Shown here: positions 1 through 64,000 of the stretch, piece after piece
How positions within the stretch are numbered: position 1 is the stretch's first letter
How the letters are laid out: the number at the start of each line of letters is the position of its first letter
NCBI RefSeq assembly: GCF_001296045.1
Contig: NZ_LJHS01000005.1
Coordinates: 558,001-622,000 of the forward strand
DNA from: Rhizobium sp. AAP43
GTDB taxonomy: Bacteria; Pseudomonadota; Alphaproteobacteria; Rhizobiales; Rhizobiaceae
Direction: 5' to 3'
DNA length: 64,000 nt
The notes under the pieces: model-generated
Told to the model about the DNA's origin: nothing
Databases searched by the model: none
What the model saw: only the letters and a program-made list of their open reading frames with translations
Made by a program: the position numbers and the translations under genes

Positions 1-431
1 CGGACCGGGTTGTCGGCGTTGAAACCGGCGGCTGCCCCCATACGGCCATTCGGGAAGACGCCTCGATCAATCTGAGGGCCATTGCCGATCTCAATCAGCG
101 CATTCCGGATCTCGACATTGTCTTCATCGAATCGGGTGGAGACAATCTCGCGGCGACCTTCTCGCCTGATCTCGCCGATATCACGCTCTATGTTATCTCG
201 GTCTGCCAGGGCGAGGAAATCCCGCGTAAGGGTGGGCCTGGCATTACGCGCTCCGACTTGCTGGTGATCAACAAGAAGGATCTTGCGCCGCATGTCGGTG
301 TCGATCTTACCGTCATGGAGCGGGATGCGGATCGGATGCGCCAGACGCGCCCCTTTGTCTTCACCGATCTGAAGCGCGGCGATGGCGTGGCAGAGATTGT
401 CGCCTATCTCCAGGAGAGCGGCGGGCTCTGA
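1..431 (+). CDS. ureG: Urease accessory GTPase UreG, 3' part only
   Basis: The reading frame enters from the left edge (first full codon at base 3) and stops with TGA at 429-431, giving about 142 C-terminal residues. Visible are the VETGGCPH segment, which carries the Cys-Pro-His nickel-binding motif of UreG, a FIESGGDNL segment, and NKKDL, the G4 base-specificity motif. UreG is the SIMIBI-class GTPase that delivers Ni(II) to apo-urease together with UreE, UreF and UreH/D. No other urease gene is in view, so the operon must lie to the left. The product family is secure from the motifs; the N-terminal P-loop is outside the window. Confidence 0.95.
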
Positions 432-466
432 GGACATGGCGAGTGGCTCAAACCGCTCGCCGATAC

Positions 467-1168
467 CTAGATCTGTTTCAGTGCGCTGACATCGGTGACA
501 TGGATGCTGCGGCCGCGGACGCTGACGCCGATACGTTTCAACGATGAAAAGGCGCGCGACAGTGCTTCCGGTGCAAGGCCAAGTTTTCCGGCCAGCAGGC
601 TTTTCTGGAAAGGCAGCCGGATCGAGGCAGGGCCGTCCTGCACATTGCAGGCAGCGAGCAGATAGCTTGCAACCCTTTGTGGTGCGGTCTGCAGGCGATC
701 GTTGGCGATGCAGTCCATCGTGTCCAGCAGATGATTGGACAAGCAGCGGATGACAGCTTTGGCGACATCAGGCTGCACTTCCGCCAGTTGGCGTACGCGC
801 TGAAGGTCGAAACGCGCCAGCGTTACCGGCTCGGCCGCCTGTGCGTTGTAGAGATAGGTATCGCCGAGGGCGAGCAGGCATTCTGCAAAGGTGTCTCCCG
901 GACCGCAAATGCGGATGTCGGCTTCGCGACCGTCCTTGTTCAGGCGGTATAGCCTCACATAGCCAACGAGCACACTGTAGAAAAACTCCGCGTGTTCACC
1001 CTCGCGAAACAGCACGTCCCGCGCCTCGAAATTGGCGACGGTGACGATCTCCATCATTGCGGGCATGGCCGTCGGGCCCATCTGGGCCAGAAACGACGAA
1101 CGCAGCAGTGTGGTCTTGTCTCGCGTGTTCAGTCTCAAGATCTTGTTCACGGTTTCCCGGCTCCCCAT
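467..1168 (-). CDS. Crp/Fnr-family regulator, DNR/NnrR-like
   Basis: A cyclic-nucleotide-binding-like fold (FREGEHAEFFYSVLVGYVRL, then GPGDTFAE) is followed by a C-terminal winged helix with a SLLAGKLGLAPEALSRAFSS recognition segment, as in DNR/NnrR proteins that respond to nitric oxide or low oxygen. No N-terminal four-cysteine cluster is present, so an Fnr-type 4Fe-4S sensor is unlikely. The frame stays open up to an ATG at 1258, but a perfect FNR box and a -10 element upstream place the RNA start near 1226. I therefore chose the ATG at 1168, giving 233 residues, the usual family length. No strong ribosome site supports any of the candidate starts. The NO-responsive role is inferred. Confidence 0.8.
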   Translation of the reverse strand: MGSRETVNKILRLNTRDKTTLLRSSFLAQMGPTAMPAMMEIVTVANFEARDVLFREGEHAEFFYSVLVGYVRLYRLNKDGREADIRICGPGDTFAECLLALGDTYLYNAQAAEPVTLARFDLQRVRQLAEVQPDVAKAVIRCLSNHLLDTMDCIANDRLQTAPQRVASYLLAACNVQDGPASIRLPFQKSLLAGKLGLAPEALSRAFSSLKRIGVSVRGRSIHVTDVSALKQI

Positions 1169-1260
1169 CCATGGACGCTGAGTGATGCGATTGAGCTGTG
1201 TCACCAGTCGGTTCGATCCTTTCAGCTCTTGAAGCATAAGATGGGTCAGGCAATGCATGT

Positions 1261-1274
1261 TTGATCGAAATCAA
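1261..1274 (-). promoter_or_regulatory. Perfect FNR/FixK/DNR box with class II promoter
   Basis: TTGATCGAAATCAA matches the TTGAT-N4-ATCAA consensus at every defined base. On the minus strand a TATGCT hexamer (1238-1233) lies with its centre 32 bp downstream of the box centre. That is the spacing expected when the regulator binds at -41.5, and it predicts a start of transcription near 1226. The downstream gene is itself a Crp/Fnr member, so autoregulation or control by another FixK/FnrN protein is likely. Confidence 0.8.
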
Positions 1275-1326
1275 TCGACGCTCAAATGTTTGTCAGCATT
1301 TGCTGAAATGGCCAGGCACACATGAC

Positions 1327-1356
1327 AACGGGCACATCGCGTCCGATGTGCCCGTT
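1327..1356 (-). terminator. Strong hairpin downstream of porin gene
   Basis: A 13-bp perfect stem (AACGGGCACATCG at 1327-1339 with CGATGTGCCCGTT at 1344-1356) and a 4-base loop lie 25 bp past the stop of the outer-membrane protein gene. The U-tract on the minus strand is poor, so a terminator or mRNA-stabilising hairpin is inferred from position. Confidence 0.5.
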
Positions 1357-1380
1357 TAAGGTCGCAGATTATGCGTGTGA

Positions 1381-2046
1381 TCAGAACTTGACGCCCAGGC
1401 CGACCTTGATCGCGTGCTGGGTCAGATCCGCATCGGCAACTGCACCGCCGAAATTGAGATCCTTGCTGCCAAAGTCGTTGTAGCGATAGTCGAGGCGCCC
1501 GAAGATCCGGTCGGTGACCGCATAGTCGACGCCGGCGCCGACGGTGTAACCGTGGAAGGTTTCGGTCGCGCTGCCGACGCCCGCGATGCTGGCCTCGGCA
1601 TGGGCCGCCGCATAACCGGCGGCAACGTAAATCAGAGCGCGGTCGGCTGCATAGCCGAGGCGTCCGCGAACGGAGCCTTGCCAGTCGGTTTTGCCTTCGA
1701 CGGCACCCATGGCTGACGTCAGTTGCTCGTCATTCCAGTTGTAATCGAGGTCGCCGTCGAGGCCGAGCACGACATTGTTGGAGAACTGCTTGTTGTAGCC
1801 AACGAACAGACCGAGGGCAGGGCCATCGAAGTTTGCGTCGAGAGGGTCGAGGCCAGTCGTTTCGAAATGCCCGTCAAGCCAGCTATGACCAGCCTGGACG
1901 CCAACGTAGCCGCCGGTCCAGTCGAATCCGGCAGCGGCCGTGTCTGCCGCGACGGGCGGAGCGGGATCTGCGGTGACCGCGTCAGCGGCCATGGCCGTGC
2001 CGGCGAACAGAAGCGCGGCGACGGCGGTCAGAAGAGTTTTCATCAT
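1381..2046 (-). CDS. Outer-membrane beta-barrel porin-like protein (Omp25/Omp31 type)
   Basis: 221 residues with a clear signal peptide (hydrophobic core of about residues 4-20, predicted cleavage after AMA). The mature part has alternating amphipathic strands (WTGGYVGVQAGHSW, VRGRLGYAADRALIYVAAGYA, FGRLDYRYNDFG) and ends in a terminal Phe (VGLGVKF), the usual BAM recognition end of an outer-membrane barrel. It belongs to the opacity/Omp25-Omp31 class abundant in Rhizobiales. The start has a GGGATT sequence upstream. It is monocistronic, between the regulator and the RND operon. Pore function is not demonstrable from sequence. Confidence 0.88.
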   Translation of the reverse strand: MMKTLLTAVAALLFAGTAMAADAVTADPAPPVAADTAAAGFDWTGGYVGVQAGHSWLDGHFETTGLDPLDANFDGPALGLFVGYNKQFSNNVVLGLDGDLDYNWNDEQLTSAMGAVEGKTDWQGSVRGRLGYAADRALIYVAAGYAAAHAEASIAGVGSATETFHGYTVGAGVDYAVTDRIFGRLDYRYNDFGSKDLNFGGAVADADLTQHAIKVGLGVKF

Positions 2047-2130
2047 CGAATCCCTTTGAACAGTTTAATTCTGCTATAGGGATCGGGGCTAGCAATCTTC
2101 ATCGCACCCAACCAGTGCGCGCAATCTGCT

Positions 2131-2173
2131 AAAACTGGGCGGATCGGCCGCTGGTGCCGATCCGCCCAAGTTT
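2131..2173 (-). terminator. Terminator of the RND efflux operon
   Basis: TGGGCGGATCGG (2136-2147) pairs with CCGATCCGCCCA (2157-2168), extended by AAAC/GTTT with one bulged base. On the minus strand the hairpin is followed by TTTT. It lies about 50 bp past the stop of the permease gene. Confidence 0.7.
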
Positions 2174-2221
2174 GGTTCCTTCAGGCACGCTGGTCGCTCG
2201 TTTCGCGACGCGTTCTGAACG

Positions 2222-5200
2222 TCACTCCGCCGCCAGCGGCGGCAGGTTGATCACATTGCCATTCGCCTCATTCTTGCGGTTTCCCGGCTGCCCGCGCTCC
2301 ACGGCGGATACGCGTTTTTCCATCGATTGCAGCGCTTCCACGCTCTGTCGGGCGAGATAGGAGAGATCCTCGGGAGACATTGCCTCTGGCTCCTCTTCCT
2401 TCTTGCCGACGAAACGGCTGAAGATCCAACCGAGCAATCGGGAGATATCATCCAGGATGAGGAAGAAGGCCGGGACCACGATGAGGCTGAGCACGGTGGA
2501 GACGATGATGCCGCCGATCACTGCAACCGCCATCGGCGAGCGGAACGAGCCGCCTTCGCCAACGCCAAGTGCGGATGGCAGCATGCCGGCGGACATGGCG
2601 ATCGAGGTCATGATGATCGGGCGGGCGCGTTTGCGTCCGGCTTCTACCATTGCCTCAAGGCGGTGCATGCCTTGGCGGCGCATTTCGATGGCGAAATCGA
2701 CGAGCAGGATGGCGTTCTTGGTGACAATGCCCATCAGCATCAGGATGCCGATCAGGACAGGCATGGACAGTGCATTGTTCGTCACGATCAGGCCGACCGC
2801 TACACCGCCGATGGCGAGCGGCAGCGACAGCAGGATCGTGAAGGGCTGGATCACATCCTTGAACAGCAGGATGAGAACCGTCAGCACGAGGAGAAGGCCG
2901 AGGATCATCGCGTTGACAAAACCCTGCTGCATCTCCGCCTGGACCTTGGCGTCACCGCTTTCGGCGAGGCGAACGCTTGCGGGCATATCGACCTCAGCGA
3001 CAGCCGCGCGGAATGCGCTGGTCGCCGTATCGAGTGCGACGCCTTGTGGCAGACCGGCACCGATGGTGACAACACGGTTGCGGTCGTTGCGCTTGATCGA
3101 CGACACACCTTCCGAATAGCTGATCTCGGCCACGCTCGACAAAGGCACGGTTGCGCCGCTTGCTGTCCGGATTTTCAGCGCCCCGAGGGCGGCAAAGTCA
3201 CGGCGCAGATCAAGCGAGGCCTGAACCCGGATCGGGATCTGGCGATTGTCGAGCGAGATTTTCGGCAGGGCCGCGTCGACATCGCCGATGGTGGCGACAC
3301 GGATCGTCTGGGCGATCTGCTGTGCAGTGATGCCAAGACGAGCAGCTTCATCAGCGCGCGGCCGGATCTGCAGTTCGGGCCGGGGCAGGGCGCCCTCCGA
3401 GCTGACATTGGCCAGTTCCGGTACGGTTCTGAGCTTGGCTTCCAGCATGCCGACAGCCGTGTTCAGCTCCGCCTCGTTTGCCGAGAGGAAGTTGAAGGAA
3501 ATGTCGCGTTCGCCGCGGTCATTCAGTTTCAGAACGCGGATATCGGCGATTGGCGCCAGCTTGGCGAAGACTTCCTCTTCGATATCCCATTGCGGCCGTG
3601 TACGGCCGTTTTCCGGCATCTTCGGCAGATACTGGCCGATCAGCGGGATGCCGCCGAGCCCCTTGTTGATCAGGGTCTTGGTCAGCGAGTGCTCAATGCG
3701 GTCGAGGTTCATCGTTACGCTGGCGCGACGAAGCTCGAGATCACCCTTGGGAGATGCGCCGCCGAGAATAAAGATGCTGGCGACATCGGGCACATCCGAA
3801 ATCGCGGCATAGATTTCATCGGTTTTGCGTTGGGTCTCCGCCAGTGTGGCATTGGGCGGCAGCTCGACGGACAGCACGATACGACCGGCATCTTCCGGCG
3901 GCAGGAAGCTGCCGGGAACCTGCGCGAGGAGCGCAAGCGAACCGATGAGGAAAGCGATAGCCGCAACCATCGTCCCGATACGGGAATACCAGCGGCGCGT
4001 GGTGAAGCGCACGATCCGCGTATAGCCCTTGAGGAAAAGGCTGTCATTGTCGTGATGGTCGTCCATCGCGTCTTCGGCGCGCATCAGGTAGGCGGCCATC
4101 ATCGGGGTGATGAGGCGAGCGACCAGAAGGGAGAAGAAGACGGAGAAGGCAACCGTGAGCCCGAACTGGATGAAGTACTGACCCGGAATGCCGGGCATGA
4201 ACGACACCGGTACAAAGACCGCGATGATGGTGAAGGTCGTTGCAATGACGGCAAGGCCGATTTCGTCGGCGGCCTCGATGGCGGCGCGGTAAGGCGTCTT
4301 GCCCATCTTGATGTGGCGGGCAATGTTTTCCACCTCGACGATCGCGTCATCGACGAGGATGCCTGTTGCCAGCGTCAGCGCAAGGAAGCTGACCAGATTG
4401 AGCGAGAAGCCCATCAGGTCCATGACGAGGAAGGTCGGGATGGCCGAGAGCGGCAGGGCAACCGCCGAGATCAGCGTGGCGCGCCAGTTGCGCAGGAAGA
4501 GGAAAACCACGACGACGGCCAGCAAAGCGCCTTCGATCAGCGTGTGCATGGCCGCTTCGTAATTGCCGTAGGTAAAGTAGACGGAGTCGTCGATCATCTC
4601 GATATCGACGTCGGGATTGGCCGCGCGCACTTCTTCCAAAGAGGTGGCAACGGTTTCGGCCACCGTCACTTCGCTTGCCCCCTTGGCGCGGAAGACCGCG
4701 AAGGAGACAACCGGCTTGCCGTCGTGGCGGGCGAAAGACTTCGGCTCCTCATAGGTGTCGACGACAGTGCCGAGGTCGGAGAGCTTGACGAAGCGTCCAC
4801 CATTCAGCGCAATCGAGGTATTGGCAAGGTCCGTGACGTCTCTGTTGTCACCGAGTGTGCGGATCGACTGTTCGGCTCCGGCCACCTGGCCGCGGCCTGA
4901 ACCGAGATCGACATTGGTGCCCTTCAGCTGGCTCGAAATATCGGAGGCGGTGACGCCCAGCGCGTCGAGGCGGTTCGGGTCGAGCTCGACCCGGACTTCG
5001 CGGTCCGAGCCGCCGTATCGGTCGACTCGGCCAATCCCCGGCTGGCCCTGAAGCGCGCGCTTGATCGTGTCATCGACGAACCAGGACAGTTCGGCCAGGT
5101 TCATGTTGGGCGCGGAGACAGCAAAGCTCTGGATGGCCTGACCCTCGACATCGATCTTCGTGACGATCGGCTCTTCGACAGAGGCCGGAAGATCGCCGCG

Positions 5201-5545
5201 GATCTGGTCGATCGCGTCCTTGACGTCCTGCACCGCCTGTTCGGTCGGCACTTCCATGCGGAACATGATGACGGTCTGGGACTGGCCATCCGTGACCGTC
5301 GAGTTGATTTCATCGACGCCGGTGATCGAGGCGACCGCGTCTTCGACTTCCTTGGTGACCTGGCTTTCCAGTTCCGCCGGGGAGGCGCCGCTCTGGCCAA
5401 CCGTGACCGCCACGAGCGGAACATCGATATTGGGGAATCGGGTGATCGGCAGCGCGTTGAACGACTGGATGCCCATCACGAGCAGCAGGAAAAAGGCCAG
5501 GATCGGCGCAATCGGATTGCGAATGGACCATGCGGAGAAATTCAT
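2222..5545 (-). CDS. RND-family efflux transporter permease
   Basis: 1107 residues, matching AcrB/MdtB/NolG-type hydrophobe-amphiphile efflux pumps. It starts MNFSAWSIRNPIAPILAFFL, has two large periplasmic loops after TM1 and TM7, and carries the TM4 proton-relay region LVDDAIVEVENIARH with paired acidic residues. The PILIGILMLMGIVTKNAILL segment in the second half is typical of the family. The C-terminal cytoplasmic extension of about 60 residues (EEEPEAMSPEDLSYLARQSV) is longer than usual. It acts in the inner membrane with the fusion protein encoded 15 bp upstream and a TolC-type outer-membrane channel, which is not encoded here. Substrate unknown; no local regulator gene adjoins it. Confidence 0.95.
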   Translation of the reverse strand: MNFSAWSIRNPIAPILAFFLLLVMGIQSFNALPITRFPNIDVPLVAVTVGQSGASPAELESQVTKEVEDAVASITGVDEINSTVTDGQSQTVIMFRMEVPTEQAVQDVKDAIDQIRGDLPASVEEPIVTKIDVEGQAIQSFAVSAPNMNLAELSWFVDDTIKRALQGQPGIGRVDRYGGSDREVRVELDPNRLDALGVTASDISSQLKGTNVDLGSGRGQVAGAEQSIRTLGDNRDVTDLANTSIALNGGRFVKLSDLGTVVDTYEEPKSFARHDGKPVVSFAVFRAKGASEVTVAETVATSLEEVRAANPDVDIEMIDDSVYFTYGNYEAAMHTLIEGALLAVVVVFLFLRNWRATLISAVALPLSAIPTFLVMDLMGFSLNLVSFLALTLATGILVDDAIVEVENIARHIKMGKTPYRAAIEAADEIGLAVIATTFTIIAVFVPVSFMPGIPGQYFIQFGLTVAFSVFFSLLVARLITPMMAAYLMRAEDAMDDHHDNDSLFLKGYTRIVRFTTRRWYSRIGTMVAAIAFLIGSLALLAQVPGSFLPPEDAGRIVLSVELPPNATLAETQRKTDEIYAAISDVPDVASIFILGGASPKGDLELRRASVTMNLDRIEHSLTKTLINKGLGGIPLIGQYLPKMPENGRTRPQWDIEEEVFAKLAPIADIRVLKLNDRGERDISFNFLSANEAELNTAVGMLEAKLRTVPELANVSSEGALPRPELQIRPRADEAARLGITAQQIAQTIRVATIGDVDAALPKISLDNRQIPIRVQASLDLRRDFAALGALKIRTASGATVPLSSVAEISYSEGVSSIKRNDRNRVVTIGAGLPQGVALDTATSAFRAAVAEVDMPASVRLAESGDAKVQAEMQQGFVNAMILGLLLVLTVLILLFKDVIQPFTILLSLPLAIGGVAVGLIVTNNALSMPVLIGILMLMGIVTKNAILLVDFAIEMRRQGMHRLEAMVEAGRKRARPIIMTSIAMSAGMLPSALGVGEGGSFRSPMAVAVIGGIIVSTVLSLIVVPAFFLILDDISRLLGWIFSRFVGKKEEEPEAMSPEDLSYLARQSVEALQSMEKRVSAVERGQPGNRKNEANGNVINLPPLAAE

Positions 5546-5560
5546 GGCGCTTGTCTTTCC

Positions 5561-6748
5561 TCAGTTCGACACGCTGCCGGTGTCTTCCACCGGATTGATC
5601 TTGTCACCGTCGCGCACGAAGACACCGGCCTTGGCCACCACGAGGGCGCCGTCTTCCAGGCCTTTTGTCACCTGCACATAGGCACCGTCCTGAATGCCCA
5701 TTTCGATCGTGACCACCTTGACGACATCCTTGTCGACCAGGCGCACGGTGGAGCTGTTGCCTTCGCTCGTCACCGCCGAAAGCGGCAGGGCGATGGCTTC
5801 CTCCTCAGAGATCGTGATCGACGCGCTGCCGAACATGCCGGCGCGTGCCGCTTTATCGTCATCGATGGCAATGTGGACCGAGCCCAGGCGGGTCTCGGCG
5901 TCAATCACCGGGGAAACCAGACGGATGGAACCGGAGAGCGTGGTGCTGCTGCCGGCGACTGTAATCGTGGCTTTCTGGCCTTCCTTGAGACGCAGTATAG
6001 CGCCTTCCGGTACATCCGCCACCAATTCGATCTGTCCGTCACGAATGATCGTGAAAAGCGGTGTTCCTGCACCGGAACCGATGGCGCCAATGCGGGCGCT
6101 GCGGGCCGAAACCGTGCCGGATACCGGCGATTTGATTTCGGTGCGGGCGAGGCGCAGATCGACATCGGCAATCTGGCTCTCGACGACCTTGATGTCTGAC
6201 TGGGCCACCGCAATGGCCTGGCGGGCGGTGATCAGCCGCGCATCGGCACTTGCAAGCGCGCTTTCGGCCTGCTCACGCTGGGCGGTGGAGACCGTGCCCG
6301 CCTCGGCAAGGCGGGTGGAGCGGTCGAACTGGCGTTTCGCCTCGTTCTGTCCTGCCTCGGCTTCGGTTACCTGTGCTTCATACTGGGCCAATGCGGCTTC
6401 CGCCTTGGCAAGGTTTGCCACGAGCTGGCTGCGCTGCAGAAGAAGGGTATCGTCGTTAAGACGCGCCATGACGGCGTCAGCGGCAACCGTATCGCCGACA
6501 TCGGCTTCCAGTGACTTCACCTGAAGCCCGTCCACGAGCGGCTGGACATAGACTTCCTCGACCGGGCGGATGGTGCCGGTTGCGAGAATTCGGTCGACGA
6601 TGGTTCTGGTTTTGGCTGGGGTGACGACGATGGTCGGAAGTCGCGGTTCGGCCACCGGCTTTGCTGCATCCTGCGCCAGGGCTGTCGTTGCGGCGAGCGC
6701 TACGGCTGCTGCCAGGAGCATGGTTTTGTTGCGATGAAAGCCAGGCAT
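5561..6748 (-). CDS. RND efflux membrane-fusion (HlyD/AcrA-type) subunit
   Basis: 395 residues from the ATG at 6748, which has a GGGGAA ribosome site and begins a signal peptide (MLLAAAVALAATTALA). A more distal in-frame ATG at 6814 has no such support. Order: signal, lipoyl-like half motif (VKSLEADVGDTVAADAVMAR), alpha-helical hairpin of about residues 110-190 (LAKAEAALAQYEAQVTEAEA), second lipoyl half (RTEIKSPVSGTVSARS), then beta-barrel and membrane-proximal domains. It bridges the RND permease and an outer-membrane channel. It is first gene of the two-gene operon. Confidence 0.93.
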   Translation of the reverse strand: MPGFHRNKTMLLAAAVALAATTALAQDAAKPVAEPRLPTIVVTPAKTRTIVDRILATGTIRPVEEVYVQPLVDGLQVKSLEADVGDTVAADAVMARLNDDTLLLQRSQLVANLAKAEAALAQYEAQVTEAEAGQNEAKRQFDRSTRLAEAGTVSTAQREQAESALASADARLITARQAIAVAQSDIKVVESQIADVDLRLARTEIKSPVSGTVSARSARIGAIGSGAGTPLFTIIRDGQIELVADVPEGAILRLKEGQKATITVAGSSTTLSGSIRLVSPVIDAETRLGSVHIAIDDDKAARAGMFGSASITISEEEAIALPLSAVTSEGNSSTVRLVDKDVVKVVTIEMGIQDGAYVQVTKGLEDGALVVAKAGVFVRDGDKINPVEDTGSVSN

Positions 6749-7028
6749 GTATTGTTCCCCGATCGACTGTTCGTACGTCATCAACACTACGCAACTGGAG
6801 GCGCTTTGGCTCACCGTGCCCGGCGCCTGTTTTGCCCGTCATGCTTCGTCTCGCGACGCCCTCTGCGCATGTGCTGGAAGTTGCGTGGCTAGAGGTGGGG
6901 GATAATAAAATGGCTTGCAAGGGCCCTGGCTCCGGATTCATCGGCGCATTGACCAAAAACAAAGTGCACTGCGGCAAACTGTTGCCAGATTGCCAGTCTT
7001 ACCCCTCGAAATTGAAGGTGTTGCAAAT
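6749..7028. other. Intergenic region upstream of the RND operon
   Basis: This stretch holds the presumed promoter of the RND operon and the 3' spacer of the ABC importer operon. I found no supported gene, clear operator or repeat in it; the open frames here lack ribosome sites and family features. Confidence 0.5.
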
Positions 7029-7031
7029 AAA

Positions 7032-7056
7032 AAGCGCGGAGGAAACCTCCGCGCTT
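7032..7056 (-). terminator. Rho-independent terminator of the ABC importer operon
   Basis: AAGCGCGGAGG (7032-7042) and CCTCCGCGCTT (7046-7056) form an 11-bp perfect stem with a 3-base loop. On the minus strand it runs straight into TTTTTATTT, and a T-run also follows on the plus strand. It lies 24 bp after the stop of the binding-protein gene. Confidence 0.85.
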
Positions 7057-7079
7057 CTGTTTTTTGTTTCTAATGTTCT

Positions 7080-8069
7080 TCAGAGAGCGGCGTCGGTGAT
7101 CTCTGTCGTGAAGGCGCCAGTCGGCTCCTTAGTGATCACAGGATCGGAACCACCGCCAAGCAGCGTCTTCACTGTGCGCTCGTAGTCGGCCTTGTCGAGT
7201 GCGCCGTTTGAGCCGGCGGTCAGCTTGGCGACTTCGCTCATCATACGCTTCTGATGGGCTTCGGTCTGGGCGCCGGAGGCATCATTTTCGAGCACGATGT
7301 CGGCGGCTTCATCCGAATTCTGTTCGGCATATTTCCAGCCCTTCATCGACGCGCGGACGAACTTGACCATCTTGTCCTTGAAGGCTGCGTCCTTGAGCTT
7401 GTCTTCCAGGACGTAGAGGCCGTCTTCGAGGGTGGCCACGCCTTCATCTTCATATTTGAAGGTGACCAGATCTTCCGCCTTGATGCCGGCGTCGATGACC
7501 TGCCAGTATTCGTTGTAGGTCATGGTCGAGATGCAGGCGGCCTGCTTCTGGAGGAGCGGATCGACGTTGAAGCCCTGCTTCAGGACCGTCACGCCGCCTT
7601 CCGAACCATCGGTCTTGATGCCGAGCGTCGCCATCCAGGAGAGGAACGGATATTCATTGCCGAAGAACCAGACGCCGAGGGTCTTGCCCTTGAAATCCTC
7701 AGGCTTGGTGATGCCGGTTTCCTTGAGGCAGGTCAGCATCATGCCAGACGACTTGAAGGGCTGGGCGATGTTGACGAGTGGCACGCCCTTTTCGCGGGTG
7801 GCGAGGGCCGACGGCATCCAGTCGACGATCACGTCAGCGCCACCGCCGGCGAGCACCTGCGGCGGTGCAATGTCAGGGCCGCCCGGCTTGATTTCGACGT
7901 CGAGGCCTTCTTCTTCGTAAAAGCCCTTGTCCTTGGCGACGTAATAGCCGGCGAACTGGGCCTGGGTTACCCATTTCAGCTGCAGCGTCACCTTTTCGGC
8001 GGCGGCAGCCTGCATCGCAGTCAGCGATACAGCAGCAGCGAGCAACAGGGATGCGATTTTGATAGTCAT
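7080..8069 (-). CDS. ABC importer periplasmic binding protein, THI5/NMT1 family
   Basis: 329 residues with a signal peptide (MTIKIASLLLAAAVSLTAMQAAAA). The mature protein begins KVTLQLKWVTQAQFAGYYVAKDKGF, the THI5/NMT1/SsuA-like start, with GGGADVIVDWMPSAL and GKTLGVWFFGNEYPFLSW following. Family members bind planar aromatic or pyrimidine-type ligands (hydroxymethylpyrimidine, riboflavin precursors, sulfonates). Its place beside dihydropyrimidinase and RutR makes a pyrimidine or hydantoin the best guess for the ligand. It is the last gene of the importer operon, about 33 bp after the second permease. Confidence 0.9.
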   Translation of the reverse strand: MTIKIASLLLAAAVSLTAMQAAAAEKVTLQLKWVTQAQFAGYYVAKDKGFYEEEGLDVEIKPGGPDIAPPQVLAGGGADVIVDWMPSALATREKGVPLVNIAQPFKSSGMMLTCLKETGITKPEDFKGKTLGVWFFGNEYPFLSWMATLGIKTDGSEGGVTVLKQGFNVDPLLQKQAACISTMTYNEYWQVIDAGIKAEDLVTFKYEDEGVATLEDGLYVLEDKLKDAAFKDKMVKFVRASMKGWKYAEQNSDEAADIVLENDASGAQTEAHQKRMMSEVAKLTAGSNGALDKADYERTVKTLLGGGSDPVITKEPTGAFTTEITDAAL

Positions 8070-8102
8070 GTCAGTTCCCTCTTTTTTGTTATGGTCTTGC
8101 GT

Positions 8103-8969
8103 TTACGCCCGTCCACCACGGACGGACGGATGCCAGAAGGTGACCCGGCGTTCTGCCAGTGCCACCAAGCCGTAGAAGACCGAGCCGGCGAGTGCGGCAA
8201 CCGCAATCTCGGCCCAGACCATGTCGACATTCGAGCGCCCCACTTCGGTTGAAATGCGGAAGCCCATGCCGACAATCGGGGTGCCGAAGAACTCTGCCAC
8301 GATCGCACCGATGAGCGCGAGCGTGGAGTTGATCTTCAGCGCATTGAAGATGAAAGGCCATGCGGCGGGCAGCCGCAAGCGGACCAGCGTCTGCCACCAG
8401 GAGGCGGCATAGGTGTGCATCAGGTCGCGTTCCATGTGGCTTGCAGCGGCCAGTCCCTGCACCGTGTTCACCAGCATGGGGAAGAAGGTCATGATGACGA
8501 CCACGGCCACTTTGGACTGCCAGTCGAAGCCGAACCACATGACCATGATCGGAGCCACGCCCACGACAGGTAGGGCGGAGACAAAATTGCCGATCGGCAG
8601 CAGGCCTTTTTGCAGAAAGGGTGAGCGGTCAATGAGGATGGCGGCGATGAAGCCCAGACCGCAGCCGGCCACATAACCTGTAATCACCGACTTGAGGAAG
8701 GTCTGCTGGAAATCCGCCCAGAGGACATGGGTGGAGGACAGGATGCGGGCCCAGATCATCGACGGGGCGGGCAAGAGGATCGAGGGGATCTGGAAGCCGC
8801 GCACCATGCATTCCCAGATCACCAGCAGGGTTACGCCGAAGATCAGGGGGACTGCGATGCCGATGGCGCGGCGGGTGGATGGATCCTTCGGACGACGGCG
8901 GACAAGCCATTCGTTGAGAGCCCAGGCACCAAGCCAGAAGACAAAGGCGAAGACGAGGTAACCGGTCAT
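8103..8969 (-). CDS. ABC importer permease (SsuC/TauC-like)
   Basis: 288 residues with about six membrane segments and the EAA-like coupling motif region HTYAASWWQTLVRLRLPAAWP of binding-protein-dependent permeases. Start overlaps the stop of the upstream permease gene by 4 bp (ATGA), so the two are translationally coupled. It forms the membrane channel with its neighbour permease. The N-terminal MTGYLVFAFVFWLGAWALNE is an extra membrane segment compared with the shortest family members. Confidence 0.92.
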   Translation of the reverse strand: MTGYLVFAFVFWLGAWALNEWLVRRRPKDPSTRRAIGIAVPLIFGVTLLVIWECMVRGFQIPSILLPAPSMIWARILSSTHVLWADFQQTFLKSVITGYVAGCGLGFIAAILIDRSPFLQKGLLPIGNFVSALPVVGVAPIMVMWFGFDWQSKVAVVVIMTFFPMLVNTVQGLAAASHMERDLMHTYAASWWQTLVRLRLPAAWPFIFNALKINSTLALIGAIVAEFFGTPIVGMGFRISTEVGRSNVDMVWAEIAVAALAGSVFYGLVALAERRVTFWHPSVRGGRA

Positions 8970-9850
8970 GGCTTCACCCCCATGCGTGCGAGGACCCGTG
9001 TGTGCGCCATGCCCACGATGGTCACGAGGAGAGCGGCGAGGCCTGCCGCCATGAAGAGGGCGGCCCAGATCTGGATGGTCTGGCCGTAGTAGGAGCCCGA
9101 GAGCAGGCGGGCGCCGAGACCGGCGACGGCCCCGGTCGGCAGTTCACCGACGATTGCGCCGACGAGCGAGATCGCGATTGCCACCTTCAGCGAGGTGAAG
9201 AGATAGGGCATCGATGCCGGCCAGCGCAGTTTCCAGAATGTCTGGGACGGGCTGGCATTGTAGGTGTGCATCAGGTCGAGCAGCAGGATGTCAGGGCTGC
9301 GCAGGCCCTTCACCATGCCGACGACGATCGGGAAGAACGATAGATAAGTCGAAATCAGTGCCTTGGGCATCAATCCGGAGATGCCGATCGAATTCAAGAC
9401 CACGATGATCATAGGCGCAATGGCAAGGATCGGGATCGTCTGGGAGGCGATCACCCATGGCATCAGCGACTTGTCCATGGCGCGATTATGGACAATCGCG
9501 ATGGCGAGCACCACGCCAAGGACCGTGCCCATGCCAAAGCCCATAAGCGTTGCGGAGAGCGTGATCCAGGCATGGTAGACAAGGCTGCGCTTGGAGGTGA
9601 CGGCCTTGTTGATCGTGGTGTCCCATAGCTCTACGACGATCTGGTGCGGTGCGGGCAGGATCGGGCGTTCCTGGGCGAACGTGCGTTCGACCACCTGAGA
9701 GAAGGTGATGTCTTCATTGGCGCGTGCGGCCTGATCGCGGACGAAGGGCGCATTCAGATAGACGACGAAGACGTGCCAGATGACCAGGATCGCCAGGATG
9801 ACGGTCAGTACGGGGAGAATTCGGTCGCGGAAGACAGAGGGCTGATTCAT
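8966..9850 (-). CDS. ABC importer permease (SsuC/TauC-like)
   Basis: 294 residues. TM1 is MNQPSVFRDRILPVLTVILA onward, followed by a periplasmic stretch and five more membrane helices. The coupling motif region (LMHTYNASPSQTFWKLRWPA) parallels that of the partner permease, so the channel is probably a heterodimer. It is coupled by a 4-bp overlap to the next permease gene and lies 3 bp after the SMR-like gene. Operon position and homology with the partner support a role in the same importer. Confidence 0.92.
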   Translation of the reverse strand: MNQPSVFRDRILPVLTVILAILVIWHVFVVYLNAPFVRDQAARANEDITFSQVVERTFAQERPILPAPHQIVVELWDTTINKAVTSKRSLVYHAWITLSATLMGFGMGTVLGVVLAIAIVHNRAMDKSLMPWVIASQTIPILAIAPMIIVVLNSIGISGLMPKALISTYLSFFPIVVGMVKGLRSPDILLLDLMHTYNASPSQTFWKLRWPASMPYLFTSLKVAIAISLVGAIVGELPTGAVAGLGARLLSGSYYGQTIQIWAALFMAAGLAALLVTIVGMAHTRVLARMGVKP

Positions 9851-9853
9851 GGC

Positions 9854-10189
9854 TCAGACGCCTCCCTTTGCCGGATAGAGCATGAGAGCCATGGAGACCA
9901 CACCGAGCGCCACACCAGCCATCTGGATCGAGCTCAGCCTTTCGCCGAAAAGGAAAAAGGCGATGACGTTGATCAGGAGCAGTTGGGCGATAGCGGAGGC
10001 CGAGATCGCCAGGCCAAGCCCACCTTCGCGCATCAGCTTCACCATCATCAGATTGCCGAGGCAGTAGAGGGCGAGCGAGGCTGCGAGCACCCAGAGCTTG
10101 CCATTGTCGACATAAGCGCGGGAGACAGTTGCGGCACCAAGGAAGGTCGCCATGGCTGCACCCAGCCAGAGGAGAAAGGTGGGGTTCAT
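9854..10189 (-). CDS. Small four-helix SMR/EamA-type membrane protein
   Basis: 111 residues with four hydrophobic helices and a GLGLAISASAIAQLLLINVI helix followed by FGERLSSIQMAGVALGVVSM, as in half-size DMT/SMR proteins. Such proteins normally work as antiparallel dimers. It sits inside the ABC importer operon: its ATG overlaps the stop of the DUF559 gene by 4 bp, and the first permease follows after 3 bp. Whether it is part of the importer, an efflux valve for pathway products, or unrelated cannot be told. I infer a transport-related role. Confidence 0.8.
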   Translation of the reverse strand: MNPTFLLWLGAAMATFLGAATVSRAYVDNGKLWVLAASLALYCLGNLMMVKLMREGGLGLAISASAIAQLLLINVIAFFLFGERLSSIQMAGVALGVVSMALMLYPAKGGV

Positions 10190-10569
10190 GGGGTGGATGC
10201 CTCCTTCAGAAGCTGGGCGATGGAGGCTTCGATCGTCAGGAAAACATGATCAGGATTATCGATCACCAAATCGTTGTCGAAGCGAAGCACCTTGAAGCCC
10301 TGTGACGTCATGAAGGCGTCCCGACGGATATCGTGCTTGCGTCCAGCATCGGTTTCATGGCTGTCGCCATCGACTTCAACGACGATGCTCGCTGCGAGCC
10401 AGGCAAAATCAGCGATGTAAGGGCCAATCGGCGTTTCCCGGCGGAAGCGCGCGCCCCGCGGACGGAAGTCGCGGAGTATATCCCACATTTCGCGTTCCGC
10501 CTTCGTGAGTTCGCTGCGCAGAGTTCGGGCGCGTTTGCGCGTCTTCGGGTCGATGTTGGAATGCGGCAT
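10186..10569 (-). CDS. DUF559 endonuclease-like protein (Vsr/PD-(D/E)XK fold), copy 1
   Basis: 127 residues from ATG 10569. The upstream open frame (to 10866) merely runs through a repeat element and is not protein-like. Family features are LTKAEREMWDILRD, the basic RARFRRETPIGPYIADF and the nuclease core VVEVDGDSHE, where Asp and Glu-x-Asp correspond to PD-(D/E)XK catalytic residues. DUF559 proteins resemble very-short-patch-repair endonucleases; cellular role unknown. The gene interrupts the importer operon between ATPase and SMR-like genes, and its stop overlaps the latter's start (ATGA). A pair of inverted hairpin repeats lies directly upstream (10607-10837). Confidence 0.85.
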   Translation of the reverse strand: MPHSNIDPKTRKRARTLRSELTKAEREMWDILRDFRPRGARFRRETPIGPYIADFAWLAASIVVEVDGDSHETDAGRKHDIRRDAFMTSQGFKVLRFDNDLVIDNPDHVFLTIEASIAQLLKEASTP

Positions 10570-10606
10570 TTGGTTGTGCCTTCCATCGATCATGGAGCGA
10601 GCAATT

Positions 10607-10646
10607 TCCCCTCCCCAACCCCTCCCCACAAGGGGGAGGGGCTTTC
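10607..10646 (+). repeat. Hairpin repeat family 1, copy A
   Basis: The element contains CCCCTCCCCACAAGGGGGAG, an internal stem of CCCCTCCCC against GGGGAGGGG around ACAA, preceded by TCCCCTCCCCAAC. A nearly identical copy lies inverted at 10798-10837. This is a REP-like extragenic palindrome; copy A starts 38 bp upstream of the DUF559 start codon. Confidence 0.85.
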
Positions 10647-10797
10647 CCGCCGCCCTCGTGTTCAAGGAGATCCTCCGCTGCCGGCGTTCGTGTGTCTGGT
10701 GTAGCGCTGTCGGCTCATGCTCGATTGCGCGTACCACCGATGGGGTTGCCAAATCGCACCTGGCCGTTGGCTGGGGGAGTGAGACGCTGCTGGCACC

Positions 10798-10837
10798 AAA
10801 GCCCCTCACCCTTGTGGGGAGGGGTTGGGGAGGGGTC
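10798..10837 (-). repeat. Hairpin repeat family 1, copy B (inverted)
   Basis: Reverse complement of copy A with two or three differences (for example CAAGGGTGAGG for CAAGGGGGAGG). Together the copies bound about 150 bp and form a REPIN-like inverted pair between the ATPase and DUF559 genes. Confidence 0.85.
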
Positions 10838-10855
10838 TTTTCCTTCAACGAACCA

Positions 10856-11644
10856 CTATTCCTCATATGAATGCCCCGCCTTCAGACCCTCACGGACCCG
10901 GTGCGCAATCTCGAGAAACTCCGGCGTTTCGCGAATGTCGAGCGGGCGCTCCTTCGGCAGTGTCGACTCGATGATATCCGTCACCCGGCCAGGCCTAGGG
11001 CTCATGACAACGATCTTGGTCGAGAGATAGACGGCTTCGGGGATCGAATGGGTGACGAAGCAGATGGTCTTGTTGGTGCGGGCCCAGAGCTTCAGCAGTT
11101 CTGAGTTCAGGTGGTCGCGGACGATTTCGTCGAGCGCGCCGAAAGGTTCGTCCATCAGCAGCAGGTCGGCGTCGAAGGCGAGCGCGCGGGCGATCGAGGC
11201 GCGTTGCTGCATGCCGCCGGAGAGTTGCCAGGGATATTTCTTGGCAAAGCCCGAGAGGTTGACCAGCTCCAGAGTCTGCTCGATCCGCCTCTTCTTTTCC
11301 GCCGCGCTGTAACCCATAATTTCGAGCGGAAGCGCGATGTTGTTTTCGATCGTGCGCCAGGGATAAAGAGCCGCCGCCTGGAAGACATAGCCATAGGAGC
11401 GCGCCTTTCGCGCCTCTTCCGGCGTCATGCCGTTCACGGTGATCTCGCCGCCCGTGTGCTTCTCAAGATCTGCGATGACGCGCAGAAAGGTGGTCTTGCC
11501 GCAGCCGGAGGGGCCGATGAAGGAGACGAAGTCGCCTTTCTTCACCTCGAGGTTCACGTTGGACAGGGCATGGACTGGGCCATCACCTGTCTCGAAGGTG
11601 AGGCTCAAGTCCCTGGCCGAGACGACGGAGTAGGGTGCATTCAT
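10856..11644 (-). CDS. ABC importer ATPase (SsuB/TauB/NrtD-like)
   Basis: 262 residues with Walker A GPSGCGKTTFLR, Q-loop in YGYVFQAAALYPW, signature LSGGMQQRASIARAL, Walker B LLLMDEPFGALD and H-loop FVTHSIPEAVYLS. These are standard for SsuB/TauB-type importer ATPases. It energises the two permeases encoded downstream. The 3' end lies next to repeat copy B; the 285-bp spacer and the DUF559 gene separate it from the rest of the importer operon. Its start region is divergent from the cupin gene. Confidence 0.94.
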   Translation of the reverse strand: MNAPYSVVSARDLSLTFETGDGPVHALSNVNLEVKKGDFVSFIGPSGCGKTTFLRVIADLEKHTGGEITVNGMTPEEARKARSYGYVFQAAALYPWRTIENNIALPLEIMGYSAAEKKRRIEQTLELVNLSGFAKKYPWQLSGGMQQRASIARALAFDADLLLMDEPFGALDEIVRDHLNSELLKLWARTNKTICFVTHSIPEAVYLSTKIVVMSPRPGRVTDIIESTLPKERPLDIRETPEFLEIAHRVREGLKAGHSYEE

Positions 11645-11768
11645 GCGTTAGGACCAATCGGGTTAGTTGCAAAGACAGTTTGCCTCTTGCACTCTCTTGA
11701 CATACGGCCGCTCGGGAGCAGCGGACCGGGAAAGGCGCGTTTGCCGCCACACGGATGAGGATCAGACC

Positions 11769-12182
11769 ATGGATGCATCATCGAAGCCCACCTGCCACAT
11801 CGTCAAGCCGGGGCATGCCTATGATGGCAAGCAGGGGCTGAGCTACTTCCAGGGCATTTCTGCCGAAACAGTCGGGGCGAAGGGCATTTGCATGCATCTT
11901 CTGACCATGCCGCCCGGCGCAGAGGCCAAGGCCCATCTGCATGAAAACCATGAGACGGCTATCTACTGCCTCTCGGGCCAGGCGCATACGTGGTACGGCG
12001 ACAGGCTGGAGCATCACGTCATCCTGCATGCCGGCGAGATGATGTACATTCCGGCGGGCGTGCCGCATCTGCCGGCCAATCTGTCGAACGCGCCGTGTTC
12101 GGCGATTATTGCCCGCACCGATCCGAACGAACAGGAAAGCGTGGTCTTGCTGCCGGAGCTGGATGGGTTGGTCGCGGTCTAA
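11769..12182 (+). CDS. Small cupin-domain protein
   Basis: 137 residues from ATG 11769; the longer frame upstream has no ribosome site. A single cupin barrel is visible: HLLTMPPGAEAKAHLHENHE is motif 1 with His ligands and an acidic residue, and HAGEMMYIPAGVPHLPANL is motif 2. Such cupins may be isomerases, dioxygenases or binding proteins; no function can be assigned. It is the only plus-strand gene inside the minus-strand pyrimidine cluster, divergent from the ATPase gene. Confidence 0.85.
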   Translation: MDASSKPTCHIVKPGHAYDGKQGLSYFQGISAETVGAKGICMHLLTMPPGAEAKAHLHENHETAIYCLSGQAHTWYGDRLEHHVILHAGEMMYIPAGVPHLPANLSNAPCSAIIARTDPNEQESVVLLPELDGLVAV

Positions 12183-12193
12183 TATCGAGCGCA

Positions 12194-12658
12194 TCAGGCG
12201 GCCACCTCGCTTGAGCGAAAGGCGATCAGCCAATAGACGAGGGCGGAGATCATGCCCGTCGGCATCAGCAACAGCGCGATTGCGGCCTCGTTGTGGTGGA
12301 AGAAGCGCCCCCATGTTGCCAATTGCAGCAGGACGATGCCGGTGAGGGGACAGGCGGCGCCAGCGATTGCGAAATGCCACCAGCGGTTCCAGTGCTGTCG
12401 GACCAGGATCCAGGTTGCAAGCAGAGTAAACGGTGCCGCAAGCAGAAGAGTTGCCGGCAGGACATCCAGCGTCAATCGCAGTGTCGTCAGGATGGACTCC
12501 GGGAAGACCAGGATAAACAGCGGCAAGCGACCATAGGTCAGGGCATCCGAGATCTCCATGGTCGCCCAGATGCCCATGACACCGGCAAACACGGCAGCTG
12601 CATAGCCCACGCCGAAGCGGGCTATCTTCAACAGTGCTGTCGCCTTTGCCAGTCTCAC
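12194..12658 (-). CDS. Hypothetical four-helix membrane protein
   Basis: 154 residues with about four membrane helices (FGVGYAAAVFAGVMGIWATM, LPATLLLAAPFTLLATWILV, FAIAGAACPLTGIVLLQLAT, IALLLMPTGMISALVYWLIA). It starts with GTG two bases after the dihydropyrimidinase stop, and a GGGAG ribosome site lies inside that gene's end, so it is translationally coupled. I do not recognise the family. Position suggests a membrane function tied to dihydropyrimidinase. Confidence 0.7.
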   Translation of the reverse strand: MRLAKATALLKIARFGVGYAAAVFAGVMGIWATMEISDALTYGRLPLFILVFPESILTTLRLTLDVLPATLLLAAPFTLLATWILVRQHWNRWWHFAIAGAACPLTGIVLLQLATWGRFFHHNEAAIALLLMPTGMISALVYWLIAFRSSEVAA

Positions 12659-12660
12659 GC

Positions 12661-14118
12661 TTATACTCCCGTCGCCGGAATGCCCGAGCGTTCCACCTTG
12701 CGCGGGGCGACCAGTTCCTTCCAGGTCGACAGCGCCTTGGAGACGGCCGGGAAGGGCTCGCGCTTCACAAACTTGCCGTGACCCTCGCGGGTCTTGACCG
12801 CGTTTTCTTCGATCGCGACGTATCCGCGGGTGAGCGTGTAACGCGGCAGACCGGTGACTTCCTTGCCCTCGAAGACATTGTAGTCGATCGACGACTGCTG
12901 GGTCTTGGCGGAGATGGTCTTGGAGCGCTTGGGATCCCAGACCACGAGGTCAGCATCGGCGCCGACGAGGACTGCGCCCTTCTTGGGGTAGATGTTGAGG
13001 ATCTTGGCGATGTTGGTCGAGGTCACCGCAACGAACTCGTTCATCGTCAGGCGACCGGTCGCGACACCATAGGTCCAGAGCATCGGCATCCGGTCTTCAA
13101 GTCCGCCGGTGCCGTTCGGGATCTTGGCGAAGTTGCCGACGCCAAAACGCTTCTGTTCGCTGGTGAAGGCGCAGTGGTCGGTGGCGACGACCGAGAGCGA
13201 GCCCGACTGCAGCCCCGCCCAGAGCGAGTCCTGGTGCTGCTTGTTGCGGAAGGGGGGCGACATGACGCGGCGGGCGGCATGGTCCCAGTCCTTGTTGAAA
13301 TATTCGCTCTCGTCGAGCGTCAGGTGCTGGATCAGCGGCTCGCCATAGACGCGCATGCCCTTCTGGCGGGCGCGGCGGATGGCTTCATGCGCCTGTTCGC
13401 AGGAAGTGTGCACGACATAAAGCGGAACGCCTGCCATGTCGGCCAGCATGATCGCGCGGTTTGTGGCCTCGCCCTCGACTTCCGGGGGTCTGGAATAGGC
13501 ATGGCCTTCCGGACCGTTATTGCCTTCGGCCAGCAGCTTGGCCGTCATCGAGGCAACGACGTCGCCGTTTTCGGCATGCACCATTGGCAGCGCGCCGAGT
13601 TCGGCGCAGCGCTGGAAGGAGGCGAACATCTCGTCGTCGTTCACCATCAGGGCGCCCTTGTAGGCCATGAAGTGCTTGAAGGTGTTGATGCCGCGATCCT
13701 GGACGACCGTTTTCATCTCGTCAAAGACGCGTTCGTTCCAGCCGGTGATCGCCATGTGGAAGGAGTAGTCGGCCGTGGCGCGCGAGGTCTTGTTGTCCCA
13801 CATCTGCAGGGCTTCGAGTAGCGACTGGTCGGGGCTGGGCAGGCAGAAATCGACCACCATGGTCGTGCCGCCGGAGAGGCCGGCGCGTGTGCCGCTTTCA
13901 AAGTCGTCGGCGGAATAGGTGCCCATGAAGGGCATTTCGAGATGCACATGCGGATCGATACCGCCCGGCATGACATAACAGCCCGCCGCATCCAGCACGG
14001 TGTCGCCGGAGAGGTTGGGCCCGATCTCGACGATCACACCGCCCTCGATCTTGACGTCAGCCTTGTAGGTCAGATCGGCGGTGACGATGGTTCCGCCCTT
14101 GATGACTGTGGTGGTCAT
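12661..14118 (-). CDS. hydA: Dihydropyrimidinase / D-hydantoinase
   Basis: 485 residues, the usual length. It is a cytoplasmic binuclear-zinc amidohydrolase that opens 5,6-dihydrouracil or dihydrothymine to N-carbamoyl-beta-amino acids. Visible metal motifs are DPHVHLEM (His-x-His), FMAYKG with the Lys that becomes carboxylated, MVHAENGD, VVHTSCEQ and ATDHCAF. The GGTTMVVDFCLP segment is also typical. With the amidohydrolase at 15064-16317 and PreA/PreT it forms the reductive pyrimidine pathway. The DUF559 cassette separates it from the amidohydrolase gene, so both may once have been adjacent. A promoter could lie in the 300 bp upstream, which is largely repeat sequence. Confidence 0.96.
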   Translation of the reverse strand: MTTTVIKGGTIVTADLTYKADVKIEGGVIVEIGPNLSGDTVLDAAGCYVMPGGIDPHVHLEMPFMGTYSADDFESGTRAGLSGGTTMVVDFCLPSPDQSLLEALQMWDNKTSRATADYSFHMAITGWNERVFDEMKTVVQDRGINTFKHFMAYKGALMVNDDEMFASFQRCAELGALPMVHAENGDVVASMTAKLLAEGNNGPEGHAYSRPPEVEGEATNRAIMLADMAGVPLYVVHTSCEQAHEAIRRARQKGMRVYGEPLIQHLTLDESEYFNKDWDHAARRVMSPPFRNKQHQDSLWAGLQSGSLSVVATDHCAFTSEQKRFGVGNFAKIPNGTGGLEDRMPMLWTYGVATGRLTMNEFVAVTSTNIAKILNIYPKKGAVLVGADADLVVWDPKRSKTISAKTQQSSIDYNVFEGKEVTGLPRYTLTRGYVAIEENAVKTREGHGKFVKREPFPAVSKALSTWKELVAPRKVERSGIPATGV

Positions 14119-14209
14119 TTGCTCTCTCCCCGTGCCTTGTTCTTGATGGTTTGTGTCCCGATCCGCGCACTATGGCTCGCCATGTAGTGCGCTGCGTTCG
14201 CCCGCGGCG

Positions 14210-14259
14210 CCCCCTCATCCGGCGCTGCGCGCCACCTTCTCCCCGCCGGGGAGAAGAGG
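14210..14259 (+). repeat. Hairpin repeat family 2, copy A
   Basis: The element begins CCCCCTCATCCGGCGC, then carries two nested hairpins: GGCGC-TGC-GCGCC and CTTCTCCCC-GCCG-GGGAGAAG. Four copies in alternating orientation occur between 14210 and 15050, two on each side of the second DUF559 gene. Confidence 0.88.
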
Positions 14260-14347
14260 TGACGCCCGCGTTGTGCGCCCCGATTCCCTGCTGCTACGTT
14301 GCTGCAACCAGAGTTCTTCCTGTGGTACGGCGCGGTCGCGGCGCGCT

Positions 14348-14399
14348 CCCTCTTCTCCCCAGCGGGGAGAAGGTGGCGCGTAGCGCCGGATGAGGGGGC
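14348..14399 (-). repeat. Hairpin repeat family 2, copy B (inverted)
   Basis: Reverse complement of copy A with a GCTG loop and GGCGC-TAC-GCGCC stem. It pairs with copy A as an inverted duplex of REPIN type and lies 30 bp past the stop of the second DUF559 gene. Confidence 0.88.
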
Positions 14400-14428
14400 G
14401 CGGAGCGAAAGCCGTATCAGCATGGCGG

Positions 14429-14848
14429 TTACAGGCCCTCTCGAATTGCTGGCGAAAACCGGATCGCGTCGCAACGCTCGACGATCTGGCCCTGAAGAAC
14501 GGCCAGAATCGTGTCGAGGACGGCGCTGCGCTCCTGCAGGACCTCGGCGTTCCAGAACCGCAGGACCGAATAAGCCTGTTGATTGAGCCATTCGGTTCTA
14601 CGGTCATCATGCGCGCTCTCCACATGCTGGCTGCCATCGAGCTCGACCACAAGCCGCTGTTCGCGGCAAAGAAAATCAACGATGTAGGGACCCAGCGGGA
14701 TCTGGCGGCTGAACTTGAAGCCGTTCAGTTGGCGATTGCGGATGTCGCCCCACAGACGATATTCGGCGTCGGTGTCGTTGGTGCGCAGGCTGCGGGCCTG
14801 GACCGTTTTTCCGGGCAGCCGTTTTGTCGGATCGTGTGGGTGTGTCAT
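14429..14848 (-). CDS. DUF559 endonuclease-like protein, copy 2
   Basis: 139 residues from ATG 14848; the frame beyond it only reads through repeats. Core motifs are NDTDAEYRLWGDIRNRQLNG, FSRQIPLGPYIVDFLC and LVVELDGSQHVES, the same Asp ... Glu-x-Asp arrangement as copy 1, followed by RTEWLNQQAYSVLRFWN. It is clearly homologous to, but diverged from, copy 1, and has about 20 extra C-terminal residues. Inverted pairs of family-2 repeats sit on both sides, the nearest 12 bp from the start codon. It lies between two pyrimidine-catabolism genes in the same orientation. Nuclease activity is inferred from family. Confidence 0.85.
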   Translation of the reverse strand: MTHPHDPTKRLPGKTVQARSLRTNDTDAEYRLWGDIRNRQLNGFKFSRQIPLGPYIVDFLCREQRLVVELDGSQHVESAHDDRRTEWLNQQAYSVLRFWNAEVLQERSAVLDTILAVLQGQIVERCDAIRFSPAIREGL

Positions 14849-14859
14849 GGCCGTCCGGC

Positions 14860-14910
14860 CCCCCTCATCCGGCGCTACGCGCCACCTTCTCCCCGCTGGG
14901 GAGAAGAGGT
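14860..14910 (+). repeat. Hairpin repeat family 2, copy C
   Basis: Same orientation as copy A and almost identical to it (GGCGC-TAC-GCGCC, CTTCTCCCC-GCTG-GGGAGAAG). It sits 12 bp upstream of the second DUF559 start codon, so the hairpin lies in or next to that gene's leader. Confidence 0.88.
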
Positions 14911-14997
14911 CACGCTGACGTCGTGTGCTCCATCCAGCGAATGCTGCGGTTCGGCAAATGGTGATGTCAACCTTGTGCTGTGCGGTCGCGTCGAGCT

Positions 14998-15050
14998 CCC
15001 TCTTCTCCCCAGCGGGGAGAAGGTGGCGCGTAGCGCCGGATGAGGGGGCG
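14998..15050 (-). repeat. Hairpin repeat family 2, copy D (inverted)
   Basis: Near-identical to copy B over its whole length, including the GGGGGCGCGGAGCGA tail. It pairs with copy C and ends 14 bp from the stop codon of the carbamoyl-beta-alanine amidohydrolase gene. Confidence 0.88.
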
Positions 15051-15063
15051 CGGAGCGAGCGTG

Positions 15064-16317
15064 TCACCCGACAATCTCCGCCGTCTCCAGAACTGCCCTC
15101 AGCAGCACGTCGCAACCGGCGCTGGCCCATTCCTTGGAAATCTCCTCCGCTTCGTTGTGGCTGAGGCCGCCGACGCAGGGGCACATGATCATGGTCGAGG
15201 GTGCGACCTTGGCTGTCCAGCAGGCATCATGGCCGGCGCCGGAGATGATGTTCATGTGGCTGTAGCCGAGGTCTTCCGCCGCCTTGCGGACGGAGGCGAC
15301 GAGCGTCGGGTCGAAAGTGACCGGATCGAAATGGCCGACGGCCTCGATCGAACAGCCGACACCGAGGGCTGCACAGATTTCGCCGGCTTCCTTTTCGATG
15401 CGGGCGCGCATGCCGTCGAGCTTGGCCTGTTCCGGCGAGCGAATGTCGACGGTGAAGATCACCGTGCCGGGTAGGACGTTGCGGGAATTGGGCGAGAACT
15501 TCACCTGGCCGACGCCGCCGACGCAGCCCGGCTGGTTGTCCATGGCGACGGCTTGAACCATTTCCATGATACGGGCCATGGCAAGGCCGGCATTGACGCG
15601 GTGGTTCATCGGGGTGGAGCCGGTATGGGCTTCCTTGCCGGTCAGTGTGAATTCCAGCCACCACAGGCCCTGACAGTGGGTGACCACTCCGATCTGCTTC
15701 TCTTCGGCCTCAAGGATCGGCCCCTGCTCGATGTGATATTCGAAATAGGCGTGCATCTTGCGGTCGCCGACCTTTTCGTCACCCACCCAGCCGATGCGCT
15801 TCAGTTCCTCGCCGAAACTCTTGCCTTCCATGTCCTTGCGGGCATAGGCGTAATCCTGGGTCAGCACGCCGGCGAAGACGCCGGAGGCGAGCATGGCAGG
15901 CGCAAAGCGTGCGCCTTCCTCGTTGGTCCAATTGGTGACGACAATGGGGTGTTTGGTCTTGATGTTGAGATCGTTCATCGACCTGACAACTTCGAGGCCG
16001 GCGAGCACGCCGAGCACCCCGTCATACTTGCCGCCGGTGGGCTGGGTGTCGAGATGGCTGCCGATATAGACGGGCAGGGCATCGGGATCGGTGCCGGCGC
16101 GGGTCATGAACATGTTGCCCATGGTGTCGACACCCATGGTCAGGCCTGCATCCTCGCACCAGCGCTGGAAGAGGCGACGGCCTTCGGCATCCTCGTCCGT
16201 CAGGGTCTGGCGATTGTTGCCGCCGGCAATGCCGGGGCCAATCTTCGCCATGTCCATCAGCATGTCCCACAGCCGATCGCCGTTCACGCGCAGGTTCGTG
16301 CCGGGTTGAGCCGTCAT
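15064..16317 (-). CDS. N-carbamoyl-beta-alanine amidohydrolase (beta-ureidopropionase), M20 family
   Basis: 417 residues of the Zn-dependent allantoate/carbamoyl amidohydrolase class. Metal and catalytic motifs: IGSHLDTQPTGGKYDGVLGV (His88, Asp90, Asp99), TNWTNEEGARF with the catalytic Glu pair, YFEYHIEQGPILE, and SGAGHDACW with the distal His. It hydrolyses N-carbamoyl-beta-alanine to beta-alanine, CO2 and ammonia, the last step of reductive pyrimidine breakdown. Allantoate amidohydrolase and L-carbamoylase are close relatives, and the pyrimidine context decides. It is divergent from the RutR-type gene, with a RutR box in between. Confidence 0.92.
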   Translation of the reverse strand: MTAQPGTNLRVNGDRLWDMLMDMAKIGPGIAGGNNRQTLTDEDAEGRRLFQRWCEDAGLTMGVDTMGNMFMTRAGTDPDALPVYIGSHLDTQPTGGKYDGVLGVLAGLEVVRSMNDLNIKTKHPIVVTNWTNEEGARFAPAMLASGVFAGVLTQDYAYARKDMEGKSFGEELKRIGWVGDEKVGDRKMHAYFEYHIEQGPILEAEEKQIGVVTHCQGLWWLEFTLTGKEAHTGSTPMNHRVNAGLAMARIMEMVQAVAMDNQPGCVGGVGQVKFSPNSRNVLPGTVIFTVDIRSPEQAKLDGMRARIEKEAGEICAALGVGCSIEAVGHFDPVTFDPTLVASVRKAAEDLGYSHMNIISGAGHDACWTAKVAPSTMIMCPCVGGLSHNEAEEISKEWASAGCDVLLRAVLETAEIVG

Positions 16318-16455
16318 TTCGAAATCCTCACCTGTTTTGGAAGCCAGATCCTCTGTGACTGGCTTCCCGTTCCCCGGGTCAACGTCAGCGGTTGCTTGTT
16401 GCTTTTTTCCGCTGCCGATCGGTAGTTGCCTTTATTTGGCATCTATCCAATAATT

Positions 16456-16471
16456 TGACCGACTGGTAAAA
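16456..16471. promoter_or_regulatory. Probable RutR operator
   Basis: TTGACCGACTGGTAAA agrees with the RutR consensus TTGACCA-N2-TGGTCAA at 12 of 14 defined bases. It lies 139 bp upstream of the amidohydrolase start and 131 bp upstream of the RutR-type start, so one site could serve both divergent genes. RutR releases DNA when it binds uracil or thymine. Confidence 0.75.
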
Positions 16472-16601
16472 CATTACAGCTTCCAACGGCACACTCAAGA
16501 CGTAAAAGGCAAAAATCCGCGACAAAAAACCGGGCAAATGCCCATAAATTGTGCGGCGTTATTTGCGATAGACTTCAATGGCTTAGGGAGAGAGCCGAGA
16601 C

Positions 16602-17264
16602 ATGGCAATACCAAGAGCGGCGCAGACTCAGAGGCGAACCCGCATCCAGGAAGAGAAAGAGGAGCAGATCCTTGAGGCGGCGCTTGAAGTCTTTTCCCAG
16701 CGTGGCTTTCACGGATCGACGATCGATCAGATCGCCGAGGTCGCCGGCATGTCCAAACCCAATCTCCTTTACTATTTCCGCACCAAGGAGGCGATGCATC
16801 GGGCGCTGATCGACCGGGTGCTGGAGAACTGGCTCGAACCGCTGCAGGCCTTCGACGCCGAGGGGGATCCGGAAGAAGAGATCCGCTCCTATATTCGCCG
16901 CAAACTCGAAATGGCGCGGGACTTTCCGCGTGAAAGCCGGCTCTTCGCCAATGAGATCCTGCAGGGCGCGCCGCATATCATGGCGGTGCTGGAAGGCCCG
17001 CTGAAGGAACTGGTCGACGAGAAGGCTGAGGTCATCCGGGTCTGGATTTCGGCAGGCAAAGTGCGGGACTGCGATCCGCATCACATGATCTTCTCGATCT
17101 GGTCGACGACTCAGCACTATGCGGACTTCGACGTGCAGGTGAAGGCCGTGCTCGGGCCCCAGCGCGACGGTGCTGACCGTTTCGAGGCCGCGGCGGTTTT
17201 CCTCGAGGGGCTGTTCGTCAGTGGCCTGATCTTGCGACCTGCCGGGTCCGCAGTCAGTCCCTGA
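16602..17264 (+). CDS. rutR: RutR-type TetR-family regulator of pyrimidine use
   Basis: 220 residues. The N-terminal TetR helix-turn-helix is at about residues 18-65 (ILEAALEVFSQRGFHGSTID, then VAGMSKPNLLYYFRTKEAMH). The C-terminal ligand domain matches RutR, with FANEILQGAPHIMAVLEGPL and DPHHMIFSIWSTTQHYADFD. RutR senses uracil and thymine and controls pyrimidine catabolism. It is divergently transcribed from the amidohydrolase gene and its 3' end overlaps the convergent DMT gene by 11 bp. Assignment to RutR rather than another TetR rests on these motifs, the operator and the gene context. Confidence 0.88.
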   Translation: MAIPRAAQTQRRTRIQEEKEEQILEAALEVFSQRGFHGSTIDQIAEVAGMSKPNLLYYFRTKEAMHRALIDRVLENWLEPLQAFDAEGDPEEEIRSYIRRKLEMARDFPRESRLFANEILQGAPHIMAVLEGPLKELVDEKAEVIRVWISAGKVRDCDPHHMIFSIWSTTQHYADFDVQVKAVLGPQRDGADRFEAAAVFLEGLFVSGLILRPAGSAVSP

Positions 17265-18195
17265 GCAGGCCCATGACCAAAAGGCCGGCGGCTGTCACGA
17301 GGGCGCCCAGAAAGACGGCGGGGCTTGCCCAGCCATGGCCAAGCAGGCCTTCGAGCAGGATGATGAAGGTCGGCGTCAGGTAGCCGTAACCGAGCACTTT
17401 CGGGGCAGGCAGGCGCATCGAGGCATATTGCAGCAGCATGAAGGTGAGCGCCGTGGTGATCACCGAGAGATAGGCGATGGTTGCCCAGACGCTTGCCGGC
17501 AGGCTGGCAAAATCCGTGGTCGCAAGTGGCACGGCGCCAGTGGGCAGCAGCCACGGGATGGTGAAGACGATAATCCAGAAACCGAAGGCGACTGGGTTTT
17601 CGCCCTGATTATACTTGCGGATCAGCGGCACATAGGCGCCGTGGCAGATGACGCCGATGAAGAAGATCAACTCGCCGCGTCCGACATCAAAGGACAGGAT
17701 GGCGTCCAGATCGGCACGGAAAATCACCCAGATCGCCCCGGATGCGGCAATGACGAGTGCGACGAGAACGTCGGGACGCGTGCGCTGGCCGATGAAGATC
17801 AGGGCGAAGCCGGCGCTGATCAGCGGCATCAGTGTGAAAACTGCACCCGTCTGTACGGGGCTGGTGAACTTCAGCGCCGCAAACATGGTCAGCATGTAGA
17901 TTGCGATCAGTCCGCCGAGCAGGGCATAACGCCAGATGCGCCTTGGCCGACTGAAGGGCACGCGCAGGATGCCGAAGGAGAGTACGCCCATGACGGCCAT
18001 GGTCATGAGATAGCGCCAGAGTGTCAGCGGTCCGGCGTCCAGGTGCCGCGCCGCCATGCCGCCGAAGGAGAAGGAGCCCGCAATCAGCGCCGCAAACAGA
18101 AGCATGGCGGCATGGGCGAGAAGCTTTTCCCGTCCGGTGGCATGCTGGCTGTGGCGATTGGCGGACGGGGCGGGCGAGGGGCGGTGTTCTGTCAT
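17254..18195 (-). CDS. DMT-superfamily (EamA) transporter
   Basis: 313 residues with ten predicted membrane helices in two EamA repeats, for example LIAGSFSFGGMAARHLDAGP and KFTSPVQTGAVFTLMPLISA in the first half and ALTFMLLQYASMRLPAPKVL in the second. It is an inner-membrane exporter or importer of small metabolites. Substrate not inferable. It converges on the RutR gene and could serve pathway products, but nothing shows co-regulation. Confidence 0.88.
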   Translation of the reverse strand: MTEHRPSPAPSANRHSQHATGREKLLAHAAMLLFAALIAGSFSFGGMAARHLDAGPLTLWRYLMTMAVMGVLSFGILRVPFSRPRRIWRYALLGGLIAIYMLTMFAALKFTSPVQTGAVFTLMPLISAGFALIFIGQRTRPDVLVALVIAASGAIWVIFRADLDAILSFDVGRGELIFFIGVICHGAYVPLIRKYNQGENPVAFGFWIIVFTIPWLLPTGAVPLATTDFASLPASVWATIAYLSVITTALTFMLLQYASMRLPAPKVLGYGYLTPTFIILLEGLLGHGWASPAVFLGALVTAAGLLVMGLLRD

Positions 18196-18332
18196 GGACT
18201 TTCCCGCAGGCTTCCGGAGGCGGGTTTGCGCCGAGGCTTTGACTTGACCGGGCCTGCATTCTCATTCATCTGCGACGGGTCGCGACGATGGTAGTGTGTC
18301 GACGACACTCCGGCAGTTAATCGAAAGCGGGC

Positions 18333-18974
18333 TTGATGACAACGATGATCGGCTTCAATGACACCGAGAAGAGCACCAGTGCTGTGCTCCAGGACGCCAT
18401 CGATTCGATGGGAGACGATCACGTGACCTTGCGGCAGATCCTGGAGCGCATGGGCGAAAGTGGCCTGCTGCTGCTTTGTGGGCTTCTGTCGTTGCCATTC
18501 CTGGTGCCGGTTTCCATTCCGGGCGTGTCGACGGTCTTCGGCGCCGGCATCGTGTTGATCGGGGTTGCGATCACCTTCAACCGTTTTCCCTGGCTGCCTC
18601 AGAAGCTGGCGGACCGGAAGCTCGACAGCGGCAAGCTGAAGCCGGTTCTGATGCGCGGCCTGACCATTCTGCGCAAGCTCGATCGCTACGTGCGGCCGCG
18701 CATGCCATGGCTGACGACCGGTGGCCTGGTGAACCGTTTCAATGGTGCGATCCTCACCTTTGCGGGCATCCTTTTGATGCTGCCGCTTGGCCTCATTCCG
18801 TTTTCCAACACCTTGCCGGGTGTGGCGATTTTGCTCTTGTCGACCGGCATTTCCCAGCGCGACGGCACGGTGGTTGCCGCCGGTCATGCGATGGTGGTGC
18901 TCACGCTCGTCTACTTTGCCATCCTCGCCTATCTTGCCTTTGCAGCGGGCCAAAGCCTCAGCCTGATGGGCTGA
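18333..18974 (+). CDS. exoD: ExoD-family membrane protein
   Basis: 213 residues with an ExoD signature: SGLLLLCGLLSLPFLVPVSI, then PGVSTVFGAGIVLIG and a second hydrophobic half with GAILTFAGILLMLPLGLIPF and NTLPGVAILLLSTGI. In rhizobia ExoD affects exopolysaccharide production, alkali tolerance and nodule invasion; its biochemical function is unknown. It is divergent from the DMT gene and convergent with the GGDEF-EAL gene. Confidence 0.88.
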   Translation: MMTTMIGFNDTEKSTSAVLQDAIDSMGDDHVTLRQILERMGESGLLLLCGLLSLPFLVPVSIPGVSTVFGAGIVLIGVAITFNRFPWLPQKLADRKLDSGKLKPVLMRGLTILRKLDRYVRPRMPWLTTGGLVNRFNGAILTFAGILLMLPLGLIPFSNTLPGVAILLLSTGISQRDGTVVAAGHAMVVLTLVYFAILAYLAFAAGQSLSLMG

Positions 18975-18992
18975 AAGCCGTGGGCCCTTGCG

Positions 18993-21668
18993 TCAGGCGC
19001 TAAGCTTGAGCAGGCTTTCCCGGCGGGCACGGTGCGCCAACGCAAAGTCCATCAGTGCGTCGGCGGTCATCGGGCGGGCAAGCGCATAGCCTTGCAGCGT
19101 CTGGCAGCCGAGATCGCGCAAGATCGACACGTGTTCCATGGTCTCCACGCCTTCCGCCACGATGCCGATGCCAAAAGATCGGCCGATATCGACGATGGAC
19201 GCGATCAGGCGTCTCTGTGCCGGGGTGTCGACAATCGGCCCGATCAGCTCGCGATCGATCTTCAGACGGCTCGGGGAGAGTTTGAGCAGCGACAGGATCG
19301 AGGCATAGCCGGTGCCGAAATCATCGATCTCAATCTCTATCCCAAGGTTGCGAAGACGCGAGAGGCTTGCCGTCACCGCATCGGTCTTGTCGTCGAAGGA
19401 GATCGATTCCAGAAGTTCGAAGGAGACGCTGCCGGGCTTGATGTCCAGTTGCTCCAGCCGTCCGACAAGGTTTTCATCGAACAGGCGCTGAGCGGAGATG
19501 TTGACCGACACGTGATCGATGCCGAGTGCAGCAGACTGCCAGCGGGAGAGCTGGGACAGTGCCTGTTCGAGGATGCGCGCATCGATCTGGGAAACGACAC
19601 TCAAGCTGTCGGCGATGTCGAGGAACCTGTCGGGCGTGAGGATGCCCATTTCAGGATGGTTCCACCGTGCGAGCGCCTCGACCCCGCTGATTTCCAGCGT
19701 ATGGGCATCGAATTGCGGTTGGTAGTAGCCGATGAACTCGTCGGCCGCGAGTGACCGCAGAATGGCGTCCGCCGTCTTCTTGATGTTGAGTGTGCGTGCC
19801 TTGAGAAGCTCGGTGTAGCGCTCGAAACGATTGCGACCCAGCCGCTTGGCCTCGTAAAGGGCGATGTCGGCGTTGACCAGCAGCTGTGGCGCATCGACGG
19901 ACGCGTCTGTTCGCGTTGCGATCCCGACAGAGGCGCCGACCCGACATTCGTGGCCGGCATAGGAGGTTGGTGTGTTCACCGCAGCGATCAGGCGCTGGCC
20001 CATTTCGCCGAATTGATCATCTGCATCGGCACCGAGGCAGACGACAACGAATTCATCGCCACCGATTCGGGCGACGAAATCTTCACCTCGGACATTGTCG
20101 CGCAGCGCCCTTGCGACGTGACGCAGCATGGCGTCGCCGGCGCCATGGCCGAGCGTATCGTTGATTTCCTTGAAGCGGTCGAGGTCAACATGCAGGACTG
20201 CCAGCCCCTGACCGTCGGGATCTGCTTCGATGTCGGACAGGTGCTGGTCCAGGTAGCGTCGGTTGGGGAGGCCTGTCAGTGCGTCATGCAGCGCATTGTA
20301 TTCCATGCGGCGGCGCGCGGTATCCAGTGCCGTGTTCTGCTGCTCGGCGCGTTGGCGAGCCTCGACCAGTTCTTCGTGAAGGCTGACATCTTCCGTGACG
20401 TCCCAACTCACACCGAGGACAGAGGCCGTGCCCTTCGCGTTGGGATAGTATGTCCCGAAGCTGCGGAGGTGCCGGTGGCCACCTCCGGGCAAGAGAACCC
20501 GGAACTGTGCGGACTGAGACATCTGGGTGCGGATGGCAAGTTTGACCTTGGCGGATACATCGGCCTGATCTTCCGGATGGATAAGAGCGAGCCAGTTATC
20601 GCTCGTCATCGCCTGCGATCCGTCGAGCCCGTACATTTCATACATGCGCGCGTCCCACGCGTTTTCGCCGCTCTCGACGTCGAGTTCCCAAACGCCGATC
20701 TTCGACGCCTCCAGGGCGAGGCCCAGCCGGTGCGACAGCGCTTTCAGCTTTTCCTCACGCTGACGCAGCGCTGCGTCGTGCTTCTGGCGGTCGAGCATCA
20801 GCAGGCCGACCCAGATGGAGGCACCTGCTACCGTGGCTGCAACAGATCCGACGACGAGGCGGAATGCCATCGAGGGTGTGCCCGAATTCTCCCACCCTCC
20901 GACAGGGATGGCAGCGATGGTCCAGCGATCATTGCCAAAGTCGATCGCCATATGCACCGGATTCTGCTGCATGATGTTGCCGTCACCGTAAATCACGGCG
21001 GTACGGCCTGCGTCCTGCACCTTGGAGATGACGACCGATATCGGCAATTCGAATGTCATCAGGCCGCTTTGATCATAGAGGCGTGCAAGGTCGATCACGC
21101 CGGTCACCGCGCCCCAGAAGACCGGTTCGGCGGTTGCATTGACCGAACGCACCGGCAGGATGATCGACAATCCGTATCCGCCGGAGGAGAGAGGCAGGGG
21201 GCCGCGAACGACGGAGCGGCTCTGTTCCCTCAGCTTGCGCGTCAGCGCCAGTTCCTCATCTTCCGTGAATATTCTCGTCCCGATCTGATCATCGGTGAGA
21301 TTTGCCGGGTAAGCGAAGGCTGTGACGAGATTGGGTGCCGCCTGGATGGAGCGCAGCTGTGCCTCGTGCAACAGAAGATTGGCGGCGAGTGCAGAGAAGC
21401 GTTCCTGCGTCAGATCCGGTTCGGCGCCGATGACCGATACCAACCCCTGCAAAAGGCGAATATTGGCATTGATCTGGCCCTGGAGCTTGGTGCGCACAAG
21501 GTCGAGACGTTCCTGGACCATGTGCCGGTTGTTTTCGTGCGTGATCCGGCTTTGCTGCCAGTCTGCATAGATGACGGCAGCGACGGCGGCGCAAACAATT
21601 GCCACCACCGGAATGACGATTGCCCATCGTGACCCCACGCCCAAAAAGCGGATGCTCTTGCCAGTCAT
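18993..21668 (-). CDS. CHASE-PAS-GGDEF-EAL cyclic-di-GMP enzyme
   Basis: 891 residues. TM1 is about 12-34, a periplasmic CHASE sensor about 40-255, TM2 about 268-292, PAS about 310-430, GGDEF about 455-615 and EAL about 632-880. GGDEF is intact at residues 536-540, with an RGED inhibitory site at 527-530 five residues before it. The EAL motif (664-666), NISAQRL, DDFGTGYAS (782-790) and EGVET (839-843) are also intact. Both diguanylate cyclase and phosphodiesterase activities are therefore possible, with product feedback. The membrane sensor should read an external signal. The gene is isolated between ExoD and PreA. Confidence 0.94.
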   Translation of the reverse strand: MTGKSIRFLGVGSRWAIVIPVVAIVCAAVAAVIYADWQQSRITHENNRHMVQERLDLVRTKLQGQINANIRLLQGLVSVIGAEPDLTQERFSALAANLLLHEAQLRSIQAAPNLVTAFAYPANLTDDQIGTRIFTEDEELALTRKLREQSRSVVRGPLPLSSGGYGLSIILPVRSVNATAEPVFWGAVTGVIDLARLYDQSGLMTFELPISVVISKVQDAGRTAVIYGDGNIMQQNPVHMAIDFGNDRWTIAAIPVGGWENSGTPSMAFRLVVGSVAATVAGASIWVGLLMLDRQKHDAALRQREEKLKALSHRLGLALEASKIGVWELDVESGENAWDARMYEMYGLDGSQAMTSDNWLALIHPEDQADVSAKVKLAIRTQMSQSAQFRVLLPGGGHRHLRSFGTYYPNAKGTASVLGVSWDVTEDVSLHEELVEARQRAEQQNTALDTARRRMEYNALHDALTGLPNRRYLDQHLSDIEADPDGQGLAVLHVDLDRFKEINDTLGHGAGDAMLRHVARALRDNVRGEDFVARIGGDEFVVVCLGADADDQFGEMGQRLIAAVNTPTSYAGHECRVGASVGIATRTDASVDAPQLLVNADIALYEAKRLGRNRFERYTELLKARTLNIKKTADAILRSLAADEFIGYYQPQFDAHTLEISGVEALARWNHPEMGILTPDRFLDIADSLSVVSQIDARILEQALSQLSRWQSAALGIDHVSVNISAQRLFDENLVGRLEQLDIKPGSVSFELLESISFDDKTDAVTASLSRLRNLGIEIEIDDFGTGYASILSLLKLSPSRLKIDRELIGPIVDTPAQRRLIASIVDIGRSFGIGIVAEGVETMEHVSILRDLGCQTLQGYALARPMTADALMDFALAHRARRESLLKLSA

Positions 21669-21800
21669 GGGTTTGGTCCCGTCGCCGATCGGTCATCGGC
21701 GACCGGATGCTTTCCGTGACCGCCGTCTAGAGCGTCAAGGTTGAATTAGAGCTCTGAAAATTTCCTAAATGGAACACAATAAATCATCTGTGCTTTATTA

Positions 21801-21832
21801 GATAAGCCCACGCTAAAATGCGTGGGCTTATC
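21801..21832 (-). terminator. Hairpin downstream of preA
   Basis: A perfect 13-bp stem GATAAGCCCACGC / GCGTGGGCTTATC with a 6-base loop lies 8 bp after the preA stop. On the minus strand it is followed by TAATAAAG, without a real U-tract, so terminator function is inferred from position and stability. Confidence 0.6.
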
Positions 21833-21839
21833 CCAGCTT

Positions 21840-23153
21840 TTACTCCGCAGCCTGCACGGCCATCGGGTTGTTCGGATGTGTGGTCCAGTTGGCATACTGC
21901 GGGTCTACGGGCTTGCCCGTGCGCTGGTCCAGCGTCCCTGCATCGAGACCAACCATGGTAATGCAGTTTTCGACCGGACAGACGTTAACGCAAAGGTTGC
22001 AGCCGACGCATTCGTCTTCCATCACCTCAAACTTCCTGACGCCATCGACCATGCTGGTAATCGCCTGGTGCGAGGTGTCCTCGCAGGCGATGTGGCAGCG
22101 GCCGCATTTGATGCAGGCATCCTGATCGATGCGGGCCTTGGCGATGTAGTTGAGGTTGAGATACTGCCAGTCGGTGACGTTGGGCACCGCGCGACCGCAG
22201 ATGTCGTCGAGGCTCCGGTGGCCCTTGGCGTCCATCCAGTCGTTGAGGCCGGAGATCATTTCCTGGACGATCTTGAAGCCATAGGTCATGGCCGCCGTAC
22301 AGACCTGGACATTGCCAGCGCCGAGCACGAGGAATTCGGCCGCATCGCGCCAGGTGGTGACGCCGCCGATGCCCGAGATCGGCAGGCCATAGGTTTCCGG
22401 ATCGCGGGCGATCTCGGCGACCATGTTGAGCGCGATCGGCTTGACGGCCGGGCCGCAATAGCCGCCATGGGTGCCTTTGCCACCGACGGTGGGCGAGGGG
22501 GCGAAGCTGTCGAGATCAACCGAGACGATCGAGTTGATCGTGTTGATCAGCGAGACGGCATCCGTGCCACCGGCTTTTGCCGCACGCGCCGGCTTGCGGA
22601 TGTCGGCGATGTTGGGCGTCAGCTTGGTGATGACGGGCATGCGGGTGTATTGCTTGCACCAGCGCACGACCATTTCGATGTATTCCGGCACCTGACCGAC
22701 GGCAGCGCCCATGCCGCGCTCGGACATGCCGTGCGGACAGCCGAAGTTGAGTTCGATGCCGTCTGCGCCCGTCTCTTCGACGAGCGGCAGGATCGCCTTC
22801 CACTCTTCCTCGACGCAAGGGACCATGATTGAGGCGACCAGCGCCCGGTCCGGCCAGTTCATCTTCACCTGCTTCATCTCCTGCAGATTGATCTGCAGGG
22901 GACGGTCGGTGATCAGCTCGATGTTGTTCAAGCCGAGGAGGCGGCGGTCAGCGCCCCAGATCGCGCCATAGCGCGGGCCATTGACGTTGACGACCGGCGG
23001 GCCTTCGGAGCCGAGCGTCTTCCAGACGACGCCGCCCCAGCCCGCCTTGAAGGCGCGCTCGACATTGTAGGCCTTGTCGGTCGGCGGGGCGGAGGCCAGC
23101 CAGAAGGGGTTGGGCGACTTGATGCCGACGAAGTTATTGCGAAGATCAGCCAT
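21840..23153 (-). CDS. preA: Dihydropyrimidine dehydrogenase subunit PreA (flavin and 4Fe-4S)
   Basis: 437 residues. An FMN-binding TIM-barrel of about residues 1-330 resembles class 2 dihydroorotate dehydrogenase (FWLASAPPTDK, ELNFGCPHGMSERGMG, PISGIGGVTTWRDAAEFLVL). It is followed by two 4Fe-4S clusters, CIKCGRCHIACEDTSH and CVGCNLCVNVCPVENC. With PreT it reduces uracil and thymine to the dihydro forms using NAD(P)H, the first step of the pathway completed by hydA and the amidohydrolase. It follows preT by 27 bp in one operon. Confidence 0.96.
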   Translation of the reverse strand: MADLRNNFVGIKSPNPFWLASAPPTDKAYNVERAFKAGWGGVVWKTLGSEGPPVVNVNGPRYGAIWGADRRLLGLNNIELITDRPLQINLQEMKQVKMNWPDRALVASIMVPCVEEEWKAILPLVEETGADGIELNFGCPHGMSERGMGAAVGQVPEYIEMVVRWCKQYTRMPVITKLTPNIADIRKPARAAKAGGTDAVSLINTINSIVSVDLDSFAPSPTVGGKGTHGGYCGPAVKPIALNMVAEIARDPETYGLPISGIGGVTTWRDAAEFLVLGAGNVQVCTAAMTYGFKIVQEMISGLNDWMDAKGHRSLDDICGRAVPNVTDWQYLNLNYIAKARIDQDACIKCGRCHIACEDTSHQAITSMVDGVRKFEVMEDECVGCNLCVNVCPVENCITMVGLDAGTLDQRTGKPVDPQYANWTTHPNNPMAVQAAE

Positions 23154-23180
23154 TGTTCAAATCCTCTCGAAGCGGGTGCG

Positions 23181-24542
23181 TCATGCGACGGCGGATGCGC
23201 CCGCCGTCATGACGGCGAGAGAGCGGTTGATGCTTTCGGCCGCATCGCGGCCCATGGCGACGGCAGACACCGTCAGGTCCTGGCCTCCGAAGGCGCAGTC
23301 GCCGCCGGCCCAGACGCCGGGAAGCGAGGTGCGGCCTTCCGCGTCGATGGCGATCTTGCCACCTTCAATCTTGAGGCCATCCAGGCCCTGGCCGTCGAGC
23401 TTCTGGCCGATCGCAACGAGAATCTGGTCAGCCTTGATCTCGGTCGTGTGGCCGGTGCCCTTCATCATGCCGTTTTCGAGGTGGGTATATTCGAAGGTAA
23501 TTGCCGAACAGTGCCCGCTGTGATGGGCCACTTCCTTCGGCTGCAGCCAGTGGCGGATGTGCACACCCTTGGAGGTCGCAAGATCCTGCTCGAACACCGA
23601 GGCGTTCATGTGCTCCTTGCCGCGGCGGTAGCAGATGGTCACGTTTTCGGCGCCGAGGAGCTTGGCTTGAACGGCGGCGTCGATCGCAGTCATGCCGCCG
23701 CCGATGACGACGACGTCGCGGCCGACGGGTACGTCGGCCTTGCTTTCGGCCTGGCGCAGATTGGCGATGAATTCGACGGCGTCGAGCACACCATTGATGC
23801 CGGCACCCGGGATGTTCAACCCGTTGACGTTACCCAGACCGGCACCGATGAACACGGCGTCGTGCTTGGCCTTGAGGTCGGCGAGCTTGAAGTCAACGCC
23901 CATCTCCTGACCGTCCAGCACGTCGATATTGCCGAGCGAGAGGATGTAGTCGACTTCCTTCTGGGCGAAGTCGTTGGGCGTCTTGTAGGCAGCAATGCCA
24001 TATTCGTTGAGGCCGCCGGCCTTTTCGCGGGCTTCATAGATGGTGACCTGGTGGCCGTGCATGGCCAACCGATGGGCGGCTGCAAGACCGGCAGGACCGG
24101 CGCCGACGACACCGATCGTTCGACCGGTCGAGGCGGACGGCCGGTAGAACTGGCGGCCCTCTTCGATAGCGATGTCGGTGGCGTAACGCTGCAGACGGCC
24201 GATCTCGACGGGGCGTTCCTCGGCCGTGTTGCGCACGCAGGCCTCTTCGCAGAGCGTTTCGGTGGGACAGACGCGGGCACACATGCCGCCGAGGATGTTC
24301 TGGTCGAAGATTGTCTTTGCTGCGCCCAGCGGATTGCCAGTCGATATCTGCCGGATGAACATCGGGATATCGATGGCGGTGGGACAGGCCGTCATGCACG
24401 GCGCGTCATAACAGAAGTAGCAGCGGTCGGAGGCGACGAGTGCCTCGTGATCGCCGAAGCGTGGGTGGAGATCGGAAAAGTTTTTCGAATAATCGGCAGC
24501 GTCAAGCCGCCCGGCTTTAAGGCCCGGTTCCAGTCTTCGCAT
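23181..24542 (-). CDS. preT: Dihydropyrimidine dehydrogenase subunit PreT (FAD, 4Fe-4S)
   Basis: 453 residues from ATG 24542, which has a GAGGGA ribosome site; the frame upstream of it is not conserved-looking. N-terminal cysteine clusters (CYFCYDAPCMTACPTAIDIP, CARVCPTETLCEEACVRN) bind 4Fe-4S. Then come the FAD Rossmann motif VVGAGPAGLAAAHRLAMHGH and an NADPH motif VVIGGGMTAIDAA. It is of the GltD/DPYD N-domain family and passes electrons from NAD(P)H to PreA. A RutR-like site lies 58 bp upstream. Confidence 0.95.
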   Translation of the reverse strand: MRRLEPGLKAGRLDAADYSKNFSDLHPRFGDHEALVASDRCYFCYDAPCMTACPTAIDIPMFIRQISTGNPLGAAKTIFDQNILGGMCARVCPTETLCEEACVRNTAEERPVEIGRLQRYATDIAIEEGRQFYRPSASTGRTIGVVGAGPAGLAAAHRLAMHGHQVTIYEAREKAGGLNEYGIAAYKTPNDFAQKEVDYILSLGNIDVLDGQEMGVDFKLADLKAKHDAVFIGAGLGNVNGLNIPGAGINGVLDAVEFIANLRQAESKADVPVGRDVVVIGGGMTAIDAAVQAKLLGAENVTICYRRGKEHMNASVFEQDLATSKGVHIRHWLQPKEVAHHSGHCSAITFEYTHLENGMMKGTGHTTEIKADQILVAIGQKLDGQGLDGLKIEGGKIAIDAEGRTSLPGVWAGGDCAFGGQDLTVSAVAMGRDAAESINRSLAVMTAGASAVA

Positions 24543-24599
24543 CGCAGTTCCCTCTTTTATATTCGAAGCGATGGATGGAGCGTAACGCAGCTTCAAACT

Positions 24600-24615
24600 T
24601 TTATCAAACGGTAAA
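24600..24615. promoter_or_regulatory. Possible RutR operator upstream of preT
   Basis: Read on the minus strand, TTTACCGTTTGATAAA keeps 10 of 14 defined bases of the RutR consensus. It sits 58 bp before the preT start, a natural place for a repressor site. Weaker than the site at 16456. Confidence 0.4.
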
Positions 24616-24653
24616 AAAATGAGGGGCAAAGTTCTAGAGGCGCTGCCGCACAA

Positions 24654-25000
24654 GGCTTTTGCTTATAGATGGAGTTGGGTGCGAGGGTCGATATCGCCGC
24701 CCGGATTCTCCCGTTTTCGCCTTAAAGGGATGATGCTGTGCTGTGTCAGCCGTTGCGTGACGCTTAATGTTCGGTTATCCTGCTAACATATTGTTAATTC
24801 GTTATTTTAGCGGTTTGTTAAAGCTTGATGGCAGCGCGGCGACCAGCGGATGCGCCGCCCTTGCGTCAAGCGCATGATCTATCGTCATGCCAAGCATTCC
24901 GCCTGCCGACGACCGCGGCAGCATCTGCCGCGGACCACCTTCCCGAGACTTTGGATTTCAGGACCAGTTTTTCTATTCATTCTTAAAGGGATTTGACCGC
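24654..25000. other. AT-richer intergenic region, divergent promoters
   Basis: This is the spacer between preT and the FliN-like gene. The part around 24770-24830 is AT-rich and may hold the plus-strand promoter. I see no gene, repeat or RNA in it. Confidence 0.4.
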
Positions 25001-25417
25001 ATGAGCGAAGCTTTGGGTAGACGCTCTTTCCCGGCTGAACGGCTTGAGCTTCCGATGGAGGATCGGACCTCCGGGCGAATCGGGATTGCCGATAACCGGC
25101 CCGTCGAAGCAAAAGGGGCGGTGCCGGCGGCACGGGGGCAGGCGGCAACTGTTGCCGGCGCGCAGCCGTCCCGCGGGGATGTGGACATTCGTGAGATTCC
25201 AGTTGAGATCGTGGCTGTCCTGGGACGGACAACCTTGCCGCTCGGCAAGCTGATGGGCGCGAGCAAGGGCGAGCGTCTGCGACTCGACAGTCAATTTGGC
25301 CAGCCTGTGGAGCTGCAACTCAATGGGCGACTGATCGGTTTTGGCGAGATATTCGCGGATCCCGAAGATGGGGCGATTGGTATTCAGCTTCTATCCATTG
25401 CGCCGCCTTCTGTTTGA
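25001..25417 (+). CDS. Orphan FliN/SpoA-domain protein
   Basis: 138 residues from ATG 25001, which has an AAAGGG ribosome site; an in-frame ATG at 24887 lacks one. The first 60 residues are low-complexity and probably flexible. The C-terminal 75 residues are a SpoA/FliN-type domain: REIPVEIVAVLGRTTLPLGK, GERLRLDSQFGQPVELQLNG and RLIGFGEIFADPEDGAIGIQ follow the family pattern of a start helix-strand, a conserved nLxLG-like turn and NGrli-GE. FliN forms the C-ring of the flagellar switch. No flagellar or type III genes adjoin it. Function unassigned. Confidence 0.75.
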   Translation: MSEALGRRSFPAERLELPMEDRTSGRIGIADNRPVEAKGAVPAARGQAATVAGAQPSRGDVDIREIPVEIVAVLGRTTLPLGKLMGASKGERLRLDSQFGQPVELQLNGRLIGFGEIFADPEDGAIGIQLLSIAPPSV

Positions 25418-25470
25418 TGATGGCGCGCTCGGCGGCTTGCTTCTGCGGATCTGTCGGCTGCTATTTGTTG

Positions 25471-25495
25471 AAATATGAGTGTGTCGCTCATATTT
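25471..25495. repeat. Inverted repeat between FliN-like and DUF2325 genes
   Basis: AAATATGAG and CTCATATTT (25471-25479, 25487-25495) form a perfect 9-bp stem with a 7-base loop, followed by a T-rich stretch. It could terminate the FliN-like gene or serve as an operator for the DUF2325 gene 88 bp downstream. Confidence 0.55.
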
Positions 25496-25583
25496 AATCT
25501 TTACTCCTTTTGTCATGTTTACTAGTGTCGCCTTCGGTTCAGTCGGCGGTTGCATTTCCTGCGGCCCGACCTCAGGAGGGATT

Positions 25584-25982
25584 ATGGCCAAGAAGGGCAA
25601 AAAGGCGCAGAAGCAGGTGCAGGAGAAGTCGGGGGGTAAGGGCTCAGCGACAACGTCCAAGCGAGACCCGATCCAGAGCTTCCTCTATGTTGGGGGGCGC
25701 GACTGTCAGGTTGCGCATCTCCGTCAGATCGCCACCAATTTCGGCGCGGAACTTATTCATCATGATGGGGGACTGCGCGAGGCGGTTTCCCGTATCGACA
25801 CGGTACTGCCCTCGGTCGACTGTGTCTTCTGCCCCATCGACTGTATCAGCCATGATGCGTGTCTCAGGGTAAAGAGCGGCTGCAAGAAATTCGGCAAGAC
25901 CTTTATTCCGTTGCGCAACGGTTCGAAGTCGAGCCTCGAGCGAGCCCTGCAGAGCTTGAATGACAGAGGCACTGAGGGATGA
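25584..25982 (+). CDS. DUF2325-domain protein
   Basis: 132 residues from ATG 25584, behind the ribosome site AGGAGGG; an upstream in-frame ATG at 25479 overlaps the inverted repeat and is unlikely. A Lys/Gln-rich N-terminal tail (MAKKGKKAQKQVQEK) leads into the DUF2325 domain: FLYVGGRDCQVAHLRQIATN, GAELIHHDGG, then VDCVFCPIDCISHDACLRVK. The conserved Cys and His residues suggest metal or redox chemistry. No role is established. It is monocistronic. Confidence 0.85.
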   Translation: MAKKGKKAQKQVQEKSGGKGSATTSKRDPIQSFLYVGGRDCQVAHLRQIATNFGAELIHHDGGLREAVSRIDTVLPSVDCVFCPIDCISHDACLRVKSGCKKFGKTFIPLRNGSKSSLERALQSLNDRGTEG

Positions 25983-26094
25983 GCGAAGAGCGTGCGCAAA
26001 ATGGGACTGAAATGCGCGAAATAAGTGCCGAAACAGGGCCCGAATTGCCTGGGGTTGCGCCTGTGGAAAACATGAGCACGCATTTGTGTTTCAA

Positions 26095-26125
26095 TAAAGT
26101 GACGGTTTGCGAAATCATCACTTTA
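26095..26125. repeat. Inverted repeat upstream of VOC gene
   Basis: TAAAGTGA (26095-26102) and TCACTTTA (26118-26125) are perfect 8-bp arms around a 15-bp spacer, in the 310-bp gap after the DUF2325 gene. Candidate operator; no regulator can be named. The rest of the gap shows no gene. Confidence 0.5.
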
Positions 26126-26292
26126 CCGGGCTTGCATAAACGAAATCCTGGAACCATGTATCGAGGATTCTTGGGGGCCACGGCCCTCGTCATCGACTTC
26201 CCCGCGCCCCGGTGGCGCAGAAACGCCGAAGGTCGCCGCTAGGCTGCCTTGGTGCGGATCGTTCACCGGCGCGGGAAACAGGAACCCAAGGC

Positions 26293-26673
26293 ATGAACGC
26301 TCCCGATACCATTGCCAGACCGACACTGAACGCTGTACCGATCCTCCCCTCGCTCGATTTTTCCCAGACCCGAGACTTTTACGTCGGCAACCTCGGCTTC
26401 GAGGAAGTCGCCGCTGCCTGTGACGACTATCTGGTTGTCCAACGGGACGGTCTGGAACTGCACTTCTGGTTAAGTGACGACCCCCTGCAATGCGAAAGCA
26501 CTTCGGTTTTCTTCCGAACCGGCGCGCCGGCGGATTTCTACCGTGATCTCCGCGAGCGCGGGATCGATGCGATCATGCCGCAAGGCGACAAGGAACATCC
26601 CGTCCGCTTCCATGTCCGGGATCCGCATGGCAATCTGCTGATGTTTGCCGATGCCGTTGGCATTTCTCACTGA
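26293..26673 (+). CDS. VOC-superfamily (glyoxalase/bleomycin-resistance) protein
   Basis: 126 residues from ATG 26293. One VOC module pair is visible: PILPSLDFSQTRDFYVGNLG, LELHFWLSDDPLQCESTSVF, then FHVRDPHGNLLMFADAVG with the typical C-terminal metal-ligand strand. Short single-domain members act as antibiotic-sequestering proteins or lyases; dimers form the active cleft. The annotation bleomycin-binding-like is family inference; nothing in the neighbourhood gives the substrate. Confidence 0.82.
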   Translation: MNAPDTIARPTLNAVPILPSLDFSQTRDFYVGNLGFEEVAAACDDYLVVQRDGLELHFWLSDDPLQCESTSVFFRTGAPADFYRDLRERGIDAIMPQGDKEHPVRFHVRDPHGNLLMFADAVGISH

Positions 26674-26717
26674 TACGCCTGAGGCTTGAGCCCTCGACCC
26701 TCTCTGCCTGGAGCGCG

Positions 26718-27089
26718 TTAACCGCGCCGGGAGAGCAGGCCGGAGAGTGTCAGGGCAAGCCACGACAAGATAAGGGTGATGCCGCCGGTTGGGGCGGCCA
26801 TCGGGAACAGGCCGCTGCCGAGAAAGTGGCGTGCGACCAGATCGCCGGAGAAGAGAAGCGTGCCGGCGCCGATGCCCAGTCCTGCGGCAAATCCGAGCTT
26901 CAACCTCAAGCCGATCAGCCCGAGCGCCAGGAGTGCCGGCGCATGGGTGAGGCAGATGATCGAGGCGGGCCGGAGCAAGGCTTCGCCACCAGCGTGGCTT
27001 GCCAGAGCCGCCAGAGCGACGCCCAGCGCTCCGACCAATCCCGCAAGGCTGACGAGAAGACCCGATCCGCTTTCCTGTTTGCTCTGCAT
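26718..27089 (-). CDS. DUF423-family small membrane protein
   Basis: 123 residues with four membrane helices. LLVSLAGLVGALGVALAALA-SHAGG at the N-terminus and GTLLFSGDLVARHFLGSGLF-PMAAPTGG are the DUF423 (YgdD) hallmarks. Start at 27089 has AAGGA at a proper distance and overlaps the end of the globin gene by a few bases; an ATG six bases upstream is also possible. The function of the family is unknown. It is probably co-transcribed with the globin gene. Confidence 0.8.
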   Translation of the reverse strand: MQSKQESGSGLLVSLAGLVGALGVALAALASHAGGEALLRPASIICLTHAPALLALGLIGLRLKLGFAAGLGIGAGTLLFSGDLVARHFLGSGLFPMAAPTGGITLILSWLALTLSGLLSRRG

Positions 27090-27091
27090 TC

Positions 27092-27481
27092 TCATTCCTT
27101 GTTCTGCATGTGGTGGGCAAGTTTTTCGATGGCCGGCAAGATGAGCTCGCGCAGCTTCGGATGGTGCACCGTTTCTTCCAGTGCCTGACGGAAGCATAGC
27201 AGCCACTCGTCGCGCTCAGCCGGACCGATCTCCGCCACGAAATGCCGGCGCCTCAGCATAGGGTGGCCGCGCTTTTCCATGTAGATCGGGGGACCACCCA
27301 GATAGCCGGTCATGTAGTCGTAGAATTTCTCCGCGCTGCCGGAGAGGTCCGGTGGATGGATCGCGCGGCATCGTGCGGCTTCCGGCAGTGTGTCCATCAA
27401 CTCGTAAAAGCGGTCGGTGAGAGCCTTCACCGTCGCGTCGCCGCCGATGGCCTGGTAAAGGGTAATCGTTTCTTCGCTCAT
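27092..27481 (-). CDS. Group II truncated haemoglobin
   Basis: 129 residues from ATG 27481 (GGAA upstream; ATG 27487 also possible). It starts with TLYQAIGGDATVKALTDRFY, followed by FYDYMTGYLGGPPIYMEKRG, HPMLRRRHF with the proximal His, and RDEWLLCFRQALEE with the group II Trp at G8. Group II truncated globins bind O2 and take part in NO or peroxide detoxification. This fits loosely with the DNR-like regulator and NnrU elsewhere in the window, but no direct link is shown. Confidence 0.9.
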   Translation of the reverse strand: MSEETITLYQAIGGDATVKALTDRFYELMDTLPEAARCRAIHPPDLSGSAEKFYDYMTGYLGGPPIYMEKRGHPMLRRRHFVAEIGPAERDEWLLCFRQALEETVHHPKLRELILPAIEKLAHHMQNKE

Positions 27482-27574
27482 GCTCATTTCCGCGCTGTGA
27501 TCGGGCTTCTTTGGAGCCAACCGAGCTTTCGCGCAATCGGTCATTTTCCCAATGTGGCAATCCGGCGCATGCAT

Positions 27575-28304
27575 GGGCGATGTCAGCGTGTGCCCACCAA
27601 GCCGCGCAGCATCAGGCCGATGGCGGCCAGCTAACGTGTGGCACGCTTACCGATTGCTTTCGGCAACTGCGCCCTATGCAGCAAGACGGCACTCACCTCG
27701 GCGTTACTGTTCCACCCAAAATTGGTTGCAGTTGAAATCATCCCATTATGGGTCATGTGCTCGGCTTTGCATGTCCTCGCGTCTCCGATCAAAGTTGCTG
27801 CGGCTCGCATCGAGCTATGATCCGGATTTCATCACGAATTCTGAGATTTGACCTTGTCTGAACAATAAAGGAAACGGCGACGCCTCGGCGATTGGCCCAT
27901 TCTGAACCGTTAATGTCATATGAAGACTGCCCCAGCGGTTTCCTATTATTGGCGATTAAGAAAAAATTATCAAATCAGGCCCTAGATTGCAGCAGATACG
28001 AGTGTCGCCTGCTGCTTCGAACGCGGAGGGTGACAGAGACCGGATGGCGGATTGGCTGACGGTCAGGTGAGGGGAGCGGGACCTGGTCCCGCATGCATGA
28101 TGCGTTCCCGGTTGGGCTCGAGCGAGCCATGTCTTTCTTTCAAAGCTGTGTCCAGCAGTGGGACTGTGCGGCAGAGAGTGCCCCGGTCTGAGCCGTTTAC
28201 AGGTGCAGGATGCGCCTGAGCCCGTGAAGGTCCTTCGGGATCGCACGCGGCGCACGGCAGGAGAGTCAATCGAAAATTGGTCAACGCTAAAAGGCGGCTT
28301 CCTA
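27575..28304. other. Long intergenic leader upstream of the repeat protein
   Basis: No supported gene is present in this 730-bp stretch; its open frames lack ribosome sites and family features. The region near 27950-27985 is AT-rich. The promoter and leader of the octapeptide-repeat gene should lie here. I could not pick a convincing -35/-10 pair. Confidence 0.45.
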
Positions 28305-31300
28305 ATGACGACGATCATTCCCTCGCTCTCGGTCAACCAGATCAAGGCCATGTCCACCACCGCGATCACAAATCTCGTTGAGGAGGATGTGAAGGCGTTG
28401 TCCGCCGCACAGATCGCCGTCCTCAGCGCGAACCAGATCGGTGCTTTGGAGGCTGATGTTGAGTTTCTCGATGAAACTCAGCTGAAGGCAATTTCCGTAA
28501 CCGGCATCAAGGGTCTGACGACCACACAGATCGCTGCCATCGATGCGGGCAAGATCGACGATCTGACGACCAAGCAGATCGCAGCTCTCACGGCGACCCA
28601 GGTCGGCGCGCTCGACACCGATCAGTTCTCCGCACTCACCGGCGACCAGATCGGCGCGATGACCGCAGCCCAGGTCGCAGTTTTCGATGCCACTGACATT
28701 GCAGACCTCGATACGGGTGAAGTCGCCAAGATCAGCGCCAAGGTTATCGGCGCGCTGTCTAATGCTGCGATTCAGGCCCTGAGCGAAGACCAGATCGGCG
28801 AACTGACCGTCGCTCAGATCGCCGGTATGAAGACGACCCAGATTGCCGCCTTGACGGCCGACCAGCTCGGTGCATTCACCGCCGATCAGATGGGCGCGCT
28901 GACCTCTGCCCAGGTCAAGGTGCTGTCGACCACCCAGATCGCTGGCCTTGATGCAACTCAGATCGGCGCCATTGCCACGAAGGCTGTGGCTGGTCTGACT
29001 GCTGCCCAGATCACCGGCATGGACGAAACCCAGACAGCCGGCTTTACGGAAGCTCAGGTTGCTGCCCTGAGCGCCGCCCAGGTTGCCGGCTTCGAGGCCG
29101 CCGACATCGCTGATATGGATGCCGCGGTTGTCTCGAAGATCTCCGCCAAGGCCATCAGCGGTCTCACCAACGATGCCGTTGCTGCTCTCACCGATGACCA
29201 GATCGACCTCTTGAGCGCTGCCCAGATCGGCGCAATGAAGACAACCCAGATCGCCGTCCTGACGACGACCCAGCTCGAAGGCCTGTCGACCGTCCAGATG
29301 GGGGGCCTGTCGGCCGTCCAGGTCAAGGCGCTGACCACGACACAGATCGGTGCGCTTGATGGTGCGCAGCTTGCCGCCATCAGCCCCAAGGCTGTCACCG
29401 GCCTGACCGCTGACCAGATCGGCGCCCTGACGACCGACCAGAGCGACGCACTCCTGCCCACCCAGATCGCTGCACTCACAGCTGTCCAGATTGCCGGCTT
29501 CGAAGACGCGAATATTGCGACCTTCAGCGTCGACCAGATCGCCGCTATCAGCCCGAAGTCGATCACCGGCCTGTCCGATGCTGCCATCGCAGCACTTGAT
29601 GACGATCAGCTGGGCGCCCTGACCGCAACGCAGATTGCAGCCATGAAGCCCACCCAGGTGGCTGCCCTGACGACTGACCAGGTCAGCAAGCTGACCGACG
29701 ACCAGCTCGGTGCCCTGACCGCTCTGCAGATCAAGGCGATGTCCGTCGCTCAGATTCAGGCGATCCCGGATACGCAGATCGACAAGATCAACGTCAAGTC
29801 CATTGCCGGCCTTACGGCAGCGCAGATCACCGGTATGAGCACTGATCAGACCGGCGCGTTTTCGACGGCCCAGGTCGCGGCTCTCTCCGCCCTTCAGGTT
29901 GCAGGCCTCGAGTCGGGCGACATCGACGCATTCAGCCCGGACCAGATCGCGGCGATCAGTGTCAAGGCGATCGCATCTGTGGTCGATGCAGGCATCGCGG
30001 TCCTCGACCAGGACCAGGTCGAAGCCCTGACGGCCAAGCAGATCGCAGCGATGAAGACGACGCAGATCGCGGCCTTCACCACGACGCAGATCCCCTTCCT
30101 GTCGGAAGAGCAGATCGGTGCCCTTTCCGCCGTTCAGGTCAAGGCTCTGACCGATGATCAACTCGGTGCCATGACCGCCGACCAGATCGGTGCGATTTCG
30201 GTCAAGTCGATCAGCGGCTTGACGGCTGCCCAGATCGGCGTGCTTGCGCCAGAGATTGTTGCGGGCTTTACGGAAGACCAGCTGGGTGCACTTTCGGCAG
30301 CACAGGCGGCCGGCTTCGAAGCTGCCGATGTTGACGAATTGAGTGCTGACAAAATCGGTGCCATCAGCTCGAAGGCTGTGAGCGGTCTTTCCACCGCATT
30401 CATCGCCGATCTTGACGGTGCTCAGGTCGCGGCCCTCAAGGTGGCTCAGATTGCCGCTCTGAAGGCAGACCAGATCGCGGCGCTCGCCGTCGACACGATT
30501 GCTTCGCTGACGAGCGACCAGCTGGGCGCCTTGAGCGCGGCTCAGGTCGGTGCCTTCACCGATGCACAGCTTGCGGAACTCACGGATGCTCAGATCGGCG
30601 AACTCAGCACCAAGGGTGTGGCCGGCTTGACTGCCGCCCAGCTTGGAACTTTGGAAGATGACCAGCTCAGCGGTCTGACGGAAGCGCAGGTTGGTGCACT
30701 CAGCAGCGCACAGGTTGCCGCTTTGACGACAGACGATATTGCTCTGTTCTCGGATGCAGAAGTGGGCGCCATCAGCGCCAAGGCAATCGCTTCGCTTGAT
30801 CCGGCGGTGATCACGACCCTGACCGCAGGGCAGCTCGCAGAACTCAAGCCGACTCAGATCGCGGCCATGACCGCGGCACAGGTTGCAGCCTTCGATCCGG
30901 ACAACATCGATCTTCTCACCACGGATCAGATCGGCGCGCTGACTTCGACCCAGGTTGCAGCTTTGACAAGCCCGCAGATCCAGGCTCTGACGAATGACCA
31001 GGTCGGCGCCATCAGCGTCAAGGCCATTCCGGGTCTCACGGCGGCACAGGTAGACACGTTCAATGAGAACATTGAAGGCCTGACTGCTACGCAGTTCGCG
31101 GCATTCTCATCCGCTCAGGTCGGTGCCTTGATGGCCGATGACCTCGACTCGATCTTGCCTGCGGAAATTGCCGCGATCAGCCCCAAGGCGATCACTGGCA
31201 TGGACGATCTGGTTATCGCGGCCCTTGACGAGGACCAGGTAAAGGCTCTGACCCCCGGTCAGATCGGCGCGATGACGGCAGCGCAGGTTGGCAACTTCAC

Positions 31301-32141
31301 CACGACGCAGCTGGAGTTCTTCGACACTGCCCAGATGGGGGCCCTGACCTCGGCCCAGATCGCCGGTATGTCGACGACGCAGACGGACGCATTTGATGCC
31401 ACACAGATCGCGGCTATCAGCGTCAAGGCGGTAACCGGCCTCACGGCCGCCCAGATCACGGCCTGGGGTGATGACCAGACCGCTGCCCTCACGGAACCGC
31501 AGATCGCAGCCCTGAGTACGGCTCAGGTCGGAGCGCTTGAAGTGGCGGATATCGAGGGCTTCAGTGACGCGCAGGTGACTGCGATCAGCGCCAAGGCGAT
31601 CGGTGGCCTTGCTACGGGAGCTGTTGCTGCTCTTGTTCAGTCGCAGGTCGAGGCGCTGACGACTGCCCAGGTCGCTGCCCTTACGGGCACGCAGGCTGCC
31701 GCATTGACGGAAGATCAGGTTGGTTACCTCAGCGCGGATCAGGTCGGTGTCCTCACGGCAACCCAGATCAAGGCCATGTCGACAGACCAGATCGCGGCAA
31801 TCGGCGTCGCCAATATCCCGAGCCTCAGCAAGACCGCCGTTGCGGCCTTGTCGGCAGCCCAGATTACGGCCATGTCGGCTGACCAGATCGAGGCCTTCAC
31901 CGCAGATCAGACGGCCAGCCTGACGGCAGCCCAGATCGATGCGATGGAAGACGAAGACCTGGAAAAGTTCGACACGGACGATATGGCGGCAATCTCCAAC
32001 TCCGCGCTTGCCGGCCTGTCCGTCAATGACATCACCAGCGTGCTCGTGCAGGCCCAGCTTGAGGCCCTGACGGATCCGCAGGTCCAGGCGCTCAGCCAGG
32101 AGCAGGCCGAAGCTCTCATCACGGCCTATCAGAACTTCTGA
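28305..32141 (+). CDS. Giant octapeptide-repeat protein (QIxALTxx), function unknown
   Basis: 1278 residues from ATG 28305 with AAGGCGG upstream; the 49 codons before it are not repeat-like. Nearly the whole chain is tandem octads of the form Gln-(Ile/Val)-x-(Ala/Gly)-(Leu/Phe/Met)-(Thr/Ser)-x-(Asp/Thr/Ala). Octads are grouped in a 17-unit (136-residue) supercycle in which units 6 and 13 end AISxK, units 7 and 14 begin (A/S)IxGL, and unit 17 reads QIAAMKTT. About seven full supercycles run from roughly residue 180 to 1130, with less regular ends. There is no Cys, His or Arg, one Trp, and many Asp and Glu. No signal peptide or membrane segment is visible. Similar TAQIAAL-type repeats occur in unannotated large proteobacterial proteins; a secreted or surface role is only a guess. 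Confidence 0.85.
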   Translation: MTTIIPSLSVNQIKAMSTTAITNLVEEDVKALSAAQIAVLSANQIGALEADVEFLDETQLKAISVTGIKGLTTTQIAAIDAGKIDDLTTKQIAALTATQVGALDTDQFSALTGDQIGAMTAAQVAVFDATDIADLDTGEVAKISAKVIGALSNAAIQALSEDQIGELTVAQIAGMKTTQIAALTADQLGAFTADQMGALTSAQVKVLSTTQIAGLDATQIGAIATKAVAGLTAAQITGMDETQTAGFTEAQVAALSAAQVAGFEAADIADMDAAVVSKISAKAISGLTNDAVAALTDDQIDLLSAAQIGAMKTTQIAVLTTTQLEGLSTVQMGGLSAVQVKALTTTQIGALDGAQLAAISPKAVTGLTADQIGALTTDQSDALLPTQIAALTAVQIAGFEDANIATFSVDQIAAISPKSITGLSDAAIAALDDDQLGALTATQIAAMKPTQVAALTTDQVSKLTDDQLGALTALQIKAMSVAQIQAIPDTQIDKINVKSIAGLTAAQITGMSTDQTGAFSTAQVAALSALQVAGLESGDIDAFSPDQIAAISVKAIASVVDAGIAVLDQDQVEALTAKQIAAMKTTQIAAFTTTQIPFLSEEQIGALSAVQVKALTDDQLGAMTADQIGAISVKSISGLTAAQIGVLAPEIVAGFTEDQLGALSAAQAAGFEAADVDELSADKIGAISSKAVSGLSTAFIADLDGAQVAALKVAQIAALKADQIAALAVDTIASLTSDQLGALSAAQVGAFTDAQLAELTDAQIGELSTKGVAGLTAAQLGTLEDDQLSGLTEAQVGALSSAQVAALTTDDIALFSDAEVGAISAKAIASLDPAVITTLTAGQLAELKPTQIAAMTAAQVAAFDPDNIDLLTTDQIGALTSTQVAALTSPQIQALTNDQVGAISVKAIPGLTAAQVDTFNENIEGLTATQFAAFSSAQVGALMADDLDSILPAEIAAISPKAITGMDDLVIAALDEDQVKALTPGQIGAMTAAQVGNFTTTQLEFFDTAQMGALTSAQIAGMSTTQTDAFDATQIAAISVKAVTGLTAAQITAWGDDQTAALTEPQIAALSTAQVGALEVADIEGFSDAQVTAISAKAIGGLATGAVAALVQSQVEALTTAQVAALTGTQAAALTEDQVGYLSADQVGVLTATQIKAMSTDQIAAIGVANIPSLSKTAVAALSAAQITAMSADQIEAFTADQTASLTAAQIDAMEDEDLEKFDTDDMAAISNSALAGLSVNDITSVLVQAQLEALTDPQVQALSQEQAEALITAYQNF

Positions 32142-32166
32142 TCGAGCCCTGATCACCATCCACGTG

Positions 32167-32194
32167 AACGGCGCCCCATGTGGGCGCCGTTTTC
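32167..32194 (+). terminator. Terminator of the repeat-protein gene
   Basis: AACGGCGCCC (32167-32176) pairs with GGGCGCCGTT (32182-32191) around CATGT, followed by TTCCTTT. It lies 26 bp after the stop codon. Confidence 0.85.
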
Positions 32195-32285
32195 CTTTGT
32201 GTTCGTGTTCGCAGATGCAAAAACCCTGCGACAGATGATGTCAGTCATGACATAAGGGCCGCCGACTTCCATCAGGCGCCGTTCC

Positions 32286-33908
<1,623 letters not shown>

Positions 33909-33958
33909 GCGGGGTGCGTGCAGGGACCGGGTCTGTCTTTGCCAGTGATAGGCAGAAG

Positions 33959-34924
33959 TCAGTTATAGCGTGATTCTTGAGCATGCGGCATCAACAGGCC
34001 GCCGAGGCGCACGACGAGCTTGCGGTCAAACAGCTGCGGCCGCTCGAACATCCAGTCGAGCGCCTGCTCGACCGGCCAACCCGCCTTGTAGGGGCGGGCC
34101 GAGGTCAGCGCCTCGAAGACGTCGCAGACGGTGCTGATCCGGACCGGTAGCGTCAGCTGCGATGCTTTCAGCCCAAGCGGATAGCCGCTCCCGTCCAGCA
34201 CTTCGTGATGCAGTCGGCAAATATCGAGCACCAGAGGCGGAATTTCGCCGTACTGGCTGAGCAGCTGGAAGCCGTTTTCCGGATGGTCGCGAATGATCTG
34301 CCGCTCTTCGTCTGTCAGTCGGCCGGGTTTGTTCAGGATGTCGCTCGGGATCTGCAGTTTGCCGATGTCATGCAGGAGGCCGGCGACGCCGAGCAAGGTT
34401 GCTGTCTCATCGTCGAGGCCGGAAGCGTCTGCAAGCTGGGTCATCATGGTGGCGACCGCCAGCGAATGGACATAGGTCCCTTCGTCCTTGCTTTTAAGCC
34501 GGGTCATTTCCAGCGCGACGGTCGGGGTTGCGTGCCAGACATTGGCCATGGACTGAACAAGCGGAGCCAGCTTGTCAAAGTCGGGTCGCTCACCGGCGCC
34601 AATGGCGTCGAGATTGCCGCGCAACTCGACGGTGGCCGTTTCCACCTTCTCCTGCACGCGTTCGATCCGGGCGAGTTCGCTCTTTGTGGACGCGCCGGGG
34701 ACTGGCCTGCCATTCTGGTCCAGGCCCAAGGCCGTATTGACCAGAACCCGTTCGGCGGATGTCGCGGCAATGGCCTTCTGATCGCGGTCGCTGGTCAGCA
34801 AGAACCGCCTTTTGCCGAATTCGGAGTGCGGGCATTCCACCAATTCGATGAACATGCCCTTGCGGATGCGATCTTTGGGTACGTGAACGAGCAAGCTCAA
34901 TGCTCCGATGGTTGTTTCAACCAT
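33959..34924 (-). CDS. HD-GYP domain cyclic-di-GMP phosphodiesterase
   Basis: 321 residues from ATG 34924. A DUF3391-like N-terminal part (VPKDRIRKGMFIELVECP) leads to an HD-GYP domain of about residues 125-300: HSLAVATMMTQLAD, LLHDIGKLQIPSDIL with the HD pair, HHEVLDGSGYPLGL with GYP, and VCDVFEALTSARPYKAG. All residues that bind the metals appear intact, so it should hydrolyse cyclic-di-GMP to GMP. The frame extends to 35020 but the extra residues are not domain-like. Confidence 0.92.
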   Translation of the reverse strand: MVETTIGALSLLVHVPKDRIRKGMFIELVECPHSEFGKRRFLLTSDRDQKAIAATSAERVLVNTALGLDQNGRPVPGASTKSELARIERVQEKVETATVELRGNLDAIGAGERPDFDKLAPLVQSMANVWHATPTVALEMTRLKSKDEGTYVHSLAVATMMTQLADASGLDDETATLLGVAGLLHDIGKLQIPSDILNKPGRLTDEERQIIRDHPENGFQLLSQYGEIPPLVLDICRLHHEVLDGSGYPLGLKASQLTLPVRISTVCDVFEALTSARPYKAGWPVEQALDWMFERPQLFDRKLVVRLGGLLMPHAQESRYN

Positions 34925-35358
34925 TCCTACATCGGCCCAGCCTAATAAAGCGGTAAATCTCCTGTTATACGGTTGCAGAGGCTGTGGGCGTGGTGACGTT
35001 TGGACGTTCGTGTGGCGCACAAATTCTTGTGATGAAGAATCTGGACATGACGCTTTTGCAGCCTTTGAGTGTAGCGCGTGGGGGAAAGCAGTAGCTTGTT
35101 GTTACTCCCCCTCCCACGCCTTCAACCAGCATCATCGTTGCATCGACGACTATCTGGCCTCCTACATTCCTCGCGTCGAAGGCGCCCGTTTCATGCGTGC
35201 CAAACCCAGGCTGAGGAGCGGGCGAGGGCAACCGAAGTTGACGCGGATAAAGGCTTCATAGCCGGCCGAACTCTGCACCGGCGCTGAAGCCGACCTTGGC
35301 TTGCGCCGAGAACCAGTGCGGTCTTGCTGGAAATCTGAAAATCCTTAAAATCAAAGCC
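34925..35358. other. Intergenic region without recognised features
   Basis: This 434-bp stretch between two minus-strand genes has only short frames without ribosome sites. No repeat, RNA or operator was recognised. Confidence 0.5.
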
Positions 35359-36294
35359 TTATACGGTTTGCTTGAGAGCTTCGAGCTTGGCTGTCTGGCG
35401 CAGGATCAGCCGTTCGACTTCGGCAATCGCACGCGCATTGAGAGAGGCGCCCGGACGGCGCTGGGCAGCACTTGCAATCGCGCCACGCTTGGCCAGCACA
35501 TATTTGCGGATGGCGAGGCCCAAGCCCGGCTGCTGCTCGTAGCGCATGAGCGGCAGATAAGCGTCGAACAGGTCCTGTGCGTCATCGTGCCTGTTTGCGT
35601 TGGCGAGGCGGCAGACCTCGACCATCATTTCGGGATAGGCAAAGCCGGTCATCGCGCCATCGGCACCGCGCTGCATTTCCTCAGGCAGGAAGACGCCGGC
35701 ATTGCCGCAGAGGATCGAGACGCGTCGGCGGCCCTTGGCCTCGGCCTCGCGCAGGTCGGTGATCTTCTGCAGGCCCGGCCAGTCTTCATGCTTGAGCATG
35801 ACGATATTGTCGTGGGCCTCAAAGATGACGCCGAGGGTCTTTGAGGAGATCTGCACGCCAGTCACAAGGGGGAAGTCCTGCAGCACGATTGGAACGTCGG
35901 TGCCGACCGTCTCGACGACATTGCGGTAGTAGCCGATGATCTGCTCGTCGGTGCGCAGGCTGGAGGGCGGGGCGACCATGACGCCGGCAGCGCCCATGTC
36001 CATCACCGCTTTCGTCAGTTCGCCAATGGCTGCCAGCCCCGGAGCCGAGACGCCGACGATCACCGGCTTGTCACCGGACCGCTTGAGCGTCTGGCGGGTG
36101 ATTTCAATCGATTCCGCCTGGGTGAGCTTGGGTGCTTCGCCCATCATGCCGAGAATGGTCAGGCCATCGGCGCCTTTTTCGTAGTAGAAGTCGACCATGC
36201 TGTCGATGCTTCCGGTATCGACGGCGCCGGTGTCCGTGAAGGGTGTGCAGGCGATGACGTAAACGCCTGACGTGTCGGTCGTGATATGGGCCAT
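35359..36294 (-). CDS. DapA/NAL-superfamily lyase of unknown substrate
   Basis: 311 residues from ATG 36294 (GAGGAG ribosome site). It has a TIM barrel of the dihydrodipicolinate synthase / N-acetylneuraminate lyase type, with GADGLTILGMMGEAPKLT (the usual GxxGE strand), the Schiff-base Lys in IVMLKHEDWPGL, and GNAGVFLPEEM. The usual catalytic Tyr in YNxP is replaced: the site reads PIVLQDFP. The enzyme is therefore probably not a DHDPS. It follows an allantoinase-like gene by 26 bp in one operon, so it may split a ring-opened product. Confidence 0.87.
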   Translation of the reverse strand: MAHITTDTSGVYVIACTPFTDTGAVDTGSIDSMVDFYYEKGADGLTILGMMGEAPKLTQAESIEITRQTLKRSGDKPVIVGVSAPGLAAIGELTKAVMDMGAAGVMVAPPSSLRTDEQIIGYYRNVVETVGTDVPIVLQDFPLVTGVQISSKTLGVIFEAHDNIVMLKHEDWPGLQKITDLREAEAKGRRRVSILCGNAGVFLPEEMQRGADGAMTGFAYPEMMVEVCRLANANRHDDAQDLFDAYLPLMRYEQQPGLGLAIRKYVLAKRGAIASAAQRRPGASLNARAIAEVERLILRQTAKLEALKQTV

Positions 36295-36320
36295 GTCATG
36301 CTCCTCAGCAGTATTTTCAA

Positions 36321-37685
36321 TCAGAACCAAGTGGAATTGCCACGGGCGGCATAACGGCCGTCGCCGGGGGCGTTGACGACGTTGCTGCCGTCAAAGGCAA
36401 GCTTGCCGCCGACATAGGTGCGGGCCACGCGGACGGAGAATTCCCGACCGTCAAAGGGGCTCCAGTAGAGGTCGTCATGCGCCCTCGATGAGTCCCAGAC
36501 CTGCGGCTCGGCCTTCAGGATGGTGATATCGGCATCGGCACCCACTTGCAGGCTGCCCTTTTGCGGCCAGAGACCGAAGAATTTCGCCGGTCGCTCGCAG
36601 AGCTGCTCGACGGTCATCTGCAGGGCATCGAAGCCGCGCATTTCTGCGCCGGTATAGAAGGCCGGCAGCAGCGTTTCGAGGCCGGGCACGCCGGCACCGG
36701 CTTCGAAGATCGAGGGCGTGAACTTGTTGTCGATCGGCCAGCTGGAATGGTCGGAACTGACAAAGGCAACACGCCCGGCGGCGACGTCATCCCAGAGCGC
36801 CCCGATCTGGCCGGGGCGGATGGGCGGGTTGACCTTCATCTTTGCGCCGAGTTCCTGACCGTCGATGTCGGGATCGAACCACAGATAATGGACGCAGAGC
36901 TCGCCGGTGGCGCGGTATCCGTCGTTTAAGTAGTTCTCGACCAAGTCGAAGCCGCGCGTCGTCGTCAGATGAACGATGTGGGCATGGGCGCCCGCTGCGG
37001 CCCCGAGTTCCAGGAACTGCGCTGTCGCGGCGTGTTCGGCGGCCGGGGGGCGACTTTCCGAATGCGCTTCGATGCCGTCACGCCCGGCAGCTTTTGCGGC
37101 TGCGATCCGGGCTCGCACGATTTCCTGGTCCTCATTGTGAACGCCAAGCGGAATGTCCGTTGGCGCAAGCGCATCGAAGAGTTCGAGGATCTGGTTGGCG
37201 GAGATGCGGGGGAAGCGCGTCGGGCTGCTTTCGAAAGTGGAGATCTTGAAGGCGACGATGCCGGCTGCAATCAGGGGCTCGATATCATCCGTCGACTGGC
37301 CGGGCATGACGGTGCCGTAGAGCGCGACATTGGCGTGGGCATGTTCCTCGATTGCGGCGATCTTGGCGTCCAGCCGGGCGAGGGTGTTAAGCGGATCGGG
37401 ATTGTCATAGGGCATGTCGACGATGGTGGTGATGCCACCGGCAACCGCCGAGCGCGTCGTCGAGCGGATGCCGGGCAGGCCGCCATAGCTGCAGGCATGG
37501 GTCTGGCCATCGATGACGCCCGGAATGATGAGGTCGCTGCCGGCATCGAAAGCTTCGGCGGCGGTGGGAGCCTCGCCTGTGCCGATCGCGGCGATACGGC
37601 CATCACGGATGGCGATCCAGGCCTGGTCCAACGGGCCGTCGGCAAGACCGAGTTTTCCACGGATCACTGTGTCATAGGGCGTCAT
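36321..37685 (-). CDS. Dihydroorotase/allantoinase-like cyclic amidohydrolase
   Basis: 454 residues of the hydantoinase/allantoinase amidohydrolase family. It has GVIDGQTHACSYGG at the first metal site, IVAFKISTFESSP with the carboxylated Lys, GVHNEDQEI and HIVHLTTTRG with the His ligands, and SSDHSSWPIDN with the late Asp. The first His of the usual His-x-His pair is Gln here (codon CAG). Its start overlaps the stop of the racemase-like gene by 4 bp. A hydantoin or allantoin-type ring is the likely substrate, by neighbours. Confidence 0.87.
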   Translation of the reverse strand: MTPYDTVIRGKLGLADGPLDQAWIAIRDGRIAAIGTGEAPTAAEAFDAGSDLIIPGVIDGQTHACSYGGLPGIRSTTRSAVAGGITTIVDMPYDNPDPLNTLARLDAKIAAIEEHAHANVALYGTVMPGQSTDDIEPLIAAGIVAFKISTFESSPTRFPRISANQILELFDALAPTDIPLGVHNEDQEIVRARIAAAKAAGRDGIEAHSESRPPAAEHAATAQFLELGAAAGAHAHIVHLTTTRGFDLVENYLNDGYRATGELCVHYLWFDPDIDGQELGAKMKVNPPIRPGQIGALWDDVAAGRVAFVSSDHSSWPIDNKFTPSIFEAGAGVPGLETLLPAFYTGAEMRGFDALQMTVEQLCERPAKFFGLWPQKGSLQVGADADITILKAEPQVWDSSRAHDDLYWSPFDGREFSVRVARTYVGGKLAFDGSNVVNAPGDGRYAARGNSTWF

Positions 37686-38359
37686 GCGGTTTGTCCCTGA
37701 GGTTTGGCGATGGCGTAGCGCAGGTCGAGTGTGGTGCAGGCGAGCGCAACGCCGGCCTGCACCGGATCGACGACGGGTATGCCGAGCGCCTCCTGCATGG
37801 CCCGGCGGTAACCGCCAAGCCCGGCGCAGCCGAGGATGATCACGTCCGCACCGTCTTCGTCGCGCAGCCGTTTTGCCGTGCGCGCCACCGTCTCCACGAC
37901 GTCGGTTTGCATGAGCTGCACCACCGTCCTGTCGATCGAGCGGTCACCAGCCATGCGGCTGTCGAGACCCAGTGTCTTCAGATACCGCAGATGGCGGTCG
38001 ATGGAGGATTGGCCGAGCGAGACGATGCCGAATTTCGGGCCGAGCCCAAGTGCTGCGAGATAGGCCGCCTCGGCAATGCCGATCACGGGCCGTTGCGTTG
38101 CCTTGCGGACTGCTTGAATGCCGGGGTCGGAGAAGCAGGCAAGCACGATGGCGTCGGCCTCGCTTTCCGCCACGGCTTCCAGGATATTGGGGATCACGTC
38201 TGCGACATGCGCATCGCTCTCTATGCCCGGCGGCGATTTGGCCAGTTCCGTGCAGCGGATCTCGTGCCGGGTGGCGTCACGCACTGGTTCTAGGCAGGCC
38301 TGCATGGACTGGGTGACGGATACCGAACTGTTCGGGTTGATGACGAGGATTTCCGACAC
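37682..38359 (-). CDS. Asp/Glu/hydantoin racemase family protein
   Basis: 225 residues from GTG 38359 (AGGT upstream), which gives the standard start SEILVINPNSSVSVTQSM. The two catalytic-type cysteines are in IVLACFSDPGI and ILGCAGLGGYR. This cofactor-independent family interconverts enantiomers of 5-substituted hydantoins or amino acids. It is first gene of the operon with the amidohydrolase and DapA-like genes and is divergent from the GntR regulator. A longer frame to an ATG at 38413 is less likely. Confidence 0.85.
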   Translation of the reverse strand: MSEILVINPNSSVSVTQSMQACLEPVRDATRHEIRCTELAKSPPGIESDAHVADVIPNILEAVAESEADAIVLACFSDPGIQAVRKATQRPVIGIAEAAYLAALGLGPKFGIVSLGQSSIDRHLRYLKTLGLDSRMAGDRSIDRTVVQLMQTDVVETVARTAKRLRDEDGADVIILGCAGLGGYRRAMQEALGIPVVDPVQAGVALACTTLDLRYAIAKPQGQTA

Positions 38360-38417
38360 GATGACACCTGGACTGTGACGGCCATTTCTAGCGGGCCGCG
38401 CCGATTGCATCACTAAA

Positions 38418-38435
38418 ATATATTACGTAGTATAT
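38418..38435. promoter_or_regulatory. Palindromic operator candidate for the divergent GntR regulator
   Basis: ATATATTACGTAGTATAT is a dyad centred on TACGTA with ATATA/TATAT arms; only one base pair is mismatched. It lies 59 bp upstream of the racemase start and in the shared promoter region of the GntR gene, as expected for an FCD-GntR site. Confidence 0.6.
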
Positions 38436-38601
38436 CAGATGATATGGGCTGTCAAAATCTCTGGTGGCACCCGATCCGGCGATCGGCTGTACGTGTAGAG
38501 ATAGCTGTTCAACGGGCATAAGCTGGCGAAATTGGGGTGAGGGGCGCATCGGTGAAATGCGAAACTGGAGATCGGCTTTGAACGAGGCAGGCATTGGGGG
38601 C

Positions 38602-39288
38602 ATGGCGGATGTGCCGGGCGAAAAGCGTGGAAAATCGCTGACGGAAAAAGCCTATGCGGTTTTGCGCAATCGCATCATCACAGGCGCGATGCCGCCCGGT
38701 ATGGAGGTCTCCGAGCCGGAGCTGGCCGAGCAACTTGAGGTCAGCAAGACGCCAGTGCGTGAGGCGCTGGCGCGGCTCTGCGTCGAAGGGTTTATGGAGG
38801 CCTTTCCGCGCCGCGGCTACCGGGTCACGCCTGTCACGGTCAAGGACATGAACGACCTGTTTGCGGTCCGTGGCATGCTGGAAGGCACGGCGGCGGCGCT
38901 GGCGGCCAAGAACCTGACGGATGACGAGCTCGACGCGCTCGACCGGTTGGCAGACGTGACCTATGTGATCGGCGAGGAGGTCAGCACCAAGACCTTTGTC
39001 GATTCCAACCAGGAATTCCATTCGGCAATCGCCCGTGGCTCGCGCAATCCGCGTCTCTACGCGCTGGTGATGAGCCATCTGGAGGAATGCGCCCGCCTGT
39101 TTTACATGGGCGCCAGAGTGCGCGACATCAATCCCGAAACCAATGACGATCATCACCGCATCGTGGCCATGCTGCGGGCCCGTGACCCCGAGGGCGCACG
39201 CGCTGCGATCTTAACTCACAACGAAAACACGCGGGCCGGCATTCTCGGCGCGCTGGTGGCCAGCGGGCAGGGCTGTTTGACGCTCTGA
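38602..39288 (+). CDS. GntR-family (FCD/FadR subfamily) regulator
   Basis: 228 residues from ATG 38602 (GGGGGC upstream); ATG 38557 is also possible. The winged helix is at about residues 12-75 (KAYAVLRNRIITGAMPPGME, LEVSKTPVREALARLCVEGF). The all-helical FCD ligand domain follows, with SNQEFHSAIARGSRNPRLYA and NDDHHRIVAMLRARDPEGAR, which carry the metal-binding Asp and His residues. It should control the divergent racemase-amidohydrolase-lyase operon. Confidence 0.9.
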   Translation: MADVPGEKRGKSLTEKAYAVLRNRIITGAMPPGMEVSEPELAEQLEVSKTPVREALARLCVEGFMEAFPRRGYRVTPVTVKDMNDLFAVRGMLEGTAAALAAKNLTDDELDALDRLADVTYVIGEEVSTKTFVDSNQEFHSAIARGSRNPRLYALVMSHLEECARLFYMGARVRDINPETNDDHHRIVAMLRARDPEGARAAILTHNENTRAGILGALVASGQGCLTL

Positions 39289-39475
39289 TCTTCCGCCTCC
39301 GCGCATCGGCCGCATGACTTTTCTGTCCGCATCCTTCTGGCGGCGGTCGGGAGCCGATTTTTCGAGGCAGGCACGGATCGGCGAGCCGAGCTGTCGTCAG
39401 CTGGTGACGCCTATCGGCATGATAAGGACCGCGATGATTGCTGCGTTGCTGGAAATCTGGACTATCACATTAAGA

Positions 39476-39552
39476 TGGCGCACCCGACAGGATTCGAACC
39501 TGTGACCTTTGGAATCGGAATCCAACACTCTATCCAGCTGAGCTACGGGTGC
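39476..39552 (-). tRNA. tRNA-Arg (anticodon CCG)
   Basis: A complete 77-nt cloverleaf with encoded CCA. Acceptor stem is GCACCCG/CGGGTGC. The D arm starts GCTCAGCTGGATAG. The anticodon arm is TTGGA-TTCCGAT-TCCAA, which puts CCG at positions 34-36 and reads CGG. The T arm is ACAGG-TTCGAAT-CCTGT. Confidence 0.95.
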
Positions 39553-39873
39553 ATCCGCGGCGGTATGACTCGCCGTTCCGAGAGCGGTCATAGCGCAGTC
39601 GGATGCGGGCTTCAATCGTAAAAACAGGTCGTGGCTGCATATTCGCCAAGGTCTTGCCGAGCTGTTTTGTCGTTCCTTGCGAGCTCGCTGTGAGCGCTGA
39701 TCGGAAACAGTGGCTTTTATTGGTTGGAAACCAGTCAAATTCTAGGAAATAGACTAAAATCGCAGGCTGCTGTGCGCTCGTACCCTTGAGGTCCGGTTGC
39801 AGATCGGTAAGATCAGACTGTATCGGAGGGGAAGGTTTTTCCTTCAGGGGTGAACATAATAAAAGGCGAATAA
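39553..39873. other. Spacer between tRNA-Arg and MarR genes
   Basis: 321 bp with no supported gene. It should hold the tRNA promoter (minus) and the MarR promoter (plus). No integrase or attachment-site duplication of the tRNA 3' end was found in the window. Confidence 0.4.
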
Positions 39874-40341
39874 ATGCCTGATACTGGGGCTGACGATTTT
39901 ACTCCGAATGTGTCGAGACTCGACTTTTCGGTTATGGACGATGCTGTAGGATACCGACTGCGGCGGGCGCAATTGGCGGTTTTTCAGCATTTTAACGAGG
40001 CGTTCTCCTCGAAGGGCTTGCGACCTACCGACTTTGCCGTGCTTCTGCTGCTGACCCGCAATGAGGGATCGAAACAGAGCGAAGTTGCCGAAGCGCTCGG
40101 CATTCAGCGGGCGAATTTCGTCGCCATCGTTGATGGCCTGGAAAACAAGGGGTTCATCGAGCGCCGCAAGTCCGAATCGGACCGGCGCGTGCAGTCGCTG
40201 TACATGACGCCGGCCGGACAAGCCTATCTCGAGGAGCTGATGCCGATCTGGCTCGGGCATGAGCAATGGGTGCTGAACCAGCTGGGTGGTGTGGCCGAGC
40301 GGGATATGGTCAACAAGCTTCTTGCCCGCCTTTACGAATGA
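39874..40341 (+). CDS. MarR-family transcriptional regulator
   Basis: 155 residues with a winged helix in the middle (FAVLLLLTRNEGSKQSEVAE, LGIQRANFVAIVDGLENKGF, then the wing IERRKSESDRRVQSLYMTPA). Start has AAAAGGCG upstream. MarR dimers typically repress efflux or catabolic genes and respond to phenolic ligands. No obvious target neighbours. Confidence 0.9.
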   Translation: MPDTGADDFTPNVSRLDFSVMDDAVGYRLRRAQLAVFQHFNEAFSSKGLRPTDFAVLLLLTRNEGSKQSEVAEALGIQRANFVAIVDGLENKGFIERRKSESDRRVQSLYMTPAGQAYLEELMPIWLGHEQWVLNQLGGVAERDMVNKLLARLYE

Positions 40342-40394
40342 ACCCGTCGGCTGGCCAGCGGAGGCCCGGCTGCGGATCTGATCTATCGGAGTGA

Positions 40395-40895
40395 TCAGCG
40401 GCTGGCGCGGCGTAGGGCTTCGTCGACCAGCAAATTGGCCGTCTTCATGCGTATCGTGGCGGCTCGTGCGAACTGTGCGTGGACGCGGTCGGGATGGTTG
40501 TCTCTGGCGAAGCGCCGCCGCTTGTACTGAAGCGTTTCCCGGTCATCGTCGGGCAGGATCGCCAGATCGGCGGCAATGTCGTCGGCTGACAGGCGATCGA
40601 GCCAAGCGGGTGGCTCGGGTTCGGCCGGCGGCTGGGGAGGGGTGTCAGCCAGACGCGCTTCCTCGATCTCGCGCAAATCGTCCATGACGTCCAGATAGGC
40701 GCTGCGGCTCACGGTCGCCGTTTCTTGGGCGGTATCGCGTGTTTCCGGCACGAAACCGCTGCCAAGCCCCCGGATGCGGAAGGCGTCAGCCTGTCGTGAT
40801 TGTGCCGCTGTATCTTCATGGCCAATGGCGTCATCGGTGGCCTCGTCGGCCAGTCGGTCGACCACGGACTGGAAGAGTGACTTTCCAAACAACAT
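40395..40895 (-). CDS. J-domain-like hypothetical protein
   Basis: 166 residues from ATG 40895. The N-terminal half is Asp/Arg-rich and unlike any domain I know. The C-terminal 60 residues resemble a DnaJ J-domain: a helix YKRRRFARDNHPDRV with the diagnostic His-Pro-Asp, then a helix AATIRMKTANLLVDEALRRA. J-domains stimulate Hsp70 ATPase, but no glycine-rich or zinc region is present. The partner is unknown. Confidence 0.7.
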   Translation of the reverse strand: MLFGKSLFQSVVDRLADEATDDAIGHEDTAAQSRQADAFRIRGLGSGFVPETRDTAQETATVSRSAYLDVMDDLREIEEARLADTPPQPPAEPEPPAWLDRLSADDIAADLAILPDDDRETLQYKRRRFARDNHPDRVHAQFARAATIRMKTANLLVDEALRRASR

Positions 40896-41033
40896 GCGCT
40901 CGGCTCTGATTGCGTGTATCCGCCAACCCATGGCAGCCGGGTGAGTTGAGCATCCCAGCATGGTGTCGAGCTTGCGTAGCGTCCGCCCGTGCAATGGGGG
41001 CGGGGCGCCTGTATTCTGCCTATGCGTATCAGG

Positions 41034-41864
41034 TCAGCTCTGGCTTTGGCTTTGGCTCTGACTTTGTCCCTGCTGCTCTACCACGAGCGTCACTTCCAGA
41101 TCCTCGCCGGCCAGGCCGATGCGCATGCCGGAAACAGGCGCAACGTCGGCGTAGCAGAGACCCGTGCCGATCCGGACATAGCGTTCGTCGGGGCAGTGAT
41201 TGTTGGCGGCGTCGAAGCCGACCCAACCGAGGCCGGGAAGATGGACTTCGGCCCAGGCATGGGTCGCCGTCTGCTCTGTCCTGTCATCCATCATCAGGTA
41301 GCCGGAGACATAGCGGGCCGGCATGCCCAAGAGGCGAGCTGCCGAAATCATCGCATGGGTGTGGTCCTGGCAGACGCCGCGACCGGCTCCCAGCGCCTGT
41401 TCCGCCGTCGTTTCGGTATCGGTGGTGCCGGGCTCATAGGCGATCTGCTCGTTGAGCTTGCCCATGAGGTCATGCATGCGGGCAAGGTCCGATTCGCCGC
41501 TCAGGCTCTTTGCCAGTTCTTCGATCAAAGGACCGGCTTTGGTGCTTTCCGTCTCGCGCAGATAGAGCCAGAGCGGAACATAGCCCTGATGCGGGCCGAA
41601 GACGCCGGCGCGGTCCTGCGTCACCACCACGCCGGAGGCGACGATGTGGACGCTATGGCTGTCGCCTTCGGTCGAGACAAGATGCGTCTTGTTGCCGAAC
41701 TGGTCTGAAAAACCGGCCTCGACCTTGGCGCCGTCGACGACGACGTTCCAGCTTTCGACCGTCTGGCCGGGGCCGCTCAAAGGCGTCAGCCGGAGGCGCT
41801 GCAGGGAATACTGCACCGGATCGTCATAGCGGTATTCGGTGGTGTGGGTGATCCGCAAACGCAT
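41034..41864 (-). CDS. Transglutaminase-like cysteine protease/amidase with (Ser-Gln)n tail
   Basis: 276 residues from ATG 41864. An N-terminal bacterial transglutaminase-associated beta domain (MRLRITHTTEYRYDDPVQYS) precedes the core, with GRGVCQDHTHAMISAARLLG (catalytic Cys), THAWAEVHLPGLGWVGFDA (His) and the following Asp. The last eleven residues are a Gly/Ser/Gln run (GQSQSQSQSQS) made by a short hexanucleotide repeat. It completes a trio with the alpha-E and ATP-grasp genes, a constellation widely conserved and linked to peptide-like modification. Confidence 0.9.
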   Translation of the reverse strand: MRLRITHTTEYRYDDPVQYSLQRLRLTPLSGPGQTVESWNVVVDGAKVEAGFSDQFGNKTHLVSTEGDSHSVHIVASGVVVTQDRAGVFGPHQGYVPLWLYLRETESTKAGPLIEELAKSLSGESDLARMHDLMGKLNEQIAYEPGTTDTETTAEQALGAGRGVCQDHTHAMISAARLLGMPARYVSGYLMMDDRTEQTATHAWAEVHLPGLGWVGFDAANNHCPDERYVRIGTGLCYADVAPVSGMRIGLAGEDLEVTLVVEQQGQSQSQSQSQS

Positions 41865-41880
41865 GGGCTCGATTTCCTGC

Positions 41881-42828
41881 TCAGCTGTAGAACCTGTATC
41901 CCTCGGTGATCTCGCTGCCCAGCCTGTTGTTCTGGGCAATGAAAGTATCGAGGAATTCGTGCAGTCCCTGGTCCATGATCGTTGCGATGGTCGTCGATTT
42001 GAGCGAGGCGAGAACGTCATCGGCCGTTTCGTGGGCGGCCAGGCGTTCGCCGTATTCCTTGCCCAGATAGGTGAGGTTGGAGGCGATCTTCTCGTAACAA
42101 TAGGCAAGCGATCGCGGCATCTGGCCGTTCAGGATCAGAAAGTCGGCAATGTTCGTCGCCTTGTATTCGCCGTCATAGACCCAGCGATAGGAGCGATGGG
42201 CGGAAACGGAGCGCAGGATGGATTCCCACTGCATGTTGTCGAGCGACGAGCCGACGTGGGTGATCGCCGGCAGAAGCACGTAATATTTCACGTCGAGGAT
42301 GCGGCTGGTATTGTCGGCCCGCTCGATAAAGGTGCCGATGCGGGCGAAATTGTAGATTTCGTTTCGCAGCATCGAGCCGTGGAAGGCGCCGCGGATCAGG
42401 CCTGCACGCCGCTTGATCGTGTCGATTACCTCCGGCAGATCGGCGGATTTCAGCTTGCCGGCCAGCATCTGCTTGAGCTCGATCCAGCATTCGTTGGTTG
42501 CTTCCCAGGTCTCGCGGGTCAGCGCCGTGCGCACCATGCGGGCATTGTTGCGGCCAGCCTCGATGCAGGACATCACGCTCGACGGATTGGCCGTGTCGCG
42601 CAGCAGGAAGTCGATGGCATCCTGGGATGTCAGCTTGCCACAGTTTTCCGTGTAAAGAGCGCGGACATCCGCGCTCTGCAGCACGGCATCCCAATCGTCA
42701 TCCGAGGCGCCTGTACGGGTCAGCGACATGCGCAAGCCCGCATCGACGAGGCGGGCAATGTTCTCAGCTCTCTCGATGTAGCGGAACATCCAATAGAGGC
42801 CGTTGGCAGTTCTTCCGAGCATGACCAT
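41881..42828 (-). CDS. Alpha-E domain protein (DUF403)
   Basis: 315 residues, almost all helical, with the family start MLGRTANGLYWMFRYIERAE-NIARLVDAG and later YRWVYDGEYKATNIADFLIL and NGQMPRSLAYCYEKIASNL. It is always found beside circularly permuted ATP-grasp proteins and transglutaminase-like enzymes, as here; it lies 1 bp after the ATP-grasp gene. Biochemical function unknown. Confidence 0.92.
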   Translation of the reverse strand: MVMLGRTANGLYWMFRYIERAENIARLVDAGLRMSLTRTGASDDDWDAVLQSADVRALYTENCGKLTSQDAIDFLLRDTANPSSVMSCIEAGRNNARMVRTALTRETWEATNECWIELKQMLAGKLKSADLPEVIDTIKRRAGLIRGAFHGSMLRNEIYNFARIGTFIERADNTSRILDVKYYVLLPAITHVGSSLDNMQWESILRSVSAHRSYRWVYDGEYKATNIADFLILNGQMPRSLAYCYEKIASNLTYLGKEYGERLAAHETADDVLASLKSTTIATIMDQGLHEFLDTFIAQNNRLGSEITEGYRFYS

Positions 42829-42829
42829 G

Positions 42830-44248
42830 TCAGTCCTCCAATACCCAGGTGTCCTTGGTGCCGCCGCCCTGGCTGGAATTGACCACGAGCGAGCCCTCTT
42901 TCAGGGCCACGCGGGTCAAGCCGCCAGGGATGATCTGCACCTTGTCGGAGACGAGGACATAGGGGCGAAGGTCGACATGGCGCGGCGCGATCCCCTTGTC
43001 GACGAGGATCGGCACGGTCGACAGCGAGAGTGTCGGCTGGGCAATGTAGTTGGAGGGCCGGGCTTTGAGCTTTTCGGCGAAGTCGGCGCATTCCTGCTTG
43101 GTGGCGGTCGGGCCGACCAGCATGCCGTAGCCGCCGGAGCCATGCACTTCCTTGACCACGAGCTCGTCCAGATGTTCGAGCACGTATTTCAGGCTGTCAG
43201 CCTCCGAACAGCGCCAGGTCGGCACATTTTCGAGGATTGCCTTGCGGCCTGTGTAGAATTCAACGATCTCCGGCATGTAGCTGTAGATCGCCTTGTCGTC
43301 GGAAATGCCGGTGCCGGGCGCATTGGCAATGGTAATGTGGCCGGCGCGGTAGACGTCCATGATGCCGGGGATGCCCAGCGCCGAATCCGGCCGGAAGGTG
43401 AGGGGGTCGAGGAAGTCGTCATCGACGCGGCGATAGAGCACATCGATCGCCTCGTAACCGCGCGTCGTGCGCATCTTCACCTTGCCGTCGATCACCCGCA
43501 GATCCGAACCCTCAACGAGCTCGACACCCATCATGTCGGCGAGGAAGGAGTGTTCGTAATAAGCGGAATTGTAGATGCCCGGGGTGAGTACGGCGACGCG
43601 TGGCTTGCCACTGCAGCCCGGAGGGGCAAGCGAGGCGAGCGACTGGCGCAGCAGATGCGGATAATCCTCGACGCGCTGAACCTTGTTGAGCTGGAAGAGC
43701 TCGGGGAACATCTGCATCATGGTTTCCCGGTTTTCCAGCATGTAGCTGACACCGGAGGGGGTGCGGGCATTGTCTTCCAGAACGTAGAACTGGTCCTCGC
43801 CGGTGCGCACGATGTCGGTGCCGACGATATGGGTATAGACGCCGCCGGGCGGGCGAAAGCCGATCATTTCCGGAATGAAGGCGACGTTCTTTTCGATCAG
43901 CTCGCGCGGGATGCGGCCAGCCTTGATGATTTCCTGCTTGTGATAGATGTCGTCCAGGAAGGCATTGAGGGCCAGGACACGCTGCTCGATGCCCTGGGCG
44001 AGCTTGCGCCATTCGCGCGCCGAGATGATGCGCGGGATGATGTCGAAGGGGATCAGCTTTTCCGAGGAATCTTCGTGCCCGTAGACCGCAAAGGTGATGC
44101 CGGTCTTGCGGAAGATATTTTCTGCATCATGCGATTTCGCCAGAAGCCTTGCCGGATCCTGGCTCGAATACCAGTCGTGATAGTTCTTGTAGGGCGCTCG
44201 CGGAGTGTTCTCCGCCGTGATCATTTCATCGAATGCCAATGCCGCCAT
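42830..44248 (-). CDS. Circularly permuted ATP-grasp protein
   Basis: 472 residues. Motifs include GITFAVYGHEDSSEKLIPFD, VYTHIVGTDIVRTGEDQFYV-LEDNARTPSG, VDDDFLDPLTFRPDSALGI, and KEVHGSGGYGMLVGP for nucleotide binding. Permuted ATP-grasp enzymes are thought to form amide bonds in a peptide or amino-acid product. It is the first gene of the trio and is preceded by a 410-bp intergenic region. Confidence 0.92.
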   Translation of the reverse strand: MAALAFDEMITAENTPRAPYKNYHDWYSSQDPARLLAKSHDAENIFRKTGITFAVYGHEDSSEKLIPFDIIPRIISAREWRKLAQGIEQRVLALNAFLDDIYHKQEIIKAGRIPRELIEKNVAFIPEMIGFRPPGGVYTHIVGTDIVRTGEDQFYVLEDNARTPSGVSYMLENRETMMQMFPELFQLNKVQRVEDYPHLLRQSLASLAPPGCSGKPRVAVLTPGIYNSAYYEHSFLADMMGVELVEGSDLRVIDGKVKMRTTRGYEAIDVLYRRVDDDFLDPLTFRPDSALGIPGIMDVYRAGHITIANAPGTGISDDKAIYSYMPEIVEFYTGRKAILENVPTWRCSEADSLKYVLEHLDELVVKEVHGSGGYGMLVGPTATKQECADFAEKLKARPSNYIAQPTLSLSTVPILVDKGIAPRHVDLRPYVLVSDKVQIIPGGLTRVALKEGSLVVNSSQGGGTKDTWVLED

Positions 44249-44658
44249 CCCCCTTTTTTCTCATTTGAATACAACCATTTTAGCAATGCAAGCGGGCTGG
44301 CTGGCCGTGGTGTAAGAATTTGCAGACGGCGCTGTCGCCTTATAATTATGCAAGTGCATGAGTTTAGTGCAGGCAACGCTACGATAGTTTGAGTTGTATG
44401 CCGGAATATCGCCCAGTCGGTGACGAAGTTGGCCCGGTCCAGGGTGCCGATGTCCTGCGCGTTGCCTCATATTTAGGCTTTCTATTTGCGTAAAAAAATA
44501 TTCCAGTCGGTTTTGGTCCCCTGGCTCAAGCGATTTGATCGTGCCGTGCAGGAAAACTGCTTTGACCTCGTGGCGCATGACGCCTAACGAGCGGGGACGC
44601 GGCAAATGGGCCTTTGTCCCCTCCCATTTGCCAGTCCTTGATTTGCTCGAAAGCCATC
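44249..44658. other. Divergent promoter region, no other features
   Basis: The space between the ATP-grasp gene and the DMT gene is moderately AT-rich around 44470-44510. No repeat, operator or gene is apparent. Confidence 0.4.
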
Positions 44659-45543
44659 ATGACCCTGACCCGTCTCGCCCCCGTTCTCTTCGTTCTCCTG
44701 TGGTCGACTGGCTGGGTCAGTGCGAAATATGCGGATTTCTATGCAGATCCGCTGACGTTCCTCGTCATTCGCTATGCGTCGGCTATCGTGCTGTTTTACG
44801 CCGTCTGTCGGTTTGCCGGGGTGTCATGGCCGAAGGAGCGAAGTGGCTGGCTGCATGCGATCGCTTCGGGCGTGCTGCTTCACGGGCTCTATCTCGGCAT
44901 GGTCTGGTGGGCGATCGGCGAGGGCGTGCCGGCGGCCATGTCCGGGATCATTGCCGGCCTGCAGCCGCTGATGACAGCCGTTGCAGCCGGCTTTCTGGTT
45001 GGCGAAGATCTCAGCCTCACGCAGAAGATCGGTCTGGTCCTCGGCTTTTGCGGCATCGCCGTTGCTGTCCTGCCGAACGTGCTGGTGCTCGATGCGTCGG
45101 CGATCCCCGCTTATGCGGTGGCGGTCAATGTGCTGGCCATGACAGCCGTGACGGCCGGTACGATCTACCAGAAGCGTTTCCTCAAGCAGGGTGATCTTCG
45201 GGCGGTCGCAACCCTCCAATATGTGGGCGCGCTGCTCGTGACCCTGCCGGTGGCCTGGGCGCTGGAGGATATGCATGTCGAATGGGGGCTCGGCTTCTTT
45301 GCCGTGCTTGGATGGTCGGTGATTGGGATTTCGATGGGCGCGATCGCGCTCCTCTTGCATCTCATCCGCAAGGGCGATGTGTCGAAGGCCGCTTCGCTGA
45401 TCTATCTCGTGCCGCCACTTGCGGCGATCGAGGCCGCACTGGTCTTTGGTGAGGCGCTGACAGTGCCGATGATGATCGGCACCGTGATTGTCATGCTTGG
45501 GGTCTATCTCACCAATCGGGCCGGTGCAAAGCCGCAAGATTGA
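44659..45543 (+). CDS. DMT-superfamily (EamA) transporter
   Basis: 294 residues from ATG 44659; the frame upstream lacks a ribosome site. Ten membrane helices in two EamA halves: LAPVLFVLLWSTGWVSAKYA, AAMSGIIAGLQPLMTAVAAG-FLVGEDLSLTQKIGLVLGFC in the first half, and AASLIYLVPPLAAIEAALVF-GEAL in the second. It is an inner-membrane metabolite exporter of unknown substrate. Confidence 0.9.
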   Translation: MTLTRLAPVLFVLLWSTGWVSAKYADFYADPLTFLVIRYASAIVLFYAVCRFAGVSWPKERSGWLHAIASGVLLHGLYLGMVWWAIGEGVPAAMSGIIAGLQPLMTAVAAGFLVGEDLSLTQKIGLVLGFCGIAVAVLPNVLVLDASAIPAYAVAVNVLAMTAVTAGTIYQKRFLKQGDLRAVATLQYVGALLVTLPVAWALEDMHVEWGLGFFAVLGWSVIGISMGAIALLLHLIRKGDVSKAASLIYLVPPLAAIEAALVFGEALTVPMMIGTVIVMLGVYLTNRAGAKPQD

Positions 45544-45580
45544 TCGACAGGCGGGCCAGCCTGGTTCAGCATCCGGTGGG

Positions 45581-46606
45581 TTACTGGCCGGACTGGGCCA
45601 CGCGGCGGCGGTCGTCGGCCATCATGGCCAGCGCCTCGCTATAGGTGACGCAGGCGACGTCCGGCAGGTGGCAGACCTCTGACACCAGACGCTCCATGGC
45701 GGTCCAGTAGGCGCCGCCGTTCATCTCGACGAAATGCAGGCCGATCTGGAGCGGAATGCGGTCACCGTCATACTGGTTGTCGAAGGCGGCGCGAAAGGCC
45801 TTGTAGCTGCGCTCGGCAAACTCGTCGGCCTTGCTCGGATGGTCCATGCCGGCCGAATGGCGGATGAAGAGATTGTAGTCCATGGCGATGATCTTCCGGC
45901 CTTTCGGTCCCTCGGGGATCAGCGGCAGGCCGAAGCGCGCGAGGCCCTTCTTGTCCTTCGGCATCAGCGGTGCATCGGTGACCGTGCTCGCATCGTAGCG
46001 ATAGCCATGGGCCCGCTCGGCTTCGAACAGGCTCTCGGGGGCCGAGAGGTAGGGCGCGCGAAAGCCGGTAATGTCCGTGCGGACGAAATCGGCCCAGCCA
46101 TCCGGTTCACGATCAGTCAGGCCATTGTCCTTCCAGGCGTTGAGCATGACACGGTCGAAGCTGTCGAATTCCCTCAGCCAGTCCTCGCGGCTCCAGTCCT
46201 TGCCATCGAAATGGCCGCAGGTGTGGCTGGCGATCTCATGGCCTTCGTTGTGGGCCGACCAGATGTGGTCAAGGCGGGTCGCGACGTCCTCAACGGTTGG
46301 GGCAAAGCCGATATTGGAGCGGGCCGCCTTCTTGCCCGGAGCCTTGTAGTCGCCGGCGCGCTCCCGTGGGATCAGCGTCGTGCAGGAGACGAAATAGGTG
46401 AATTTCGCGTCGCTGCGACGGGCAAAATCACGGCTTCGTTGCCAAAGGCGGTTGTCATGGGCGCCATCAAAGGAGACGAGCAGGATCTGTCGCGGCCGTG
46501 CCGCCGGCTTGCCGCCATCCGGTGCCGTCGTTTCGGCCAAGGCCGGCAGAGGCGACACGACCATGGGCGACAGGGCGAGAAAGAGGGCGAGGATACGCTT
46601 GAACAT
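45581..46606 (-). CDS. Polysaccharide deacetylase (CE4)-type secreted protein
   Basis: 341 residues with a signal peptide (RILALFLALSPMVVSPLPAL-A). NodB-like motifs are LVSFDGAHDN (Asp of the first motif) and HEIASHTCGHFDG (His-x3-His metal pair). FRAPYLSAPESLF with the Arg motif and the C-terminal LQIGLHFVEMNGG with a catalytic His are also seen. It should remove N- or O-acetyl groups from envelope polysaccharide or peptidoglycan in the periplasm. The target is unknown. Confidence 0.85.
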   Translation of the reverse strand: MFKRILALFLALSPMVVSPLPALAETTAPDGGKPAARPRQILLVSFDGAHDNRLWQRSRDFARRSDAKFTYFVSCTTLIPRERAGDYKAPGKKAARSNIGFAPTVEDVATRLDHIWSAHNEGHEIASHTCGHFDGKDWSREDWLREFDSFDRVMLNAWKDNGLTDREPDGWADFVRTDITGFRAPYLSAPESLFEAERAHGYRYDASTVTDAPLMPKDKKGLARFGLPLIPEGPKGRKIIAMDYNLFIRHSAGMDHPSKADEFAERSYKAFRAAFDNQYDGDRIPLQIGLHFVEMNGGAYWTAMERLVSEVCHLPDVACVTYSEALAMMADDRRRVAQSGQ

Positions 46607-46733
46607 GAAAGACGGTCCCTACTCGAAATCGCGGTCAGCCCTGTCATTCAAATGCGGCGAAGCTTTGAACGCGCTGGAAATTCCGGTCGTGGGGCAGTAA
46701 GGCTTAGGCGCATTTCCACGAAAGGTTTTCGCA

Positions 46734-47312
46734 ATGGCTCTTCTGATCCTCGGACTAATTCTCTTTCTCGCCACGCACCTGATCCGTGTCGTCGCCCCCG
46801 GCTTTCGGCTTTCGATGATCGATCGGTTCGGCGAGATGGGCTGGAGGATCATCAACTCGGTTCTCAGCCTGGTTTCGCTGATCGTGTTGATCTGGGGCTA
46901 TGCCACCGCGCCCGTCGTCAATCTCTGGTTCCCGCCCATGGGCATGAGCCATCTGACGACGACGCTGATGCTGTTTGCGATGATCTGTCTCGTGTCCGGT
47001 TTCCTGCCGGCCGGCCATATTACCACCAAGACCAAGCATCCGATCGTGCTGGCGATCAAGATCTGGGCGGCCGCGCATCTGCTGGCCAATGGTGATCTGG
47101 CGTCGGTCCTGCTTTTCGTCGCGATCCTCGCCTGGGGCGTGGTCCTGCGCATCAGCTACAAGCGCCGGATGCGGGCTGGCGAAATCACGCCACGGCCCTT
47201 TGTTTCGGCTCGCTGGGATGCGATCTCTGTGGTGGTTGGACTGGCCGTCTGGGCGCTGATCACCTTCTGGCTGCACGAAGTCTTGATCGGGGTTGCACCG
47301 CTTGCGATGTGA
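46734..47312 (+). CDS. nnrU: NnrU-family membrane protein
   Basis: 192 residues with about six membrane helices. Family features are LILGLILFLATHLIRVVAPG at the start, NLWFPPMGMSHLTTTLMLF and HLLANGDLASVLLFVAILAW. NnrU is associated with nitric-oxide reduction in some denitrifiers, but many Alphaproteobacteria keep it without nor genes, as appears here. It is divergent from the deacetylase gene. Confidence 0.88.
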   Translation: MALLILGLILFLATHLIRVVAPGFRLSMIDRFGEMGWRIINSVLSLVSLIVLIWGYATAPVVNLWFPPMGMSHLTTTLMLFAMICLVSGFLPAGHITTKTKHPIVLAIKIWAAAHLLANGDLASVLLFVAILAWGVVLRISYKRRMRAGEITPRPFVSARWDAISVVVGLAVWALITFWLHEVLIGVAPLAM

Positions 47313-47426
47313 TGGCTTGGCCTTTTGGCGGTTTTCCCCTTACAAGCGGGCAAAAATCGGCTAGAAGGCCGGCAATCACAAGACTGCATGTCAATGAGGG
47401 CCGGACGGTCAAGTCCGGGAATATGT

Positions 47427-48098
47427 ATGGTTGACCAGAACGACAGCTTCATCCGCGAAGTGAACGAAGAGCTCCGCTCGGACCAGGTGCGCAATGCCTG
47501 GAAGCGTTACAGCCGCATCATTATCGGCATTGCCGCACTGATCGTGCTTGGCACGGCGGGCCATCGGCTCTGGGACCATTGGGACACGACACAGGCATCC
47601 GGTGCCGGTGACAAGTTCATCGCGGCGCTGACGCTGGCCGAGCAGGGCAAGCGCGACGAAGCCGAGGCGGCCCTCAAGGCGCTGGAGCAGGAGGGTTTCG
47701 GAGCCTATGGCATTCTCGCCCGTTTCCGCGTTGCCTCGCTTGAGGCCGAAAAGGGCCAGCCTGCCGAAGCGATTGCCTCGTTCCGGACGATCAGCGACGA
47801 CGCAAGCGTTCCGGTTGCCGTGCGTGACGCCGCCAAGATGCGTGCTGCATGGCTTTTGATCGACACCGGGTCCTATGCTGACGTTTCAGCCTTGGTCGAA
47901 GTGATGGCAACGCCGGCGCATGCCATGCGCAATAGCGCGCGCGAAGCACTCGGGCTTGCCGCCTACAAGGCCGATGACATGCCGCGTGCGCGTGAATGGT
48001 TTGAACAGATCACTGAAGACGCGGAAGCCCCGCGCAATGTCGCCAACCGTGCCCAGATGTTGCTCGACAACATCAAGGCATCCGGTAAGGCGCCCTGA
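47427..48098 (+). CDS. YfgM-like TPR membrane protein
   Basis: 223 residues from ATG 47427; upstream in-frame ATGs lack a ribosome site. A cytoplasmic N-terminal helix (DSFIREVNEELRSDQVRNAW), one membrane segment (IIIGIAALIVLGTAGHRLW) and a periplasmic helical/TPR part follow. This is the layout of YfgM, which binds the SecYEG translocon and chaperones. The gene lies directly upstream of der, as yfgM does near der in Enterobacteria, which supports the call. Confidence 0.85.
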   Translation: MVDQNDSFIREVNEELRSDQVRNAWKRYSRIIIGIAALIVLGTAGHRLWDHWDTTQASGAGDKFIAALTLAEQGKRDEAEAALKALEQEGFGAYGILARFRVASLEAEKGQPAEAIASFRTISDDASVPVAVRDAAKMRAAWLLIDTGSYADVSALVEVMATPAHAMRNSAREALGLAAYKADDMPRAREWFEQITEDAEAPRNVANRAQMLLDNIKASGKAP

Positions 48099-48134
48099 GA
48101 CAACAAGGCCTGAAGGGCCGGAAAGCTAAGTTCC

Positions 48135-49559
48135 ATGAGTTTCACAGTCGCCATCGTCGGGCGCCCGAATGTCGGCAAGTCCACGCTCTTCAACCGTCTC
48201 GTCGGTAAGAAGCTGGCGCTGGTCGATGACACGCCGGGTGTCACCCGCGATCGTCGCCCGGGCGACGCCAAGCTCGTGGACCTGCGTTTCACCATCATCG
48301 ATACGGCCGGTCTCGAAGAGGCCAATCCCGAAACGCTCGAAGGCCGCATGCGCGCTCAGACGGAAGCGGCCATCGACGAGGCGGACCTGTCGCTCTTCGT
48401 CGTCGATGCCAAGTTCGGCCTGACGCCGGTCGACAAGACGCTCGGGGAAATGCTGCGCCGTCGCGGCAAGCCGGTGGTGCTCGTCGCCAACAAGTCGGAA
48501 GCCAAGGGCTCTGATGGCGGCTTTTACGATGCCTATACGCTGGGTCTCGGCGAGCCGGTTCCGATTTCCGCCGAACATGGCCAGGGCATGATCGACCTGC
48601 GCAATGCCATCGTTGAGGCCATCGGTGAGGATGTGGCGTTTCCGGAAGCGGAAGACGTTGCGGAAACCGACGTCATTCTGCATCCGACAGACGAGGACGG
48701 CGAAGATGACGAAGCCGAGCCCGAGTATGACGACACCAAGCCGCTGCGCGTGGCGATCGTCGGCCGTCCGAATGCCGGCAAGTCGACGCTGATCAACCGC
48801 TTCCTGGGCGAGGACCGGCTTTTGACCGGGCCTGAGGCCGGGATCACCCGCGATTCCATCTCGGTCGAATGGGACTGGCGCGGCCGGACCATCAAGATGT
48901 TCGACACGGCCGGCATGCGCCGCAAGGCCCGCGTTCAGGAGAAGCTGGAAAAGCTCTCCGTTGCCGATACGCTGCGCGCCATCCGCTTTGCCGAAACCGT
49001 GGTCATCGTTTTCGATGCGACCATTCCCTTCGAAAAGCAGGACATTCAGATCGTCGATCTGTGCCTGCGCGAAGGCCGTGCCGCCGTTCTCGCCTTCAAC
49101 AAGTGGGATCTCGTCGAGGACCAGCAGGCGGTGCTGGCCGACCTGCGCGAAAAGACCGAGCGGCTCTTGCCGCAGGCCCGCGGCATCCGCGCCGTGCCGA
49201 TCTCCGGGCAGACCGGCTACAGCCTCGACAAGCTGATGCAGAACATCATCGACACCGACATGGTGTGGAACAAGCGCATCTCGACGTCGAAGCTCAACCG
49301 CTGGCTCGATTCGGTGACGACGCAGCATCCGCCACCAGCCGTGTCCGGTCGCCGCCTGAAGCTGAAATACATGACGCAGGTCAAGGCCCGTCCGCCGGCC
49401 TTCATGATCTCCTGCACACGCCCCGATGCGCTGCCGGAAAGCTATGTGCGCTATCTGACCAATGGCCTGCGCGCCGATTTCCAGATGCCGGGCGTTCCGA
49501 TCCGCATCCATTTCAAGGCGGGCGAAAACCCGTTCGAGGGACGGAAGAGGAAGCGCTAA
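48135..49559 (+). CDS. der: Ribosome-assembly GTPase Der (EngA)
   Basis: 474 residues, two tandem GTPase domains. G1 motifs are [12 protein letters not shown] (residues 9-20) and [13 protein letters not shown]3 motifs are DTAGLEE and DTAGMRRK; G4 motifs are NKSE and NKWD. The KH-like C-terminal domain ([20 protein letters not shown]) follows. The linker between domains is acidic ([15 protein letters not shown]). Der is needed for 50S subunit maturation. A terminator lies at 49626-49657. Confidence 0.97.
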
Positions 49560-49625
49560 AGCGTTTCCAGGAAGCGTGTCGTCGCGGATTGCCGCCCGGG
49601 CATGCGTCTAAACAACTTATTTGAG

Positions 49626-49660
49626 AAAATCCGGTGAGCCCGCGTTCACCGGATTTTTTT
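49626..49660. terminator. Bidirectional terminator between der and GT4 genes
   Basis: AAAATCCGGTGA (49626-49637) and TCACCGGATTTT (49646-49657) form a 12-bp stem with an 8-base loop, followed by T-runs on the plus strand; the A-run before it provides U's for the minus strand. It separates convergent genes. Confidence 0.9.
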
Positions 49661-49674
49661 TGAGTGTCCAAGCG

Positions 49675-50769
49675 CTATTCCGCCGCCGGTGTGCCGCGGA
49701 TCTCTGCTTCTGCCGGGCGAATGCCGAAGCGTTGCCTGAGGCCCCGCTTGCGGCGCTGCTCCTTGGCCTCCACGACATTGTCGAAGAACTGCTGCGTTGC
49801 CGCCTCCCAGGAATAGGTTTCGGCGAGGCGCCGTGCCGACTGCGGCGAGGCTTCAAGTGCTGCGAGACAGGCCGTCTTCAGGTCGCGGTCAAGCACGCCG
49901 GCGGTCGAGCCGGCAGGGATAATGTCGATCGGGCCAGTCACCGGATAGGCGGCAACGGGAACGCCCGAGGCCAGCGCCTCGAGAATGGTATTGCCGAAGG
50001 TGTCGGTCTTCGACGGAAAGACGAAGACATCAGCCTGTGCATAGGTGTTGGCCAGATCCTCGCCGTGTTTGACGCCGGTAAACAGGATATGCGGATAGCG
50101 CGCCTGAAGCTCGGCGCGGGCAGGGCCGTCGCCGACCACGACTTTCGAGCCCGGCAGATCAAGATCCAGAAACGCAGGCAGGTTCTTTTCCAGCGCCACG
50201 CGGCCGACCGTCATGAAGATTGGCCGGGGCAGGCCGAACGGGTTCTCCGCCTTTTCGCGTGGATGAAACAGGCCGGTGTCGATGCCGCGGCTCCACAGGC
50301 AGAGATTGTTGATGCCTTTGGCGGAAAGTTCCCGCCGCAGGCTTTCCGTTGCCACCATGCAGGCACCGCCGCGATTGTGGAACCAGCGGACAAAGGCATA
50401 AAGCCAGCGGATCGGCAGGGGCAGGCGGGCGGCGACATATTCGGGAAAACGTGTGTGGTAGCTGGTTGAGAAGGGTTGGCCATTGCGGATGCACCAGCGC
50501 CTGGCCATGAGCCCGAGTGGGCCTTCGGTGGCGATATGCACATAGTCGGGCTTCTCAGCCTCGATCATCCGGCCGACCGTGCCCGGCCAGGCGAGCGACA
50601 GACGGATTTCCGGATAGGTTGGCATCGGAACGCTGGCAAAGGGCTCGGGCGTGATCATCGACACGTCGACCCCCATCGCCTTCAATTCACGATTGGTGGT
50701 TTCGATCGATCGTACGACCCCGTTCACCTGTGGGTGCCAGGCATCGGTCACAATGGTCAGCTTCGGCAT
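49675..50769 (-). CDS. GT4-family glycosyltransferase
   Basis: 364 residues from ATG 50769 (GGAGA ribosome site). A GT-B fold with N-terminal VTDAWHPQVNGVVRSIETTN, central GINNLCLWSRGIDTGLFHP and the nucleotide-sugar site EDLANTYAQADVFVFPSKTD-TFGNTILEALASGVP (the Glu-x7-Glu type motif). Such enzymes include MgtA-type mannosyl or glucosyl transferases acting on lipids or polysaccharides. The C-terminal ends in a Lys/Arg-rich tail. It is divergent from the glucosidase gene. Confidence 0.9.
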   Translation of the reverse strand: MPKLTIVTDAWHPQVNGVVRSIETTNRELKAMGVDVSMITPEPFASVPMPTYPEIRLSLAWPGTVGRMIEAEKPDYVHIATEGPLGLMARRWCIRNGQPFSTSYHTRFPEYVAARLPLPIRWLYAFVRWFHNRGGACMVATESLRRELSAKGINNLCLWSRGIDTGLFHPREKAENPFGLPRPIFMTVGRVALEKNLPAFLDLDLPGSKVVVGDGPARAELQARYPHILFTGVKHGEDLANTYAQADVFVFPSKTDTFGNTILEALASGVPVAAYPVTGPIDIIPAGSTAGVLDRDLKTACLAALEASPQSARRLAETYSWEAATQQFFDNVVEAKEQRRKRGLRQRFGIRPAEAEIRGTPAAE

Positions 50770-50965
50770 GACGTCTCCGCCTTCGTCCGAAACGCCGCTT
50801 GTGCGGCGATTCCGCCTGAAAATGGCTGTATCCCGCTTATGCGAGGGGAACATTACAGCTTCATGTCAGTCTCCCCGCCGGGCATGTTTGACATTCGTTG
50901 CGCAAGGCGCTTGCCTAGGGCGATGTTGGAACATGCCTCCCCGATTCCAGAGGAAGGAACTGCGC

Positions 50966-52624
50966 ATGACGAAGAAACCCGCTGTTGCCACCAAGACGAG
51001 CAATCCCGACTGGTGGCGCGGTGCCGTGATCTACCAGGTCTATCCGCGCTCGTTCCAGGATACGGATGGCGACGGGATCGGCGACATCAGGGGCATCATC
51101 CAGCGGCTCCCCTATATCGCCTCGCTCGGGGTCGACGCGATCTGGCTCTCGCCCTTCTTCACCTCACCCCAGGCCGATATGGGCTATGACGTCTCCGACT
51201 ATTGCGATGTCGATCCGATGTTCGGCACGCTTGCCGATTTCGACGCGATGATGAGCGAAGCGCATCGGCTCGGCCTCAAGGTCATCATCGACCAGGTGAT
51301 CTCGCATACCTCCGACCAGCATCCGTGGTTCAAGGAGAGCCGGACCAGTCGTGATAATGCCAAGGCTGACTGGTATGTCTGGGCGGCCGCGAAGCCGGAC
51401 GGCACGGCGCCGAACAACTGGCTTTCGGTGTTTGGCGGCCCGGCTTGGGAATGGGACGGCGTGCGCAAGCAGTATTACATGCACAATTTCCTCGCCTCGC
51501 AGCCGGACCTCAACTTCCACAACAGGGACGTCCAGGATGCCGTTCTGGCGGCAACGAAATTCTGGCTCGACCGGGGCGTCGACGGCTTCCGCCTCGATAC
51601 GGTGAACTACTATTTCCATGACAAGGAACTGCGGGACAACCCGCCGCATATGCCCGATAGCGAAGACGCTGGCCTCGATGCGCCTGACGTCAATCCTTAC
51701 GGCATGCAGAGCCATCTCTACGACAAGACGCAGCCGGAGAATGTCGAGTTCCTCAAGCGTTTCCGGGCGCTGCTCGAGGAATATCCTGACCGCACGACAG
51801 TTGGGGAAGTCGGTGACGGTGCGCGTTCGCTGAAGACGGTTGCCGCCTATACATCCGGCGGCGACAAGCTGCACATGTGCTACACCTTCGACCTTCTCGG
51901 GCCGGATTTCACGCCAAGCCATATCCGCCACTGCGTCGACAGCTTCCAGAGACAGGTCAAGGACGGATGGGTCTGCTGGGCGTTTTCGAATCATGACGTG
52001 ACGCGCCATGTCAGCCGCTTTATCGACAAGCCGGAAGAGCGCGGCCCGGTGGCCAAGCTTGCGATCAATGTGCTGGCCAGCCTGCGCGGCTCGATCTGCC
52101 TCTATCAGGGCGAGGAGCTGGGTCTACCAGAGGCGGAACTGACATTCGAGGATCTGCGCGACCCCTATGGCATCCGCTTCTGGCCGGCCTTCAAGGGGCG
52201 CGATGGATGCCGGACGCCGATGGTTTGGGCAGCTGGCGAGCCGCAGGCGGACTTCTCGACAGGAAAGCCCTGGTTGCCGGTGCCGGCGGACCATCTGCCG
52301 CTGTCAGCCGGGGCGCAGGATGGGGAGGAGGGATCGGTTCTTTCGCATTACCGGGCGGTGCTTGCCTTCCGCAAGGCGCATCCCGCGCTGATCCAGGGCG
52401 ATATCGAATTCCTTGACACCAATGAGGACGTGCTCGCCTTTACCCGCTGCCTCGGCGAGGAGCGGCTGCTCTTCGTCTTCAACCTGCGGCGTGGCCCGCA
52501 GGATATTGCGCTGCCCCTCGGCAATCCGGTCAAGGACCGTATCGCCATGCCGGGACTGGCCGGAACCCTGGTCGACGGCGAAATCCAGCTCGGCCCGCTC
52601 GACGGTTTTTGCGCGCGGTTCTGA
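50966..52624 (+). CDS. GH13 alpha-glucosidase (oligo-1,6-glucosidase-like)
   Basis: 552 residues from ATG 50966 with AGGAAGGA upstream. The four GH13 regions are visible: LIIDQVISHTSDQ-type region I (VIIDQVISHTSDQHPWF), DGFRLDTVNYY with the nucleophile Asp, TTVGEVGDGARSL with the acid/base Glu, and CWAFSNHDVTRHV with the third Asp. Region V QPDLNFHN is also present. It cleaves alpha-glucosides in the cytoplasm; alpha-1,6 or sucrose-isomer specificity cannot be decided. Confidence 0.94.
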   Translation: MTKKPAVATKTSNPDWWRGAVIYQVYPRSFQDTDGDGIGDIRGIIQRLPYIASLGVDAIWLSPFFTSPQADMGYDVSDYCDVDPMFGTLADFDAMMSEAHRLGLKVIIDQVISHTSDQHPWFKESRTSRDNAKADWYVWAAAKPDGTAPNNWLSVFGGPAWEWDGVRKQYYMHNFLASQPDLNFHNRDVQDAVLAATKFWLDRGVDGFRLDTVNYYFHDKELRDNPPHMPDSEDAGLDAPDVNPYGMQSHLYDKTQPENVEFLKRFRALLEEYPDRTTVGEVGDGARSLKTVAAYTSGGDKLHMCYTFDLLGPDFTPSHIRHCVDSFQRQVKDGWVCWAFSNHDVTRHVSRFIDKPEERGPVAKLAINVLASLRGSICLYQGEELGLPEAELTFEDLRDPYGIRFWPAFKGRDGCRTPMVWAAGEPQADFSTGKPWLPVPADHLPLSAGAQDGEEGSVLSHYRAVLAFRKAHPALIQGDIEFLDTNEDVLAFTRCLGEERLLFVFNLRRGPQDIALPLGNPVKDRIAMPGLAGTLVDGEIQLGPLDGFCARF

Positions 52625-52647
52625 TCGATTCAGGTGGCGGGGGCGGC

Positions 52648-53436
52648 TCAGGCGCCCTCGTCCGGGATGTTCAAGACATGGCCACAGGCCTTGCAGTGCA
52701 CGGCGTCGGCGTCGTGCCGCTGCAGCCCGCATTCGGGGCAGGGAAAGGTCACCTTGTAGGGCCGGACGATCGCCTGGGCGAGTCGCACGAAGAGCGAGAT
52801 ACCGATGATCATGGTGACGATCGAGGTCAGCTTGCCGAATGTGCCGGGAAGCGTGATGTCGCCAAAGCCGGTCGTCGTCACCGTGGCTACCGTGAAGTAG
52901 AGCGCATCGATGAAGCCGGTGCCGGCGTCTTCGGCATAGAAGAAGAAGGTGTAGACGAAGCCGGTTACCAGGAAGAGGAAGACGAAGAGGTTGATGAAGG
53001 CAGTGACCACGTCTCCCTGCTCGCGAAGGCCGAGCCGCCGCAACATCAGCTTGAAGACCGGCCTTTGCGCCACGGCCCAGATCCGGGCTACCCGCAGGAA
53101 GGCGAAGTTGAACAGCCATTGCGGAAACAGCAGCGTGGCAAGCACAAAGATGTCCAGCCAGGTCATGGGCCGGGAGAAATAGCGGCGAACCGAGCCTGAA
53201 GCTGCCCCTTGCGCTACCAGCTCAAGCGCGATCCAGGCGGCGATCAGATAATCCAGGATAAGATAGCTTGGCCGATCCCGCAGATAGGGGCCTGCGAGAA
53301 AGAAGGCGATGATCGCAAGATCGATCACCATTAAGGCAAACTGGAAGCGGATGGCCGCCGTGTCATGGCCGAAATAGAGCCGGGCGAGGCGCTGGCGGAG
53401 CGTGCGTGTCACCGGTTTCGAAGTCTCTTCTGGCAT
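52648..53436 (-). CDS. Ion channel with K+-type filter and C-terminal zinc ribbon
   Basis: 262 residues. Four to five N-terminal membrane helices with an Arg-containing S4-like segment (FLRVARIWAVAQRPVFKLML) precede the pore loop TVATVTTTGFGDITLPG, in which the K+ filter TxGYG reads TTGFGD. After the last helix the C-terminal end carries CPECGLQRHDADAVHCKACG, a four-cysteine zinc ribbon. Voltage-gated-like topology in the inner membrane. The ribbon is unusual for the family. Confidence 0.88.
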   Translation of the reverse strand: MPEETSKPVTRTLRQRLARLYFGHDTAAIRFQFALMVIDLAIIAFFLAGPYLRDRPSYLILDYLIAAWIALELVAQGAASGSVRRYFSRPMTWLDIFVLATLLFPQWLFNFAFLRVARIWAVAQRPVFKLMLRRLGLREQGDVVTAFINLFVFLFLVTGFVYTFFFYAEDAGTGFIDALYFTVATVTTTGFGDITLPGTFGKLTSIVTMIIGISLFVRLAQAIVRPYKVTFPCPECGLQRHDADAVHCKACGHVLNIPDEGA

Positions 53437-53445
53437 GATCCCTCG

Positions 53446-53712
53446 TCAGTAGTGGAAGCGGCATTGCAGGATGACCAGCGTCTGCTCAGCGCCGGTTCCG
53501 ACAACGCTATAGACGAGCCGGTGTTCCTGGGTAATCCGCCTCGACCACATGCCCTTGAGCGTTCCCTTCAAAGGTTCCGGTTTTCCGATGCCCTCGAAGG
53601 GATGGCGGGTCATGTCGCGCAGCAGGTCATTGATCCTTGCCAGTGTCTTTCGGTCGTTTTCTTGCCAGTAGACATAGTCCGTCCAGCCGTCCGGCACGAA
53701 AGCGATCCGCAT
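53446..53712 (-). CDS. Txe/YoeB-family mRNA-interferase toxin
   Basis: 88 residues: GWTDYVYWQENDRKTLARIN, HPFEGIGKPEPLKGTLKGMW and SRRITQEHRLVYSVVGTGA, the YoeB fold with catalytic Glu, Arg, and His and the C-terminal Tyr. YoeB cleaves mRNA in the ribosome A site. It follows the antitoxin gene after 2 bp. Confidence 0.92.
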   Translation of the reverse strand: MRIAFVPDGWTDYVYWQENDRKTLARINDLLRDMTRHPFEGIGKPEPLKGTLKGMWSRRITQEHRLVYSVVGTGAEQTLVILQCRFHY

Positions 53713-53714
53713 AT

Positions 53715-53978
53715 CTACAGATTCATGCCGAGTGCCAGCGACGGCTCGGTGGTGTTGCCGGAGAGCATGTCCTGCTTCGCCTTCAGAAGCCGTGCGGCAT
53801 TGGCGGGCGATGAAAGGAGATGGATCGTCTCAAGCAGGCTTTCATATTCATCCTTGCCCATCAGGACAGCCGAGGGCTTGTCCCGTCTGATGATCTCGAC
53901 CGGGGCTGCGTCGTCATTGACCTTGTCGAGAAGACCGGCGAGTTCGGCTCGGGCCTTCGAGAAGAAAATCGTATCCAC
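53715..53978 (-). CDS. YefM/Phd-family antitoxin
   Basis: 87 residues from GTG 53978, behind GGAG. It has the Phd/YefM N-terminal DNA-binding fold (FSKARAELAGLLDKVNDDAA, then IIRRDKPSAVLMGKDEYES) and a C-terminal toxin-binding tail. It neutralises the YoeB-type toxin and represses the operon at the palindrome 14 bp upstream. Confidence 0.92.
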   Translation of the reverse strand: MDTIFFSKARAELAGLLDKVNDDAAPVEIIRRDKPSAVLMGKDEYESLLETIHLLSSPANAARLLKAKQDMLSGNTTEPSLALGMNL

Positions 53979-53991
53979 GCTCTAATCTCCA

Positions 53992-54015
53992 AGTTGTCCC
54001 GAATATGGTACAACT
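53992..54015. promoter_or_regulatory. Palindromic operator of the toxin-antitoxin operon
   Basis: AGTTGT-CCC-GAATAT-GGT-ACAACT is a 24-bp dyad with perfect 6-bp outer arms. On the minus strand a TATTCG -10-like sequence lies inside it. Its place 14 bp before the antitoxin start fits autorepression by YefM-type proteins. Confidence 0.75.
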
Positions 54016-54036
54016 CTAGACGTCTTGCAACGCCAA

Positions 54037-55731
54037 TCACCCGATCAGGCAGAACTTGTCGACATCGACCATGCCCTTGTCGGAAATCTTCAAATGCGGG
54101 ATGACCGGCAATGGCAGGAAGGCGACTTGCAGGAAGGGTTCTTCGAGAGTCGTTCCAAGGGCATAGGCCGCTTGTCTCAAGTGATGCAGCGTGTCGCGCA
54201 CGCTCTCATAGGGCTCGAGGCTCATGAGGCCTGCGACGGGGAGCGGGATTTCGCCCGTGACCTTGCCGTTTTCGACCACGACGAAGCCGCCCTTGATGTC
54301 TCCCAGCCGGTTGGCGGCGAGCGCCATGTCTTCTTCCGAAACACCGACGACGCAGATGTTGTGGCTGTCATGGCCGACGGTCGAGGCGATTGCGCCCTTC
54401 TTCAGGCCGAAACCCTGGACGAAGCCGTTGGCATGATTGCCGTTCTTGCCGTGGCGTTCGATGACGGCGACCTTGATGATGTCGTTGTCCAGATCGACCG
54501 AGGTCTGGTTGCCGGAGGTCGGCAGGCGAAAGCGGCGGTGCTCGGTGATGATCTTGCCGGGCATCACGCCGATCACGGGTGTTTCGCCTTCGGCCACCGG
54601 CACGCCGAAATCGGCGGCCTTGACGATCCGTGCCTTGACGCTGTCGAGGCCAACAGGGGCGACAGACTTGCGGGTCGCAAACAGTGCGTCGGTCACGCGA
54701 CGCCCGGCGGAGAACACCATTTCGGCCTTGCAGTTTTCCAGGGTGTCGACGACGACGAGATCGGCGCGCCAGCCAGGTGCTACGAGGCCGCGGTCACGCA
54801 GCCCAAATGCCCGGGCCGCTGAAATCGATGCGGCGCGATAGACGGCGAGCGGTTCGACGCCGTTTCTGATCGCCTCGCGGATCAGATAGTCGAGATGGCC
54901 CTGTTCGGCGATGTCGAGCGGGTTGCGGTCGTCGGTGCAGAGCGCCAGGAAGGGCGAGAGCCGCTCGGTGAGGATGGGTATCAGCGCGTGCAGATCCTTC
55001 GAGACCGAGCCCTCGCGTACCAGAATATGCATGCCCTTGCGGATCTTTTCCATCGCCTCGGCTGCCGTCGTGCATTCGTGGTCGGTGCGGATGCGGGCGG
55101 AGAGATAGCCGTTCAGGTCGCGGCCCGAGAGCAGCGGCGAATGGCCGTCGATATGTCCGTCCTGGAAGGCTTCGAGTTTCGCCATGCAGATCGGATCCTT
55201 GTGGATCACCCCTGGGAAATTCATGAATTCTGCAAGGCCGATCACCTTGGGATGGTGGCGGAAGGGCAGGAGACGCTCGATGGGCAGATCGGCACCCGCC
55301 GTTTCCAGATGGGTGGCGGGCACGCAGGACGAAAGCTGGACGCGGATGTCCATGATCGTCTGTTCGGCCGAGTCGAGGAAAAACTGGATGCCTTCGGTGC
55401 CGAGCACATTGGCGATCTCATGCGGATCGCAGATCACGGTCGTCACGCCATAGGGCAGCACGCAGCGGTCGAATTCATGCGGCGTGACCAGCGAGCTTTC
55501 GATATGCAGATGCGTGTCGATGAAACCGGGCACGACGATCTTACCCGAGATATCGATGATTTCGCGGCCCTCATAGGCCTCGACCGTGCCGACAATGGTG
55601 TCGCCGCAGATCGCGATGTCGGAGGCCACGAGCTCGCCGGTGACGAGATCGAAGAAGCGACCGCCCCTCAGAACGATATCCGCTGGTTCGCGGCCCGTGC
55701 CCTGATCGATGCGGCGTTCGAGGTCGGTCAT
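54037..55731 (-). CDS. ade: Adenine deaminase
   Basis: 564 residues. [20 protein letters not shown] is the metal site at about residues 70-90; [12 protein letters not shown] and [20 protein letters not shown] follow, and [20 protein letters not shown] closes the binuclear site. A C-terminal domain ([40 protein letters not shown]) is typical of the AdeC family. It converts adenine to hypoxanthine in purine salvage, fitting the nucleobase theme of the window. Confidence 0.95.
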
Positions 55732-55818
55732 GGCGGCGTCTCCTGTTCTGTTGTTCCCCCCACTGTAGCGAGTGCCACCGGCAGAGGGGAAGGGCTGCGA
55801 TATCCGCGAGTCCGCCTC

Positions 55819-56241
55819 TTACACAGAAGACCCGCTCGCCGGAGGTATCGCATCGAAACGCTCATCGATCGGCACGCCGAGGGCGACAGCCAGTGCATTG
55901 GTCCGGCTTGCCATGGCAATGACCTGCAGGAGTTCGGCATGCATTGCCGGGGTCATGCCCTTGGCCTTGGCCGACGCCGTGTGGGAGTGAACGCAATAGG
56001 CACAGCCATTCGTCGCGGAAACTGCAATGTAAATCAGTTCCTTGACCAGCGGATCGAGTGCGCCAGGCGCCATAACGGTTTGCAGTCTGTCCCAGACGCT
56101 ACGAAGCTCGTCCGGATCATGGGCCAGCGCCCGCCAAAAGTTGTTGACGTAGTCGGTACCGCGCTTTTCGCGGATGTCGTTGAAGACGGCGAGCGCATTG
56201 GCGCTCGCCTCCTCATCGCTCAGAAGGGGAAGAACTGCCAT
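55819..56241 (-). CDS. Carboxymuconolactone-decarboxylase/AhpD-like protein
   Basis: 140 residues from ATG 56241 (GGAAGG upstream). The core AVSATNGCAYCVHSHTASAK has the Cys-x2-Cys and the distal His of AhpD-like disulfide reductases and peroxidases. It follows the cyclase gene by 13 bp, suggesting co-transcription. A peroxide or alkylhydroperoxidase role is a family inference. Confidence 0.88.
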   Translation of the reverse strand: MAVLPLLSDEEASANALAVFNDIREKRGTDYVNNFWRALAHDPDELRSVWDRLQTVMAPGALDPLVKELIYIAVSATNGCAYCVHSHTASAKAKGMTPAMHAELLQVIAMASRTNALAVALGVPIDERFDAIPPASGSSV

Positions 56242-56254
56242 CGGGTGCCTTCCT

Positions 56255-57067
56255 TCAAACGAGGGCCAGGACGCGCGCCGGGCCGCCGGTGCCGCCCTTG
56301 TGTTTTGGCGCGCCGACAATGATGGTCGCGCCCTTGACCGGCAGTTCTTCGAGATTGTTCAGGCATTCGATGCCGTAACGGCCACCCGGAAGCCAGCTTG
56401 TGTGCACGGCGAAGTCCGCCGAATTGCCCGGGTCGAGCGACAGCGTGTCGACGCCGATCGCGGCCACGTCAAGCGTGGCGAGCAGATCGGTCGCCGACTT
56501 GCCGAAGCCGGGGAAGGCGAATTTGCCGGCGCTGTCATTGCGGAAGGAGGGATCCGTTACCTTCTTCGCCCAGCCGGAGCGCAAGGCGACGACCGCGCCC
56601 TTGGGGATCTCGCCATTGGCGCTGATCCAGGCCTCGACGTCTGCGGCTTCCAGGGTCGTGTTGGCCTCTTCCTTCGCCCGGTCGGTGATGTCGATAATGG
56701 CAAGGGGGGCCACGAGCTTTTCGGGCTCGATCTCGTCGACGCTCTGGCCGTCGGCGCTGAAGTGGAGCGGCGCGTCGATATGCGTGCCGGTATGTTCGAA
56801 GATCGTCAGCTTATGCAGCTGGTAGCCGTTCTTGGCGAATTCCACGGCCCATTCATATTCGATCCCGGGCGTCCCGTCGAAGGTTGGGAAGGCGCCGTCA
56901 TAGGCATGGGTGAGGTCGATCACCTTGCTCGGGCTCTGCTCGGCGAGCACCGGCTTTGCGATGCCGCCGGCGGTGACTGCCGCGCCGGCAACCGCCATGC
57001 CCTTGAACAGCGAGCGACGCGACAGCATGGTCCGCTTTACATTTTCCATCACGCAATGATTGCACAT
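56255..57067 (-). CDS. Cyclase-family (kynurenine-formamidase-like) metal hydrolase, Tat-exported
   Basis: 270 residues from ATG 57067 (GAGAGGG upstream). Starts MCNHCVMENVKRTMLSRRSL-FKG, a twin-arginine signal with SRRSLFKG and a hydrophobic stretch ending PVLA. The catalytic motif IFEHTGTHIDAPLHF (His-x3-His plus Asp) and GVDTLSLDPGNSADFAVH follow. Two cysteines precede the Tat motif. It resembles KynB/isatin hydrolase enzymes; substrate unknown. Confidence 0.85.
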   Translation of the reverse strand: MCNHCVMENVKRTMLSRRSLFKGMAVAGAAVTAGGIAKPVLAEQSPSKVIDLTHAYDGAFPTFDGTPGIEYEWAVEFAKNGYQLHKLTIFEHTGTHIDAPLHFSADGQSVDEIEPEKLVAPLAIIDITDRAKEEANTTLEAADVEAWISANGEIPKGAVVALRSGWAKKVTDPSFRNDSAGKFAFPGFGKSATDLLATLDVAAIGVDTLSLDPGNSADFAVHTSWLPGGRYGIECLNNLEELPVKGATIIVGAPKHKGGTGGPARVLALV

Positions 57068-57186
57068 CCGATATTGCCCTCTCCATGTGGTTTGCACTTC
57101 AAGAGAGTATCGGATGGCGACGCGCCGACAAGCGGAAAGGTGGTCGCCGGATTGCGGGCGACAGCCGTCCCGTTGCGGCGATCCGC

Positions 57187-58056
57187 TTAGCGCTTGATTT
57201 GAACCGTGAAGCCGAAGCGCATGGCATCGCCCGCCGCCAGCGCCACCGTGTACGGCCGCTCGACGAGTTCCGCTGTGCCGCCGGCATGCGCCGCCATGCC
57301 GTGCCAGGGCTCGACGCAGAGGAATGGGGCACCGGGCTTCTGCCAGAGCGCAATATTCGGCAGGTTTTCAAAGGTGAAATGCAGGGTCGGGCCGCCGTCC
57401 GTGCCGAAGCGCAGGCCGGTGCCGGCGCCTTCGGGGAAGATCAGGGCGTCCTTGTCGAACAGGGCATGGGTGAGCTCAAGCCTCCCCTTGCTGAAAGGCG
57501 AGTTCGGCAAGGTCTGGCCAATCAGGCCATCTTCCAGCTGCACGACGCCCGGCTCGGCGCCGTTATCCAGAATGATGTGATGCGCCCGGCCGTCGGCGCC
57601 CGGCAATGGCCAGAGAAAGGCCGGGTGAAAGCCGATGCCGAAAGGGAGCGGCGTGTCGCCGGTGTTTTCCACCGTCGCCATGACTGTAAGGCTGTCGTTT
57701 TCCAGGCGGTGCTCGAGCGTCAGGCGGAAATCGAAGGGATAGACCTCGCGCGTTTCCGCGGAGGAGGAGAGTTCATGGCGGCAGCTGGTCGCGCTCTGTT
57801 CCACCAGTTCAAACTCCCGGCGCCTGGCAATTCCGTGCTGCGCCATCGGATATGTCGTGCCGCTCACGGCCAGACGGTCGCCGGGCGCCTTGCCGACGAT
57901 CGGAAAGAGGATCGGCGAGCGACCCGTCCACCAGGCGGCATCGCCATTCCACAACCAGTCGCTGCCATCTGCCGTCTTCAGGGACTGCATTTCGGCACCC
58001 AGTGTCGAGACTTCTACGGCAAGCGTTTCGTTGGCGATGCGAATCGTCTGGGGCAT
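57187..58056 (-). CDS. Aldose-1-epimerase-like protein
   Basis: 289 residues of the galactose-mutarotase superfamily. ANETLAVEVSTLGAEMQSLK and DWLWNGDAAWWTGRSPILFP are the usual start; PFGIGFHPAFLWPLP gives the conserved His. The C-terminal FLCVEPWHGMAAHAGG carries the second catalytic His/Glu region. It interconverts sugar anomers. It is 80 bp from the rhodanese gene in the same strand. Confidence 0.88.
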   Translation of the reverse strand: MPQTIRIANETLAVEVSTLGAEMQSLKTADGSDWLWNGDAAWWTGRSPILFPIVGKAPGDRLAVSGTTYPMAQHGIARRREFELVEQSATSCRHELSSSAETREVYPFDFRLTLEHRLENDSLTVMATVENTGDTPLPFGIGFHPAFLWPLPGADGRAHHIILDNGAEPGVVQLEDGLIGQTLPNSPFSKGRLELTHALFDKDALIFPEGAGTGLRFGTDGGPTLHFTFENLPNIALWQKPGAPFLCVEPWHGMAAHAGGTAELVERPYTVALAAGDAMRFGFTVQIKR

Positions 58057-58142
58057 GGAAGGTCCTTATTTGTTTGGTGCCATCCTAATGTGCTTGCGTG
58101 TGGATCGCGACGGAAAATGGCAGCAACCTTGCGCTTGCTCCC

Positions 58143-58538
58143 TTATCCTTTGAGCTTCAGCGCTTCCACCGGCAGTCCGGCCTCACGCCAGGCGGTGAAG
58201 CCGCCGTCCAGATGGCAGACGCGTTCCAGCCCCATTTCCAGCGCCGTCTTCGTCGCCAGCGCCGAGCGCCAGCCGCTGGCGCAGAAGAAAACGAAGCGCT
58301 TGTCTTCGGCAAAGACCGGCTTGTGATAGGGGCTTTCAGGGTCGATCCAGAATTCGAGCATGCCGCGCGGGCAGGCGAAGGCGCCGGGGATCGTGCCTTC
58401 GCGCTCGCGTTCGCGCGGATCACGCAGGTCGACGAAGACCGTGTCAGCCTCTGCATGTAGCGGGGCTGCGTCTTGCGGCGCAATCGCCTGCACCAGCGCA
58501 TTCGCCTCGGCCAGCAAGTCCTTGTAGCCCTTTTTCAT
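58143..58538 (-). CDS. Rhodanese-domain sulfurtransferase
   Basis: 131 residues from ATG 58538 (GGAGAG upstream). Single rhodanese domain with TVFVDLRDPREREREGTIPG, GAFACPRGMLEFW and FVFFCASGWRSALATKTALE, where the Cys of CASGWR is the catalytic persulfide residue. It transfers sulfane sulfur or acts in sulfur relay. Physiological partner unknown. Confidence 0.9.
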   Translation of the reverse strand: MKKGYKDLLAEANALVQAIAPQDAAPLHAEADTVFVDLRDPREREREGTIPGAFACPRGMLEFWIDPESPYHKPVFAEDKRFVFFCASGWRSALATKTALEMGLERVCHLDGGFTAWREAGLPVEALKLKG

Positions 58539-58674
58539 TTCGCTCTCCGCAGGTTCCGGTGTCTGCTGCACAAGGCTATCCTAGCAACACCTGGATCCCT
58601 GTCACGGGATGCCGTCGTTGAAGTGACGGTCTGCCGCATTGCTGCTTGGCATTCTGAAGCCTAATTCTCATGTC

Positions 58675-59088
58675 ATGACAGCCAAGCCCGCCCCCAATAA
58701 CCCGATCATTGTTTTCGATGCGGAATGCATTCTCTGCTCGGCGAATGCGCAATTCGTGCTGCAGCACGATACGGCGAGGCGCTTCCGGCTCGCGGCGATG
58801 CAAGGGGCGGTTGGTGCCGATCTCTATCGTCGGTTCGGCATTGACCCCGCTGATCCGGACACGATGATCCTCGTCGACGGCGACAGTCTGCTTCGCGACA
58901 GCGATGCGGTCCTTTCTATCTATGCCGGCCTCGGCTGGCCCTGGAAGGTACTCTCGGTGCTTCGGCTCGTGCCGCGCGCCATCCGTGATCCGCTCTACCG
59001 GCTGGTGGCACGCAACCGCTACAGGATCTTCGGCAAGCGTGACCGTTGCTGGCTGCCATCACCAGAGTTTCGGGACCGGCTGCTTTGA
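58675..59088 (+). CDS. DCC-family thiol-disulfide oxidoreductase (DUF393)
   Basis: 137 residues from ATG 58675. IIVFDAECILCSANAQFVLQ carries the DxxCxxC motif, and FRLAAMQGAVGADLYRRFG and DSDAVLSIYAGLGWPWKVLS follow. This family is thioredoxin-like in fold and of uncertain role. Confidence 0.88.
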   Translation: MTAKPAPNNPIIVFDAECILCSANAQFVLQHDTARRFRLAAMQGAVGADLYRRFGIDPADPDTMILVDGDSLLRDSDAVLSIYAGLGWPWKVLSVLRLVPRAIRDPLYRLVARNRYRIFGKRDRCWLPSPEFRDRLL

Positions 59089-59136
59089 GCCTGCAGCCAA
59101 GCCCACGGTCCAAATCCTACTCGTCACTGCAAGCAA

Positions 59137-59164
59137 GAAAGGCGGCCGCTGCCGGCCGCCTTTC
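59137..59164. terminator. Bidirectional terminator between DCC and LivK genes
   Basis: GAAAGGCGGCCG and CGGCCGCCTTTC form a 12-bp perfect stem with a 4-base loop. On the minus strand TTTCTTGC follows, and on the plus strand TTTCC. Confidence 0.8.
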
Positions 59165-59187
59165 CGTCAAACGTCGCGCTTCCAGCC

Positions 59188-60294
59188 TTACTCAGCCGAA
59201 ACCGTCTTGCCGCCTTCCCATTTGTAAACGGCAAAGCTCTGCGAGGTCAGGTCGCCCGTCTCGCCATAGGTCAGCTTGCCGATGGCGGTCGGGATTTCCG
59301 AGCCGTCCTTGAGGGCTGCGGCCACGGCTTCGGCGTCGTCGGCGCTTCCGGCCTTGGTGATGCCGGCAGCCAGCACTTCAACCGCGGCATAGGCGTTGAG
59401 CGTGAAGGCTTCAGCCGGAACGGACTTTGCGGTCAGGGCAGCAACGGCAGCCTTGCTGTCGTCGTTCTTCAGCGCATCGGCGGCATTGGTGAAGATCGTG
59501 CCTTCGGCAGCGTCTCCGCCGATCGTGACGAATTCATTGTTCGACAGGCCGTCACCGGCGATCAGCTGGGCGGAAAGACCGGCGTCCTTCATCTGACGGA
59601 CCATCAGACCGGCTTCCGGATGGTAGCCACCGAAATAGATGACTTCGACGCCTTCCGCCTTCAGGCGGGTGACGAGCGCGCCGTAATCCTTCTCGCCGGC
59701 CGTCAGTGCGTCGTTGAAGACTTCAGTCACGCCGCCCGCGTTGAGGGCAGCCTTGAAGGCATCGGCGAGACCCTTGCCGTACTGGCCCTTGTCGTTGAGG
59801 ATCACGATCTTCTTGTCCTTGAACTTTTCAAGCACGAGCTTGGCAGCCACGTCGGCCTGCTGGTCGTCGCGGCCGCAGGTGCGCAGCACTGTTGTGAGGC
59901 CGCGTGCGGTGAGGTCAGGGGCGGTGGCCGTCGGGGTGACCATCAGCGTGCCGTTTTCGGCAAGTACGCTGGAGGCAGGCACGGCAACGCCCGAGGTGAC
60001 CGGGCCGACGACGAAGCGGATGCCTTCGCCGACCAGCTGGTTGGCGGCCGAGACGCCCTGCTTCGGTTCGCCGGCATCGTCGGCAACCTTGATGACAAGC
60101 TGTTCGCCGTTGACGCCGCCCTTCTTGTTGATTTCCTCGACGGCGGTTTCTGCGCCGTTCTTGATCTGCGCGCCGACGGCGGCCAGCGGACCTGTGAGCG
60201 GTGCCATCAGACCGATGGTGATGTCGGCATGGGCGACCGGTGCAGCGGCGATCAGGGCCGCGAGTGCGGTCGCTGCGAGAAGGTGAAATTTCAT
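59188..60294 (-). CDS. Branched-chain amino acid-type ABC binding protein (LivK/LivJ)
   Basis: 368 residues from ATG 60294. A signal peptide ([21 protein letters not shown]) precedes the Leu/Ile/Val-binding fold: [60 protein letters not shown] and [20 protein letters not shown]. No permease or ATPase genes adjoin it, so it is an orphan component that must work with an importer elsewhere. Confidence 0.92.
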
Positions 60295-60483
60295 GTCGTG
60301 CTCCTTGGGTGGCGCAACCGATCTTTGTCGATTTTTACGCCGGCTGGGTTCTTTTGTTTCGTTCCCCAGACCAGCTTTAGCCAAAATCGGAAGGAGACAA
60401 AAGACCGCGAGCAGCGGTCATCTGTCACGCCCAGGAGTTTACCACGATGATTGTTGTCGTTTGGGCCGATCAGCGGATGGCGA

Positions 60484-60774
60484 TCAGAGGATGGCGACGC
60501 GCTGACCGTATGGCGTGTCGCCATCGAAATCGCTGTGTCCGATTGTATCGGCTTGGGCGAGCATGCCGTTGCCGGCTGCCGCCGCTTCCTGCTGCTTGCG
60601 CAGTGCCAGCTCTGCCATTGCGATCTGCTGCAATTCCATCAGGTCATTGGCGATCTGGGCGCGGCGGGCGGCAAGCTGCAGTTCTTGCCGCTCGGGGGCG
60701 GCGACCGGAGCCTTGACGGTGCTGGCTTCGGAAGACGGATCCTTGCGGAACATGCGTTTGAAAAGGTCGACCAC
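60484..60774 (-). CDS. Small hypothetical protein
   Basis: 96 residues from GTG 60774, which has an AGGAAAA ribosome site 7 bp away. The N-terminus is basic (MVDLFKRMFRKDPSSEAS), and a Gln-rich helical stretch of about residues 28-66 follows (ERQELQLAARRAQIANDLME). No recognised family. Compact start and good ribosome site support a real gene, not homology. Confidence 0.6.
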   Translation of the reverse strand: MVDLFKRMFRKDPSSEASTVKAPVAAPERQELQLAARRAQIANDLMELQQIAMAELALRKQQEAAAAGNGMLAQADTIGHSDFDGDTPYGQRVAIL

Positions 60775-61006
60775 GGGTTTTCCTGCCGGGACGTGCTCCG
60801 GGCCGGTTGCCGGCGACCTGATGTCGATAGCGAGGCGGCTGGATGCTGCTGTACTCGTCGGCTGAACCTTAAGCTGTCATTCGCGTCGGGTTCGGCTGGG
60901 CGAATCTCTTGTCGCAGGATAAGGGGCGATTCGCTGTCAGACAAGATGGTCTGCGGTCCAGTCAGGAAAGATCCGTCGTGATCTGGTTTTCCAGGCGAGC
61001 GGCGCA

Positions 61007-61035
61007 AAAAAAGCGGCCACTCGGACCGCTTTTTT
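61007..61035 (-). terminator. Terminator of the aminotransferase gene
   Basis: AAAAAAGCGG (61007-61016) pairs with CCGCTTTTTT (61026-61035) over a 9-base loop, giving a T7 tract on the minus strand. It lies 22 bp after the aminotransferase stop. Confidence 0.9.
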
Positions 61036-61057
61036 CCCAACTTATCGGTGGCTGATC

Positions 61058-62386
61058 TCAGATGTTCTTTTCCAGCACCTTGCGGAGCTTGTCGAAGAGT
61101 TCGTCGATCTGCTCCTTGGTGATGATCAGCGGCGGCGACAGCGCGATGATATCACCGGTGGTGCGGATCAGCAGACCATCGGCATAGGCGTTGAGGAAGG
61201 CGTTGAAGGCGCGCTTGGTCGGCTCGCCGTCAATGGGCTTCAGTTCGATCGCGCCGATCAGGCCGAGATTTCTGATATCGATGACATTCGGGCAATCGCG
61301 GAGAGAATGCAGCTTTTCTTCCCAGTAGGGTGCGATCTCGGCGGCACGGGTGAGCAGGCCCTCGTCACGGTAAGTGTCGAGCGTGCCGAGCGCTGCGGCC
61401 GATGCGATCGGATTGCCAGAATAGGTGTAGCCGTGGAAGAACTCGATCATATGCTCGGGGCCGGCCATGAAGGCGTCATGGATTTCGGCGGTGACAAAGA
61501 CAGCGCCCATCGGAATGACGCCGTTGGTCAGGCCCTTGGCGGTGACCATGATGTCAGGCTTCACGTCGAAATACTGCGAAGCAAAGGGCGTTCCGAGACG
61601 ACCGAAGCCGGTGATGACTTCGTCGAAGATCAGCAGGATGCCGTGCTTGGTGCAGAGTTCGCGCAGGCGCTGCAGATAGCCCTTTGGCGGGATCAGGACG
61701 CCCGTCGAGCCGGCGACGGGTTCGACGATGACGGCCGCGATCGTCGAGGCGTCATGCAGGGTGACGATCCGTTCGAGTTCGTCGGCCAGATCGCCGCCAT
61801 GTTCGGGCATGCCCTTGGTGAAGGCGTTCTTGGCCGGCTGATGGGTGTGCGGCATGTGGTCGACGCCGGTGAGCAGAGTGCCGAACATCTTGCGGTTGGA
61901 GACAATGCCGCCCACTGAAATGCCGCCGAAGTTGACGCCGTGATAACCGCGCTCGCGGCCGATCAGACGGGTGCGCGACCCTTGCCCTTTTACGCGCTGA
62001 TAGGCGAGCGCGACCTTGAGGGCAGTCTCGACCGATTCAGAGCCGGAATTGGTATAGAGCACATGCGCCATGTTGTCGGGCGCGATGTCGATCAGGCGGT
62101 TGGCGAGTTCAAAGGCTTTCGGGTGGCCGAGCTGGAAGGCAGGAGCGTAATCCAGTTCGCCGGCCTGCTCGCGGATCGCTTCGGTGATCAGCGGGCGGCA
62201 GTGGCCGGCATTGACGCACCAGAGGCCTGCCGTGCCGTCAAGCACCTGGCGGCCGTCATGGGTGGTGTAGTGCATGTCCTTGGCGCCAACGAAAAGGCGC
62301 GGTTCCTTCTTGTACTGGCGGTTCGCAGTGAACGGCATCCAGAAGGCGCGCAGATCGTTAGGCGTGGAATTGAGGCGGTTCGACAT
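61058..62386 (-). CDS. Class III omega-amino acid:pyruvate aminotransferase (beta-alanine type)
   Basis: 442 residues from ATG 62386 (GGAGAACACG upstream); ATG 62398 lacks a ribosome site. The family start LRAFWMPFTANRQYKKEPRL and DEVITGFGRLGTPFASQYFD with the cofactor Asp and MVTAKGLTNGVIPMGAVFV with the PLP-Schiff-base Lys are all present. Omega-amino acid transaminases of this type deaminate beta-alanine to malonate semialdehyde, the fate of uracil-derived beta-alanine. It is 37 kb from preT, so the link to the pyrimidine pathway is inferred. Confidence 0.9.
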   Translation of the reverse strand: MSNRLNSTPNDLRAFWMPFTANRQYKKEPRLFVGAKDMHYTTHDGRQVLDGTAGLWCVNAGHCRPLITEAIREQAGELDYAPAFQLGHPKAFELANRLIDIAPDNMAHVLYTNSGSESVETALKVALAYQRVKGQGSRTRLIGRERGYHGVNFGGISVGGIVSNRKMFGTLLTGVDHMPHTHQPAKNAFTKGMPEHGGDLADELERIVTLHDASTIAAVIVEPVAGSTGVLIPPKGYLQRLRELCTKHGILLIFDEVITGFGRLGTPFASQYFDVKPDIMVTAKGLTNGVIPMGAVFVTAEIHDAFMAGPEHMIEFFHGYTYSGNPIASAAALGTLDTYRDEGLLTRAAEIAPYWEEKLHSLRDCPNVIDIRNLGLIGAIELKPIDGEPTKRAFNAFLNAYADGLLIRTTGDIIALSPPLIITKEQIDELFDKLRKVLEKNI

Positions 62387-62638
62387 CGTGTTCTCCATGG
62401 CCTTGTCATCACGGGCGGCCACTGCCCGGCCCCGGTTGATGCGCCGGCGGCTTTGTTTGCGTCGTCACGTTAGCAGTGATCGAAACACCGTCAAGGCGGC
62501 ATCACGAAAGGTCATGGATCCCTGAATTTAAGTGATGCGCCTCGCGGATTGCGCGATCGCCCCTTTGCCATCGAGAATGGCCGGGGAGGAGGCATCGTTT
62601 GCTATCTGCATCTTTGCAAATGGCTGCGGACATGAAAA

Positions 62639-62667
62639 AGCCCCGGCCGGTCATTCGGGACGGGGCT
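62639..62667 (-). terminator. Terminator of nolR
   Basis: AGCCCCG (62639-62645) pairs with CGGGGCT (62661-62667), and the minus strand continues with TTTTT. It lies about 100 bp after the nolR stop. Confidence 0.75.
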
Positions 62668-62764
62668 CGATCGGTTCCGGTTCGTGACCGGATATCTTCA
62701 ACGCAGTAATCCCGTGGGATGGCCGGGCTCTATGCCGCGTTCCATCCGCTTGGGAGCGCTGTCA

Positions 62765-63082
62765 TCAAGCGGCGTTCTTAGCGGCCGCAGGGGCGCAATA
62801 GATGCTTTCCAGTGTCGACAGGATCTTAATGACCGATTCCGACGTGGAGGAGTAATAGATGGTCTGGGCGTCGCGGCGGGTCTTGACCAGCTTCTGCGCG
62901 CGCAGCTTGGACAGGTGCTGAGACAGTGCCGATTGGCTGAGGCCGACCTGGTTAGCGAGCACGCCGACCGGAACCTCACCTTCAACGAGGCTGCAGAGGA
63001 TCATCAAGCGTTTCGGGTTCGCCATGGCCGACAGCAGGCTTGCTGCTACGTTGGATTGCTCCGACAAATCTCTTGTTTTCAT
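62765..63082 (-). CDS. nolR: NolR-type ArsR-family regulator
   Basis: 105 residues with a winged helix. The SAMANPKRLMILCSLVEGEV, VGLSQSALSQHLSKLRAQKL and RRDAQTIYYSSTSESVIKIL segments match rhizobial NolR almost throughout, while an ArsR metal-binding ELCVCDL motif is absent. NolR is a global repressor of nodulation, exopolysaccharide and conjugation genes in rhizobia. It is probably autoregulated. Confidence 0.9.
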   Translation of the reverse strand: MKTRDLSEQSNVAASLLSAMANPKRLMILCSLVEGEVPVGVLANQVGLSQSALSQHLSKLRAQKLVKTRRDAQTIYYSSTSESVIKILSTLESIYCAPAAAKNAA

Positions 63083-63196
63083 CTGTTCAACTTTCCTATC
63101 TCGATTGCCTGATGGGGGAGGGGCAGTCGTTGAAAATCCGTGCCTTAGCTATGACACGAAATGTAGCAGGGGCTCCAAATTTGTATATGCCTAAAT

Positions 63197-63925
63197 TTAA
63201 GGTACTGCGTATACTGAATTAGGTAACTCTAAAATCATATGTGTTTTTGTTCGGATTGGCTCCAAAAACTCATGTCGAATTAACAAGTCCTTGTAAGATA
63301 TATCGATTCCGGAAGAATCAATACCAGTGAAAGTCCACTCTCCAGGTGGTGCGCCATAGGTAGTGGTGGCAATCTTTTCTGCAAGCCCCGGAAACAGCAC
63401 CCCCAATTCTAGCAGTAGGTCTGCTTCGCACCCCCAGAAATCACAGTGGGTCGTCTCGATGCGAAAATCCGCTCCTGAGAGGTGGTAGGCGCGGCCGAAG
63501 CCGCCATTCAGACTGCCACGCTCCACCACGAGGCGGAAAAAGCGGAAGTCGGGAAAGTCGATATAGAGCTTCGATTTCGGATGGCGTGCGAGGAAGCGCT
63601 CACGCAGCCGCGCATGATCTGAGCTGCCGCGTTCAACCACCTGCGCGCTGCATTGCAGGCTGAGCCTGGGATAGGCGAGCGGGTCCCCCTTGCCTGGCTC
63701 GCCGACGAGAAGGCTCGTGCGTGGATCGGTCGTCAGTGCCCTGGTATGGGCGGAGAGCTCAGAGACAAGAATGACGGCAGCGCCATCGCTATCGCTGCCG
63801 ATCACGACCCGGCTGACGGCGGGGAAATGCGTGTCCGGATCGATCACGCCGATGGCCGCATAGCGTGCGCCACGCAGGAGCACGCGTGCCTGTCGGCGCG
63901 CATCCTCGTCCGTCTCGCGAATCAC
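63197..63925 (-). CDS. HugZ-like pyridoxamine-oxidase-fold haem-use protein
   Basis: 242 residues from a GTG at 63925; the frame stays open to the window edge (with a Pro/Glu-rich stretch), so the true start may lie outside. An FMN-binding split barrel (YAAIGVIDPDTHFPAVSRVV, TRALTTDPRTSLLVGEPGKG) is followed by a DUF2470-like C-terminal part (YGAPPGEWTFTGIDSSGIDI). Members bind or degrade haem, or are general FMN oxidoreductases. Upstream context is missing. Confidence 0.8.
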   Translation of the reverse strand: MIRETDEDARRQARVLLRGARYAAIGVIDPDTHFPAVSRVVIGSDSDGAAVILVSELSAHTRALTTDPRTSLLVGEPGKGDPLAYPRLSLQCSAQVVERGSSDHARLRERFLARHPKSKLYIDFPDFRFFRLVVERGSLNGGFGRAYHLSGADFRIETTHCDFWGCEADLLLELGVLFPGLAEKIATTTYGAPPGEWTFTGIDSSGIDISYKDLLIRHEFLEPIRTKTHMILELPNSVYAVP

Positions 63926-64000
63926 CTGGGGCCGGTCGGCGGGTTTTTCCGTCGGCTGGCCAGCGGGCTCGCCCGCTGGCTGCTGCCTGGGCTCTGTCTC

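Follow-up and report, generated by a model that had tools for sequence, protein, structure and literature searches.

A 17-octad supercycle in an ALTTAQ-repeat protein of Rhizobium sp. AAP43 and a period of about 3.4 octads in its family

Why should a chain of octapeptides repeat itself at a second level of 17 units? This question is raised by a gene in a 64,000-nucleotide stretch of the Rhizobium sp. AAP43 contig NZ_LJHS01000005.1 (the window), which encodes a protein of 1278 residues (Table 1). The protein contains 42 Lys and 144 Asp plus Glu, and the absence of Cys, His and Arg, claimed in a preceding sequence-only reading, is borne out by its composition. That reading had also described approximate octads arranged in a supercycle of 17 (136 residues), and both levels are real: residue self-identity peaks at lag 136 (0.391), lag 272 (0.346) and lag 8 (0.289) as compared to a maximum of 0.138 over all lags up to 299 in 200 shuffles. 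At the octad level, the excess at lag 17 is 0.163 (mean maximum of the null 0.021, for lags up to 45 and 30 octad shuffles). Segmentation yields 161 octads. Four are irregular: one at each end of the chain and two genuine octads of seven residues. The latter confirm the single lost residue reported before and add a second one. The motif IS-x-K occurs 12 times with a spacing that alternates between 80 residues (10 octads) and 56 residues (7 octads), except for 136 at one diverged copy and a single value of 55 where the residue was lost. The closing unit, given previously as QIAAMKTT, is only loosely kept (MKTT, n = 3; AM[KT]x, n = 7). A promoter scan returned one site versus 0.9 expected.

Table 1. 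Features of the ALTTAQ-repeat gene, in positions of the window.
Feature	Position	Strand	Basis
ALTTAQ-repeat (PF20080) protein, 1278 aa, ~160 octads, 17-octad supercycle; ATG to stop	28305..32141	+	ORF, Pfam, repeat statistics
Possible ribosome-binding site AGGCGG, 5' of the ATG	28292..28297	+	sequence reading; inference
7-residue octad, residues 45–51	28437..28457	+	segmentation
Two supercycles, residues 284–555, mean pLDDT 96.2, pTM 0.87	29154..29969	+	AlphaFold2
Residues 692–1278, mean pLDDT 90.7, pTM 0.73	30378..32138	+	AlphaFold2
7-residue octad, residues 916–922 (lost residue reported earlier)	31050..31070	+	segmentation
Intrinsic-terminator-like hairpin, 11-pair stem, 3' of the gene	32166..32192	+	pattern match only

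As judged from its sequence, the protein belongs to the known ALTTAQ family and is not an undescribed domain. The earlier statement that no known domain explains it does not hold, as Pfam PF20080 ('ALTTAQ repeat') matches with an E-value of 3.7e-167 and 542 bits (cut-off 26.4) in 51 stretches, and a solved chain, PDB 9zem, is similar in sequence. The octapeptide L-T-x-x-Q-I/V-x-x of PF20080 extends over the entire chain. However, the Pfam model comprises 38 positions and carries no 17-unit supercycle; a 136-residue supercycle cannot fit in it. Thus, the profile search places the protein in a described family, but the supercycle is not described there, and no description of it was found in the open-access literature. 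To our knowledge, neither a turn number nor a charge stripe nor a GT41 partner has been stated for PF20080. Entry 9zem, known here by its molecule name 'HeliScrew4' and the alignment, is a solved protein of the ALTTAQ-like octad type sharing similar octads over 109 residues (E = 1.9e-15), but it is only 120 residues long. NCBIfam gave no match, and the PHROGs matches are families of unknown function. Glycine-rich Ca-binding nonapeptides of the RTX type were not found: the Pfam search, taken up to E = 10, listed only three families, and RTX is not one of them. One relative is labelled 'Heme utilization protein', a designation for which this analysis provides no support.

AlphaFold2 predicts a chain of short helices, approximately one per octad. 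In residues 284–555, 32 helices of 4–6 residues and one of three were assigned in 34 octads, with no strand. The model of residues 692–1278 likewise consists mostly of short helices, but helices of 13 and 14 residues lie at and after the 7-residue octad, and the final ~60 residues are less certain. These predictions support the proposal of a chain that winds tightly through very short helices, each immediately preceded by Thr, and the disorder that would have contradicted it was not predicted. A disordered or low-complexity repeat, or a beta-type solenoid resembling leucine-rich repeats, is an alternative favoured by the richness in Ala and Thr and by weak sub-cut-off Pfam matches to LRR_EndoS and Bflower_2. 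We regard it as highly improbable in view of the pLDDT values of 96 and 91, the short helices in nearly all octads and the lack of any strand: DSSP found no strand in either model, whereas leucine-rich repeats have one per LxxLxL unit.

Foldseek searches with the AlphaFold2 model returned mesothelin as best matches (E = 2.7e-6), with a TM-score of only 0.30 and 14% identity. According to the available text of PMC10035497, mesothelin is a right-handed solenoid whose 24 short helices are arranged in nine layers, with repeats of 27–37 residues. The predicted rod would resemble it as a solenoid of short helices with ~27 or more residues per turn, but mesothelin has irregular helices, disulphides and a GPI anchor, and the same text states no octad repeat for it. 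VIA-align listed ARM/HEAT solenoids with Z-scores up to 7.5, within the noise that the tool states for repeats; these proteins (importin alpha, beta-catenin) are helical solenoids, but with three-helix repeats of 30–40 residues (PMC10035497, available text) instead of octads. PDB 9zem is neither among the best 50 of 446 Foldseek matches nor among the 50 VIA-align matches listed, but its absence there is no evidence of a novel fold.

To place the number 17 in the context of the family, we compared relatives drawn from plasmid records and whole-genome searches; a search of genome contigs with the single 1278-residue protein had given no confirmed locus. Repeat stretches were sought in 48 loci and found in all but L041, and L056 was dropped before counting (its stretch covers 249 residues of a 3525-residue frame). 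The final set of 50 comprises the window protein and 49 others, which come from 46 loci; L049 and L051 are cut off at locus ends. A single phage relative turned up, gp51 of Mycobacterium phage Squirty (two records), and it was left out of later counts. Supercycles were aligned as non-overlapping blocks, since MAFFT lost register on overlapping ones.

The dominant cycles differ among the 50 proteins (17, 24, 31, 14 and 10/27/44 octads), but they mostly share one angular period of ~3.4 octads or 27 residues (17/5 = 3.40, 24/7 = 3.43, 31/9 = 3.44, 14/4 = 3.50). Agreement of the set {7, 10, 14, 17, 24, 27, 31, 44} with one turn is equalled by 0.2% of random sets; for {14, 17, 24, 27, 31} the figure is 5%, which counts against the period. 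Pooled lag similarity peaks at 3.42 octads with a power of 0.25 (maximum of 100 permuted pools, 0.056), but the single best lag period lies within 3.3–3.55 in only 24 of the 50 proteins, and in 20 without multiples of the dominant lag. Net charge per octad oscillates as well. Its period exceeds the protein's own shuffle level in 49 of 50 cases, and the best period falls within 3.3–3.55 octads in 42 of 50 (median of the 42, 3.398). In the mean spectrum of the 47 proteins with at least 100 octads, the power is 18.9 at 3.39 octads, followed by 2.9 at 2.44. The eight exceptions are L013 (2.45), three pieces of L016 (2.44–2.45), L015 (5.55), L043 (4.80), L054 (12.0) and L036 (2.39), the last being the sole protein below its shuffle level. 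All these family statistics are drawn from homologues and hence are not independent.

In the 1278-residue protein itself, net charge per octad has a period of 3.394 octads with a power of 35.3 (shuffle 95% level, 7.9), and the 5-turn component accounts for 0.68 of the summed power of the eight components in its mean 17-unit charge profile. The earlier suggestion that the 17-unit period puts Lys-bearing octads at a fixed place is thereby supported and can be extended: 19 of the 42 Lys lie within a single 45-degree sector opposite an acidic side, a descriptive figure as the period was fitted to the same charges. Many Lys octads may thus line up as a basic ridge, with a broad acidic side across from it, along the roughly 47 turns of a rod that would measure ~45 nm at an assumed rise of ~1 nm per turn. 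The period, the charge stripe and their recurrence across the family are established by statistics on the sequences, and from them we infer that 3.4 octads correspond to a physical turn of the rod.

A competing explanation holds that an ancestral 136-residue block was duplicated and that the number 17 has no structural reason. Indeed, 17 is the dominant cycle within the window's own family, where its recurrence is not independent because the proteins are homologous, and supercycle starts often lie 17, 27 or 34 units apart as if derived from 7- and 10-unit blocks. However, the cycles of 24, 31 and 14 in other proteins lead to about the same angular period, and a single component dominates the charge profile described above. 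Moreover, octads covary weakly at lags 3, 4 and 7 and not at 1, 2, 5 and 6 (25 proteins as input, 23 of them giving sequence windows, 199 of 221 with enough flank); signals at lags 3 and 4, neither of which is the length of a duplication in these proteins, are not predicted by block inheritance. When proteins were bootstrapped, lags 3 and 4 exceeded lags 1, 2, 5 and 6 in all 60 replicates, but the effects are small (null sd 0.02–0.05 per lag; lag 4 at ~1.4 sd), lag 10, equivalent to three turns, is not positive, and the two core octad positions covary at lag 1 (0.22) and not at 3 or 4. We consider mere inheritance of the cycle improbable. A crude torsion-sampling model favoured ~2.3 octads per turn, 12% being right-handed; among 355 accepted conformations, 27 had 3.0–3.25 octads per turn and one had 3.25–3.5. 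As the linker angles were assumed, this result is given little weight, but it still counts against a turn of 3.4.

The explanation that we prefer, and hold as a whole to be likely, is an exported ALTTAQ solenoid with charged faces. The chain would form one long solenoid, in which each octad is a very short helix capped by Thr or Ser and a turn takes ~3.4 octads (27 residues), so that 17 octads make up ~5 turns, 10 about three and 7 about two. As 17 octads are almost exactly five turns, octads 17 units apart would lie on the same side, which makes the supercycle a pattern of rod faces. This pattern may be kept by selection and copied through duplications of whole-turn lengths. The odd number 17 x 8 would thus reflect a structural rule of 27 residues per turn, one that predicts which repeat lengths are open to evolutionary duplication and may serve as a design rule for short-helix solenoids. 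Export of the rod may need no signal peptide and probably uses a type I system. Outside, the rod may serve as a rigid fibre of the surface or matrix, and its charged face could bind a partner, a polysaccharide or other copies of the rod.

Alternatively, the protein may be a cytoplasmic scaffold or storage protein that is never exported. By eye, no signal peptide is evident in the 1278-residue sequence, and no export genes are present among the ten neighbours scanned. Nonetheless, we deem retention in the cytoplasm unlikely: an HlyD-type adaptor adjoins the ALTTAQ gene in 4 of 49 loci, L013 has in addition a confirmed PrtD-type ABC transporter and TolC-like protein, the window's genome has five type I HlyD homologues above the cut-off, and the protein is acidic and free of Cys.

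A further gene is linked to the family. An OGT-like GT41 glycosyltransferase gene lies within 4.5 kb in 23 of 49 ALTTAQ loci, in 14 of these within 250 bp. The PF13844 profile identified GT41 in six and, by place, in eight loci, L034 being in both sets and the distinct loci numbering 13; the remaining GT41 genes of the 23 loci were assigned by BLAST clustering. In the window's family, 151 genomes were tallied: 14 have both ALTTAQ and GT41, 9 ALTTAQ only, 23 GT41 only and 105 neither (P = 5e-5; both tallies taken as covering the same genomes). The control genome, labelled Caulobacter vibrioides, likewise contains both families. Linked proteins differ at octad column 5, which, counted from 0 at I/V, is the second T of L-T-T-A-Q. 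Its Ser/Thr fraction is 0.765 in GT41-linked (n = 10) versus 0.31 in unlinked proteins (n = 13) of the own-family group (P = 0.001), and 0.73 (n = 16) versus 0.48 (n = 11) in the other proteins (P = 0.0008). At columns 4, 6 and 7, linked and unlinked proteins show no difference in either group, and at column 2 Ser/Thr is lower in the linked proteins among the others (0.09 versus 0.18, P = 0.019).

Gene proximity, co-presence and this enrichment in both groups make it somewhat probable that ALTTAQ rods are cytoplasmic GT41 substrates with column 5 as acceptor that are subsequently exported, the host of the window protein lacking the enzyme. Speaking against this, L020 reaches 0.66 at column 5 with no GT41 found in its genome, and L023 shows 0.24 despite a GT41 in its genome. 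In addition, phylogeny was handled by the two-group split only, and enzyme and rod may share a pathway in some other way. PF13844 has no match in the window's genome, which is 99.96% complete; hence, glycosylation by GT41 cannot directly explain the 1278-residue protein, which looks like an unglycosylated, highly charged variant. Asp/Glu occupies 17% of its column 5, as compared to at most 4% in the 10 GT41-linked own-family proteins. The paralogue from the same genome has only 3%, so that charge does not generally take the place of glycan.

Reportedly, the HMW1 adhesin is glycosylated by HMW1C in the cytoplasm before export. FlmG, which has TPRs and a GT-B domain, likewise glycosylates flagellin in the cytoplasm prior to export, according to the available text of PMC7591256. 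Both systems pair a soluble glycosyltransferase with a secreted surface protein as proposed for ALTTAQ, whose acceptors, sugar and export are putative, and the window's genome differs in having no GT41 match. For the GT41 enzyme OGT of T. terrenum, the accessible part of PMC4683255 reports that no activity on protein substrates was detected in vitro. ALTTAQ rods would provide a concrete candidate answer for the substrates of bacterial OGT-like GT41 enzymes. We see an even chance that they are dedicated native substrates, in which a rod of 3.4 octads per turn displays an acceptor Thr/Ser in each octad at column 5 and so forms a regular, type I-exported fibre coated with glycan, and that column 5 is freed where the enzyme is absent. 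Two other groups recur among the neighbours of ALTTAQ genes, chemotaxis receptors in six loci (two members scanned) and a sensor kinase in eight (one member scanned), both of which we take as generic.

Shifted by 136 residues against itself, the 1278-residue ALTTAQ-repeat protein has a self-identity of 0.39, and shifted by 8 residues one of 0.29; 200 shuffles gave at most 0.14. This bears out the sequence-only reading, which had described units of eight residues (octads) arranged in a second level of 136 residues, i.e. a supercycle of 17 octads. The same reading had one octad losing a residue; such loss does occur, but in two octads. The IS-x-K units are spaced alternately by 10 and 7 octads. 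The protein matches Pfam family PF20080 'ALTTAQ repeat' (E 3.7e-167) and is similar by sequence to the solved chain 9zem 'HeliScrew4'. No mention of the motif ALTTAQ or of the name HeliScrew was found in the open-access library searched, where the matches listed for the string PF20080 concern, by title, only other subjects. A paralogue in the same genome (L009, initially read as 1424 residues) likewise has a 136-residue cycle. Relatives are patchy, occurring in 23/151 genomes of the family, 11/199 of the order, 8/385 of the class and 29/398 of the phylum; the present genome is among those counted at every level.

The earlier suggestion of a solenoid of very short helices is supported by AlphaFold2 prediction. 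With the protein's own supercycles aligned as input, residues 284-555 were modelled with a mean pLDDT of 96.2 and a pTM of 0.87, the 34 octads giving 32 helices of 4-6 residues, one three-residue helix and no strand. In the model of residues 692-1278 (pLDDT 90.7, pTM 0.73), most octads again carry a single short helix; two helices, located at and after the 7-residue octad, are longer (13 and 14 residues), as are others near the C-terminus, and confidence is lower in about the last 60 residues. The best Foldseek match among solved folds was mesothelin (E 2.7e-6, TM 0.30), which is described in PMC10035497 as a right-handed, short-helix solenoid whose repeats span 27-37 residues. Judged from the predicted model, we take this likeness as a resemblance rather than membership.

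As read from the sequences, the 17-octad supercycle has a likely geometric explanation, namely that dominant cycles lie near whole multiples of one putative solenoid turn: 17, 24, 31 and 14 octads correspond to approximately 5, 7, 9 and 4 turns. We cut 50 family proteins into octads, that is the present protein and 49 from 46 loci. Their strongest repeat lags (shifts in octads) vary, being 17; 24; 31; 14 and 28; or 10, 27 and 44, and five proteins (L050-L053, L055) display a short pattern of even-numbered lags from 4 upwards. When lag spectra are pooled, the main peak lies at 3.42 octads with a power of 0.25, whereas none of 100 permuted pools exceeded 0.056. Near 17/2 and 17/7 lie weaker peaks (8.53 and 2.44), which may be aliased harmonics. 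Taken singly, 24/50 proteins have their best lag period within 3.3-3.55 octads, and 20/50 once multiples of the dominant lag are excluded.

Net charge per octad provides a test that makes no use of repeat identity. Mean charge power reaches 18.9 at 3.39 octads, the next peak being 2.9 (47 proteins). The charge period exceeds the protein's own shuffle level in 49/50 cases, L036 being the sole one below, and falls within 3.3-3.55 octads in 42/50 (median 3.398); the eight outside are L013, the three L016 pieces, L015, L043, L054 and L036. Drawn at the fitted charge period of the present protein, 3.394 octads, one 45-degree azimuth bin holds 19 of its 42 Lys and 4 acidic residues, and three adjacent bins hold 99 of 144 acidic residues. 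The five proteins with the even-numbered pattern come from more distant genomes of the same phylum (family f240; the L050 frame has 4816 residues); they lack a clear supercycle, but their charge period is still 3.38-3.42 octads.

Octads separated by 3, 4 or 7 units show positive covariation across 199 supercycle windows taken from 23 proteins, whereas those separated by 1, 2, 5 or 6 units do not; the contrast of lags 3 and 4 with 1, 2, 5 and 6 was above zero in 60/60 bootstraps over proteins. At 3.4 octads per turn, octads 3 and 4 units apart would be neighbours across one turn. The effects are small, however, lag 10 is not positive, and the signal resides in non-core positions, whereas the two core positions couple at lag 1. 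A crude torsion model moreover prefers ~2.3 octads per turn, which counts against 3.4.

The ALTTAQ family plausibly has a dedicated glycosyltransferase that is absent from the present host. In 23 of 49 loci (48 relatives and the present one), which were picked by repeat match and diversity before context was examined, a homologous gene of 610-847 codons lies within 4.5 kb. Measured by hand between the called ORFs, the gap does not exceed 250 bp in 14 of these 23 loci, with both genes on the same strand in 13 of these 14. All six members scanned match Glyco_transf_41 (GT41, OGT-like) with TPRs and eight coincide with PF13844 matches; with L034 in both sets, 13 distinct loci are profile-confirmed. 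The remaining assignments stem from BLAST clustering, joined for L010, L012, L015 and L016 by TPR or glycosyltransferase annotation. One member searched against the PDB best matched human OGT and XcOGT; that of L043 carries an extra 255-residue piece. Within the host's family, ALTTAQ and GT41 families co-occur beyond chance (P 5e-5). At column 5 (counted from 0 at I/V; the second T of L-T-T-A-Q), Ser/Thr is higher in GT41-linked proteins both in the own-family group, which takes in three Rhizobium plasmid proteins, and in the rest. None of the five other columns tested differs in the own-family group; in the rest, column 2 Ser/Thr is lower in linked proteins (P 0.019). A GT41 profile search of the present genome gave no match, and at column 5 Ser/Thr makes up only 25% and Asp/Glu 17% in the present protein, against 31% and 3% in its paralogue. 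Two proteins depart from the column 5 trend: L020, with 66% Ser/Thr, comes from a genome in which no GT41 was found, and L023, with 24%, from a genome that has one.

We infer that the protein is exported. An HlyD-type adaptor gene is found in 4/49 loci (L013, L016, L043, L054); in L013 the adjoining ABC gene encodes a PrtD-type exporter and a third gene a TolC-like protein. Elsewhere in the present genome, five type I HlyD homologues score over the cut-off.

Coordinates of the repeat gene, its surroundings and features of relatives
Feature	Location	Strand	Remark
ALTTAQ-repeat ORF, 1278 residues	28305-32141	+	octads L-T-x-x-Q-I/V-x-x over full length
Bacterial-type globin gene	27092-27574	-	upstream of ALTTAQ gene, opposite strand
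Antisense open frame, 619 aa	28302-30161	-	mirrors repeat
Antisense open frame, 350 aa	31107-32159	-	mirrors repeat
gp51, Mycobacterium phage Squirty	L017:2965-4035		weak relative; octad-like periodicity, lags 24 and 8 residues
ALTTAQ gene, Pseudomonas asturiensis plasmid pCC1524	L016:4924-12215		three annotated ORFs, as if broken
Non-octad C-terminal part, Pseudomonas member	L013:15288-16064		~260 residues
Non-octad C-terminal part, Pseudomonas member	L016:11418-12212		~260 residues

On pCC1524, the split ALTTAQ gene is followed by a gene of TPR/GT41 type and by type I secretion genes. The C-terminal parts of the two Pseudomonas members matched no family above its cut-off and gave weak EF-hand-like hits. 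Around the present gene, which is followed 3' by a terminator-like hairpin, 8/10 neighbouring ORFs scanned match a family, all of them ordinary: a bacterial globin, DUF423, an ABC protein, an HD-domain protein, a dihydrodipicolinate-synthase-family enzyme, an amidohydrolase and two redox enzymes. The long antisense frames opposite the repeat, which have shorter counterparts opposite the paralogue, probably arise as a by-product of codon pattern.
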